From the NCBI GenBank assembly GCA_000830175.1, contig JQIS01000061.1, positions 1-45,994 of the forward strand: a stretch of 45,994 bases of DNA, in the 5' to 3' direction. Under the pieces are notes generated by a model. That model was not told where the DNA came from. It worked only from the letters and a program-made list of their open reading frames with translations, and made no database searches. This document shows positions 1 to 45,994 of this stretch, piece by piece; the first letter of the stretch is position 1; each line of letters opens with the position of its first letter. The DNA comes from Sulfurovum sp. FS08-3. GTDB taxonomy: Bacteria; Campylobacterota; Campylobacteria; Campylobacterales; Sulfurovaceae. Made by a program: the position numbers and the translations under genes.

Positions 1-74
1 CTTTGGTGGTGATGTCTTTTTTCATGGAGTGGATTATAGCATAGATTGGTTGTTTTGTGGTTTTGTCAATATCA

Positions 75-170
75 CTCGTTCTACCTCGGGAGAGGTGGAA
101 CGAGAAGCTGTGTTTTGTGAAGTTTTCAGTAGATTATTGAATAGGATGTCAATTTATTGCATCCTGCAGC
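75..170. repeat. Interspersed hairpin repeat, copy 1
   Basis: Two adjacent hairpins lie downstream of the minus-strand gene that ends at 180. The first has a 13-bp stem (CTCGTTCTACCTC at 75-87 against 92-104, one G-T pair) with a GGGA loop. The second pairs GGATGTCAAT (144-153) with ATTGCATCC (156-164) and has one bulged base. The same two modules recur at 31439-31556 and, in part, at 35837-35886, so this is a repeat family. It may also end transcription of the minus-strand gene, but there is no clear T tract. Confidence 0.6.
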
Positions 171-179
171 AACAAACAT

Positions 180-2612
180 TTACGCCGTAACGCTTCGGAT
201 GTATATTTCGATACTGGTATTGAGGTGTTCAAGCTCTTCGATGTAGCGGCTTACATAGTTGGAGAGTTTGCTGTAACGTTGATGTTGCAAGAGCGATTCG
301 AGTTCGTTGAGCAATCGATACATATCGTTAGCTCCCATGATGTTGCTAATCCCTTTCATGCTCACCACAAGCTCTTTCATTTTGCGGTAGTCGTGTACCT
401 CAATCAGTGCCTTGATTGTCTCGCCGCTTGTACCATAGACGCTTTGGAACTCTTGGAGTAGCTCTAAGTAGAGGGCTTCGTTGTGACTAGCTTGCATAAT
501 GCCTCGTGTGATGTCCAAAATGTGTTCACTTTGTGTGAGTTTGGCAAAAGGTGCACCCAAATCGGCTTTTTCCAAATAGTGGTGCAAGGCGGTATAGACT
601 TTGCTTACGGTGATAGGTTTGTTGAAAAAGGCATTGATACCTGTTTTTGTAATCTCCATAGGGCTAAACTCTTCATTACTAATCGCAACAATGGGGATAT
701 GGCGATAGCTCTCATTGGAACGAATCATTTTGGCGATGATGAGTCCTTTGTCGTGTTCGATTTCCAAATTGATAAAAATAAGATCAAAACGGTTGTAGTA
801 GCTCTCAAGCTCTTCAATGGCACGTTTGGCATTGCGTGCTTGTGCGTATTTGATGCCTGTGCGATGAATCATATCGTCAAACTCTTTTTGGTGGAGGATA
901 TTGTCATCGATAATGAGCAATGAAGAGCCAAGATAATCTTTCAAAAAGGATTTGGTTGCTTCGATTGTTTCGGGAAGCTCTTGCAAAAACTGTTTGGGCA
1001 GGTCACTGTGTAGATGCCTATCCATCTTTTCCATAAATACTATCTCCTCTTCGTTGGTGACAATTTTGGGTTGTTTGTAGGTATCCAAAAAAAACTTAAG
1101 TGCATTGGAGGGGCTAATGGGTTTGGCAATGTATCGCTCAATGATGGAATCAATAATCTCTTTGTGTTGGGTAGAGAGAATGCTGTGCATGGCAAGGACA
1201 TGCAACTCTTTGTTTTGCTGGATGCTCTCAAAAAGTGTAAGAAGCGAGGAGTTTATCATGGAGTGTTCAATCAAAATAAGATCAAAACGGTTAATAACAT
1301 CGTAGTCATTGAGGCTATAGTGAGCTATGGTTTGGACGTTTTTGGTGCTGTGCAAAAAGGCTTTTTGAACGGCAAGGGCGACTCCCTCATCTCTTTCGAT
1401 GATACCGATATATTTCTTTTGAAGCTCTTGGGAGGAGAACCTTGTGGATGTAAGCCTGTAGATTTGCTCATGCTCTTGGTCAAGCTTGAGAGGAATGGTG
1501 ACCGAAAAGATATTGCCTTTGCCGTATCGACTCACAAAATTGAGCGTTCCGCCCATAAGCTGTGCAAACTCTTTGGATAAGAAGAGTCCCCTTTTGGCAT
1601 AGGGGTCGTGAAAGGGTAAAAATATCTTCTCCTCTTCGGATTTATGAACTCCTACACTGTTGTCAATGATTTTAAACTCACTTAAAAAACTGCTCTTGTC
1701 TTGCTCAAATACGGAGATGACAAGCCTGATAGTACCCGATGAGGTGTGCCTATAGGAGTAGTCGATGATATTGACTAGAATCTCATAGAGTCGTTTAAAA
1801 TCACCCACCATATAGTGCCAAACATTTAAATTGACCTCATAGATAAGCTCTACGGAGTGACCTTTGTAGTTTTGTTCGACATACATCGTAATGGATTCCA
1901 AAAGCTGATTGATATCAAAGGAGCTAGGCGTGAGTTTGAGTTTGCCCGATTTTGCTTTCAAAAAATCAATCATCTGATTGGTTGTATCGGTGAGAATCTT
2001 ATCGGTATCTTGAATGGCTTTGAATTTGTGCCGAATATTTTGGGGTGTAAGCTCGTTGATGGGTTCGTTGATAATCTTGTCACGAGCATGAATCATATCA
2101 TTGGTTGAACGTTCGATTTTGTAACCCAAATTTTTGAGTATCTCATCGTGTTTCATCGAGAGTGTCTCTTTGAGTTTTTGAAGTCTCTCGTGATCCTCTT
2201 TGAGATTTTTGTATAGGGTATAGTAGTGATTGATAATCAAAACACTTATAGAGACTATCATAATAAGCAATGTCATAAAAAACCATGTGGTATTGGTGAG
2301 TTTTGCTTTGTAGTCTTTGTCGTAATCTATTTTGATATGAGGGTAGTCGTGTTTTAAGATGCCGTAAATAAGGGGAATCATGCGTGTATCGTTAAAATCA
2401 TAGAGCATAGGCGAGAAGTATTGACCTATTTTTTGGGTTGAGAGTTCAAAGCGATGACGTTTGGAAAGCTCTTTGATTAAACCATTCTCTTTTGTCTCCT
2501 CCAAAGCTTGATGTGCTTGGGCGTAGGTTTTGTATGAACCTAATGTAATGTATTGATTTCCTTGAGCAAAAGAGCAACTCACCATCAAAACGAGCCATAA
2601 AATTAACCGCAT
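180..2612 (-). CDS. Hybrid histidine-kinase-like protein without phospho-acceptor residues
   Basis: 810 aa from the ATG at 2612, which follows AAAGGT; an upstream ATG at 2636 is less likely because the signal peptide begins at 2612. Order (residues from this start): signal peptide 1-16, SPOR-like periplasmic part to about 105, membrane segment about 110-131, coiled coil, DHp-like helix about 155-215, HATPase-like domain about 235-375, two receiver-like domains about 400-510 and 564-680, and an HPt-like C-terminus about 700-775. The fold order matches a hybrid phosphorelay kinase, but the key residues are replaced: the H-box His by Tyr164, the N-box Asn by Tyr285, receiver Asps by Glu449 and Asn615, and the HPt His by Val750. 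The receiver Lys residues are kept. It is probably a scaffold or pseudokinase that signals by conformation. The gene appears intact. Confidence 0.8.
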   Translation of the reverse strand: MRLILWLVLMVSCSFAQGNQYITLGSYKTYAQAHQALEETKENGLIKELSKRHRFELSTQKIGQYFSPMLYDFNDTRMIPLIYGILKHDYPHIKIDYDKDYKAKLTNTTWFFMTLLIMIVSISVLIINHYYTLYKNLKEDHERLQKLKETLSMKHDEILKNLGYKIERSTNDMIHARDKIINEPINELTPQNIRHKFKAIQDTDKILTDTTNQMIDFLKAKSGKLKLTPSSFDINQLLESITMYVEQNYKGHSVELIYEVNLNVWHYMVGDFKRLYEILVNIIDYSYRHTSSGTIRLVISVFEQDKSSFLSEFKIIDNSVGVHKSEEEKIFLPFHDPYAKRGLFLSKEFAQLMGGTLNFVSRYGKGNIFSVTIPLKLDQEHEQIYRLTSTRFSSQELQKKYIGIIERDEGVALAVQKAFLHSTKNVQTIAHYSLNDYDVINRFDLILIEHSMINSSLLTLFESIQQNKELHVLAMHSILSTQHKEIIDSIIERYIAKPISPSNALKFFLDTYKQPKIVTNEEEIVFMEKMDRHLHSDLPKQFLQELPETIEATKSFLKDYLGSSLLIIDDNILHQKEFDDMIHRTGIKYAQARNAKRAIEELESYYNRFDLIFINLEIEHDKGLIIAKMIRSNESYRHIPIVAISNEEFSPMEITKTGINAFFNKPITVSKVYTALHHYLEKADLGAPFAKLTQSEHILDITRGIMQASHNEALYLELLQEFQSVYGTSGETIKALIEVHDYRKMKELVVSMKGISNIMGANDMYRLLNELESLLQHQRYSKLSNYVSRYIEELEHLNTSIEIYIRSVTA

Positions 2613-2750
2613 AAAATTACCTTTTGAGATAAACATAAAGTATTATAGCAATTTTAGTGTACTACTCTCATTAAATTTTGCGGTTGTTTAAAAGCACAAC
2701 AACCCATCAAACCCATCGCAAATCTTAACGCCTCTTAAGTGCCTTTTGAG

Positions 2751-2756
2751 TATAAT
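2751..2756 (+). promoter_or_regulatory. Likely -10 box for carB
   Basis: A perfect TATAAT lies 29 bp upstream of the carB ATG. No good -35 box is seen, which is common in this phylum. An AAGGG Shine-Dalgarno follows at about 2771-2775. Confidence 0.5.
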
Positions 2757-2784
2757 CAGCACTAAAAACTAAGGGTAATTTTCG

Positions 2785-5700
2785 ATGCCAAAACGAGAAG
2801 ATATTAAGACAATTTTATTGATAGGTTCTGGTCCTATTGTGATTGGTCAAGCGTGTGAATTTGACTACTCAGGCACACAAGCGGCCAAAACGCTCAAAGA
2901 ACTAGGCTACAGAGTGGTACTTATCAACTCCAACCCCGCTACTATTATGACCGATCCAGAGTTTGCCGATCGCACCTATATCGAACCCATCACCGAAGAG
3001 GTTGTTGCTAGAATTATCGAAATAGAAAAGGTTGATGCGATACTTCCTACTATGGGTGGACAAACCGCACTCAATGTGGCGATGAGTATGTACGACAAAA
3101 AGATGCTTGAGGGTATCGAGTTTTTGGGTGCTAAGCCTCATGCGATCAAAAAGGGTGAAGATAGACACCTCTTCAATGAAGCGATGATTAAAATCGGCAT
3201 GGATTTACCCAAAAGTGCCAACGCCTACACCGTAGAAGAGGCGATACAAGTCGCCAAAACCATCGGTTTTCCCGTTATCAGTCGTGCTTCGTTTACATTA
3301 GCAGGAGGCGGTTCGGGTGTCGCTTACAATATGGAAGAGTTCAAAGAACTTGCCAAAGCAGGAATTGAAGCGAGTCCCATTAATGAAATAGAGATTATGG
3401 AGTCGATGCTAGGGTGGAAAGAGTACGAGATGGAGGTGATTCGAGACAACAAAGACAACTGCATTATCGTCTGCTCCATCGAAAACTTTGACCCCATGGG
3501 CGTACATACAGGAGACTCTATCACAGTAGCTCCCGCACTCACCTTGACCGACAAAGAGTATCAAATGATGCGTGATGCCTCGTTTAAAATACTACGAGAG
3601 ATTGGTGTGGATACGGGGGGTTCAAACGTGCAGTTTTCGATTAATCCCGAGACGGGGCGTATGATTGTTATCGAGATGAATCCTCGTGTAAGTCGCTCTT
3701 CCGCATTGGCATCCAAGGCTACAGGTTATCCTATTGCCAAAGTTGCCACACTCTTAGCCGTAGGCTATACGCTTGATGAGATTGAAAACGACATTACAGG
3801 TACGACGGCATCCTTTGAGCCTGTGATTGATTATATCGTCACCAAATTGCCACGCTTTACCTTCGAGAAGTTTCCCAATGCCAACTCCACGCTAAGCACA
3901 GGAATGAAGAGTGTAGGTGAGGTGATGAGCATAGGACGAACCTTCAAAGAGTCTTTCCAAAAGGCTTTGTGTTCGCTTGAGACGGGGCTTGTAGGGTTTA
4001 AAGTGATGGATTGCAATGATACCAAACTCGTTCACGAGATACGTCGCCCCAACGAACAACGTATGCTCTACGTCTATGAAGCCCTTAGAAGAGGGATGAG
4101 CGTAGAGGATATTTACGAAATGTGCAAGATTGATAAGTGGTTTTTGTATCAATTTGAAGAGCTAGTATCGAGTGAAAAAGCGATGGATATAGCCATGCTT
4201 AGCGATGCTACACGATTACGCAAAGCCAAATCAGAAGGATTTAGCGATGCGATGATAGCCCAAATCATCAATCAAAAAGAGGGATTGCGTTTGGTCGAAA
4301 ACGATATTTACACCGCACGTCAAAAGCTTGGCATTGCACTTGAATACAACGAAGTTGATACCTGCGGTGCAGAGTTTAAAGCCCTCACTCCCTACCTCTA
4401 CTCTACAACCAACATTACTCCTATCCCCCAAAGCCAACCCAAAGCACGTGATAAAAAGCGGGTTTTGGTTATCGGCGGAGGACCCAATCGAATAGGACAA
4501 GGGATTGAGTTTGATTATTGTTGCGTCCACGCTTCGTACGCACTAGGCGATATGGGATTGGAGTCTATCATGTACAACTGCAACCCCGAAACCGTCTCAA
4601 CCGATTACGATACAAGCGATATTCTCTACTTTGAACCCATTGATTTTGAGCATGTACGCAACGTCATTGAGGTAGAAAAGCCCGATGGAGTCATCGTCCA
4701 CTTTGGAGGACAAACACCGCTCAAACTTGCCAAATCACTTACGGCTATTGGGGCAAATATCTCAGGTACGAGTGCCAAAGTCATCGATTTGGCGGAAGAT
4801 AGAGAGAAGTTTTCGGAGTTTATCCATCAACTCCAACTCAAACAACCCAAAAACGGCACTGCTTTTGCCAAAGATGAAGCGATAGGTATTGCCAATCGAA
4901 TCGGTTACCCCGTATTGGTACGCCCTTCGTTTGTATTGGGCGGACGAGGGATGAAGACGGTCTTTAATGACAAAGAACTCAAAGCCTATATGGATGAGGC
5001 GGTGAGCGTCTCCAACGATGCACCCGTACTTATTGATAAATTCCTTGACCACGCCATTGAGGTGGATGTGGACGCTATTTGCGACGGAAAAGAGGTCTAT
5101 ATCGGCTCTATCATGCAGCACATCGAAGAGGCGGGGATTCACTCAGGCGATAGTGCTTGTTCCTTACCTCCTGTCTCTATCTCTACAGAGCTTCAAGAGG
5201 AGATCAAAGAGCAAACCGCAAAAATCGCATTGGGACTGGGCGTAGTAGGTCTGCTCAATATCCAATACGCCATCTTTCAAGGCGAAATCTATCTCATCGA
5301 GGTCAATCCACGCGCTTCACGAACCGTCCCATTTGTCTCCAAAGCCACAGGTGTACCCCTTGCAAAAGTAGCCACTCGGGTGATGATACAAGGAGATTTA
5401 AGGGAGGCTTTGCGTTTTTACGATACCTTTAATGTCGTCAATTTTGACAAAACCATCATGGAACCCAACCTCAAAGGGCATATTGCTCTCAAAGAGGCGG
5501 TTTTTCCTTTCAATAAACTCCCTGGTTCGGATTTGATTTTGGGACCCGAAATGAAATCGACAGGCGAAGTCATGGGCATCTCCAACCAATTTGGAATGAG
5601 TTTTGCCAAAGCTCAATTGGCAAGTAAAAACAACATTCCTATGAGCGGGAAACTCTTTATCTCACTCACCAATCAAGACAAACCTTACGCCAAAGAGATT

Positions 5701-6051
5701 GGTCAAAAGTTTGAAGCTTTGGGTTTTGAGATTTACGCAACGGATGGAACGCATAGAGAGCTTCTTGAAGCGGGGATTAAATCGCATAAAGTCTTAAAAA
5801 TATCCGAAGGTCGCCCCAATATTGATGATATGATCAAAAATCGTGAAATTGCTCTAGCTATCAACACCTCCGATAACTCTATTGCAAGTAAAAGCGATGC
5901 GGCCACCATTCGTCAAAGTGTACTCTCCAACAATGTAGCCTATTTTACGACTCTTGCAGCGGCAGACGCAGCCGCAGAGGCTATCAAAGACCTTAAGACG
6001 TGTGGAGGTTTGATTGAACCCAAAGCGTTGCAAGACTATCTAGCTCAATAA
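2785..6051 (+). CDS. carB: Carbamoyl-phosphate synthase large subunit
   Basis: 1088 aa, close to the usual 1070-1090. With the CarA glutaminase it makes carbamoyl phosphate from bicarbonate, ammonia (from glutamine) and two ATP, feeding pyrimidine and arginine synthesis in the cytoplasm. Both homologous halves are visible: the first starts with [20 protein letters not shown] and the second with [20 protein letters not shown] near residue 567. Each half carries an ATP-grasp domain with [20 protein letters not shown] and [20 protein letters not shown] type motifs, and an MGS-like allosteric domain ends the protein. carA is not in the window. A YrdC-family gene starts 3 bp after the stop, so the two are probably cotranscribed. 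Confidence 0.98.
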
Positions 6052-6054
6052 GCT

Positions 6055-6498
6055 ATGACGCCTCTTGACACCCTTGTGTTTCTTACACCAACCGATACCA
6101 CTATCGGTTTTGTAAGCCAAAACGCTACTCAACTATCGCACATCAAACAACGTCCCGCCAACAAAAATTACATTCAAGCCCTGCCCTCTTTCAAGGCACT
6201 CAAAAGCCGTACACGCATACCCAATGCCCATAAAAATTTGGTACGAAGAGCGAAAAAAACAAGTTTTGTTATTCAAGGCATCTCCTATCGCATCATCAAA
6301 AATCACCCCCATACCCTTTTGTTGGAGCGATTGGGATGGGCATACACCACCTCAGCCAATCTAAGCGGTCAAAGCTACGATGAAACATTTGCCAAAAACC
6401 ATGCCGATGTTATCGTATCGTTTCCCAAGCACTCATCTTTGCAACACGCTTCAAAGATTTACCAACTCACACCTTATGCCATCAAAAAGATTCGATAA
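6055..6498 (+). CDS. Short Sua5/YciO/YrdC-family protein
   Basis: 147 aa. The segment LDTLVFLTPTDTTIGFVSQN near the start and the late TTSANLSGQSYDE are hallmarks of the YrdC fold, which in TsaC/Sua5 makes threonylcarbamoyl-AMP for t6A tRNA modification. The protein is shorter than TsaC (about 190-210 aa) and the central KRP(x)KPL-like segment is divergent, as in short Campylobacterota homologues. Whether it is the cell's t6A enzyme or a paralogue cannot be decided here. It begins 3 bp after carB and is probably translated from the same transcript; the link to carbamoyl phosphate synthase looks positional. Confidence 0.75.
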   Translation: MTPLDTLVFLTPTDTTIGFVSQNATQLSHIKQRPANKNYIQALPSFKALKSRTRIPNAHKNLVRRAKKTSFVIQGISYRIIKNHPHTLLLERLGWAYTTSANLSGQSYDETFAKNHADVIVSFPKHSSLQHASKIYQLTPYAIKKIR

Positions 6499-6525
6499 GA
6501 TTCTAGCTATACTCGCTTCATATAT

Positions 6526-6548
6526 GCTCCCAAATGCAATTTGGGAGC
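6526..6548 (+). terminator. Perfect 10-bp hairpin after the carB-yrdC pair
   Basis: GCTCCCAAAT at 6526-6535 pairs exactly with 6539-6548 around a 3-nt GCA loop, 28 bp after the yrdC stop. No T run follows, so it may act as a weak terminator or RNA-stability stem. A related CGCTC/GAGCG-CAAA hairpin is seen at about 7693-7722, and a half-site at about 8303. Confidence 0.45.
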
Positions 6549-6640
6549 GAGGGAACAAGGAAGAATCCAATGGGTGGCAGAACAAATGAAAAACTTGATA
6601 ATATTGATAAAATTAAAAAAATTCTTTGCAAGGGAAAATA

Positions 6641-7204
6641 GTGACTGTTAAAAATTATTACCGTGAATTAAGGAAACAAGGGTTTGGCTATGATGAAGCC
6701 CATGAAAAATTGAAACAAGAGTGTATCGAGAAAAAGCAATTCTCAGGTTTTGCTACATACTTGCTAAATGAATATTATAGTCATACAGAATACGCAGATT
6801 CATTTTTAAATGTCCTGATTCATGAGAATGAATATGGCATTTTTAAAACTTACTGGAAAGCAAGACTTTCTGAACAGATTCGATATCTTTGGGAGTTGGT
6901 AAGTTATTGGAAAAATGAAAAAGATAAAAAGTTTACTACTAAAGATTTTCTATCTTATGACAGAAAAATATTGGATGAAAATCAGGATAAATATCCTGCA
7001 TATCAAGATGAATACTTAAGTTTTATATGGTATTGGTACGACACATTGGACTTCATAGACAGATATATCATCGAAATGCAAAAAATAAATGCACTAGAAG
7101 AAATTGAAAGAGCAAAAGCCCTAAAGGAAAGTGTCTACAACCTCAAAAAACCAAAACCAAAACCCACAACAGACAAAAGAAAAATAGATGAAACACTCTT
7201 TTAG
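6641..7204 (+). CDS. Unrecognised 187-aa protein
   Basis: I do not recognise the family. The GTG at 6641 is preferred because AGGG lies at 6631-6634 with a 6-nt gap; the in-frame TTG at 6626 would leave that site inside the gene. The product is soluble, rich in Tyr, Trp, Lys and Glu, with predicted helices throughout (YRELRKQGFGYDEAHEKLKQ at the start, aromatic YLSFIWYWYDTLDFIDRY near residue 130). It ends in a Lys/Pro tail (KKPKPKPTTDKRK). The next gene starts 3 bp after its stop, so the two probably form an operon. Lower GC than carB and a toxin-antitoxin neighbour suggest acquired DNA. No function is proposed. Confidence 0.7.
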   Translation: MTVKNYYRELRKQGFGYDEAHEKLKQECIEKKQFSGFATYLLNEYYSHTEYADSFLNVLIHENEYGIFKTYWKARLSEQIRYLWELVSYWKNEKDKKFTTKDFLSYDRKILDENQDKYPAYQDEYLSFIWYWYDTLDFIDRYIIEMQKINALEEIERAKALKESVYNLKKPKPKPTTDKRKIDETLF

Positions 7205-7207
7205 GGG

Positions 7208-7675
7208 TTGATAGATGAGGCTCGAAATCAAGCAGATTCTACTAACGAATTTTTGGAACTTCTACAAAACAAACTCGAAACATTTAGCCCTCCTGAAATC
7301 AAAAATTTCAAAAAACACTTTTTGGAAAAAATCAATGAGCTTTATCGTTGGGATATTTGGGCATTGGCTTATATCGTCCGTAGGGGGTGTGGTGATGATG
7401 GATTTGATTACTTCAGAGCGTGGATAGTCTCCAAGGGGAAAGAGAGCTTTGAAAGTGTCAAAAATATGCAAATGGAAAAACTTCAAGCTCTTTTCGCTCA
7501 AGAAGATCCACAACTCGAAGAGATGTACTATGTAGCCAATGAAGCCTATGAGAACAAAAAAAGCGAAGAGATGCCAGAGCCTCGCACCAAATCACAAAAG
7601 ATAACAGGCAAAGAGTGGGAAGAGAAAACCATTTGTGATGATTATTCTGAACTTTGTAGGATGTTTGAGTACTAA
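7208..7675 (+). CDS. DUF4240 domain protein
   Basis: 155 aa. The core RWDIWALAYIVRRGCGDDGF followed by DYFRAWIVSKGKESFE is the DUF4240 signature (W-A-A-Y-I...G-C-S-D-D-F-D-Y-F-R-W-L-I-S-G). The biochemical role of the family is not known. The start is uncertain: TTG at 7208 touches the AGGGG of 7203-7207, which is too close for normal spacing, and no in-frame ATG or GTG follows within the first domain residues. It sits 3 bp behind the 187-aa gene and is probably cotranscribed with it. A hairpin-like sequence follows at about 7693-7722. Confidence 0.75.
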   Translation: MIDEARNQADSTNEFLELLQNKLETFSPPEIKNFKKHFLEKINELYRWDIWALAYIVRRGCGDDGFDYFRAWIVSKGKESFESVKNMQMEKLQALFAQEDPQLEEMYYVANEAYENKKSEEMPEPRTKSQKITGKEWEEKTICDDYSELCRMFEY

Positions 7676-7766
7676 AAGATTCCCTTTCCCTCACTATCAA
7701 ACACAGTTTGGAGCGAGAAGAAGCAGAGATTTGACCTCTGAGGTGTAGGTGAATTATTGATGAGTA

Positions 7767-7775
7767 TGTTATAAT
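7767..7775 (+). promoter_or_regulatory. Extended -10 promoter for brnT/brnA
   Basis: TGTTATAAT (TGn followed by a perfect TATAAT) lies 28 bp before the brnT start. BrnA-type antitoxins usually repress their own operon, so an operator is expected near here, but I cannot delimit one. Confidence 0.5.
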
Positions 7776-7803
7776 TACATGAAACGGTACAAGAGGTGTA
7801 TTA

Positions 7804-8079
7804 TTGCAGTTTGAATGGGATGTCAATAAAGCAAAAAGTAATATTATAAAGCATAATGTCTCATTTGAAGAGGCAAAAAGTGTCTTTTATGATTATCATG
7901 CCATTGAGTTTTATGATGATGAGCATTCAGAGTGGGAAGATAGATTTTTGATGCTAGGTATGAGTAGTAGGTTAAACTTACTTTTAGTTTGTCACTGTTA
8001 CCGTAGTGGTGACAATATCATCCGTATCATCTCGGCACGAAAAGCAACCAATAACGAAGCACAACACTATCAAGGATAG
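7804..8079 (+). CDS. brnT: BrnT family toxin
   Basis: 91 aa from a TTG start with AGAGG about 8 nt upstream. The N-terminus FEWDVNKAKSNIIKHNVSFE followed by EAKSVF is diagnostic of BrnT, a RelE-fold ribonuclease toxin that halts translation and is neutralised by BrnA. The C-terminal IIRIISARKATNNE is also typical (R-I-I-S-A-R-x-A). Length is normal for the family (about 90 aa). The brnA gene follows 4 bp after the stop, in the usual toxin-first order. Expected regulation is repression by the BrnT-BrnA complex. Confidence 0.92.
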   Translation: MQFEWDVNKAKSNIIKHNVSFEEAKSVFYDYHAIEFYDDEHSEWEDRFLMLGMSSRLNLLLVCHCYRSGDNIIRIISARKATNNEAQHYQG

Positions 8080-8083
8080 CTAT

Positions 8084-8293
8084 ATGAAAAAAGAGTATGA
8101 TTTATCGATAATGAAATCTCGACCAAACCCCTATGCCAAAGAGCTAGAAAATGAGATTACTATTACAGCTGATAAAAATGTCATTGAGTATTTTAAAAAA
8201 ATGGCAAAAAAACACAACACTTCGTACCAAAAGCTTATCAGTAGCTACCTTGAAGAGTGCATGATAACGCACAGAGAGTTGAGCTATCATTAA
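8084..8293 (+). CDS. brnA: BrnA family antitoxin
   Basis: 69 aa from the ATG at 8084; reading further upstream would overlap brnT without reason. The C-terminal half (ITADKNVIEYFKKMAKKHNT, then SYQKLISSYLEECM) is a ribbon-helix-helix DNA-binding domain as in BrnA/DUF4415 antitoxins. The N-terminal residues, with a SRPNPYAKEL motif, would wrap the toxin. It forms an operon with brnT and should autorepress it. Confidence 0.85.
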   Translation: MKKEYDLSIMKSRPNPYAKELENEITITADKNVIEYFKKMAKKHNTSYQKLISSYLEECMITHRELSYH

Positions 8294-8401
8294 GTTCTTT
8301 CTTTCTCGCTCTCAAATAGTTGTAGGTTCGGCTTTAGCCATCCCTATCTACACAAATCAGCCAAACCCTTGTGCTGTTAAAAAATAGTGGATAAGATTTG
8401 A

Positions 8402-8464
8402 ATAGAGAAAAACATCACTTATGGATACGATTGGTAACAGGAGGAGCTAACCGATTAGCCTGTA
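8402..8464 (+). repeat. 63-bp dispersed repeat, copy 1
   Basis: This stretch, containing ATGGATACGATTGGTAACAG and GAGGAGCTAACCGA, recurs in inverted orientation at 45919-45981 with a single mismatch (62/63). Flanking bases differ, so the repeat unit ends near 8402 and 8464. It lies between brnA and the UbiD-type gene. I see no open frame or known element in it. Confidence 0.85.
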
Positions 8465-8532
8465 TTCCATTTATATCTTTTCCAAAGATATAAATGGCTA
8501 AAATCAAACAATTTTCTCTACAAAGGGTAAGC

Positions 8533-10353
8533 ATGAAAGATATTATAGAGTGGTTAAAACAAAATGCCAATTTAAAAATAATTGATGAGCCTTTGGATGT
8601 AGAGCTTGAGATTCCTCATATTGCCTATATTGAGGTCAAAAAGCCCAACTCCAGACCTCTGCTTTTTACCAAACCTATCAATAGAGCCAAAAAGATAGAA
8701 TACACTATGCCTGTTTTGATGAATATTTTTGCCAATAAGCAGGTAACGCAAAAGATATTCAATAAAGCCCCCGATGCAATTGCCACACAAATTGAAGAGC
8801 TACTCAAAATGAAACCACCTGCAAATTTTATGGGCAAAGTGACTCTAGCCTCCAAACTCTTTAATCTCAAAAATATCTTTCCCAAAAAGCTTAAACATCG
8901 TGGTGAGGCTCAAGAGGTGATTATCCCCAAAGCAAAGGTTGATCTCGATACGCTTCCGATTCTCAAAACTTGGAGCGAGGATGGCGGAGCTTTTATTACG
9001 ATGGGGCAGGTTTATACCTCTTCGCTTGATGGCACAATGCAAAATCTTGGCATGTATCGATTGCAACAGCACTCCAAAACAACACTAGGAATGCATTGGC
9101 AAATCCACAAAGACGCTTCATCGTTTTTTGATCAATACCGTGAAGCGGGTAAAATGATGCCCGTAAGTGTCGCTATCGGGGGTGATCCGCTCTATATTTG
9201 GTGCGGTCAAGCCCCTTTGCCTTATGGTATTTTTGAGCTGTTGCTCTATGGATTGATTCGCAACCGCAACGCCCAATTGGTCAAATCCATTACCAACGAA
9301 ATCTATATCCCTCGTGATGTTGATATTGTCATTGAGGGGTTTGTAGATCCCAACAAAATGAAAATCGAAGGTCCTTTTGGAGACCATACAGGCTACTACA
9401 CCCTCAAAGAACCCTATCCTGTCATGGAGGTAGAGACCATTACGATGCGTAAAAACCCTATTTTTCAAGCCACCGTTGTAGGCAAGCCCCCTTTGGAGGA
9501 TAAATATATGGGTTGGGCGACGGAGCGTATCTTCTTGCCATTGCTTAAAACCACCGCACCCGAACTTATTGATTACTATATGCCCGAAAACGGTGTCTTT
9601 CACAATTTGATACTCGCCAAAATGAAAACACGCTACAAAGGTCACGCCAAACAATTTATGCACGCTTTTTGGGGAGTAGGACAGATGAGCTTTGTCAAAC
9701 ACGCTATTTTTGTCGGCGAAGATGCACCCCTTCTTGAAGATCACCACGCCATTACTCGCTACATACTCAATCGTCTAAGAGTGGAAAATATTTTGATTAC
9801 ACAAGGCATTATCGATGCACTTGATCACTCTAGCAACGAAACGCTTGTGGGAGGCAAATTGGGCATTGATGCTACCCATGAACCGCTCAATGAAAAAGAC
9901 CCTCATTATGTGGGACTTGATGATATGATACTTTTGGCAAAAATGAGAGTCCTAGATGGCTCTATTGTAGCCCTCAAACAATACATGACCGACACGTTCA
10001 ACCCTATTACCGTCATAGCAGTAGAGAAAAAATCCTCTCAAAAAGAACTCATTGCCAAACTCCAACCGCTCTCGCACTCTATCAAAATTCTTGTTATCGT
10101 TGATGCTCATACCAACTTGGTTGAAAATGACTATATGTTGGTATGGCGTGTTGCAAACAATATTGATGCTTCACGCGATATTTACTTTCACCCCTTTATT
10201 GCCATTGATGCAACCAATAAAAGCGAAGTTGATGGATTCTATCGAGAGTGGCCCAAAGATACTCTATGCGACAAAGATACGCTTGATAGACTTCAAGCAA
10301 AAGGGCTTATTGATATTAACGAGGCGTTTATTAACCGTTTTGGATTACTATGA
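8533..10353 (+). CDS. UbiD family (de)carboxylase, probably menaquinone pathway
   Basis: 606 aa from the ATG at 8533, which has AGGG 5 nt upstream; the in-frame ATG at 8494 adds 13 residues without a ribosome site. UbiD enzymes use prenylated FMN to decarboxylate unsaturated or aromatic acids. Visible family features are ELEIPHIAYIEVKK at the N-terminus, the GDPLY segment, and EGPFGDHTGYYTLKEPYPVM with the E-R-E type catalytic region. In Campylobacterota lacking ubiquinone such genes are proposed to act in the futalosine route to menaquinone (MqnL), which fits ubiE/menG in this window; that assignment is inference. Its TGA overlaps the ATG of the next gene (ATGA). Confidence 0.85.
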   Translation: MKDIIEWLKQNANLKIIDEPLDVELEIPHIAYIEVKKPNSRPLLFTKPINRAKKIEYTMPVLMNIFANKQVTQKIFNKAPDAIATQIEELLKMKPPANFMGKVTLASKLFNLKNIFPKKLKHRGEAQEVIIPKAKVDLDTLPILKTWSEDGGAFITMGQVYTSSLDGTMQNLGMYRLQQHSKTTLGMHWQIHKDASSFFDQYREAGKMMPVSVAIGGDPLYIWCGQAPLPYGIFELLLYGLIRNRNAQLVKSITNEIYIPRDVDIVIEGFVDPNKMKIEGPFGDHTGYYTLKEPYPVMEVETITMRKNPIFQATVVGKPPLEDKYMGWATERIFLPLLKTTAPELIDYYMPENGVFHNLILAKMKTRYKGHAKQFMHAFWGVGQMSFVKHAIFVGEDAPLLEDHHAITRYILNRLRVENILITQGIIDALDHSSNETLVGGKLGIDATHEPLNEKDPHYVGLDDMILLAKMRVLDGSIVALKQYMTDTFNPITVIAVEKKSSQKELIAKLQPLSHSIKILVIVDAHTNLVENDYMLVWRVANNIDASRDIYFHPFIAIDATNKSEVDGFYREWPKDTLCDKDTLDRLQAKGLIDINEAFINRFGLL

Positions 10354-10937
10354 ACAATATCCTCTTTGCCAAAACCATTATTGCACTTTGCGTTGTGGTT
10401 TTTATCTATATTTTTTGGCAAAGCGTTACGGTCTCTAGCAAACGTCAAATTGGCACAGAGGATGGTATCTATACCAATAGAGTCTCCACCTCCTCACAAG
10501 AGCTACACCAACTTACCTACAAACTAACGGCTCATTGCAATACCCATCGATGCAAAGTCCAATCTTTACTTGATTATGTTACGCACATTCCCTACAAAAT
10601 CAATGCTTTTCATACCAATTTCCCACAAGACACCCTCAATCTAGGCTACGGCGATTGCGACGATAAGAGCAATTTGCTTATCTCTATGTTGCGTATTGTT
10701 GGGATTGAAGCCTATTTTGTATTGGTACCCAAACATATCTTTATTATCGTATCGCTTGAAAAGATAGACTACGCAAAAGCCCTCTATATTGATGCCAAAC
10801 CCTACTATATTTTAGAGACTACCGCTAAAAATTCCCTTATCGGGTTTCCCTTACGCTATCCATTAAAAGATATTAAAGCCATTATCGATCCCTTTGCCAA
10901 TGAAAAAATTGCCTATCGCACATTGGAGTATCAATAG
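10350..10937 (+). CDS. Transglutaminase-like membrane-anchored protein
   Basis: 195 aa. An N-terminal membrane segment (about residues 5-25, IIALCVVVFIYIFW) is followed by a transglutaminase/BTLCP-type core: LGYGDCDDKSNLLISML carries the catalytic Cys, and VLVPKHIFIIV supplies the likely His, with an Asp later. The domain should face the periplasm, as a protease or peptide-modifying enzyme; substrate unknown. The start codon overlaps the UbiD stop (ATGA), so translation is coupled, an unexpected pairing of a quinone-type enzyme with a periplasmic transglutaminase. Two hairpins follow the stop. Confidence 0.75.
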   Translation: MNNILFAKTIIALCVVVFIYIFWQSVTVSSKRQIGTEDGIYTNRVSTSSQELHQLTYKLTAHCNTHRCKVQSLLDYVTHIPYKINAFHTNFPQDTLNLGYGDCDDKSNLLISMLRIVGIEAYFVLVPKHIFIIVSLEKIDYAKALYIDAKPYYILETTAKNSLIGFPLRYPLKDIKAIIDPFANEKIAYRTLEYQ

Positions 10938-10972
10938 TTTGATGGTAAAAATATCCCATCAACAACAAAAGC

Positions 10973-11004
10973 TTGTCTCTGCTTTTTTAAAAAAATAGAG
11001 ACAA
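10973..11004 (+). terminator. Hairpin terminator after the UbiD/transglutaminase operon
   Basis: TTGTCTCT (10973-10980) pairs with AGAGACAA (10997-11004); the loop contains TTTTTT/AAAAAA, which can lengthen the stem. A smaller hairpin (GATGG...CCATC) precedes it at about 10939-10961. The rest of the gap to the tRNA cluster (to 11164) shows nothing I can identify. Confidence 0.5.
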
Positions 11005-11164
11005 ACCTTACATTTTAATGTCATAATTTTTAAGTATATGCATGAAGTGGTTCGTTGTAATAGGAGTATATAAGTTGTAAACTATTACTTTTTGCAAGGA
11101 GTCTTGTAAGTGATTGTAACGATTGGTTGGAGATAAATTTTTGTGAAAGCCCGTATTTCAGGGA

Positions 11165-11249
11165 TGGTGCGGATGAGAGGACTCGAACCTCCACACCGTT
11201 AGGCACCAGATCCTAAGTCTGGCGTGTCTACCAATTTCACCACATCCGC
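11165..11249 (-). tRNA. tRNA-Leu (anticodon TAG)
   Basis: 85 nt including an encoded CCA (11165-11167). The acceptor stem GCGGATG/CATCCGC is perfect, a long variable arm of the class II type is present, and the anticodon loop CTTAGGA sits on a CCAGA/TCTGG stem, giving TAG. It is the last of five clustered minus-strand tRNA genes. Confidence 0.95.
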
Positions 11250-11262
11250 ATAATTCATAAAG

Positions 11263-11339
11263 TGGTACGTCCAAAAGGATTCGAACCTTTGACCGCTCGC
11301 TTAGAAGGCGAGTGCTCTATCCAGCTGAGCTATGGACGC
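11263..11339 (-). tRNA. tRNA-Arg (anticodon TCT)
   Basis: 77 nt with encoded CCA. The anticodon stem CTCGC/GCGAG encloses loop CTTCTAA, giving TCT, which reads AGA/AGG. The T arm GGTTCGAATCC and D arm AGCTCAGCTGGATAGAGC are standard. Confidence 0.95.
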
Positions 11340-11370
11340 TCAAAACCTAGCTATAAGAGAGTTTTTCTTT

Positions 11371-11447
11371 TGGTACGCCAGAGAGGACTCGAACCCCTAA
11401 CCCTCAGATCCGAAGTCTGATGCTCTATCCAATTGAGCCACTAGCGC
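11371..11447 (-). tRNA. tRNA-Arg (anticodon TCG)
   Basis: 77 nt with encoded CCA. Loop CTTCGGA gives anticodon TCG, reading CGA and probably CGG. The D arm GGCTCAATTGGATAGAGC and T arm GGTTCGAGTCC are normal. It lies 31 bp upstream, in transcription order, of tRNA-Arg(TCT). Confidence 0.93.
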
Positions 11448-11465
11448 TTTAACCGCTATTGTAAA

Positions 11466-11542
11466 TGGGGTGACCGACGGGGCTCGAACCCGCGACAACT
11501 GGTGCCACAAACCAGAGCTCTACCGACTGAGCTACGGTCACC
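11466..11542 (-). tRNA. tRNA-His (anticodon GTG)
   Basis: 77 nt with encoded CCA. Loop TTGTGGC on a CTGGT/ACCAG stem gives GTG. The 5' end carries the extra G (11542) opposite the C discriminator, the normal tRNA-His identity element. Confidence 0.95.
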
Positions 11543-11593
11543 ACTCAATATTTTTCCAATTAAAACATCTATTATATTTAACGCTTTTATAAA

Positions 11594-11670
11594 TGGTCGG
11601 AGTGAAAGGATTCGAACCTTCGACCCCCTGCTCCCAAAGCAGGTGCGCTACCAAACTGCGCTACACTCCG
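11594..11670 (-). tRNA. tRNA-Pro (anticodon TGG)
   Basis: 77 nt with encoded CCA. Loop TTTGGGA on a CCTGC/GCAGG stem gives TGG. The acceptor CGGAGTG/CACTCCG is perfect. It is the first of the five tRNAs in transcription order. Confidence 0.95.
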
Positions 11671-11818
11671 TAAATACATTATAAAAGGGAGTGTAAGTAT
11701 AGTCAAAAAAGAAACAAATGTCAAGAGTTTTATTAACTATTGAGTCGATTTCTTACTTTTTAACGAAACATACGATAAAATATAGGATATTTTAAAATTT
11801 CAAGGAGTGTTGTACGCA

Positions 11819-13333
11819 ATGGAGTTTATTAACCACCTATTTCAAAATGTTACAAGTTTTTTTGAACAAATTTTGTTTTTTGACGTTCTTTTTGGAAGCG
11901 TTGAAGGCAGCAGTGTACCTTTTTTGGTAGCGTGGTTGGTTTTGGGCGGTATCTACCTTACCGTCAAAATGAACTTTGTGAATCTAAGAATGCTAGGACA
12001 CTCCATCAAGATTATTCAAGGCAAATACCATACTAAAAACGACAAAGGTCACATTACCCCTTTTCAATCGCTTACCACGGCTCTTTCGGCAACCGTTGGA
12101 TTGGGCAACATCGCAGGAGTCGCCATAGCTGTCTCTATCGGGGGTCCTGGGGCTACTTTTTGGATGATTGTGGCAGGTTTTTTGGGCATGAGTCTCAAAT
12201 TTACCGAAGTGACCCTTTCGTTGCACTACCGTGAGTTTCTCAAAGATGGGACGATTATGGGAGGGGGCATGGAGTATCTCTCCAAGGGCTTAGCCTCCAA
12301 AGGATGGATAAAAAGCGGAAGAGTTTTGGCTACTGTTTTTGCGGTTTTTATGGTAGGTGCGGCTATTGGTGGGGGCAATACCTTTCAAGTTTCACAAGCC
12401 CTTAGTGCCATTGGTCAAGAGGTACCATTTATCCAAGAGCATACGATTGTTTTTGGTGTCCTATTGGCTATCGTGACAGGATTGGTGATTGTGGGGGGTA
12501 TTACTCGTATTGCCCATTTTACCCAAACCGTTGTGCCGCTTATGGTAGCTATCTATGTGGGAGCATCACTATGGATTATCCTTTTGCATATTACAGCTTT
12601 GCCCCATGCTTTTGGATTGATTTTTACAGAGGCTTTCGCTCCTAGTGCGGTAGCGGGTGGAATAGTGGGCGTGATTGTCCAAGGATTTCAAAGAGCTGCC
12701 TTTTCAAGCGAAGCGGGATTGGGTTCGGCTCCTATTGCGCACTCTCCCTCACGTGTCAAATATCCTGTACAACAAGGATTAGTAGCCCTTTACGAGCCTT
12801 TTATTGATACGGTTATTATTTGTACGATGACGGCGTTGGTAATTATTCTCACGGGCGTTTACGACCCTGCCAATGGTTATGCCACACTTATCGAGAGCAA
12901 ACAAGGGGCTGCATTAACGGCAGTGGCATACGGTTCAGTCATTAGTTGGTTTCCTATTATTTTATCCATCTCCATTTTTCTCTTTGCTTTTTCGACGCTT
13001 ATAGCATGGTTTTATTACGGAGAGCGTGCATGGGTCTATCTCTTTGGTACTAAAAGCTCGGTTTGGTTTAAAGTGATTTTTTTGAGCTTTATTGTAATTG
13101 CTTCAGTGGTGAGTACCGATATTATGGTGGATTTTAGCTCTATGCTCTTTTTGTTTATGGCGTTGCCTAATATTTTGGGTCTTTTTATACTTTCAGGAGA
13201 TGTCAAACGCTACCTTGATGAGTATATCCAAAAGCTTAAAAGCGGGGAACTCGACAAAGAGGTTTTGGATCATCAACCCAAACCTCATCATCACCCCAAA
13301 AATCACCACCATCATAAGCATCCCAAAAAATAG
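11819..13333 (+). CDS. AGCS family sodium:alanine/amino-acid symporter
   Basis: 504 aa from the ATG at 11819 (AAGGAG 11 nt upstream); GTG or TTG codons at 11807 and 11810 are too close to that site. It is an inner-membrane sodium-coupled importer of alanine or glycine with about 10-11 helices. Family marks are FQSLTTALSATVGLGNIAGV, the GGPGATFWM loop with MSLKFTEV, and QRAAFSSEAGLGSAPIAHS. The C-terminal cytoplasmic tail is unusual: the last 20 residues hold nine His in runs (HHHP, HHHHKH), a possible metal-binding tail. It is monocistronic, with a GATAAAAT -10-like box upstream. Confidence 0.9.
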   Translation: MEFINHLFQNVTSFFEQILFFDVLFGSVEGSSVPFLVAWLVLGGIYLTVKMNFVNLRMLGHSIKIIQGKYHTKNDKGHITPFQSLTTALSATVGLGNIAGVAIAVSIGGPGATFWMIVAGFLGMSLKFTEVTLSLHYREFLKDGTIMGGGMEYLSKGLASKGWIKSGRVLATVFAVFMVGAAIGGGNTFQVSQALSAIGQEVPFIQEHTIVFGVLLAIVTGLVIVGGITRIAHFTQTVVPLMVAIYVGASLWIILLHITALPHAFGLIFTEAFAPSAVAGGIVGVIVQGFQRAAFSSEAGLGSAPIAHSPSRVKYPVQQGLVALYEPFIDTVIICTMTALVIILTGVYDPANGYATLIESKQGAALTAVAYGSVISWFPIILSISIFLFAFSTLIAWFYYGERAWVYLFGTKSSVWFKVIFLSFIVIASVVSTDIMVDFSSMLFLFMALPNILGLFILSGDVKRYLDEYIQKLKSGELDKEVLDHQPKPHHHPKNHHHHKHPKK

Positions 13334-13382
13334 TCGTCACCAGTACTACTTAAACGCCTCAATATCACTCCTAAGTGCCAAT

Positions 13383-14300
13383 TCATGGGGATAGGGGTGC
13401 AAAAATTTTTGTTTGGCTAGATACTCCAATCTCAAAGCGTTTGATGTAGAGATTAAACATTTTGATAACGGTAATAAGAGGAATAATCCCCTCTTTGTAT
13501 TCGTTTATGGCAAGGAGCAACTCCTCTTTTTCGCCCGTTGTAATCGCTTTGGAGAAGTAGCCAAAGATGTGCTGGAGAATATTGTAAGTTTTGCCCTTGT
13601 TGCCTTTGATGGCAATGGCTTCTAGGAATCCGTGCTTGTAGAGTTCTAGCATTTCACTGAGTGGGCGTTTTTCGTGGTTGGCGACGATAGTACCTAGCTC
13701 TTTGTATCTATTGTGGCTTTTGGCGTAGATGAGGTATTTGTAGCGTGTGTGAAATTCGACCAAATCCCCCATTTTGGGTTGCGTTTGAAGAAAATCAAAC
13801 CAATCTTGATAGGCAAAGATTTGCATAATAAAATTCTCTCGTAGCCACGGGTCATGAAGCCGCCCCTCCTCTTCGATAGGCAAATAGGGATAACGCTCAC
13901 GAACCGCTTGTGCAAAGAGTCCTACTCCTTTTTTTTCGCTATAAGCGCTATCTTTTTGATAGACTTTGACCCGTTCAATACCGCAAGTAGGCGATTTGGA
14001 TTTGAAAACAAAACCGCAAAGAGACTCATTGCCTACCCTTAGTGCCTCTTTTTGGGAGATGTCGTAGAGTGTTGTTGTAATATCTTGATGGGTTTTGCTA
14101 AATTCGACGCATATAGCCCCCTCTTTGTCTTCAACCAAACGCATGGTATCACGAGGAGTGCCAAAAACAATCGCCTCGGGGCAAAAAGAGATGAGATTAA
14201 AGTAGCGTCCCAACTCCTCTCCTACATAATCATTGTGTGCATGTCCTCCATCGTAACGGCACTGAGTGCCTAAAAGACAACTGGATACTCCCAAATTCAT
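13383..14300 (-). CDS. DUF523 and DUF1722 (YbgA-type) protein, 3' end frameshifted
   Basis: 305 aa as read. The N-terminal DUF523 has LGVSSCLLGTQCRYDGGHAH and CGFVFKSKSPTCGIERV, conserved Cys suggesting metal binding; the C-terminal half is DUF1722. The function is unproven, with proposed links to photolyase or thiouridine biology. The reading frame goes wrong at the end: after IKRFEI the annotated frame gives VSSQTKIFAPLSP, whereas dropping one C from the CC at 13426-13427 gives EYLAKQKFLHPYPHELALRS and a stop at 13346-13348, matching the family's usual Q-K-F-x-P-Y-P end. So either a real 1-bp insertion or a sequence error. Confidence 0.85.
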   Translation of the reverse strand: MNLGVSSCLLGTQCRYDGGHAHNDYVGEELGRYFNLISFCPEAIVFGTPRDTMRLVEDKEGAICVEFSKTHQDITTTLYDISQKEALRVGNESLCGFVFKSKSPTCGIERVKVYQKDSAYSEKKGVGLFAQAVRERYPYLPIEEEGRLHDPWLRENFIMQIFAYQDWFDFLQTQPKMGDLVEFHTRYKYLIYAKSHNRYKELGTIVANHEKRPLSEMLELYKHGFLEAIAIKGNKGKTYNILQHIFGYFSKAITTGEKEELLLAINEYKEGIIPLITVIKMFNLYIKRFEIGVSSQTKIFAPLSP

Positions 14301-14409
14301 AATGCGACCTTTTTGATGCTATTTTATACTAAAATGGTGATTGTTTGTACTCTCTTAATGATATTCTATAAATAAAATACCTCATCCACAATGATGAACG
14401 CAACAGAAT

Positions 14410-15060
14410 CTACCACACAATGGGTGTTTTGCCCAAACGTTGCAACAATGCATTGGTTTGGCTAAAGTGACGACAACCCAAAAATCCACGATAAGCCGAA
14501 AGGGGACTAGGGTGAGGAGCAGTGAGGATAAAATGGTGCGTTTTGTTAATAAATGCACTTTTAGCTATGGCGTTGCTTCCCCAAAGCAAAAAGATAATAT
14601 TTTCGCAGTGGTTAGAGATGTGGGTTATGATATTATCGGTAAATATCTCCCAGCCTATGTTGTGGTGCGATTTGGGTTGATTGGCTTTGACGGTTAAAAT
14701 GGTATTGAGCAACAAAACACCTTGATTGGCCCATGGGGTTAAATCTCCATTTTGACAGATAGAGACAATGCCTAAATCGCTCTCTATCTCTTTGAGAATA
14801 TTGACCATTGAGGGGGGATTGGGAATATCTACAGGGGTGGAAAATGCCAATCCTTGTGCTTGTCCCTCACCGTGATAGGGGTCTTGCCCCAAAATGACTA
14901 CCTTAAGAGTCTCTAGGGGCGTTTTGCTAAAGGCTGCAAATATCTTCTCTTTGGGGGGATAGATGCGGGTTGTTTCGTATTGATGCTCAATGGTACTTTT
15001 AAGCTTTTGAAAATACTCTTGTGACTTTTGATGCTCTATAATCTCTTTCCAACTTTGCAT
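14410..15060 (-). CDS. ung: Uracil-DNA glycosylase, family 1
   Basis: 216 aa from the ATG at 15060 (GGAG 5 nt upstream); the longer frame to 15168 lacks family residues. It removes uracil from DNA to start base-excision repair. The active-site motif LGQDPYHGEGQAQGLAFS (catalytic Asp, water-activating loop) and the Leu-intercalation motif HPSPLSAYRGFLGCRHFSQ are both present and standard. Single gene; the 185 bp upstream to the pqiA-like stop holds nothing I can name. Confidence 0.97.
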   Translation of the reverse strand: MQSWKEIIEHQKSQEYFQKLKSTIEHQYETTRIYPPKEKIFAAFSKTPLETLKVVILGQDPYHGEGQAQGLAFSTPVDIPNPPSMVNILKEIESDLGIVSICQNGDLTPWANQGVLLLNTILTVKANQPKSHHNIGWEIFTDNIITHISNHCENIIFLLWGSNAIAKSAFINKTHHFILTAPHPSPLSAYRGFLGCRHFSQTNALLQRLGKTPIVW

Positions 15061-15245
15061 TGTGACTCCATGGTGTAGTGGAAATTGTATCACGTTTATT
15101 CTGATAGAGTCTCTCATTATGAAATGAAAAATTATATTTTTGCATAGATATGTTGTAATTTTATACAATCAAGGTGCAAATCGTAGGACAAGTAGTAGGA
15201 AGCGTGGAGCAATTCTAATAATAATCTCAACACCAACCCAATACA

Positions 15246-16076
15246 CTACGTCCCTTTGGTGGTTTGCAATAATCTATCAGTCGTAAGGGTTGCTATCATG
15301 GAGACGATAACGTAAATCATAAAAAAATACAACCCTACCTCTATTTCGGCGTGACTGGTGCCATCGCCACTCGATAAAAAGACAAGCAAAGTAGCTACCA
15401 CAAAAACATCCGCCATAGACCATTTGCCCAAAAGTTTAAAAAAGTGTACGACTTTGTGAGCAAAAGAGCTTTGGAGAAAGAGTGAGACAAATATCAGCGA
15501 GAGATTTTTGAGCAGTGGAAAAATAATCGAAAAGAGCAACAAAAACCCGCCCACAGCATACTCGCCACTACCCAAAAGAGTATCGAGTGTGCCGTATAGA
15601 CTCTTAGATTGAGCCGTGAGGGTAATATCGCCCAAAATATCGACATTTTTGTAGATACTCATGATCATAATAGGAGCAAAAATTCCCACACTCAGAGCAA
15701 TCAACGCAATAAGCGTAATAGAAACCGTAAAAGCCACCAAACCAATCAAAAAATAGAGCATCATCACCATCAAGAGTGTAAAAAGAAAAAATAGCGTATA
15801 TTGTATGCTTTTGTCGTGGTAATAGGCTTTGATGTGCATCATCTCTTTGTGTTTTTGGACTATCTCATCGTACCCATCGTAGAGACCGAAGCTAAGAATC
15901 TCTCCGACACGCTTCATCTTGATAGAGGTGAGATTATGAAGCGTATTCTCTTTGACAATCAAAAGGGTAACCTCTTCGTATTTTTTGGAGTAGCCATAGG
16001 CTTTGTAGGCAAAAAAAGAGGCTATGCCAATCAACACAAAAAGACTCAAAAGCACAATAATTTTTTTTTGCACCAT
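15246..16076 (-). CDS. PqiA-like integral membrane protein
   Basis: 276 aa from the ATG at 16076 with AAGGAG 5 nt upstream. An N-terminal helix (residues 5-25), a periplasmic stretch of about 60 residues, then four hydrophobic helices. The segment LLGKWSMADVFVVATLLVFL matches the conserved GKWSMLDVFVVA motif of paraquat-inducible protein A, an inner-membrane partner of MCE-type lipid transport. It has only one PqiA module and no MCE (PqiB) gene follows, so its partner is unknown. It precedes nothing obvious in an operon. Confidence 0.75.
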   Translation of the reverse strand: MVQKKIIVLLSLFVLIGIASFFAYKAYGYSKKYEEVTLLIVKENTLHNLTSIKMKRVGEILSFGLYDGYDEIVQKHKEMMHIKAYYHDKSIQYTLFFLFTLLMVMMLYFLIGLVAFTVSITLIALIALSVGIFAPIMIMSIYKNVDILGDITLTAQSKSLYGTLDTLLGSGEYAVGGFLLLFSIIFPLLKNLSLIFVSLFLQSSFAHKVVHFFKLLGKWSMADVFVVATLLVFLSSGDGTSHAEIEVGLYFFMIYVIVSMIATLTTDRLLQTTKGT

Positions 16077-16126
16077 AGAACTCCTTGCTCTTTGAGGTCA
16101 ATTGCAGCATATTTAAGCCACAATTT

Positions 16127-16594
16127 TTACATAATGTTGTTGAGTTCCTCTTCGGGAATAGCCAAAAGTCGTCGCTCCAATCGTCCTATCTCTTCGAGAA
16201 GCTCTCGTGAAATCGCCTCCATATCGTCGTAAAACTGTTTGGCATCGGAGTGTTCTTGGGTGGTTAAATCTTTTTTCTTATTGCCAAAAACTTTTGCCAT
16301 AAAACCCTTTTGAGGCTTATTGAAATAGATTTTAAAAATTTTGAGATAGATATCGTGCAGTTCAAAGTGAAGCGTTTCAATTTTGGTCATGCAATCGAGT
16401 GAATTGTTGGGCATGGCGTTGAGTTTTTGCCCCTCTCCGTAGAACCATTTACCAAATTTGCACTCGGTTGAATCGACGGGTATAGCATCCTCTTTGATAG
16501 GCAAACCGCTAATAAGCAATTTGGCTTTTTGTACCCATTTGATATGCGCAGCTTTTGCTGCTCGTAAATGCTCTAAAACTACCACCTTATTCAT
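16127..16594 (-). CDS. Stand-alone CZB (chemoreceptor zinc-binding) protein
   Basis: 155 aa with AAGGAG 6 nt upstream of the ATG. The pattern AHIKWVQKAKLLISGL, then CKFGKWFYGEGQKL, then IETLHFELHDIYLKI gives the CZB His/Cys zinc ligands (H-x-W, C-x-F-G-x-W, H-x3-H). In other proteins this domain tunes chemoreceptors or diguanylate cyclases by binding zinc. Here it is not joined to any effector; a C-terminal coiled coil (about residues 105-150) could dock onto one. Cytoplasmic, no membrane segment. Confidence 0.85.
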   Translation of the reverse strand: MNKVVVLEHLRAAKAAHIKWVQKAKLLISGLPIKEDAIPVDSTECKFGKWFYGEGQKLNAMPNNSLDCMTKIETLHFELHDIYLKIFKIYFNKPQKGFMAKVFGNKKKDLTTQEHSDAKQFYDDMEAISRELLEEIGRLERRLLAIPEEELNNIM

Positions 16595-16703
16595 TGTATG
16601 CTCCTTGGCTTATATTCTACAATTATAACCACTTATAGATAATAAATATCCTAACCCGTGGTAGGTTTTGTAATAAAAATTTTAACTCACTATAACAAAG
16701 AGT

Positions 16704-16712
16704 TGATATAAT
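16704..16712 (+). promoter_or_regulatory. Extended -10 promoter for the DUF2062 gene
   Basis: TGATATAAT (TGn plus perfect TATAAT) lies 73 bp before the start codon. The 5' leader is AT-rich, with AGGA about 10 nt before the TTG start. Confidence 0.5.
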
Positions 16713-16784
16713 AGCGACTGATAAATTTCGTAATCTTTACAAATTTTTTTAGTTCATAACATAAATTTAAATCAGGAATTTTTT

Positions 16785-17549
16785 TTGAGAAAACTATTTA
16801 AAAAAAGAGCGACCAACAAAAGCATCAATCAATTTATTGAGAAGTATAGGATTCCCAAAGAGTATCTCTCCATCAACCGAAAAGCCATTACAAGAGGGGT
16901 TGGATTGGGACTCTTTATTGCTTTGATTCCTATGCCTTTTCAGATGTTTGCAGTATTAGCACTCACTCCATTTATACGATTTAATGTCCCTATTGGTATA
17001 GCAATGGTATGGCTAACCAATCCTATCACTATGCCTCCATTGTACTATGTAGAGTATCAAACAGGACTCTATTTTCTCAATCAACCTCCCTTGCCCAATA
17101 TCGAACTCACGCTTGATTGGTTTCAAAACAATATCGATGCGATTGTCGTACCGCTCTATTTGGGAACTTTTTTTTACAGTGTTTCGGTTTCGCTTATAGC
17201 GTTTTTGTTGATTAATATTTTATGGATTCGCTCTATCCATGAGTACAAAAGATTACGAAAAGTAAGAAAATGGATTGGAGTTGCCAAACGTTACAAGAAG
17301 TTTACATTGCACAGAGATGAGATTGTCCATCTACGCTACCAACACAAATCTCTGCTCGATTTTAGCCTCCTTGATGGTGCGATGGATAAAGTACGAAACA
17401 AAGTCAAATACAACAAAAAGTTTGTCAATCTAGCCCATCAATACCGAAACAAAAAGATATTTGTCCAAAGCCATCTCAAAGATATTGGGTTGCCAAACTT
17501 CAAAAATCCTCTTGCCAAAAAACATCAAGAGGATAAGAGAGAAAAGTAA
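16785..17549 (+). CDS. DUF2062 membrane protein
   Basis: 254 aa from a TTG start; no ATG exists near the conserved N-terminus. DUF2062 is seen in RGVGLGLFIALIPMPFQMFA and in VWLTNPITMPPLYYVEYQTG, with two to three membrane helices (about 43-65, 68-90 and 120-148). A basic cytoplasmic tail of about 100 residues follows, rich in Lys, Arg and His. The family's function is unknown; it often sits near envelope or glycosyltransferase genes, but no such neighbour is present here. Confidence 0.85.
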   Translation: MRKLFKKRATNKSINQFIEKYRIPKEYLSINRKAITRGVGLGLFIALIPMPFQMFAVLALTPFIRFNVPIGIAMVWLTNPITMPPLYYVEYQTGLYFLNQPPLPNIELTLDWFQNNIDAIVVPLYLGTFFYSVSVSLIAFLLINILWIRSIHEYKRLRKVRKWIGVAKRYKKFTLHRDEIVHLRYQHKSLLDFSLLDGAMDKVRNKVKYNKKFVNLAHQYRNKKIFVQSHLKDIGLPNFKNPLAKKHQEDKREK

Positions 17550-17587
17550 TTAAGATGCAAGTTTTTAAACTTGCATACGTCAAAAAT

Positions 17588-18100
17588 CTACTCAACCACA
17601 GGAATTAAAATCATTGTTTCAAGCTTATCTTGTGCGACTTCATTGGGATCATTGAGATAAAATTCAATTGATTCGTTACCAAGCTTGATTTGGTTTTGCT
17701 GTGCGTGTGCATAGATCTCTTTGTAGCGTTTATCTACTTTGTGATACGCTCCATAGTGCATCGCTTTGAGATATTTTTGTTTGGCAATAAAATCGGCTTT
17801 TAGATTATCTTTATCTTCCAATTTTTTGGGCGTTGGGATTCCTACGAAGAAGTGCCACTTTCTAAATACCAAATCAAAGAGTTTGCAAATTGCCCACTTT
17901 TTCATCTCTTTTTCCCAGTCAAAATCAACGTATCTTGCGTAGGGAGTTTGGATTGGTTCTACACTGTTATCTTCAAAGTACTCCATTATAGCCGTGTAGT
18001 CTTTGGGGAAAATTTTCATCATTCTCCACAGACACGCTTTCTCTTCGATTTCAACTACACTACCAATCTCTTTTTCGACAACTTCAATTGCATTATTCAT
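17588..18100 (-). CDS. GyrI-like effector-binding domain protein
   Basis: 170 aa with a strong AGGAGG 6 nt before the ATG. The C-terminal half (YLKAMHYGAYHKVDKRYKEI ... IEFYLNDPNEVAQDKLETMI) matches the GyrI-like/AraC effector-binding fold (Y-x-G-x-Y ... Y-x-N-D-P ... E-I-x-I-P). The N-terminal 80 residues are not a DNA-binding domain, so this is a stand-alone small-molecule sensor or gyrase-inhibitor-like protein. Ligand unknown. The next gene on the same strand upstream is PqiA/CZB at a distance; ubiE lies 42 bp upstream of its start and may read into it. Confidence 0.7.
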   Translation of the reverse strand: MNNAIEVVEKEIGSVVEIEEKACLWRMMKIFPKDYTAIMEYFEDNSVEPIQTPYARYVDFDWEKEMKKWAICKLFDLVFRKWHFFVGIPTPKKLEDKDNLKADFIAKQKYLKAMHYGAYHKVDKRYKEIYAHAQQNQIKLGNESIEFYLNDPNEVAQDKLETMILIPVVE

Positions 18101-18142
18101 ATTTAACCTCCTAAATTTTAAGGAAATTTTATCCTACAAGAG

Positions 18143-18874
18143 TTACGTTTTAGTGATTTTTTGAGCTACCAAGAGTGTCGAAATGCCCATTGAAAAGGAT
18201 TTGACATACCTCATCTCAAATCCTGCCTTTTTAAGCTCATCTTCAAGCATTTGAGTCGTCAAAAACTCCTCAATCGAATCGGGCAGATATTTATAGGCGG
18301 CGTAGTTTTTGGAGACCCATCCTCCGATAGTAGGGAGTACCTTTTTCATATAAAAATCGGTTACTTTTGAAACAAACCCGCCCTTTTGCTGTTTGGTAAA
18401 CTCCAATATCACCACCATTCCATTATCTTTTAAGACACGATTAAACTCTTGGAGTGCTTCGACTCTATCAACGACGTTGCGAATACCGTACGAGATGGAG
18501 ATAATATCCGTGGAGTTGTCATCAATGGGTAGCTCTTGGGCTTTGGCTTGAATAAACTGTGCAAAACCAACCTTCTCTTTGGCAACATTGAGCATTCCTT
18601 GCGATGGGTCAATGCCGATAAATTTATCAACTTTTATGCCGTGTTTTTTGGCTCTTGCATCCCAATAGAGCAATAAATCCCCCGTACCGCACGCCACATC
18701 GACAATCCGCCCAATCTCTTGTTTGCCCAGTAGCTCATACGCCTTATCGCACCCCTTTTTACGCCACTGCTTGTCAATTCCAAAGCTAAGTACCCGATTG
18801 GCCAAATCGTATGTAGAGGCGATATTATCAAACATCTCTACAATTTTTTCTTGTTTTTGATTTGTGTTGTTCAC
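18143..18874 (-). CDS. ubiE: Demethylmenaquinone methyltransferase
   Basis: 243 aa from a GTG start with GGAGAAG upstream. SAM-dependent class I methyltransferase making menaquinone from demethylmenaquinone (menG activity). UbiE marks: MFDNIASTYDLANRVLSFGI at the start, IVDVACGTGDLLLY (SAM motif I), SYGIRNVVDR, and the C-terminal STLLVAQK. Campylobacterota use menaquinone through the futalosine route, so the methylation of menaquinone is the expected job; this links it loosely with the UbiD-type gene 8 kb away. Confidence 0.96.
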   Translation of the reverse strand: MNNTNQKQEKIVEMFDNIASTYDLANRVLSFGIDKQWRKKGCDKAYELLGKQEIGRIVDVACGTGDLLLYWDARAKKHGIKVDKFIGIDPSQGMLNVAKEKVGFAQFIQAKAQELPIDDNSTDIISISYGIRNVVDRVEALQEFNRVLKDNGMVVILEFTKQQKGGFVSKVTDFYMKKVLPTIGGWVSKNYAAYKYLPDSIEEFLTTQMLEDELKKAGFEMRYVKSFSMGISTLLVAQKITKT

Positions 18875-18977
18875 AAGACTTCTCCAAAATTCTATTGCAA
18901 AAGAGTAGCATAAATAGTTGAAAATCTAGCCATATCATCAAATATAACTCTCCCAAAAGCTAAATACCACCAAAAAT

Positions 18978-18986
18978 TGATATAAT
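18978..18986 (+). promoter_or_regulatory. Extended -10 promoter for purE
   Basis: TGATATAAT lies 27 bp before the purE ATG, the same nonamer as before the DUF2062 gene. AGGAG at 19001-19005 is the ribosome site. I see no PUR-box or riboswitch-like structure. Confidence 0.5.
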
Positions 18987-19013
18987 AAACGCAAAAAACA
19001 AGGAGTTAAAAGT

Positions 19014-19508
19014 ATGAAATTTGTATCGATAGTCATTGGCAGTAAGAGCGATTATGAAGTGATGAAGGAGTGTGCTAGTACACTCAAAAAATTTGGAGTT
19101 CCTTACGAGCTTATCATTTCATCGGCTCATAGAAGCCCTGAGCGAACCAAAAACTACATCAAAGAGGCAGAAAAAAAAGGTGCACAAGTCTTTATAGCAG
19201 CAGCAGGTATGGCAGCACACCTTGCGGGAGCCTTGGCGGCTAGTACGATTCGACCTATCATTGGAGTGCCTATTGCCAGTGGAGAGCTTAGAGGACAAGA
19301 TGCACTCCTTAGTACCGTCATGATGCCAGCGGGTATGCCTGTAGGCACAGTAGCCATTGGCACGGCAGGAGCTATCAACTCAGCCTATATGGCAATCCAA
19401 ATCATGGCACTTGATGACGATGAGTTGCGTGTCAAACTTCAAGAAGATAGAATCTCAAAAGCCAAAAAAGTAGAGCTTGATTCAAGCGAAATTGAAACGT
19501 TGCTGTAA
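19014..19508 (+). CDS. purE: N5-carboxyaminoimidazole ribonucleotide mutase
   Basis: 164 aa, the usual size of class I PurE. It converts N5-CAIR to CAIR in purine synthesis. Motifs: [33 protein letters not shown] (substrate loop), [14 protein letters not shown], and [17 protein letters not shown]. purK is not in the window. A hairpin follows the stop. Confidence 0.97.
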
Positions 19509-19524
19509 ATTCAATAAAATTTTC

Positions 19525-19547
19525 GTCTCCAAAGCTCATTTGGAGGC
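19525..19547 (+). terminator. Hairpin downstream of purE
   Basis: GTCTCCAAA at 19525-19533 pairs with TTTGGAGGC at 19539-19547 (one wobble). No T tract follows, so termination is only likely. The remaining 100 bp to cas9 contain a TATGATAAAAT -10-like sequence at about 19610. Confidence 0.4.
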
Positions 19548-19648
19548 AACAAACAACTCCTTGTTATCACTCCAACCTCAAAACTCATTGGCTTATGTTT
19601 TCAACCTATTTATGATAAAATAAATAACTTTAAGCAAAAGGTAGTTGG

Positions 19649-22600
19649 ATGTTGAGTGGCAATCATAGAAAAGTATTGGGTTTGGACATAGGAGCAAACA
19701 GTATCGGGTTTGCGTTGCTAAAACTTGATGAGCAAAAGGGTGAAACGCTCTTTGAAGAGTTGGCAAGTAATAGTATTGTGTTTTCTAGTCCCAATGGAGC
19801 AGAGGATAGACGCAAGGCACGAGGTAACAGACGCATACATGAACGCAAAAGTTTACGCAATCGCAACAGTAGAAAAATATTTGTTCGATACGGTTTGGCT
19901 CAACAAGCGTTTATAGACAATACAACGCAATATCTTAATGATTTTAAAATGAAAGATAGAGATGTTTACTCTATTCGCCAAAGAGCTATAGAGGGCGAGA
20001 TGCTCACTCAAGAGGAGTTTGTACTAGCAACCTATTCAATACTTACCGATAGAGGCTATAGCAATATGTTTGCTCCTATCAAGAAGGATACAAAAGAGAA
20101 GGAAGAAGAAAACGAAGAGGGTGTTATCAATGAAGCGGTTAATCACAACGCAATGCTCTACAAACAAGCGGAATATCCCCTCCCTTCCATGGTACTTACT
20201 CAAAAACGACAAACGTTGCAAAATGCGTTTCAAAATGTAGCTGTTCGCAATAAAAAAGAAGATTATAGCAACTCTTTGGGGCGTGAAATGCACAAAGAGG
20301 AGTTTAAAGCCGTAGTAGTCTCGCAATCAAAAAACAAAAATCTATTTTGTAATGAAGAGGAGTGTTTAGCTTTTGTTGATGAGATACTCGATGAAGAGAC
20401 TCCCAATAGAGCCTTTTTTCAACGTCCGCTTAAAAGCTTTGACAATATGGTGGAGTATTGTGCCTTTTACGATGCCTTTAACCCCAAAGGCTCACACAAG
20501 CGAATGCCACTGGCTAATATTGCCAATATTGAGCTGACTTTACGTCAAAGCATTGATAATTATGAAGCTATCCATAGCAAAACGGGTGAGATTAGGATTT
20601 TTAGCGATGAGGAGAAGCAAAAAATTGTCGATTTTTGGATCGAGACTCCCGATGCTGATGAGATTAAATCCAATAATATTTACAAAAACGCAGGGTTTAA
20701 AGATATTGTTATACATCTAGCAGAAACAAAAGAGTTTCGTGTGCTTAATATCAAAGCCCATAGAGCATTGTTGGAGGTGCTTCGTGCCTACAGTGTTGAT
20801 TTTAGAAACAAAGATAATGCATTTTACAATGAATTGCTTTTGGTACTCTACTACTACAAAAACAGCTCTTCTCGTATCAAATACATCGAGGAGTTGATAG
20901 CAAAATATGTAATGGCTATCGATGGGGCGTTTGTCAAGGAGTGTGCCAATCTCAAAAATATGGACGGTTTTGGCTCGTTTTCGCTCAAATTTGCCAATGA
21001 GGTGTTGGAGCTAATGCAAAAAGGGGTGATACACTCCAAAGCATTGGAAGAGTTGGGCTACAAAAGTAAATATTTAAATATGCCAACCTATAGCTATTTG
21101 CCTCCTCTTGAACCAACCCCAAAAGATAGAGAGTGGCTACAAAGCAACCTCCCTTATTTTCAAACCCAACATCTCTTCTATCAACCCAAAATCTCACCCA
21201 AAGTCAAACGAGTTATTGGAGTATTGCGAAAGCTTGTCAATGAATTGATAGCCAAATACGGTGCGATTGATGAGATACGCATAGAGACCGCAAGAGAGCT
21301 AAACTCTCAAACTGAAGAGAAAGCTATCGAAGAGAACCAAAAGAAAAACGATACACAAAACAGAGAAGCTCAAAAGTTTTTAAAAGACAAAAATTTAGCC
21401 CAAAGTCCTAAAAATTTAGAGAGAGTCAAGCTTTGGAAAGAGCAAGGGGGCTTTTGTCTCTACAGTGGAGAGGAGATTGTCGAAGAGGAGATGTTGGATG
21501 AAAATCAAACCGAAGTGGAACACTTCATCCCTCGTTCGGTTATTTGGATAAACTCCTTCAAAAATAAAATTTTGGTCAAAAAGAAGTACAATCAAAACAA
21601 AGGTTCGCAAAATCCTATTACCTACCTTAAATCAAAAGGAGAGTGGGAAAACTTCAAGGGGCGTATCAAGCTTGACCCCAAAAGTCCAAAATACAAGTGG
21701 CTAACCCATGAGGAGCATATCGAGAATGTCATGCAAAAAGAGCATTGGCAAGAGAGCTATCTAAACGATACCCGTACCGCTACCAAAACCATCGCAAAAT
21801 ATCTCAATCACTATCTCTACCCCAATCAAAACCTCTACGGCAAAGGCGAAAAGCGATATATCGCAAGTGTCACAGGCAAGGCGATAGGGGAGCTAAAGCA
21901 TATTTGGGGGATTCATAAGGTCATGCCCAAAGATGAAAACGACAAAAAAGATAGAGATACCCAATACCACCATACGCTTGATGCTTTTGCGATTGCTTTG
22001 TGTTCCAATGGGGCTATGAAAACACTTAATGACTCTTTCAAACAAAACGAGAACCATTTCCAAACCAAAGCCCAAAAAGCCAAGCTAAAAGAGGGCGTAC
22101 CAACCACAACCGATGGGGTGAGTATCGTAGAGTATCTTAAAAGTATCGTAGAGAAGTACGAAACCCATCAACGCCTTGTATGCCCCTACAACAAACGCAA
22201 AACCAACATGAAAGGCTTCAAAGATGGTAATCTAAAGCTCTATATCACCCAAGACCCCAAAGATAAGAACAAAGAGATACTTGCAGAGATGGAAAAAGTA
22301 GCGATTGATAGCTCTTTGCTAATCAAAAAAGTCAATGGATTTGACAAGCCCCGAAGTGATGATGAGGTCAAAAAAGTGATACAATCTATCCAATCACGCC
22401 TCAATCCACAAAAACAAGCAAATATCATTGAAGCGATAGAGATTTATGCCAATAGGCTTTTGGAGTTGCGAAAGGGTATTGATGCTTTGGACTTAGAGAT
22501 TAAAACCGAGCAAAAGAGGCTCAAAACAGGCAAACAGCACAAAGAGGATAATGATAGCATCAAAAAGCAAACTATCGCACCGCTTCAAGCTCAAAAAAAG

Positions 22601-23257
22601 GAGCTAAGCCTTGAAATGCAAAATCTAAAATGCAGTTTTGCAACCCAAAAAGGCAAAAGGCAAATCGTGCGAAAGCTCAATCTCTATCGAGAAAAAATCG
22701 AAAAGAGTTCAGCCGATAGCATTATCTTTACCCAACGAAAAGAGCGAACTATTGAACGTCTCTCTGTAGATAATTTCCGTGAAGCTTTAGAGAATAAAGA
22801 GCCTTTTGTTATCAAGGAGAATAAAAATATATTTTGCGTCGAGCTTTACGCTCATCCCAAGCAAAATCAAGTCGTAGGTCTCAAATACTTTAGCTCCTTA
22901 GCCAATCTCCATATCAAGACAAAAATTAATGAAAAATATGGAGATTACTTTGAAGATAAAAAGCCCATGCTTACACTCTACAAAAATGATATTATCAAAG
23001 TCTTTTATACCAAAGAGGCTAGAGCGGAGTATTATGTTTTTAATGGTGGAGGAGATATGACAGGGACTAACAATAAAGTATCAATTAAAAAGATAAACCA
23101 CCGTACATTTACAGCTACAAATAAAAAAGGAGTGGTAGAAGTCTCCAAAGAGGGGGCTATTACTCCCAATAGCACAACCGTTGTATCAAAAGTCACAATA
23201 GATTTTTTTGGAAATATTGAGGAGGTTAAGCAAAATGCAAAGTCAACTTGGTTATAA
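19649..23257 (+). CDS. cas9: Cas9 endonuclease (type II, II-C-like)
   Basis: 1202 aa RNA-guided nuclease that appears intact. RuvC-I VLGLDIGANSIGFALL (D13), Arg-rich bridge helix RRKARGNRRIHERKSLRNRN (about 54-75), RuvC-II IDEIRIETARELN (E546), HNH with EVEHFIPRS (H625) and YNQNKG (N648/N650), RuvC-III YHHTLDAFAIAL (H775, D778), then a C-terminal PAM-interacting region. The HNH has Glu where Cas9 normally has Asp before the catalytic His, a conservative change. Residues about 930-1015, between RuvC-III and the C-terminal domain, form a long Lys/Glu/Leu coiled-coil-like stretch, which accounts for the length beyond typical II-C proteins (about 1000-1100). Cas1 follows after a tracrRNA-like interval; no csn2 or cas4 is visible, so the subtype rests on inference. 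Confidence 0.96.
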   Translation: MLSGNHRKVLGLDIGANSIGFALLKLDEQKGETLFEELASNSIVFSSPNGAEDRRKARGNRRIHERKSLRNRNSRKIFVRYGLAQQAFIDNTTQYLNDFKMKDRDVYSIRQRAIEGEMLTQEEFVLATYSILTDRGYSNMFAPIKKDTKEKEEENEEGVINEAVNHNAMLYKQAEYPLPSMVLTQKRQTLQNAFQNVAVRNKKEDYSNSLGREMHKEEFKAVVVSQSKNKNLFCNEEECLAFVDEILDEETPNRAFFQRPLKSFDNMVEYCAFYDAFNPKGSHKRMPLANIANIELTLRQSIDNYEAIHSKTGEIRIFSDEEKQKIVDFWIETPDADEIKSNNIYKNAGFKDIVIHLAETKEFRVLNIKAHRALLEVLRAYSVDFRNKDNAFYNELLLVLYYYKNSSSRIKYIEELIAKYVMAIDGAFVKECANLKNMDGFGSFSLKFANEVLELMQKGVIHSKALEELGYKSKYLNMPTYSYLPPLEPTPKDREWLQSNLPYFQTQHLFYQPKISPKVKRVIGVLRKLVNELIAKYGAIDEIRIETARELNSQTEEKAIEENQKKNDTQNREAQKFLKDKNLAQSPKNLERVKLWKEQGGFCLYSGEEIVEEEMLDENQTEVEHFIPRSVIWINSFKNKILVKKKYNQNKGSQNPITYLKSKGEWENFKGRIKLDPKSPKYKWLTHEEHIENVMQKEHWQESYLNDTRTATKTIAKYLNHYLYPNQNLYGKGEKRYIASVTGKAIGELKHIWGIHKVMPKDENDKKDRDTQYHHTLDAFAIALCSNGAMKTLNDSFKQNENHFQTKAQKAKLKEGVPTTTDGVSIVEYLKSIVEKYETHQRLVCPYNKRKTNMKGFKDGNLKLYITQDPKDKNKEILAEMEKVAIDSSLLIKKVNGFDKPRSDDEVKKVIQSIQSRLNPQKQANIIEAIEIYANRLLELRKGIDALDLEIKTEQKRLKTGKQHKEDNDSIKKQTIAPLQAQKKELSLEMQNLKCSFATQKGKRQIVRKLNLYREKIEKSSADSIIFTQRKERTIERLSVDNFREALENKEPFVIKENKNIFCVELYAHPKQNQVVGLKYFSSLANLHIKTKINEKYGDYFEDKKPMLTLYKNDIIKVFYTKEARAEYYVFNGGGDMTGTNNKVSIKKINHRTFTATNKKGVVEVSKEGAITPNSTTVVSKVTIDFFGNIEEVKQNAKSTWL

Positions 23258-23265
23258 TATTAGGG

Positions 23266-23344
23266 TATCAAATGGGGATTTGATAGCTTTGGTTAAAGCA
23301 AGAGGCACTTTCCCGAGCCTCACAAGTTTTATACTTAAATCGGG
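23266..23344 (-). ncRNA. Predicted tracrRNA, antisense between cas9 and cas1
   Basis: Read on the minus strand from about 23344, the interval gives a likely anti-repeat (complement of GTTTTATACTTAAATCGG, 23326-23343), then three perfect hairpins: GAGGC/GCCTC (23302-23321, nexus position), GCTTT/AAAGC with an AACC loop (23286-23299), and an 8-bp stem TATCAAAT/ATTTGATA with a 4-nt loop (23266-23285). This order, the length of about 80 nt and the position next to cas9 match known II-C tracrRNAs. A good promoter faces the right way. The weak point is that no U tract follows the last stem. The matching crRNA repeat should begin GTTTTATACTTAAATCGG; I do not see it elsewhere in the window. Confidence 0.72.
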
Positions 23345-23349
23345 ATTCT

Positions 23350-23378
23350 CTTATGTTTAAGCAAATTTTCATTGTCAA
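23350..23378 (-). promoter_or_regulatory. Promoter for the predicted tracrRNA
   Basis: On the minus strand, a consensus TTGACA -35 (23373-23378) is followed after exactly 17 bp by CATAAG (23350-23355, four of six matches to TATAAT). The -10 overlaps the cas1 ATG on the other strand. Predicted start is about 23343-23344. Confidence 0.6.
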
Positions 23379-23661
23379 TCGAGCCTATTTAAGCTACCGT
23401 AATAATTCCATGATTGTCAAAAACGATGCAGGTGCTACGCCTATTTGTCTTGATGATATTGATATTGTCATTATCGAAAACCAACAAACTACTCTAACTT
23501 CCTCGCTCCTTTCGCATTTGGCTCTTGCTAATATTGTGGTGATTTTTGTAGATGAGCGACATATCCCCTCTGCTCTATCTCTAGGACTCTACAAAAACAG
23601 TCGCACCGCAAAAATACAACGCAGTCAAATCAACCTATCCAAACCCAAATATAACTTGTAG
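23353..23661 (+). pseudogene. cas1: cas1, truncated at about residue 98
   Basis: 102 codons of a protein normally about 300 aa. Residues 1-98 are a good type II Cas1 N-terminal domain: FIVNRAYLSYRNNSMIVKND, LDDIDIVIIENQQTTLTSSL, NIVVIFVDERHIPSALSLGL and SQINLSKPK. After SKPK the frame reads YNL and stops because the sequence passes at about 23650 into the 3' part of the opposing CHAP gene. The whole catalytic helical domain (Glu, His, Glu metal ligands) is absent, so spacer integration is lost. No cas2 follows. There is no clear ribosome site; it was probably translated with cas9. Confidence 0.9.
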
Positions 23662-24664
23662 ATGAGTTGTTCCACGATTGATTAACAACTTGTGTACCGC
23701 TTGAATTAGCTACTTGCAGTGTTATTGTTGATAGAGCTTTATTGTCTGATGCATTAAGGTATGCACCAATAGAACTTGTACCCTCTTTGATTGAAACACC
23801 TGATAAATATGAAACAGAAGCTGTTGGTTTGGTGGTGTCGCCAGATGCTGATGCTGTAACAGTAAATGGATTATATCCTAGTTCGCTCCAATTCGTACCA
23901 TCTTTGGAAACCTTAACTATAGCATAATAACTTCCAGCATTTGATGTATTGGTTTGAATAAAATCAGAAGACCATGTTGAATTTGCATTAATTGTTACAT
24001 TATCAAAAATTTTCATATCTTTGACATATTTTTTAGCAGAATCATGAATAGACAAAGCAATTTTTTTATAAGTAATTGCTGTTGAACCATTATTCACTAA
24101 CTTAAATTGGGCATCAAATCCATTTGTTGTATTAGCATAAATTGGTGCTGTTTTAATCCAAAAATCTTTGAGTGCAATACCTTGAATATGAATAAAATTA
24201 TCTATTGCTGTAATTTTTATATTTCTTGTAGTGTATTTATGATCATAGTTTTTATTATATTCTGAAATAGTTACTGTACCATCATTGTTGACAGATTCTA
24301 CATATGCAACATGCATTGTTTCCCAAACAGCAATATCACCAACTTTTGGAGTTTTATCTACACTAAGACCTATGGACTTAGCAGCATTATCCCAATTGTT
24401 AGCATTACCAAAATGAGTCGCCTTCCAAACACCATTGACTTCTGTACCTGAATTTAAAAATTTAATGCCATTTTGTGTAATTTTCCATGCAACATACGAA
24501 GTACATTCGCATTTATAAAAATTAAACTTATCAGCTATATAGACTTTATTATCTGGGAGACCGCTAGTTTTTCCAGGGGGACATCCCTCCATCTCTGATT
24601 CATATGTAGCATTTGCCAACAAACCAACTGTTAAAGCTAAAAATATAAGTAGCTTTTTCATCAT
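23630..24664 (-). CDS. Secreted CHAP-domain protein, C-terminally truncated
   Basis: 344 aa from the ATG at 24664 (AAGGAAAA upstream; a Met one codon later is equally possible). Signal peptide KKLLIFLALTVGLLANA, then a CHAP amidase/peptidase domain with FYKCECTSYVAWKI (catalytic Cys), VGDIAVWETMHVAYVESV (His) and ISEYN (Asn/Glu). After about residue 160 come Ig-like repeats (APIYANTTNGFDAQFKLVNN ... PTASVSYLSGVSIKEGTSSI). The last residues WVWIG are not Ig-like; they are the complement of cas1 sequence. So the gene lost its 3' end at the same junction (about 23650) that cut cas1. A role in peptidoglycan cleavage is the family expectation. Confidence 0.8.
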   Translation of the reverse strand: MMKKLLIFLALTVGLLANATYESEMEGCPPGKTSGLPDNKVYIADKFNFYKCECTSYVAWKITQNGIKFLNSGTEVNGVWKATHFGNANNWDNAAKSIGLSVDKTPKVGDIAVWETMHVAYVESVNNDGTVTISEYNKNYDHKYTTRNIKITAIDNFIHIQGIALKDFWIKTAPIYANTTNGFDAQFKLVNNGSTAITYKKIALSIHDSAKKYVKDMKIFDNVTINANSTWSSDFIQTNTSNAGSYYAIVKVSKDGTNWSELGYNPFTVTASASGDTTKPTASVSYLSGVSIKEGTSSIGAYLNASDNKALSTITLQVANSSGTQVVNQSWNNSSTSYIWVWIG

Positions 24665-24806
24665 TTTTCCTTTATGTATTTTTTGCAACATTATAAATGT
24701 TGTTTTCATTTGTTAGAAACTTCGTTGCTGTTTAAGGTAACAATAATCAAGTTTCAAGTTTTTAATACCATTTGTTTAGAATTTGCTCTCTGTTCCTCTC
24801 AATTTG

Positions 24807-24814
24807 CCCCCCCC
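24807..24814. repeat. Homopolymeric (C)8 tract
   Basis: Eight C in a row within very AT-rich DNA, 143 bp upstream of the CHAP gene (G8 on its strand). Poly-G/C tracts of this length are typical slippage sites in Campylobacterota. The rest of 24665-25097 is AT-rich intergenic DNA without an open frame I would support. Confidence 0.6.
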
Positions 24815-24999
24815 ATTTTTCTAATTTTAATTTAACTTTTCCTCATTAAGAAATCATAGACAATTTCAAATGTAAACCACTTGCAGTCAATCATGACTTC
24901 ATAGCAACATTTAAAACTCTTTTCACTCATTTCCTCATTGATTTAAGATACTTAAATTTTAAGATAATAAAAATTTAGAGATTGTTAAAATATATCCTG

Positions 25000-25029
25000 T
25001 AGTAAGGTTCTAGTTAGGTTAGTAAGGTT
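25000..25029. repeat. Short direct repeats before the 25098 gene
   Basis: TAGTAAGGTT (25000-25009), TAGTTAGGTT (25011-25020) and TAGTAAGGTT (25020-25029) are spaced about one helical turn apart. They lie 69 bp before the start of a gene with an HTH-like N-terminus, so they could be its operator. Confidence 0.5.
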
Positions 25030-25097
25030 ATTGTTAGTATTTTAAAAATAGATTTTTGTTAAAATACATTTATAAAAACATATTGTGGGAGCCAAGG

Positions 25098-26000
25098 ATG
25101 AACGATGAGAGAAAAAAAGCCAACGAAAAAGACAAGATACGATCTCGAAAGTTTGAATACATTATTACCAATCATATAGGTTCTATAGATGCCATAAAAG
25201 ATAAATTTGGTTTCAAAAACAAATCAAAACTTAGCTCTTTTCGCAATCCAGAATCTTCCGATCAGCTCACATCTTTGCATTTGTTGGGACTGCAGGAGTA
25301 TTTCAAAATCCCTGTTGATGTTTTTGATCCATCAATCCCTTACGATTGCGATACAATAGATGCCAAAATAGAAGCATACCAAAAACAATTAGAACAACAA
25401 ACCAAAGAGCTTAAATTCTTAGAGAGTCTCAAAAATCACAATCTTATTCCGCCAACACTCTACGATGATGATGTCCAAACGCAATCACAGATTGATACGA
25501 TTGTCAAAGAGTACAAACAACAATACGCCAATCAAGCGTCAATGGGTATTTTTGAAAAAAAAAATGACGAGCTTTTGAAAAATCTTCTAGGCACATGGTA
25601 TGCCTATATGTATCCAAGTTGCCTTACTGGAATATGGACAGAAGATGGGATTAGCATGACGAAGACAGAAATTTATGAAGATGGTAGCGTGATAGATGAG
25701 TATAACAATAAAGGGATACTCAAAATAGGTCATGAACAAAGCTTTATCATCAAAGAATCCAAAAATGCTAAAAATCTCAACATTATACGCTTTAACAATC
25801 ATCACGTAATCTATCGTAGTACATTTCGTATTCTCATCTTCTCCAATCAAAACGGCAAGCGGGATGAGGAGATGGTGAATTATGGTTTCTACTCTCGCAA
25901 GGCGTACAAGCCCGATGAAGCCAAAGCGATATTGGGTGATATTGACAAAGTCCAACTCAAACTTGACAAGGAGTTTGCTACGAGAGTCAATGAGAGCTAA
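25098..26000 (+). CDS. Unrecognised protein with HTH-like N-terminus
   Basis: 300 aa from the ATG at 25098, which has GGGAG 6 nt upstream; a TTG at 25056 lacks one. I do not recognise the family. Residues about 15-75 (YIITNHIGSIDAIKDKFGFK ... LHLLGLQEYFKIPVDVFDP) look like a helix-turn-helix domain. Residues 95-140 form a coiled coil (AKIEAYQKQLEQQTKELKFL). From about 165 a beta-rich domain begins (LLGTWYAYMYPSCLTGIW, then alternating strands), which resembles a ligand-binding barrel. The layout suggests a sensor-type transcription regulator. It converges with the next gene. Confidence 0.6.
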   Translation: MNDERKKANEKDKIRSRKFEYIITNHIGSIDAIKDKFGFKNKSKLSSFRNPESSDQLTSLHLLGLQEYFKIPVDVFDPSIPYDCDTIDAKIEAYQKQLEQQTKELKFLESLKNHNLIPPTLYDDDVQTQSQIDTIVKEYKQQYANQASMGIFEKKNDELLKNLLGTWYAYMYPSCLTGIWTEDGISMTKTEIYEDGSVIDEYNNKGILKIGHEQSFIIKESKNAKNLNIIRFNNHHVIYRSTFRILIFSNQNGKRDEEMVNYGFYSRKAYKPDEAKAILGDIDKVQLKLDKEFATRVNES

Positions 26001-26006
26001 CTTAGA

Positions 26007-27662
26007 CTAAGCAACCACCCCACAATGTATCATCTCCCATCCACTAAAGACGAGTACAATTCCCTTTTGTGTTCCTTGGGGGGTATATTGGGTGAGTTGT
26101 TTTTGGGCTTGTGATATTTGTCTATCAAGCTCTTCATGGTTAAATTTGTTTCGTGGGATATATTTGAGCTCGATGAGTCCCTCGAATATATCATCATCAA
26201 TATTGGGAGCTTTTTTGAGATAGATATCGACAAATCCTTTGTTTCTCTCCTCTTCTGTGAGTACTCCATAGTAGGGGCTTAGACCCAAATAGGCTATCAA
26301 AAATCCTTTGATAAAGCTCTCACCTGTGATAAAGTCTCGCACTTTGGAGCGTTCTTTTATCTCATGGGCAAGGTAATGAAAAAGATGGAGTGAACCATCG
26401 TAAGCAAAGGCATGGATAGCTTTTTGAAAGCGTGTTAAATCAATATCAAATATCTCACTCTCTTGCAATGCTTTTTGGATATACTCTCCCATGATGCGTT
26501 GGATGGTTTGGTTTGGGATTTTGAGATAATACTCTCCTCGATAGAACGTATCAATGGTAATAAGTCCTAAGTAGTAGAGCAGTGAGACAAAGTTATGTGC
26601 ATCTTTGAGTTCAAAGGCAGAGAAGCTATCTTTAATTTCAAGCGTAGTGATGTAGCCTTTGCCAAAGAGTTCTTGAAGCAGTGAGAAGTTTCCGTTGAGT
26701 TTGTTGTTGGTATAGACTAAATATCGAAGCTTTGAGTAATCGGTACGGACATTTAAATCGACCATATTTTCAGGAGCTTTGTGGGCAAGGAAGAGACTCT
26801 TGAGATAGTAGAGTATCATATCGGTATTGTAGATAGTATGCTGAGCATCTTTGCTAAATCTATAGTGATTGTACCAATCGTCAATATCAAGTCTCTCCTC
26901 TATTTGATAGTATTGGGTGAGTTTACTAAACTCCTCTTTGGTAATACCTACAGCATCGTTAAAAGCGTAATCATTGGTGATGTTCGTGCCAATATTGCTA
27001 CCACTGGTGACATCGTACATCGCTAGAGGGCTTACGCCTGTAATAAACATCTTTTTTAAAGCACTGCTATTGTCGCTTGTCCCTGCTTTAAGAAGCTTAA
27101 AAAACTCTTTGTATATCGCTTCATCTTTGCTGCTTACTAGCTTTTGATAATCATCGGTTGAGTGCATAAGCAAGTTATTGATAAAGTTGTCGTATTCGTC
27201 TATCATGATGTAGAGGTTTATGTTTTTTTGTTGGGCAAAATCAAAAAGATTTTTGAGATTTTTGTGAGCCGAAAGATTTTCATTGATGGTTGTATTGAGT
27301 TGATATTTAATGATAAATTTTTTAATATCGCTATTGCAATAATCGCTAAAGTTTTGGTCAATATCGCCTTTGGTACTCACTGCTGAAAAATCAAACTTCA
27401 AGATATGATAGCTACTCGCCTCGGGAGTGGGATGGCCAAAGATGTAACAATCGTGAAAAACCGCTTCAAACTCATCTTTGTAAAAAATATCATAATAGAG
27501 TGCCAACATATTCAAAAAAAGAGATTTACCAAATCGCCGTGGGCGAATCAAAAACAAAAAGGGCGGTTGTTGCTCTATTTTTGGGATAAAGTAGGTCTTA
27601 TCGACATAATAATAGTTTTCTAATTTGACTCTTCTAAAATCACTTATTCCATAAGGTATCAT
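26007..27662 (-). CDS. AAA-ATPase-like / DUF1703 (PD-(D/E)XK) protein
   Basis: 551 aa. It opens with the classic PYGISDFRRVKLENYYYVDK segment, then FLIRPRRFGKSLFLNML, an altered Walker A (R-R-F-G-K-S), and a Walker B-like LYIMIDEYDNF near residue 155. The C-terminal DUF1703 domain has GLIELKYIPRNKF, fitting the E-x-K of a PD-(D/E)XK nuclease. This family is abundant and often multicopy in genomes rich in mobile DNA; the function is not established. It forms a single transcription unit and precedes nothing obvious. Confidence 0.9.
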   Translation of the reverse strand: MIPYGISDFRRVKLENYYYVDKTYFIPKIEQQPPFLFLIRPRRFGKSLFLNMLALYYDIFYKDEFEAVFHDCYIFGHPTPEASSYHILKFDFSAVSTKGDIDQNFSDYCNSDIKKFIIKYQLNTTINENLSAHKNLKNLFDFAQQKNINLYIMIDEYDNFINNLLMHSTDDYQKLVSSKDEAIYKEFFKLLKAGTSDNSSALKKMFITGVSPLAMYDVTSGSNIGTNITNDYAFNDAVGITKEEFSKLTQYYQIEERLDIDDWYNHYRFSKDAQHTIYNTDMILYYLKSLFLAHKAPENMVDLNVRTDYSKLRYLVYTNNKLNGNFSLLQELFGKGYITTLEIKDSFSAFELKDAHNFVSLLYYLGLITIDTFYRGEYYLKIPNQTIQRIMGEYIQKALQESEIFDIDLTRFQKAIHAFAYDGSLHLFHYLAHEIKERSKVRDFITGESFIKGFLIAYLGLSPYYGVLTEEERNKGFVDIYLKKAPNIDDDIFEGLIELKYIPRNKFNHEELDRQISQAQKQLTQYTPQGTQKGIVLVFSGWEMIHCGVVA

Positions 27663-27718
27663 CTTTTATCCTTTTTGGATTGTATTATAGCATATACCCT
27701 ATTGAACAATCTCTATCT

Positions 27719-29536
27719 TTAGAGGTATCCTTCGATAGTACGTGCTAGTTGGCTAGGGAGTAGCCCCATTGACTCCTCTACCAAAGTGGTGTTTCCATGG
27801 GTGATAAAATTATCTTCGTACTCAAAGCTTACCACTTCAACCCCCTTGATGGCGTGTTGATGGATAGCTTCTAGGATTGCACTGCCCACTCCGCCTATTT
27901 TGGCACTGTCGCTAAAGATAAACCACTTTGTGTATCGTTGGCTAAGCACTTTGAGCAGTGCAACATCCAAAGGCTTCACAAACCGCAAATCCACGATAGC
28001 AGGTTCAAAATTCAAATACCCAGCACTGTTTATCGCTCGTCCTACACCGTTGCCATAGCCTATAAGAGCCACCTCGCCATTGCCCTCTTGAAGTATCTGC
28101 CCAACGCCTAGTTCATACGGAATCGAGGGTGCATCACTTGCCATAAAAGCTCCTCTAGGATAGCGAATGGCACAAGGGTGTTGGTAAGCAGCAGCAAACT
28201 CCAAAGCCAATGCAAACGTCGTGGGGTTGTAGGGAGCTAGCAACGTCATATTGGGAATAGGACGCAAATAGGAGATATCAAAAGCCCCCTGATGGGTTTC
28301 GCCATCCTCTCCGACAATTCCTGCTCTATCAATCGCAAAAACAACGGGTAAATCCATCAAACAGACATCGTGAATGATTTGATCAAATCCTCTTTGCAAA
28401 AAAGTGGAATAGATAGCACAAAAGGGTTTAAATCCCTCTTTTGCCAACGCACCCACAGAGGTGACGGCGTGTTGTTCGGCGATAGCAACATCCCAAAAAC
28501 GCCGTGGAAAGACCTCCATGGGGATATTCATACCCGTCCCGCTAGGCATAGCAGCCGTCACACCTACAATCTTCTCGTTGGTTTTGGCAAGTTCTAAGAG
28601 TTTGTTGCCAAAGATAGAGGTTGCAGAGGGTTTGGAGGAGCTTGTGTTGCTTTTGCCACTGGCTCTATCAAAAGGACTCACTCCGTGCCAATGCTCTTTT
28701 TGCCCTTGGGCTATCTCATACCCTTTGCCTTTGGTGGTTTGGGTGTGGACAATGACGGGTTTTTTGAGATTTTTGGCGATCTTTAGAGCCTTGATAAGTG
28801 CTTCAAAATCGTGTCCGTCGATAGGGCCAATATACTCAATCCCCAACTCCTCAAACAAAATTCCAGGGGTAATAAGCTTGAAAGACTCCTCAAAGCGTTT
28901 TGCCATATAGGTAGCACCCTCGGGGAGATGCTCTAGGAGCTTTTCGGTTTTGCGTTTAAGCTTTTGATAAAAGGGCGATGCCATGTGTTGCGAAAGGTAG
29001 CGACTAATAGCCCCAATGGGTTTGGCGATGCTCATCTCATTATCATTGAGGATAATAACGGCGGGATATTTTCTATCGCCTAGTTCATTGAGCGCTTCAT
29101 AAACCATCCCCGCACTCATTGAGCCATCTCCGATAAGTACTACAGGGACTCTACTATCGCTTTCATTTTTGAGAGCAATCGCCTTAGCAGCACCTACAGC
29201 TAATGAAATCGAAGTAGAACTATGCCCTGCAACATAGTAATCGTAAGGCGACTCTTTGGGTTTGGTATAACCGCTAATGCCTCCAAATTGCCGTAAAGTA
29301 TCAAAACTCTCCCATCTATCGGTGAGAAGTTTGTGAGCATAGGATTGGTGAGAGACATCAAAAATGAAAGGGTCTTGCGTACAATCAAAAACATAGTGCA
29401 TCGCCACAATCAAATCCGTCGCCCCCAAAGTAGAGCTTAAATGCCCCCCATTGTGACTCACAGTATCCAAAATTTTATTGCGAATCTCTTGGGAGAGCTT
29501 CTCTAGTTGCTCTATAGTATAATCTTTAATATTCAT
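27719..29536 (-). CDS. dxs: 1-deoxy-D-xylulose-5-phosphate synthase
   Basis: 605 aa. First enzyme of the MEP isoprenoid route, joining pyruvate and glyceraldehyde 3-phosphate with thiamine diphosphate. Motifs: HNGGHLSSTLGATDLIVAMH, the ThDP site VVLIGDGSMSAGMVYEALNE with ILNDNEMSIAKPIGA, and the C-terminal GIVGEDGETHQGAFDISYL. It is near the usual length (about 610-640). Its upstream region contains one copy of a 92-bp repeat that recurs at 31291. Confidence 0.97.
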   Translation of the reverse strand: MNIKDYTIEQLEKLSQEIRNKILDTVSHNGGHLSSTLGATDLIVAMHYVFDCTQDPFIFDVSHQSYAHKLLTDRWESFDTLRQFGGISGYTKPKESPYDYYVAGHSSTSISLAVGAAKAIALKNESDSRVPVVLIGDGSMSAGMVYEALNELGDRKYPAVIILNDNEMSIAKPIGAISRYLSQHMASPFYQKLKRKTEKLLEHLPEGATYMAKRFEESFKLITPGILFEELGIEYIGPIDGHDFEALIKALKIAKNLKKPVIVHTQTTKGKGYEIAQGQKEHWHGVSPFDRASGKSNTSSSKPSATSIFGNKLLELAKTNEKIVGVTAAMPSGTGMNIPMEVFPRRFWDVAIAEQHAVTSVGALAKEGFKPFCAIYSTFLQRGFDQIIHDVCLMDLPVVFAIDRAGIVGEDGETHQGAFDISYLRPIPNMTLLAPYNPTTFALALEFAAAYQHPCAIRYPRGAFMASDAPSIPYELGVGQILQEGNGEVALIGYGNGVGRAINSAGYLNFEPAIVDLRFVKPLDVALLKVLSQRYTKWFIFSDSAKIGGVGSAILEAIHQHAIKGVEVVSFEYEDNFITHGNTTLVEESMGLLPSQLARTIEGYL

Positions 29537-29570
29537 ACTAACTCTCTATAATCTTTTTTTAATTTGTATA

Positions 29571-29662
29571 ATATTCTAGCTAAATATTGGTTTAGAGTTT
29601 GTTTTTTTGCCTATTTTATTATCTTTTGTTATTTTCAATGGGAGTTTATGCGAATATTTGGT
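29571..29662. repeat. 92-bp direct repeat, copy A
   Basis: Identical to 31291-31382 except for one base (A to C in CTAAATATT). It lies in the dxs upstream region. Copies A and B bracket about 1.6 kb of accessory DNA. The gap 29663-29875 that follows shows no credible gene; it holds an inverted pair CTCCGT (29794-29799) and ACGGAG (29833-29838). Confidence 0.9.
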
Positions 29663-29875
29663 CATTTTTTACTCGCACCATACGCTCTATTGAGCTTCAC
29701 AACCTCAATTAAACTTCAAGATACCAACAGTACATTACGAAGCTGGAGCTTTGCAATGAGTAAAAACTTTAAAAATAAAATCCAACTAATTTGCTCCGTA
29801 TAGTGCATCGCACCGCTGATACCGTCATCACGACGGAGTATGTCTGTTATTCGGTTTATTTTTGATTCCAATTAA

Positions 29876-30976
29876 TTATCCTTCTTTTTCTATTTCATTA
29901 TAATACATTAAGTACAAATCAATTAATGAAAGCATTCTAAAATAGAAATAATTGATATGTTTATTAGTTAATTCTTTTTTGTCTGTTTCGTGATGTCTAA
30001 TTCTATAACTATTTCCAAGATGAGTTAATGTTTTAAATTCACTATCAATTAAATCCTTATCAAAATTTTCTGAAATTTTAGCAACTATTTTTTGAGATGA
30101 AATTTTTTTATTATCTTCACTATAATATATTTTTAATCTCTCAAATCCATCCCAAAGCTTTTCCAATCCAATTTGTTTATCATTTGACAAAAATCTTTTT
30201 TTACTTTCTTCAATCAATACATTTAATTCAATATCTTTTGTATTAGCTTTATTTTCAAATAGTAATTCAATGTTTACATTTAAATCTAATATTGATGACA
30301 AATTAAAACTTGTTTGATAATTAATAGAATCTTTAATAAATGTTTCAAACTCCAATTGTGCTTCTTTATAAAAAGTATCCACATCTATTCTCATTGCTTC
30401 ATATTCTGTAATCGAATTTAGTTCTTCAACATACTTTTTAAAATATTTTTTATTAAATAAACCATTAGATAATAGATAATGTATATCTTTAATCGATAAC
30501 TCTTTCAATCTATCTTCTACCCAGATTTTCCTTGTTTCATTAGAGTATGTAAAATTAAATTTTAATTTTTGAAAAAAATCTGTTAAATAATATGATCTCC
30601 TATATGGAAATTTGCTATTATCTCCACATATCATTTCTGATAACTCTTTATCAAAATCTAAATTATTTTCACGAGCTTTTAATAACTTTTCAATTTCAAT
30701 ATTTTCTTTTGTTTTTTGCTTTCTAGTATTGTATTTAAAATACATATCTCTTAGAATAGTTTTAATTTGATTTAATTTTACTTCATTAATAGTAAAGTCA
30801 AATTCAAAAAGTTCATCTTCATTAATTTTCTCCAATCTAAATTTATAGTATCCATCTAAGTTTAATAAAACTTTTTTCTTCCATTTATAAAAGCTATCAA
30901 TATCCTTATTTTTAACTATTTCATCAAGTTCAATATTTACTTCTTTAAAAAACAATGTTTTATTATTTTCAGCCAT
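29876..30976 (-). CDS. HEPN/Abi-like protein of unknown function
   Basis: 366 aa, strikingly AT-rich compared with dxs, and mostly helical with abundant Lys, Glu and Asn. The C-terminus reads LKTLTHLGNSYRIRHHETDK followed by a hydrophobic helix (INYFYFRMLSLIDLYLMYY). An R-x-R-H-H segment before a final helix is seen in abortive-infection and HEPN-type proteins, so a role in phage defence or RNA cleavage is possible; this is inference from one motif. The N-terminal 300 residues are not recognised. It sits next to a decayed Fic gene between direct repeats, as expected for inserted DNA. Confidence 0.6.
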   Translation of the reverse strand: MAENNKTLFFKEVNIELDEIVKNKDIDSFYKWKKKVLLNLDGYYKFRLEKINEDELFEFDFTINEVKLNQIKTILRDMYFKYNTRKQKTKENIEIEKLLKARENNLDFDKELSEMICGDNSKFPYRRSYYLTDFFQKLKFNFTYSNETRKIWVEDRLKELSIKDIHYLLSNGLFNKKYFKKYVEELNSITEYEAMRIDVDTFYKEAQLEFETFIKDSINYQTSFNLSSILDLNVNIELLFENKANTKDIELNVLIEESKKRFLSNDKQIGLEKLWDGFERLKIYYSEDNKKISSQKIVAKISENFDKDLIDSEFKTLTHLGNSYRIRHHETDKKELTNKHINYFYFRMLSLIDLYLMYYNEIEKEG

Positions 30977-31027
30977 TTTCTATTCTCCCTAATCACTCAT
31001 CACATATAAAAATTATACCATTTTTCT

Positions 31028-31290
31028 TTACATATCTTTAAACAAATCAAAAAGTTTGGTATGGATATAAAATATCTCTTTGCCTATCTTTTTGCTTGAT
31101 AAGATGCCTATGTTTTCCAACTCATTGGGATAATGAGTCGCTGTTGGTCTTGAAACTTTCAAATGTTCTTCGATAAAAGCTCTCTTGGTGCGATGATGTT
31201 TTTGGTTTCGTTCATTAGATTTTCAATATTTTTGATAGTTTGTATCGTTTTGAACAATATCCACCCATTTAGCCCATCGTTCAAGCTCAC
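31028..31290 (-). pseudogene. Decayed Fic family gene, C-terminal part
   Basis: Three reading-frame pieces can be joined: ELERWAKWVDIVQNDTNYQK, then TIQTIKNIENLMNETKNIIA, then RAFIEEHLKVSRPTATHYPN continuing to KEIFYIHTKLFDLFKDM and a stop at 31028-31030. This is the helix and winged-helix tail of Fic/DOC AMP-transferases of the SoFic/DUF4172 kind. The Fic core with HPFxxGNGR is missing, and at least two frameshifts separate the pieces. The left end meets repeat copy B exactly at 31291. Confidence 0.75.
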
Positions 31291-31382
31291 ATATTCTAGC
31301 TAACTATTGGTTTAGAGTTTGTTTTTTTGCCTATTTTATTATCTTTTGTTATTTTCAATGGGAGTTTATGCGAATATTTGGT
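31291..31382. repeat. 92-bp direct repeat, copy B
   Basis: Second copy of the dxs-upstream sequence (91/92 identical to 29571-29662, same orientation, 1720 bp apart). The Fic remnant ends where it begins. Confidence 0.9.
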
Positions 31383-31438
31383 TGGTTTTTTCGCCGTCAA
31401 GCATTGTGACTATATTTTCAAAGAAATCAACATTGACC

Positions 31439-31556
31439 TTTTTTGTTCCACCTCGGGAGAGAGTGTGAAGTAACTGCAAGGTGTCAATCTATTGCACCCT
31501 GCACTATTTTAACCATTACTGTTTCACAAACTCGCAGAGGTAGAACGAGAAAAAAG
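31439..31556. repeat. Interspersed hairpin repeat, copy 2 (most complete)
   Basis: About 118 bp with terminal inverted repeats (TTTTTTGTTCCACCTC near 31441 against GAGGTAGAACGAGAAAAAAG near 31537-31556), an inner pair GAGTGTGAA/TTTCACAAACTC, and a central hairpin GGTGTCAAT/ATTGCACC. It has no coding capacity, so it is MITE-like. Copies are at 75-170 and, partial, at 35837-35886. The interval 31557-31661 holds nothing else I can identify. Confidence 0.65.
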
Positions 31557-31661
31557 CATTTACCATTTAGCCTTGCAATCATGGTGTACCTTATTTTGCT
31601 ATCAGCGTATCGCTCCTGTGTGAGGAATGTCTATTTTGTATTGGGAAAATTTGGATAAAGC

Positions 31662-32031
31662 AGACTAAGGCACAGCTATAAGCTGGGTTCTGTCTTGGAT
31701 AGTTATTTATCTAGGAGCTATGTTGCCATAGCCCTCAAGCGAAGTACTATAGTGTGTGAGACTTTTACCGTGTACTTCTTGCTACAGACAGGGTTTACCT
31801 AGCTACCCGTGTTACCACAGGCACTGGTAGGCTCTTACTCTACCGTTTCACCCTTACCTCGCCCTATCTGTTGCCAAATAAGGAGAGGCGGTTTGCTTTC
31901 TGTTGCACTTGCCCTCAGATTACTCTGGCCATCGGTTAGATGGAGTCTTGTCTCACGTGTAGCCCAGACTTTCCTCTCGCAGAATTTTCTATAATAAAAA
32001 TTCTACCAGCAACCATCCACTGTACCTTAGG
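31662..32031 (-). ncRNA. rnpB: RNase P RNA, bacterial type A
   Basis: The minus strand carries the conserved 5' core GAGGAAAGTCTGGGCTACA (near 31957-31977) and the 3' core GACAGAACCCAGCTTA (near 31680-31695). P1 forms from CTAAGGTACAG at the 5' end with CTGTGCCTTAG at the 3' end (one wobble). It is the catalytic subunit that removes 5' leaders from tRNA precursors. Ends are placed from P1, so they may be off by a few bases. Confidence 0.93.
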
Positions 32032-32036
32032 GTGCA

Positions 32037-32045
32037 ATTATAGCA
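32037..32045 (-). promoter_or_regulatory. Extended -10 promoter for rnpB
   Basis: TGCTATAAT on the minus strand, about 6-7 bp ahead of the start inferred from P1. It has the same TGn-TATAAT form as the other promoters here. Confidence 0.6.
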
Positions 32046-32110
32046 CACTTTTCAAGCTATATTAATCAATTCTAAGTAAAATACCCCAAATTGACAAAGG
32101 CTAAACTCCC

Positions 32111-35100
32111 ATGTTTCACAGACTCATAGAATTTTTTGTACTCCATACTCGACTCAACTACTTGCTCTTTGTTCTTATTTTTGGGGTGGGGGTCTATGCC
32201 TATCAAAAGACACCCAAAGAGATTTTTCCTGTTTTTGATTTGGATCAAATCATCGTTACGGGGGCTTATAGCGGTGCATCGCTGGATGTCATGGACAAGA
32301 TGGCAGTAGATCCTCTTGAAGATGAACTCAAAAATATTGATGATGTTGAAAAGATGACAAGCGTGATTACATCGGGGCGTTTTACTATCGTCATGGAGCT
32401 TCGTCGTGGGGCTGATCCCTACAACTCTTTGGACAAAGTCAAAGATGCCCTCGCCCTCGCCTCTCGAACGCTCCCTAGCGATATGGATGAGCCTACGGTG
32501 AGGGTGCTTAGTATCCAACGTGACTTGCTCAATATCGTCATAGAGTCCAATGCTTTGAGTACCGATGCCCTCAAAATCAAAGCCAATGAACTCAAAGATA
32601 GAATTTCAACGCTTAGAAATATCTCCGAAGTGACCATTTACGGCGATTCCGATCTCTACTACGATATCAAAGTCGATGCCCAAAAGGCTGAAGCTTATGG
32701 ACTAAGTATGGATGCTATTACCAAAGCCATTGCCAAACTCTCCTATATCTTTCCTATAGGACTCATTGAAGATAAACAAAAGGGTTTCTATTTCGTCTCG
32801 ACGGCCAATAGCAAAAACTCTTCGCAAACATTTGGTGAAGCCTTGATAAACATCGCAGGTAAACAGCTACGGCTCAAAGATGTAGCCACTATCACCAAAC
32901 GCTACGAGGATTCGGCAACGCTTTTTAGAATCAACTCCCAAAATGCTCTCAATCTACTCGTCAAACAAAACGAAAACGGCAATGCTTTGGAGATAGCCGA
33001 TGATGTAGCGAAGTTGCTTACACAATTCAACGCTCAAAACCCCAACATACAAACCTTTATCTTTGATGACAACTCCGAAAAGATTCGAGACCGTCTTAAT
33101 ATTGTCATTTCCAATATCCTCTTTGGACTCATTATTATCTTCTTTTTGGTAGCGTGGCTGATTAATTTTAGAATGGCTACTATTATCATCATCGGTATTC
33201 CTACCTCTTTTGTGATAGGGGCTTTTTATTTCTATCTTTCAGGCTATACGGTCAATATGATTTCGCTTATTGGGGTGCTTATTGCTCTAGGTATTATCGT
33301 CGATGATGCCATTGTGGTGAGTGAAAATATCCAACAAAAGCTTGAAGAGGGGATGGATATCAAAGAGGCGACTATCAAAGGAACGCAAGAGATGGCAGGT
33401 CCTGTTACCATCGCTTCGCTTACGACTATTTTTGCTTTTATTCCTGCACTTATGATTAGCGGGACGATGGGGGAGGTTATCAAACTCATTCCTATTGCCG
33501 TTTCGGCTTTGGTAGTAGCTTCGCTTATTGAGTCGTTTATCTTTTTGCCCATTCACGCCTCGCATACGCTCAAACCCAATGCCAAAACACGCTCATGGGA
33601 ATTTGCAAATGGTCTCTACAGCAAAGTGATACACTTCCATATGCACTACAAAAAGTTCTTTTTGTTTACCTTTATGGTTGCCACACCTCTTTTGATAGTC
33701 ATAGGGATGAAGCTTAGCAAATTCCAAATGTTTCCCAAATTTGACGATACGACGATTAATCTCTCGTTCAAAGCCAACGTCAATACAAGCCTAGAGGATA
33801 CCAACGCTATTTTAGGAGAGATTCAAAAAGAACTCCTCACCCAAAAAGAGGCGTTTGCTATCAAAAACATCGGCGGTGTAGCGGGATTTAGAAGAGACAG
33901 TGCGGGTAATAGCGAAAACTACCCCTATGTAGGCGATATTACCATTGTGCTTCATAAACTCAAAGCCGATAATGTCGTTGATAAATTTATCACCCCCTAT
34001 CTAAGCTTCTATTACGATGAAGAGGGGCGTATCAGACAAGAGCAATCGTCGCAAATCGCCCAAAAAATCAAAGCCTTTTTGGAAAAACGTAATCTCAAAA
34101 AACGCTTTGATTTGGTCGATCTCTCCATCGTCGAACGTAAAGTAGGGCCCATCAAATCCGATATAGAGATTGGTTTGGTATCCAACGACAACCAAAAGAT
34201 TATCCAAGCCATCAATGGACTCAAAGCCAAAGTGGAAGCCATCAAAGGAGTGGTAAGTGTCACCGACAACATTCAATTTGGCATTGATGAGATTAGGCTC
34301 TCTATCAATCCTTACGGTGAGCAGTTGGGGCTTGATGAGGCTACTATTGGGGCGTTGCTTTCCAATTTCTATCTCTCCAAAATCAACTCCAACACCTTCG
34401 ATGAAGCAGGTTTGCTTGAAATCAAAATCGAAAGCACCCAAAAAGATAGCCTCGAAGCACTCAAAAATTTTCAAATCACACTAGTTGACGGCACAATTGT
34501 AGCCCTCAAAGAGGTGGTGTTGCTTGAAGTGGTCAAATCCTTTGAGAAGCTTACCAAAGACAATGCCCAAAAGAACTTCTATCTCTTTGCCAATGTTGAT
34601 GCCGATATTATCACAGGAGGCGAGGTGCTTCAACTACTTCAAGAGGATCTCAAAGCACTCTCCCAAGAGGGTATCAAAGTGGCACTCAAAGGCGAAAAAG
34701 AGAAAAAAGATGAACTCAAACGGGATATGATGTTTGCTACAGCTTTGGCTATGGTGCTTATTATGCTCTCTTTGGTCTATATGTTTGACTCTTTTAGAGA
34801 GACGGCGATGATGCTTTCCGTCATTCCCTATTCGATGCTGGGCGTTTTGATAGGTCACGCCATTATGGGGCTTAATCTCTCTATGCCCTCTTTTATTGGG
34901 ATGTTGGGACTAGCAGGGGTAGTTATCAACGATGGCATTATTATGATCGTGACCCTCAAAAAAGCCCAAGATTTGCAAGATGTTTACCGCTTAGCAGCGT
35001 CGAGACTACGTCCCATTGTGCTTACAACCGTTACCACGCTTGTAGGATTAGCGACGATTATCTTTTTCCCTACAGGACAAGCCGTTATCTTCCAACCTCT

Positions 35101-35212
35101 TGCTATTTCACTAGGATTTGGATTGGCATGGGGAACCATTCTCAACCTCATCTATCTGCCCGTACTCTACACCTTCATCAACCAAAAACGACTCCATGCA
35201 CAGGGGTATTAG
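32111..35212 (+). CDS. RND-family efflux permease
   Basis: 1033 aa, the normal size for an AcrB-like inner-membrane pump. Twelve helices are expected in two halves: helix 1 at about 14-30, a periplasmic porter domain, helices 2-6 from about 335 (NILFGLIIIFFLVAWLINFR ... LIGVLIALGIIVDDAIVVSE, with the proton-relay Asp pair), and a second half ending at MLGLAGVVINDGIIMIVTLK and the terminal helices. A proton-driven exporter. No adaptor (MFP) or outer-membrane channel gene is adjacent; rnpB lies behind it and a toxin gene ahead, so partners must be encoded elsewhere. Substrate cannot be inferred. Confidence 0.93.
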   Translation: MFHRLIEFFVLHTRLNYLLFVLIFGVGVYAYQKTPKEIFPVFDLDQIIVTGAYSGASLDVMDKMAVDPLEDELKNIDDVEKMTSVITSGRFTIVMELRRGADPYNSLDKVKDALALASRTLPSDMDEPTVRVLSIQRDLLNIVIESNALSTDALKIKANELKDRISTLRNISEVTIYGDSDLYYDIKVDAQKAEAYGLSMDAITKAIAKLSYIFPIGLIEDKQKGFYFVSTANSKNSSQTFGEALINIAGKQLRLKDVATITKRYEDSATLFRINSQNALNLLVKQNENGNALEIADDVAKLLTQFNAQNPNIQTFIFDDNSEKIRDRLNIVISNILFGLIIIFFLVAWLINFRMATIIIIGIPTSFVIGAFYFYLSGYTVNMISLIGVLIALGIIVDDAIVVSENIQQKLEEGMDIKEATIKGTQEMAGPVTIASLTTIFAFIPALMISGTMGEVIKLIPIAVSALVVASLIESFIFLPIHASHTLKPNAKTRSWEFANGLYSKVIHFHMHYKKFFLFTFMVATPLLIVIGMKLSKFQMFPKFDDTTINLSFKANVNTSLEDTNAILGEIQKELLTQKEAFAIKNIGGVAGFRRDSAGNSENYPYVGDITIVLHKLKADNVVDKFITPYLSFYYDEEGRIRQEQSSQIAQKIKAFLEKRNLKKRFDLVDLSIVERKVGPIKSDIEIGLVSNDNQKIIQAINGLKAKVEAIKGVVSVTDNIQFGIDEIRLSINPYGEQLGLDEATIGALLSNFYLSKINSNTFDEAGLLEIKIESTQKDSLEALKNFQITLVDGTIVALKEVVLLEVVKSFEKLTKDNAQKNFYLFANVDADIITGGEVLQLLQEDLKALSQEGIKVALKGEKEKKDELKRDMMFATALAMVLIMLSLVYMFDSFRETAMMLSVIPYSMLGVLIGHAIMGLNLSMPSFIGMLGLAGVVINDGIIMIVTLKKAQDLQDVYRLAASRLRPIVLTTVTTLVGLATIIFFPTGQAVIFQPLAISLGFGLAWGTILNLIYLPVLYTFINQKRLHAQGY

Positions 35213-35285
35213 TGCCAACATTCTCGTAAATTTGGCACTCCCAAACGTTAAAAAGGGATATTGAAGTTAAATAATGTTGTAGTAA

Positions 35286-35579
35286 TTATAAGTATCGTTC
35301 TATATTTAAAGAGCCATGAAAGATGCCTAAAATATCAATCTCTTTTTCACTTTTAATAAGATAAGCGATACGATAATGTCCATATAGCAATATACGAACC
35401 TCTTCATCTTGAATATCATGATAAATATATCCTGCTCTTGGAAAAGTTTGTAAGATTTGAACTTTTTGGTAAATCTCACGCACTACTTTTTTGGCTATGG
35501 ATAAGCTCCCATCGGCTATATAGTCATGTATATCTTTGAGCCAAAATTGAGCTTCATCTGTCCAACTGATTGTTACCAT
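35286..35579 (-). CDS. RelE/ParE-type toxin
   Basis: 97 aa. The pattern VTISWTDEAQFWLKDIHDYI ... AKKVVREIYQKVQILQTFPR ... VRILLYGHYRIAYLIKSEKE and IDILGIFHGSLN is a ParE/RelE fold (R-x-x-x-x-x-Y-R-I-x-Y, then I-x-I-L-x-I-x-H). ParE proteins poison gyrase while RelE proteins cleave mRNA; the late H-G-S-L-N favours ParE. Its ATG overlaps the end of the antitoxin gene by 7 nt, so translation is coupled. Confidence 0.9.
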   Translation of the reverse strand: MVTISWTDEAQFWLKDIHDYIADGSLSIAKKVVREIYQKVQILQTFPRAGYIYHDIQDEEVRILLYGHYRIAYLIKSEKEIDILGIFHGSLNIERYL

Positions 35580-35752
35580 TGCTCTATTTGTTGTGCCATC
35601 TTTTTATTGGAAATTGTTTTGCTATTTTTAGAATCTTTTAGTCCTCGCCAAATCATCTTATCAAAGGCTAAAGCTTTAAGTATCTCTTCATACGATGTAT
35701 CTTCAGGTAAAGAGTCTATTACTCTTTTTGCCTCTTGCTTGGGTGCACTCAT
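35573..35752 (-). CDS. Small antitoxin partner of the ParE-type toxin
   Basis: 59 aa from the ATG at 35752: it begins MSAPKQEAKRVIDSLPEDTS, continues with YEEILKALAFDKMIWRGLKD and ends MAQQIEQW. Antitoxin-first order, a 7-nt overlap with the toxin and the helical, charged make-up are typical of antitoxins paired with ParE in Campylobacterota. I see no clear DNA-binding domain of a named family. The gene should also act as operon autoregulator with the toxin. Confidence 0.8.
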   Translation of the reverse strand: MSAPKQEAKRVIDSLPEDTSYEEILKALAFDKMIWRGLKDSKNSKTISNKKMAQQIEQW

Positions 35753-35836
35753 ACTTGCTCCTTCAAATGAATTAAAATATTATAACACAAAAGAGAACAA
35801 AAGCAAAAATAGATTGAATTTCGATTTATTTTTTAC

Positions 35837-35886
35837 CCTACACTATTTTAACCATTATTAGTTCACACTCTTAGGAGAGGTGGAAA
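35837..35886. repeat. Interspersed hairpin repeat, partial copy 3
   Basis: CACTATTTTAACCATTA, then GTTCACACTCTTAGGAGAGG and TGGAAAC match the right half of the copy at 31439-31556 (there CACTATTTTAACCATTACTG and the terminal repeat). The left half is missing. Confidence 0.55.
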
Positions 35887-35982
35887 CAAAAAAGATAAAC
35901 AAAAAGCATAACCCTACAAAAGGACTCTACAAAAAGCGTAGGAGTATGGTATGATTATAAAAATTTAACAAAAGGAACGTTT

Positions 35983-36246
35983 ATGCTCAAAGAGATATTT
36001 TATACAGGTATAGGTGCTACAGCACTGCTCAAAGAGAGAGTTGAGGAGGAGATTAAAAAGCTCGAAGAGAAGGGTAAAATCAAAACCGATGATGCCAAAA
36101 GTTTCTTAGAATCGATAGAACAAAAAGGCAAAGAGGAGGATGAGAAGCTCAAAAACAAATTCAAAGAGATACTCAAAGAGGTCATTGATGAATTGGGCAT
36201 TGCTACCAAAGAGGATATTGCTAAGCTCAAAGAGGAGCGACAATAA
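35983..36246 (+). CDS. Small phasin-like coiled-coil protein
   Basis: 87 aa. A short hydrophobic start (LKEIFYTGIGATALLKERVE) is followed by a charged coiled coil (EEEIKKLEEKGKIKTDDAKS ... EKLKNKFKEILKEVIDELGI) and the tail ATKEDIAKLKEERQ. This matches the PhaF/phasin-like small proteins that precede UbiB-type genes. The stop TAA overlaps a putative ATA start of the next gene, so the two are coupled. The exact role is unknown; a link to lipid or quinone handling with the kinase is inference. Confidence 0.75.
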   Translation: MLKEIFYTGIGATALLKERVEEEIKKLEEKGKIKTDDAKSFLESIEQKGKEEDEKLKNKFKEILKEVIDELGIATKEDIAKLKEERQ

Positions 36247-37793
36247 AAACGCTTCAAAGGCTTCGACTCTACTCTCTTGGAAGGGTTTACGGTGTTTTTA
36301 CATTTTTACTCACCCTTTTTTTGGTCATTAAAAAACGTTCAAGTTTTTTGGGCTTTAGACCCCTTTCACCCCAAAAGCTTCAAGCTACCATTGTGAAGCT
36401 TGGGGCAAGTTTTATCAAACTCGCACAAGTCCTTGCTACAAGGGCGGATTTTTTCTCTGCGGAGTATTTGGAGGAGCTTAAAAATCTCCACGACCAACTC
36501 CCGCCTATGTCCCATGAGGCGTTTGAACGCATATTTGCCAAAGCATTTCCCACCAATCCTTTTGATAGCTTTGAATCCACTCCTATCGCTTCGGCTTCGA
36601 TTGGGCAAGTCCATATCGCCTATCTAGGGGAGCAAAAAGTAGCCGTTAAGTTGCGTCGAGAGGGTATCAAAGAGCAGATATTAGCTGATATTGTTATCAT
36701 CAACTTCTTCAATCGTCTCTTTCGTCCGCTCTTTTCCTACTACACCAAAAACTCCATTGAGGCGGTACTTTCGGAGTTTGCTACGATGATTCAAGAGGAG
36801 GTCAATCTCTCTATCGAACTTAGCAATCTTCAAAAATTTCGCCAAATCTATCACGATAGCGGTGTGACGTTTCCTACGCCTTATGAAGCCTATTGTTCGC
36901 AAGATGCCCTTGTGATGAGCTTTGAAGAGGGGTATCGATTTGATGATAAGGAGAGGATTTTAGCCAAAGGGATTGATTTCAAATCCATTATCACTAAGCT
37001 TGTTGATTTTTATACCACCCAGATGCTTATCAATGGCTACTTTCATGCCGACCCACATCCTGGCAATCTACTCGTCACCCATAAAGGCTCACTCGTGTTG
37101 CTTGATTTTGGTATGGTCAAAGCCGTTCCCAATGAGACCCGTATCGCCATTATCGAACTCATCAAAGCCGCCAATGAGCAAGATTATGAACTCTACATCA
37201 GTGCCAACAAACGCTTAGGCACAATCGCTTATGAAGCACCCAACGCCCAACTTGCCTCCTTTACCCAAAAGATGTTTGATATATTCTCCAACGACAACCT
37301 CTCAAGCCAATCGATGCAACTCCTTGCCTTTGAGGTGCTTGAATCGATGCGTAATATGCCCTTCAAGCTCCCAAGTGATGCGATTTATATCTTAAGAGTG
37401 AGTGCGATTATTGAGGGATTGGGGACGACCTATATCGAAAACTTCAACGGTATCAAAGATATTTTGCCCATTTTGCAATCCAACATTCCCAAAGCCCTCG
37501 GAGCCAAAGAGGGGATAGTTGAGGCTCTTATTGGTCAAATCAAAGAGATACCCTTTATTGCCAAAGATATGCAAATCATTGTCAAAAAACTAAGCGAAGG
37601 GAGTCTCTCGATAGAGCTTTCAAAGGCTCAAATTGAGTGGCTTAGCAAAGAGTTAAAAAACAGCGTCAAACCCACACTTCTCTCTTTTGGGTTGATTTTG
37701 GCTGGTTTTTTTGTTTTGCTTTACGATGAGAGTCTCAAAAACATTGCCCTTTTGCTCTTTGGTTTTGGGTTTTTGCGACTTATTTACAAATAA
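36243..37793 (+). CDS. ABC1/UbiB family atypical kinase
   Basis: About 516 aa if started at ATA 36243, or 490 aa from TTG 36321. Coding-like sequence runs from ATA (KTLQRLRLYSLGRVYGVFTF, an N-terminal membrane-type segment). AGGAG lies 5 nt before the ATA, and the stop of the preceding gene overlaps as ATAA, like the usual ATGA. The domain shows KLGASFIKLAQVLATRADFF (KxGQ-type motif with Ala for Gly), SASIGQVH (A-rich loop), FHADPHPGNLL and LLDFGMV (catalytic Asp sites), and two C-terminal membrane helices. UbiB-like ATPases assist isoprenoid-lipid and quinone metabolism. Either ATA is used as the start or it is a mutated ATG. Confidence 0.85.
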   Translation: MKTLQRLRLYSLGRVYGVFTFLLTLFLVIKKRSSFLGFRPLSPQKLQATIVKLGASFIKLAQVLATRADFFSAEYLEELKNLHDQLPPMSHEAFERIFAKAFPTNPFDSFESTPIASASIGQVHIAYLGEQKVAVKLRREGIKEQILADIVIINFFNRLFRPLFSYYTKNSIEAVLSEFATMIQEEVNLSIELSNLQKFRQIYHDSGVTFPTPYEAYCSQDALVMSFEEGYRFDDKERILAKGIDFKSIITKLVDFYTTQMLINGYFHADPHPGNLLVTHKGSLVLLDFGMVKAVPNETRIAIIELIKAANEQDYELYISANKRLGTIAYEAPNAQLASFTQKMFDIFSNDNLSSQSMQLLAFEVLESMRNMPFKLPSDAIYILRVSAIIEGLGTTYIENFNGIKDILPILQSNIPKALGAKEGIVEALIGQIKEIPFIAKDMQIIVKKLSEGSLSIELSKAQIEWLSKELKNSVKPTLLSFGLILAGFFVLLYDESLKNIALLLFGFGFLRLIYK

Positions 37794-37812
37794 CGGGTAT
37801 TGCCAATACTCA

Positions 37813-40353
37813 TTAAGACAATGCAATATCCAAAATAATTCTAAAACAAACCCCACCGTTTTGATTATAGACTTCGAGTTTGCCTTTGTGATGCTCTTCG
37901 ATGATGATTTTGGACATATACAGCCCCAATCCTGTGCCGTTTTTGTCGCTTTTGGTGCTAAAGTAGGGGTCAAAAATACGGTTAAGAATATCGCTATCAA
38001 TCCCTCCGCCGTTGTCGCAAAGGGTAATAATGACACGACTCTCCTCTTGAGTTGTAGAGATTTCAATCAAAGGGTATGGGGTCTTTTTTTCGATAAAGTT
38101 ATCTTCAGAGTTTTTGATGATATTTAAAATGACTTGAATGATTTCATTGGTATAGAGTGCGATAGGTCTATTGACACTTAGTCTCTCTTTGATGGCAATT
38201 TCTTTGGCTTCAAGTGAAGCATTGACGATATTTAAAGCCTTTTTGATAGGCTCTTGAAGCGTGACGACTTGTTTGGCTTTGGAGGGTTTGTAAAAAGAGC
38301 GAAAGTCATCGATGGTGCTAGAGAGATTTTGAATAAGATCCATAATGGCTTTAAACTCCTCATTCAAAAGACGAGAGTAGTTATGTTCTTGTTTGTCGGG
38401 TTGCATGAGAAGCTTGATTTGCAAATTGGCAACAATATTGCTCATAGAACTCAAAGGTTGCCTCCATTGGTGGGCTATCATTGATATCATCTCTCCCATT
38501 TGGGCGAGTTTGGATTGTTGTTGGAGCATTTGATCTTTTTTGCGTACCTCTTCAATCGCCTCTTTGACTTTGGCTTCAAGATTTTCATTGAGTTTTTTAA
38601 TGATGGTATTGCGTTTTTTCAACTGAAAATAGAATCCTAGAATAATCGATACAACCACAAGAGCCAATCCAATAGTACGATAGAGTATCGTATAATCAGT
38701 GACTCTTTGAATATCAACTTTATTGATATGGTATTTGGACAAAATGGCACTCTTTGTATTGTTAGGGATGGTATCAAGGGCTTTGTTGAGAAGTGTCAAA
38801 AGCATCGCATCATTGGCATTTACACCCATGCTTCCTTGGAGTTTGTTGTCGCTAATACGCATGAGAATTTTAAGCTCAGGATAGTTTGGCAGATGGTAAG
38901 TAGCACGGATAAAAGAGGTAACAATAGCATCGACTTTGCCCTCTACGATTTGACTTAAGCTATCGTTTTGAAGCTCTACGAAAGTGATGCGTGGATAGAG
39001 TTTTTTGATATGTTCACTTAGACTCCTATCGGCATTGCTCATACCAATACGCAAATCTTTGAATTTACTAAGGTCATCAACGTAGTGCGTTTGATTGGGT
39101 GTCACAACCACAAGATGGTCGTTGATATAGGCATGAGTTGGAGTCAAGAAATCATGGTAGAGATTGGGATTTTTGAGCATGATGGGGATGAGGTCGCAGT
39201 GACCCTTTTGAGCGTTGTCGATAAGTGCTTGACGTGTATTAAAGGCTACATAGTGATACTCTAAGGGAATGCGTTTTTGTATCTCTTGGAGATAATCGAT
39301 AGCAATCCCCACAGGCTCACTACCGCTACGGGACAACACAGGATAGTAGGTGGGGGAGTAGCAGATTGTAAGAGAGCGTTTTTGGGCGATATAGGCACTC
39401 TCTTGCTGGGTGAGTTGCATTTTGGGATGATAGATAAAATCATCTAAGAGTTTCAAATCGTATTGATTGGGGAAGAGTACCGAAAGAGTAGTGGCTAGAA
39501 GCTCAAGACGATGGGGTTCAAGTTTGCCAAAAGTGCCTTGGTTGATACCGCTAAGTGCTTTAAGGGCATTGGCTTCATAGAGTAGCATCGCTTTGGTTTT
39601 GTTTTGAGTGTTGTAGTGTTTGTAGAGAATATCGACACTCTCATCAATATGATTAAAAGCATACTCCCACCCTTTTTTGGAGGCTTGATAGAACTTTTCG
39701 ACCACTTTTGGGTGCTTTTGAGCAAAATCGATAGAGGTAAAGAGCATATCGCCATACGCCTCTATTCCGTAATCTTTGGGCGAAAAGGTGACGGGCTTAA
39801 AGCCTTTTTGTTCGAGGAGATAGGGTTCGTTGGAGAGATAAGAGATGACTCCATCAACTTTGCGTGCAATAAGCTCATCAACGCCAAAACTGGGTGGAGT
39901 TTTTTTGACCGTTATCCCTCTGGAGCTAAAAAGGGTATTGATAGTCGTCTCATAGGTTTGATTGTCGGTAAATTCAATGATTTTATTGTGAAAATCGCTC
40001 AACTTCGTAATATTGTGTTCACTTGTAGTGAGCAGTGTAAGCGGAGAGTCTTGAAAAATAGCAAAAAGAGCGGTAATAGGATAGTTGCGTAATTTAAAAT
40101 AGATAAGTTGCGAATCATCCACACCAAAATGACTCACCCCCTTGACTACATCATCGACTACACTGATGTTGTGTTCAAACTCTTTAATCTCCACTTCAAG
40201 TCCCACCTCTTTGTAGAAACCTTTGATTTTGGCGACGTAAAATCCTGCAAATTGAAATTGATGTTTCCATTTGAGTTGCAAGGAGACCTTCGTAAGATTG
40301 TTATCGGCTATCAAACAAAAAGACAATAGCAACATTGCCATGAGGATACGCAT
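37813..40353 (-). CDS. Sensor histidine kinase with two periplasmic binding domains
   Basis: 846 aa. Signal peptide 1-16; NMT1/THI5-like binding domain about 20-300 (VSLQLKWKHQFQFAGFYVAK is diagnostic); a second, SBP_bac_3-type domain about 325-545 (LTICYSPTYYPVLSRSGSEP); membrane helix about 555-578; coiled coil; HisKA with IAHQWRQPLSSM (His628); HATPase_c with LNIIKNSEDNF, TLCDNGGGIDSD and GTGLGLYMSKIIIEEHHKGK. All catalytic motifs look intact, unlike the gene at 180-2612. NMT1 domains often bind pyrimidine-type or aromatic ligands; the real ligand is unknown. No response regulator is adjacent. It converges with the UbiB gene. Confidence 0.93.
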   Translation of the reverse strand: MRILMAMLLLSFCLIADNNLTKVSLQLKWKHQFQFAGFYVAKIKGFYKEVGLEVEIKEFEHNISVVDDVVKGVSHFGVDDSQLIYFKLRNYPITALFAIFQDSPLTLLTTSEHNITKLSDFHNKIIEFTDNQTYETTINTLFSSRGITVKKTPPSFGVDELIARKVDGVISYLSNEPYLLEQKGFKPVTFSPKDYGIEAYGDMLFTSIDFAQKHPKVVEKFYQASKKGWEYAFNHIDESVDILYKHYNTQNKTKAMLLYEANALKALSGINQGTFGKLEPHRLELLATTLSVLFPNQYDLKLLDDFIYHPKMQLTQQESAYIAQKRSLTICYSPTYYPVLSRSGSEPVGIAIDYLQEIQKRIPLEYHYVAFNTRQALIDNAQKGHCDLIPIMLKNPNLYHDFLTPTHAYINDHLVVVTPNQTHYVDDLSKFKDLRIGMSNADRSLSEHIKKLYPRITFVELQNDSLSQIVEGKVDAIVTSFIRATYHLPNYPELKILMRISDNKLQGSMGVNANDAMLLTLLNKALDTIPNNTKSAILSKYHINKVDIQRVTDYTILYRTIGLALVVVSIILGFYFQLKKRNTIIKKLNENLEAKVKEAIEEVRKKDQMLQQQSKLAQMGEMISMIAHQWRQPLSSMSNIVANLQIKLLMQPDKQEHNYSRLLNEEFKAIMDLIQNLSSTIDDFRSFYKPSKAKQVVTLQEPIKKALNIVNASLEAKEIAIKERLSVNRPIALYTNEIIQVILNIIKNSEDNFIEKKTPYPLIEISTTQEESRVIITLCDNGGGIDSDILNRIFDPYFSTKSDKNGTGLGLYMSKIIIEEHHKGKLEVYNQNGGVCFRIILDIALS

Positions 40354-40797
40354 ATTAACCCTTAATTTTATCTTTAATTTTGTAAAGCCATCTATTATTT
40401 TATTTTTAGACTAATAATTATATAACAAGAGGACTTTAGCGAGGCTTTTGGGGCAAACCTCGCCAAAGAAAAATTCAAGGGAAGTGTTTATGTTGCATAA
40501 AATTTTTTGGGGTAGTGCTATTATAGAAAAGAAGTGTTAATGAAGTGTTAAAGATGGTGTAAAAAGATATATTGACCCACCTTTCTTTGAGTGAGTCATT
40601 ACGAACGTTAATGAAGCAATCTAAGATGTATTTCTACTTTTTTAAAAAAAAATAACAAGTACGCTTATACATCCTCCACAATATTTTAGATACTTTGCTC
40701 ATTCATCCACACCCATCAATATTCACAATAGTTATTGCCAAAAAATCCCTACAAAGCCTTTGAGTATCGTCCAAGGTGGTCATTGAATTAGCCTTGC
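40354..40797. other. Intergenic region with degenerate repeats
   Basis: No supported gene. It holds a GCGAGG/CCTCGC hairpin (40439-40444 with 40458-40463); a 16-codon frame at about 40489-40539 preceded by AGGGAAG (MLHKIFWGSAIIEKKC), perhaps the remnant of a membrane peptide; and a worn GTCATTACGAACGTTAATGA-AGCAATCT string near 40597-40624. The last resembles the widespread GTCATTGCGAGC...GCGAAGCAATCT repeat of bacterial intergenic DNA. Confidence 0.4.
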
Positions 40798-40956
40798 TTA
40801 ATTGGTAGCAGGACAAATCCCCATACCATCGATAACATCAATATCTCCATCACTATAATAACAATAGGTTTTTGTCCCTCTAATCTCTGTACCTGTCAAT
40901 ACCCCTGCACTTAGCACCGTTGCTAATGCAATTAATATTTATTCTTTTGTTGTCAT
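40798..40956 (-). pseudogene. Broken copy of the 51-aa secreted protein gene
   Basis: The reverse strand reads MTTKE, a TAA at 40939-40941, then ILIALATVLSAGVLTGTEIR, GTKTYCYYSDGDIDVIDGMG and ICPATN. This is almost identical over its mature part to the intact gene at 44851-45006. Only the 5' end (signal peptide start) is altered: codons 1-5 differ and codon 6 is a stop. Confidence 0.85.
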
Positions 40957-41040
40957 TTCTTATAATCTTACCTTACCAATAAATTACAATTAAATGAATA
41001 AAAAATTTACTAATTCTATAAACTTTAAATAGAATCTAAC

Positions 41041-41046
41041 TATAAT
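41041..41046 (+). promoter_or_regulatory. Likely -10 box for the 41068-43331 gene cluster
   Basis: TATAAT 22 bp before the first ATG, followed by AAAGGAG as ribosome site. No -35 box is evident. Confidence 0.45.
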
Positions 41047-41067
41047 GGTCTAAAAAAAGGAGATTTG

Positions 41068-41409
41068 ATGAATCAAGTAGATTGTTCAAACATAAAAAAG
41101 ATTCAAGATATTTCAAACCAAGTGGATTATATTGATAAACAAAGAGGTAAAACTAAAGATGCAAGATGGGTAAGTTGTGGTCAAGACAAGGACTATTCAG
41201 AACTTAATGATAAATATAAAAAGCATTTTGGCATATTTGATGAAAAAATAATTGCTAAATTAATGTGTAAATGTTGTAAACTATTAAAACCTAAAGGCAA
41301 GGAAAAAGTTACATGGTTAGAGTTTTATCAATGTATGAAAAGTAATTCTACTGAGTATTCACAATTTTTGAAAAGTATTTTAGATGAACTAATAGAAAAA
41401 CATAAATAA
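41068..41409 (+). CDS. Small Cys-rich protein, first gene of a nuclease cluster
   Basis: 113 aa from the ATG at 41068 (AAGGAG about 7 nt upstream; an in-frame TTG at 41065 is not needed). I do not recognise the family. It has a Cys cluster, LMCKCCKLLKPKGKEKVTWL, with further Cys at positions 6, 38 and 89, so metal binding is possible. The rest is helical and charged. Codon use is AT-rich like the next two genes and unlike the kinase upstream, so the three likely arrived together. The gap to the next gene is 36 bp. Confidence 0.65.
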   Translation: MNQVDCSNIKKIQDISNQVDYIDKQRGKTKDARWVSCGQDKDYSELNDKYKKHFGIFDEKIIAKLMCKCCKLLKPKGKEKVTWLEFYQCMKSNSTEYSQFLKSILDELIEKHK

Positions 41410-41445
41410 AAAGAAAAATATATAACTTAATCAAAGGATTTGTGC

Positions 41446-42801
41446 ATGACAAATAAAGAAATACTCATTAAAATTAATAAATTCGAAATACAACCAAAAA
41501 GCAAACAAGCTTCAATAGACAGAGGACGAGAGTTTGAAAAATTAATAAATCAATATTTTGATAATGAAAAAGTACTAATTAAAAACTCATATCAAACTTC
41601 AGATAATAAATCAGAACAAATAGATGCTGCGATTAAGGTAGATAATCGAGTTTTTTTAGTTGAAACTAAATGGGTTGAAAGTAATTTAGCTGCATCTGCT
41701 ATGTATGCATTTATGGGAAAGGTTGATAATAAGATGTATGGAACTCTAGGTCTTTTTATTTCAAAAATTGAACTATCTGAAAACTTTATAAAATCATTGG
41801 CAAAAGGAAGACAAAGAAAAGTAATTATTTTGCATGGTGATGATATTAAAAAGTTATTCGATGAAAAATTTTCTTTTGTAGAATATATCAGTAAAGCTAT
41901 AAATATTTATTCTACCGACAATGTAGATTACTATAGTATTCAACAATATTTAGATGGAGTCCAAAACTTAAAAGAAATTTCTAATCCTACAAAAGGTGTA
42001 ATTGATGACTTAAAAGACTATTGGCAACTAATCTCAACGAATGAAGTCCTTGATGACTTTAAAATTGCAGAAGCATCCGATAAGCTTTCGAAAAAACAAA
42101 AAGAGTTAATATTTCAAGTGTATATGAAAAAATTAGATTACTATTATGAAGCATATCATAACCTTTCTTCAAATAGTAGAGCTTATCGAAATATTATAAA
42201 CTCATTGGAATATTTAAAGATATATGACAAAGAAGAAATAATAGAAACTTATTGGAATAAAGTTATAGAAGTAAGGCAATACTCTTTAATTGATGAAATA
42301 GCAATTAAATTTATTCATAGTATAGATAAAGTTAGTATAGAGAAATCAAAAATATATGATGTTTTTATTGAAGTTTTTGAAAATATTCAAGGTAGTTGGG
42401 AAAAAGAAAACACATTAACCGATTGTATTGAAAAAGTTTGGGAGGATATAAATAGTGAACAACAAATAAAGCTATTACAGTTTTATTTTGATATTTATAT
42501 AGATACATCAAGACAAAATCGATTTTTACAGAAACAATTTGCTAACAAGCTTATAAGTAACAGTGAAAATAATGAAATTAAAAAAAGAGCATTTAATCAG
42601 TGGATTAATAAAAAAATGAAAGATGATATGAAAAATTTGGAAAATGATGAAGCTCAAATTAAAGAAGCTGCAAATTATTTTTCTAAGCACTATCAGGTTT
42701 ATTATAATTTTAATATAATGTTAGAACTTTCTAAAGATGATTTCATAGAAGAAATTAAAAAGATGTATATTAAAGCTTATTCTCAAAATAAAATAAAATG
42801 A
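41446..42801 (+). CDS. PD-(D/E)XK (Mrr-like) nuclease with long helical C-terminus
   Basis: 451 aa from the ATG at 41446 (AAAGGA 7 nt upstream). The N-terminal 120 residues look like a restriction-endonuclease-like Mrr catalytic domain: RGREFEKLINQYF (early Glu), then SEQIDAAIKVDNRVFLVETK with D60 and E73-T-K75 as the D...ExK site, and GTLGLFISKIEL. Residues about 160-451 are helical repeats rich in Asn, Tyr and Lys, possibly a target- or partner-binding part. The stop overlaps the next start (ATGA). Likely a defence nuclease; the target is unknown. Confidence 0.7.
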   Translation: MTNKEILIKINKFEIQPKSKQASIDRGREFEKLINQYFDNEKVLIKNSYQTSDNKSEQIDAAIKVDNRVFLVETKWVESNLAASAMYAFMGKVDNKMYGTLGLFISKIELSENFIKSLAKGRQRKVIILHGDDIKKLFDEKFSFVEYISKAINIYSTDNVDYYSIQQYLDGVQNLKEISNPTKGVIDDLKDYWQLISTNEVLDDFKIAEASDKLSKKQKELIFQVYMKKLDYYYEAYHNLSSNSRAYRNIINSLEYLKIYDKEEIIETYWNKVIEVRQYSLIDEIAIKFIHSIDKVSIEKSKIYDVFIEVFENIQGSWEKENTLTDCIEKVWEDINSEQQIKLLQFYFDIYIDTSRQNRFLQKQFANKLISNSENNEIKKRAFNQWINKKMKDDMKNLENDEAQIKEAANYFSKHYQVYYNFNIMLELSKDDFIEEIKKMYIKAYSQNKIK

Positions 42802-43331
42802 TATACCTAACCGAACAAAACCTAAAAACTATACTTGATACCATTAAACCAAACAATGAGTTTATACACGATAAAGCTGTACCCAACGCACAAAACAGAA
42901 GAATGCGTCCTGATTTTAGGTGTGAAGAGTTAAAGCTTATTATTGAGTTTGATGGGGATAGTCACTATTGCAAAAGTGATAGAATACTCAAAGATAGAGC
43001 CAAAGATAATGATTATCAGAGCTTGGGATATAGAGTGGTAAGGATTCCTTATTTTATCCAAATGAGTAAACCACTCTTAAAGATAATTTTTGATGAAGAT
43101 ATTGAATTTAAACAAGTTTACCCTAATGGATTTATCGATAAAAAGGCAGTTTTACCTGCTGATTATTGTGAATTGGGTTTGGAGTTGTTTTTAGAAGATT
43201 TAGAGAGATTTAGCTATTGTAAAGATGAGATTATTGATAGTTTAAAAAACAAAATGGAAGAGTTGGAAAGTGTTCAAAGAGTGTTACCAAAAAGTTTATA
43301 TACTTTAGTGGATTACAAATCGGTGGGCTAG
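42798..43331 (+). CDS. VSR/DUF559-like nuclease
   Basis: 177 aa; the ATG overlaps the TGA of the preceding nuclease, so the pair is translationally coupled. The core MRPDFRCEELKLIIEFDGDS followed by HY, then DRAKDNDYQSLGYRVVRIPY is the VSR/DUF559 PD-(D/E)XK pattern (R-P-D39, E50, D52, H56, later G-Y-R-V-x-R-I). Vsr itself nicks T:G mismatches, while DUF559 members are mostly uncharacterised. Residues 100-177 are not recognised. No methyltransferase is nearby, so this is not an ordinary restriction pair. Confidence 0.75.
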   Translation: MIYLTEQNLKTILDTIKPNNEFIHDKAVPNAQNRRMRPDFRCEELKLIIEFDGDSHYCKSDRILKDRAKDNDYQSLGYRVVRIPYFIQMSKPLLKIIFDEDIEFKQVYPNGFIDKKAVLPADYCELGLELFLEDLERFSYCKDEIIDSLKNKMEELESVQRVLPKSLYTLVDYKSVG

Positions 43332-43404
43332 AAAGCACCACCCTACGGATTTTAGACATTGATAAGGTAGTGAATTTCAATAAAAAACCAAGTTTAATTT
43401 TGAC

Positions 43405-43421
43405 GTTTGGCAGTGCCAAAC
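43405..43421. repeat. 17-bp palindrome, copy 1
   Basis: GTTTGGCAGTGCCAAAC, a perfect inverted repeat around one base. The same palindrome with the same CTACCA flank (opposite strand) is at 45095-45111 and 45769-45785; a worn form is near 35230-35246. The 43332-43523 gap between the nuclease cluster and the YhcG gene contains nothing else. Confidence 0.75.
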
Positions 43422-43523
43422 CTACCAGTGGAAAACATACCTAAATCCCAACCACCAATACCCAAGCAGGAGCTTGAAAACAGGAGGTAAAAAATTGAAA
43501 ATAGATAATAAAAGGCAACCTAA

Positions 43524-44516
43524 ATGAACCCAACAACCCAAGACTTTCACGAAGTGTTACAGACCATCCAAAGCTCCAAACAAAAGGCATTTGAGCAGGT
43601 CAATACTACACTGATAGAGCTCTATTGGAGTATCGGTGAGTATATCTCTAGTAAGACAATCAAAGAGCATTGGGGTAAAGGTGTGGTCAAGGAATTAGCA
43701 GAGTATATCAAAGCCCAAGACCCTACACTCAAAGGATTTACTTCACGCAATTTGTGGAGAATGAAGCAGTTTTATGAGACTTATCAAGACAATACAAAAG
43801 TGTCAGCACTGCTGACACAATTAACGTGGACAAATAATCTTTTGATACTCTCTTCATCCAAAAGCAATGAGGAGAGGGAGTTTTATATCCACTTGGCAAT
43901 CAATACCAAATACTCATCAAGAGAGTTGGATAGACAGATACAAAGTGGTGTATTTGAGCGAACCATGTTGGCAAATAAAAAACTCTCAGCAGTGATGAGA
44001 GAATTACCACAAAATACCCATAATGTATTTAGGGATAGCTATGCTCTTGATTTTTTGGGACTGCCGACAAAACACAAAGAGCAAGATTTACAAAAGGCTC
44101 TAGTCTCTTCACTCAAAGAGTTTATTTTAGAGCTTGGAGTGGGTTTTGCATTTATAGGGCAAGAGTATCGTTTGCAGGTGGGAGAGGATGACTTTTATAT
44201 TGACTTGCTTTTCTATCACCGAGATTTGAGGTGTTTAGTCGCATTTGAACTCAAAACTGGTAAATTTAAACCATCACATTTAGGACAATTGGAGTTTTAT
44301 CTTGAAGCACTTGATAGAGATGTCAAAAGAGAGGATGAAAACCCTAGTATTGGGGTGCTTTTGTGTCGCAAGAAAAATGATGAGGTGGTTGAATATGCAC
44401 TGAGTCGAAGCCTAAGTCCTGCGGTAATATCGGAGTATGAGACCAAACTTATCCCCAAAAAGATACTGCAAGAGAAGATGAACGAGCTTTATGAACGCTA
44501 TGAGAGTAAAGCGTGA
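43524..44516 (+). CDS. YhcG/DUF1016 family PD-(D/E)XK nuclease
   Basis: 330 aa. The N-terminal DUF1016 domain begins with VLQTIQSSKQKAFEQVNTTL and IELYWSIGEYISSK, and contains GFTSRNLWRMKQFYETY. The C-terminal nuclease is seen in EYRLQVGEDDFYIDLLFYHR, DLRCLVAFELKTGKFKPSHL and GQLEFYLEALD, with D227, E242 and K244 as the D...ExK site. Members are common in defence islands and mobile elements; the function is not settled. The stop overlaps the ATG of the next gene (TGATG). Confidence 0.93.
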   Translation: MNPTTQDFHEVLQTIQSSKQKAFEQVNTTLIELYWSIGEYISSKTIKEHWGKGVVKELAEYIKAQDPTLKGFTSRNLWRMKQFYETYQDNTKVSALLTQLTWTNNLLILSSSKSNEEREFYIHLAINTKYSSRELDRQIQSGVFERTMLANKKLSAVMRELPQNTHNVFRDSYALDFLGLPTKHKEQDLQKALVSSLKEFILELGVGFAFIGQEYRLQVGEDDFYIDLLFYHRDLRCLVAFELKTGKFKPSHLGQLEFYLEALDRDVKREDENPSIGVLLCRKKNDEVVEYALSRSLSPAVISEYETKLIPKKILQEKMNELYERYESKA

Positions 44517-44854
44517 TGCCCAACCAAACCCATAGAGTCCTAGAAATCATCAAACGCTTCAACAGTGGGCAAAAGGTCTGTATAGAGGCTTTGCAAAATG
44601 AAGCGATGTGGGAGGGTAAGAGCGATAAGACGGTGCGACGGGATTTGGATATTATCAAAGCGATGTTTCCTGATAGTTTTCATCTCATCCGTGGTGAGAT
44701 TGGGTGCTACAAGGCTATTACCCATTCGCTCTTTAGCAATATCGCTACGGCTTCACATCTTGCACTTTTTGGTATAATTTGTCTATATTTGGATTATACA
44801 AGGGTGGGTAAAACCCACCAAATAGCCCAAACAACAATTAATGGCTTTCTTTAA
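44516..44854 (+). pseudogene. WYL-type transcription regulator, truncated
   Basis: 112 codons of a protein normally near 300 aa. Residues 1-75 are the winged-helix N-terminus: THRVLEIIKRFNSGQKVCIE, WEGKSDKTVRRDLDIIKAMF and LIRGEIGCYKAITHSLF. After about residue 80 the frame reads a hydrophobic, unrelated tail that runs into the small secreted-protein gene. The WYL ligand-binding domain is missing. It is translationally coupled to the YhcG gene, as WYL regulators often accompany defence genes. The product may still bind DNA. Confidence 0.8.
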
Positions 44855-45006
44855 TTGGTAGCAGGGCAAATACCCATTCCATCGATAACATCAATATCTC
44901 CATCACTATAATAACAATAGGTTTTTGTCCCTCTAATCTCTGTACCTGTCAATACCCCTGCACTTAGCACCGTTGCCAATGCGACTAATAATAAAATTTT
45001 TTTCAT
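44851..45006 (-). CDS. 51-aa secreted small protein
   Basis: A signal peptide (MKKILLLVALATVLSAGVLT) is followed by a 31-residue mature part with CYYSDGDIDVIDGMGICPAT, in which two Cys could form a disulphide. A ribosome site AAGGA lies about 7 nt before the ATG. A near-identical copy with a stop in codon 6 is at 40798-40956. Its upstream 115 bp are duplicated before the excalibur gene. Function unknown. Confidence 0.8.
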   Translation of the reverse strand: MKKILLLVALATVLSAGVLTGTEIRGTKTYCYYSDGDIDVIDGMGICPATN

Positions 45007-45118
45007 AATCTTCCTTTTTGTTTAGATAGCACTATTGTATCGGTTTAAATGGTCACTGTTTGTCTATCTTGAAAGAAATATAGTTTTTTGGTAGGTTTGG
45101 CACTGCCAAACGACAAAG
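45004..45118. repeat. Duplicated upstream module, copy A
   Basis: 115 bp just upstream of the 51-aa secreted gene, closely similar (about 85% by eye, same length, no gaps) to 45678-45792. Both copies hold the ribosome site at the gene end and a 17-bp palindrome GTTTGGCACTGCCAAAC (45095-45111) at the far end. Confidence 0.85.
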
Positions 45119-45161
45119 CTAACTTTTTATCAATTTCTAGTATTTAATGTACCATCTCATA

Positions 45162-45440
45162 TTAGAGATTAAAATGACTTTTACTTAACAAAGGGTGCGG
45201 TGTATCAAAGTGTTTTAGGTGTAGTCTATTGACTATATACCTAATGATTACAACCAATAAAGAGAAGATAATAAACCAAACAACTTTTGCTATCATCATT
45301 CCCTTAACAGCTACAGGTAAATCGGTCTGTAGGTTAGCAAGATAGGGTATATCAATAAAGATAACTTGCAAAACAACAAGCCCTAAAATCACGGCAACAA
45401 TACCCCGAATCAATCGTAAAACAAACAATAGTATTTTCAT
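45162..45440 (-). CDS. Small integral membrane protein
   Basis: 92 aa from the ATG at 45440 (AAGGG 9 nt upstream, lying in the end of the preceding gene). Two hydrophobic segments, about 4-28 (LLFVLRLIRGIVAVILGLVV) and 47-69 (MIAKVVWFIIFSLLVVIIRY), then a basic tail with HLKHFDTPHPL. It is 7 bp behind the excalibur gene and probably cotranscribed with it. The family is not recognised. Confidence 0.65.
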   Translation of the reverse strand: MKILLFVLRLIRGIVAVILGLVVLQVIFIDIPYLANLQTDLPVAVKGMMIAKVVWFIIFSLLVVIIRYIVNRLHLKHFDTPHPLLSKSHFNL

Positions 45441-45446
45441 CAACTT

Positions 45447-45680
45447 TTACCCTTTATTATATTTATCACGCCATTTTTCGCAATAGCTTTTATCATAGTG
45501 TGACCCACCATATAGACACTCACACGCTTCACCATCTTTATCGCCATCTAGCGATTGATAACCCCATTTTTTGGCATCGTAATAGGCTTGTGCATCAGCT
45601 TGTGTATCAAAGTTGGAGCAATAGACTCTAGCCTCAACCGACACCACCAAGAGCAAAATCAATAAAACAACTCTTTTCAT
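45447..45680 (-). CDS. Secreted excalibur (calcium-binding) domain protein
   Basis: 77 aa with a signal peptide (KRVVLLILLLVVSVEA). The mature part, YCSNFDTQADAQAYYDAKKW then SLDGDKDGEACECL, is the excalibur domain: the DxDxDGxxCE loop resembles the EF-hand calcium loop of extracellular nucleases. No nuclease domain accompanies it. AAGGA lies before the ATG, within a 115-bp module shared with the 51-aa gene, so the two secreted proteins are probably controlled alike. Confidence 0.85.
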   Translation of the reverse strand: MKRVVLLILLLVVSVEARVYCSNFDTQADAQAYYDAKKWGYQSLDGDKDGEACECLYGGSHYDKSYCEKWRDKYNKG

Positions 45681-45792
45681 AACTTTCCTTTTTGTTTAGA
45701 TGGTGCTATTGTAGCTTTTTGGATGGTCATTATTTGTCTATCTTAAAAGAAATATATTTTTTTGGTAGGTTTGGCACTGCCAAACGACAAAG
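45678..45792. repeat. Duplicated upstream module, copy B
   Basis: Ungapped partner of 45004-45118 placed before the excalibur gene. It contains the 17-bp palindrome at 45769-45785. Between 45793 and 45918 I see nothing supportable. Confidence 0.85.
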
Positions 45793-45918
45793 AGAAGTAG
45801 GAGATTATTTAATAGATTTAAAAAGGTATCTCTTCTTGATGTGTAGTACATCCTTTACAGGGTTTAAAGCCTATGTTATCTAAAATAGTTCTATCAAAAG
45901 ACAAGTCTATATTATACT

Positions 45919-45981
45919 TACAGGCTACTCGGTTAGCTCCTCCTGTTACCAATCGTATCCATAAGTGATGTTTTTCTCTAT
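45919..45981 (-). repeat. 63-bp dispersed repeat, copy 2 (inverted)
   Basis: Reverse complement of 8402-8464 with one mismatch. It lies at the right edge of the window, beyond the small secreted-protein genes. Confidence 0.85.
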
Positions 45982-45994
45982 AATGGGAGAGGTA

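Follow-up and report, generated by a model that had tools for sequence, protein, structure and literature searches.

A putative hybrid histidine pseudokinase of Sulfurovum and its catalytically degenerate family in Sulfurovaceae

A minus-strand gene in the window (the whole stretch of 45,994 nucleotides analysed here, from a 2.5-Mb Sulfurovum genome) encodes a protein that has the predicted fold of a hybrid histidine kinase, is maintained by selection and lacks an acceptor His, and which by these sequence criteria is a histidine pseudokinase. We propose, with moderate confidence, that this membrane-anchored protein works in a DivL-like manner by binding and not by phosphotransfer, its DHp domain docking a receiver or a partner kinase. 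Histidine pseudokinases have so far been single cases such as DivL, whereas here they appear as an ancient, family-wide and repeatedly duplicated set, in which the kinase, the first receiver and the phosphotransfer domain seem to have been dead from the start and one receiver has usually been kept but was dropped several times independently.

Gene and domain organization

The open reading frame lies at positions 180-2,636 of the minus strand (818 aa), and its orthologue at L037 (positions 873-3,326) is 92% identical. Since AAAGGTAATTTT, a good ribosome-binding site, stands 5' of the ATG at 2,612 and a signal peptide follows, this ATG is probably the start, which gives 810 codons; the open frame of that length claimed for 180-2,612 in a preliminary description of the sequence is real. 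The predicted protein begins with a signal peptide (residues 9-25, positions 2,562-2,612), recognized in the sequence as a hydrophobic N-terminus ending SFA/QG, followed by a SPOR-like periplasmic domain (residues 26-110, positions 2,307-2,561) supported by alignment with the corresponding domain of L104, a relative described below, and one transmembrane (TM) helix (residues 117-135, positions 2,232-2,288) assigned by hydropathy. The cytoplasmic part comprises a DHp-like domain (residues 165-235, positions 1,932-2,144) aligned to HK853-type structures, a degenerate HATPase domain (residues 236-386, positions 1,479-1,931), the pseudo-receiver REC1 (residues 409-522, positions 1,071-1,412) placed by the family alignment, the receiver REC2 (residues 571-690, positions 567-926) and a pseudo-HPt domain (residues 700-818, positions 183-539), all on the minus strand.

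The order DHp-HATPase-REC-REC-HPt, already given in the preliminary description, was borne out by Pfam, phmmer, NCBIfam and the family alignment. In Pfam, HATPase_c matched residues 278-384 (E 3e-12) and Response_reg residues 574-684 (E 8e-16), Hpt matched residues 725-802 below threshold (18.2 against a cut-off of 24.6), and no PAS domain was found in the protein. The best NCBIfam matches were BarA and TorS, with 149 bits for BarA against an equivalog cut-off of 890. From its predicted fold and domain order the protein is classified as a hybrid histidine kinase. It shares the DHp-HATPase-REC-HPt order with the tripartite hybrid kinases of the BarA/TorS/ArcB types, but differs from them in that its phosphotransfer residues are all replaced and its scores fall far below the equivalog cut-offs. 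AlphaFold returned a pLDDT of 32 for the full protein and 43 for the periplasmic domain, neither of them a usable model.

Lost and retained catalytic residues

Reading of the raw codons placed Tyr172 (2,121-2,123) at the H-box His position, Tyr293 (1,758-1,760) at the N-box Asn position, Glu457 (1,266-1,268) and Asn623 (768-770) at the phospho-Asp positions of REC1 and REC2, respectively, and Val758 (363-365) at the HPt His position, so that the five substitutions reported earlier hold codon by codon. In phmmer, residues 144-383 aligned with solved HK853-type kinases, with SHEL over GYKI and LLNNG over IIDYS; Tyr172 is therefore assigned to the acceptor His site and Tyr293 to the N-box Asn site. 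This alignment, together with well-anchored relatives (FLANMSENIHDIV versus the canonical FLANMSHEIRTPM), ruled out the objection foreseen in the preliminary description that other His or Asp residues might fill the acceptor sites.

Further losses were found beyond the five. The G1 box reads DNSVG, its G1 Gly being replaced by Ser327, little is left of the ATP lid, and REC1 has Arg415 in place of its second acid. None of the features that define the enzyme survives unaltered: the G boxes, the His of the H-box and of HPt, the N-box Asn and the receiver Asp are all replaced or degenerate. REC2 retains the metal-binding acids D577 and D578 as well as Ser653 and K673, and is short of the acceptor Asp alone. 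Both domains can be classed as pseudo-receivers by loss of the phospho-Asp or the acid pocket (E457 and R415 in REC1, N623 in REC2). A Glu at the receiver Asp site is a common change in bacterial pseudo-receivers (PMC12632262), which REC1 resembles in having neither the Asp nor the second acid; what sets the window protein apart is that a single dead kinase holds two dead receivers and that in REC2 nothing but the Asp is missing.

Purifying selection on the degenerate protein

About 155 synonymous and 82 non-synonymous differences separate the gene from its L037 orthologue, whose frame is intact, and give a Nei-Gojobori dN/dS of 0.117. Among the domains, the ratio was 0.06-0.07 for DHp, 0.08-0.09 for HATPase, 0.09 for REC1, 0.14 for REC2 and 0.07 for HPt; the TM/coil region, at 0.56, was the exception. 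Every cytoplasmic domain of the window protein is under purifying selection. For the three paralogues B, C and D of the same genome, full-length dN/dS was 0.06-0.16. In REC2 the ratio was 0.13-0.14 for the window gene (paralogue A) and for B in comparisons with G000, and 0-0.04 for D among G000, G003 and G004. These ratios, and the occurrence of the same losses in orthologues and paralogues, support the earlier proposal that the protein is kept while its chemistry is gone; the opposite outcome, orthologues with intact residues and a high dN/dS, did not hold, as none of the 117 family members described below is intact and the ratio is low.

An ancient family of hybrid pseudokinases

Besides A, the genome carries three further members: B, at 47% identity, and the longer C (883 aa) and D (915 aa). 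Matches were present in 102 of 175 Sulfurovaceae genomes, and outside Sulfurovaceae one member each was found in two genomes of other families, G269 (L092) and G272 (L095). We aligned 117 members and compared them with 11 canonical controls. None of the members has the H-box His (90 Glu, 8 Tyr, 6 Asp, 5 Gln and others, one of them a gap), which is present in all 11 controls, and the kinase core of every control has both the His and the Asn. With a non-His residue in 117 of 117 members and His in 11 of 11 controls, loss by chance is excluded. The HPt His is likewise found in 0 of 117 members, and none combines in REC1 the Asp, the Lys and the second acid of a working site; a complete REC2 phosphorylation site is kept in 102 of the 117.

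In a tree computed without the catalytic columns, the family forms one group with support of 100 and a long stem. A single change, on this fully supported stem, suffices for the loss of the H-box His, while about four changes are needed for the REC2 Asp, all of them within the window's genus. Paralogue D has an intact REC2 in all five genomes of that genus. On the sequence evidence, the H-box and HPt His residues were already gone in the predicted family ancestor. The residue losses first noticed in the window protein are thus real but not peculiar to it. Of the scaffold role suggested at the same time, the dead chemistry stands; a pure scaffold as the family norm does not, with 102 of 117 members bearing a complete REC2 site and the Asp lost only in the window's genus.

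L104, a protein from another family of the same order that is placed outside the pseudokinase group in the tree, has the same succession of SPOR domain, TM helix, DHp, HATPase, REC, REC and HPt, but retains all the catalytic residues, namely the H-box (SHELRTP), the N-box Asn, both receiver Asps and the HPt His (SHEIKG). Its periplasmic domain passes the Pfam SPOR model (PF05036) with a score of 24.6 against a cut-off of 21. Because L104 combines this architecture and a SPOR domain with a full set of catalytic residues, the pseudokinase family may plausibly descend from an active hybrid kinase of the SPOR type. The periplasmic domain of the window protein aligns with the SPOR domain of L104; it had no Pfam SPOR match of its own at the threshold of 21, and a profile of it found nothing in the PDB. 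L104 lends support to a SPOR identity for the SPOR-like input proposed in the preliminary description. This domain is not a necessary input, since many members have only a few residues between the signal peptide and the TM helix.

Pseudokinases and pseudo-receivers are known kinds. In a literature search covering histidine pseudokinases, degenerate kinases of Sulfurovum and SPOR-domain hybrid kinases, no account of this family was found; against that literature, what appears to be new is a whole hybrid kinase family dead since its ancestor, with the last site lost stepwise. It offers a natural series for asking why the kinase fold persists once catalysis is lost, and also implies that annotations of hybrid histidine kinases in Sulfurovaceae overcount kinases.

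Several shorter or related proteins were observed as well. In family f16, some genomes encode short REC-pseudoHPt proteins of 359-413 aa, in which the receiver Asp is intact and the HPt His absent. L096, L099, L100, L101 and L102 are short REC plus HPt-like membrane proteins, likewise with an intact receiver Asp and no HPt His, related to the C-terminus of the pseudokinase family. The genome of the window also has a hybrid kinase relative at L007:1456-3696, with no predicted TM helix, an intact H-box and Lys at the HPt His site, which is a possible partner.

Conservation shifts from REC2 to DHp

Domain identities were compared in pairs of members at 35-70% identity, 3,297 with the REC2 Asp and 18 without it, the pairs not being independent of each other. 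In Asp-bearing pairs conservation is highest in REC2 (mean 0.57 versus 0.39 for DHp), which exceeds DHp in 98% of the 3,297. In Asp-lacking pairs DHp comes first (0.62 versus 0.43 for REC2), and REC2 exceeds DHp in 6% of these 18 non-independent pairs. In the clade of the window protein DHp ranks highest in conservation, and NLGYK, whose Tyr stands where the His would be, is invariant in the A/B clade among members down to about 38% identity over the cytoplasmic domains. The rise in DHp conservation predates the Asp losses, because L012 and L032 show it with the Asp present.

Gene neighbourhoods

The window gene stands alone, divergent from carB and with the contig end on its downstream side. 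Its neighbours gave no functional clue; in L037, the nearest downstream genes are toxin-like as judged by eye. The first 240 codons of carB (2,785-3,504 versus L037:2-724) are nearly identical (dS 0.02), whereas the pseudokinase gene beside it has diverged strongly from that of L037 (dS 0.375), a contrast that suggests recombination at that spot.

The paralogues are placed differently. In three genomes B lies 3' of genes for an ABC ATPase, an FtsX-like protein and an M23 peptidase, in a layout like ftsE-ftsX-envC, the FtsX label resting on resemblance with no Pfam hit; A lies outside this operon, whose ATPase is FtsE-like. Paralogue C is grouped with two other genes, one for a coiled protein with two TM helices and the other for a small SPOR-like/TM/coil protein resembling the kinase's own N-terminus. 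The pair upstream of C is conserved (L039:2933-4552, L057:4444-5990 and L044:7360-8993), with products of 333-353 aa (two-TM coiled) and 179-197 aa (SPOR-like/TM/coil), and the L039 pair had no significant Pfam or NCBIfam match. Paralogue D is divergent from a biotin-synthase-like gene, and as a member in another genus (L041) is placed likewise, this site is probably old. An active HQWRQPL kinase of L041, overlapping by a few nucleotides, appears to share one operon with two members and a small SPOR-like protein, and in genus g10 an active SHEIRTP-type hybrid kinase of 504-511 aa is encoded directly downstream of a member.

Binding as the probable mode of action

We favour action by binding because catalysis is absent while the fold is selected. 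The DHp dimer would persist as a surface for docking, on the model of Caulobacter DivL, which has Tyr at the equivalent position, shows neither kinase nor phosphatase activity and binds DivK~P through its DHp (PMC4211667). The DHp may bind a phosphorylated receiver, the bound state being relayed up or down the protein, or may form mixed dimers with a kinase or with the protein's own paralogues, as the pseudokinase ChrS heterodimerises with the related kinase HrrS (PMC9491836). Candidate partners are the phosphorylatable paralogue D of each genome in the genus and an active kinase of the cell, and the SPOR-like periplasmic domain probably couples the pseudokinase to the state or site of the cell wall. 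This reading is favoured by the NLGYK-centred DHp being most conserved in the clade where REC2 lost its Asp and by members adjoining active kinases in other genera (g10, L041). Counting against it, the window gene stands alone and has no partner linked to it; dimerisation alone would also give high DHp conservation; and the Asp-lacking pairs are few (18) and non-independent, with the DHp shift older than the Asp loss in the clade.

The likeness to DivL of Caulobacter crescentus extends to the Tyr in place of the H-box His, a weak ATP site, a kept DHp fold and a gene under selection (PMC4211667). DivL, however, takes its input through PAS domains, and neither tandem receivers nor an HPt domain are known from it; the window protein instead combines two receivers and a pseudo-HPt with a SPOR-like periplasmic domain, and in many of its relatives the His site is occupied by Glu, Asp or Gln. 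By analogy, it would be DivL-like in its working without being a DivL, as it has a receiver and no PAS domain. Binding could also involve split labour, which we consider rather unlikely: D keeps a phosphorylatable receiver and a pseudo-HPt, and A, B and C dropped the site and keep DHp as a reading surface. If so, one ancestral hybrid kinase would have become a phosphate-reading network of four inactive kinases whose sites are set by their SPOR-like domains.

A passive structural scaffold, in which the cytoplasmic part holds proteins near the membrane or the division site with no switching, is a tentative alternative, the next most likely after docking and close to the role suggested in the preliminary description. 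It would agree with the loss of all catalytic residues, the SPOR-type domain and the position of paralogue B in its operon. However, A is not part of that operon, and the REC2 pocket residues are kept, with the whole site present in close relatives, which argues that a conformational receiver state was in use until recently.

The HisKA phosphatase motif consists of an acid at +1 and T/N at +4 after the His. The window protein has Lys173 and Arg176 at these positions, and +1 is Asn or Lys in most family members, so that a sensor phosphatase, which has no kinase activity and dephosphorylates a response regulator, is improbable even though DHp is conserved. BumS of Campylobacter jejuni is a precedent in the same phylum for a sensor without kinase activity, but it is a cytoplasmic PAS sensor with phosphatase activity (PMC11796366). 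That Tyr172 itself takes up phosphate, a role formerly suggested for DivL, is very improbable. Although no other residue occurs at this position in the window's clade, the window protein has also lost the N-box Asn, the ATP lid and the first Gly of G1; in other members Glu, Asp or Gln occupies the site; and DivL turned out to be inactive (PMC4211667). That a kinase gene is simply decaying and has yet to acquire stops, as the many lost residues and the contig-end position might suggest, is hardly credible; this reading was rejected on the dN/dS against L037, with the losses common to 117 members over a deep tree. Under the binding proposal, Sulfurovum-type bacteria seem to employ dead kinases as binding partners, not as enzymes.

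Other features of the window

A type II CRISPR locus lies at 19,649-23,661, in which a full Cas9 (1,202 aa) precedes a cas1 frame that ends at 102 aa, against about 278 aa for the family. No repeat array was seen within 23,200-25,100, the sole stretch searched. A gene for a secreted peptidoglycan-hydrolase-like protein (23,630-24,709, minus strand) runs into the end of the short cas1 frame.
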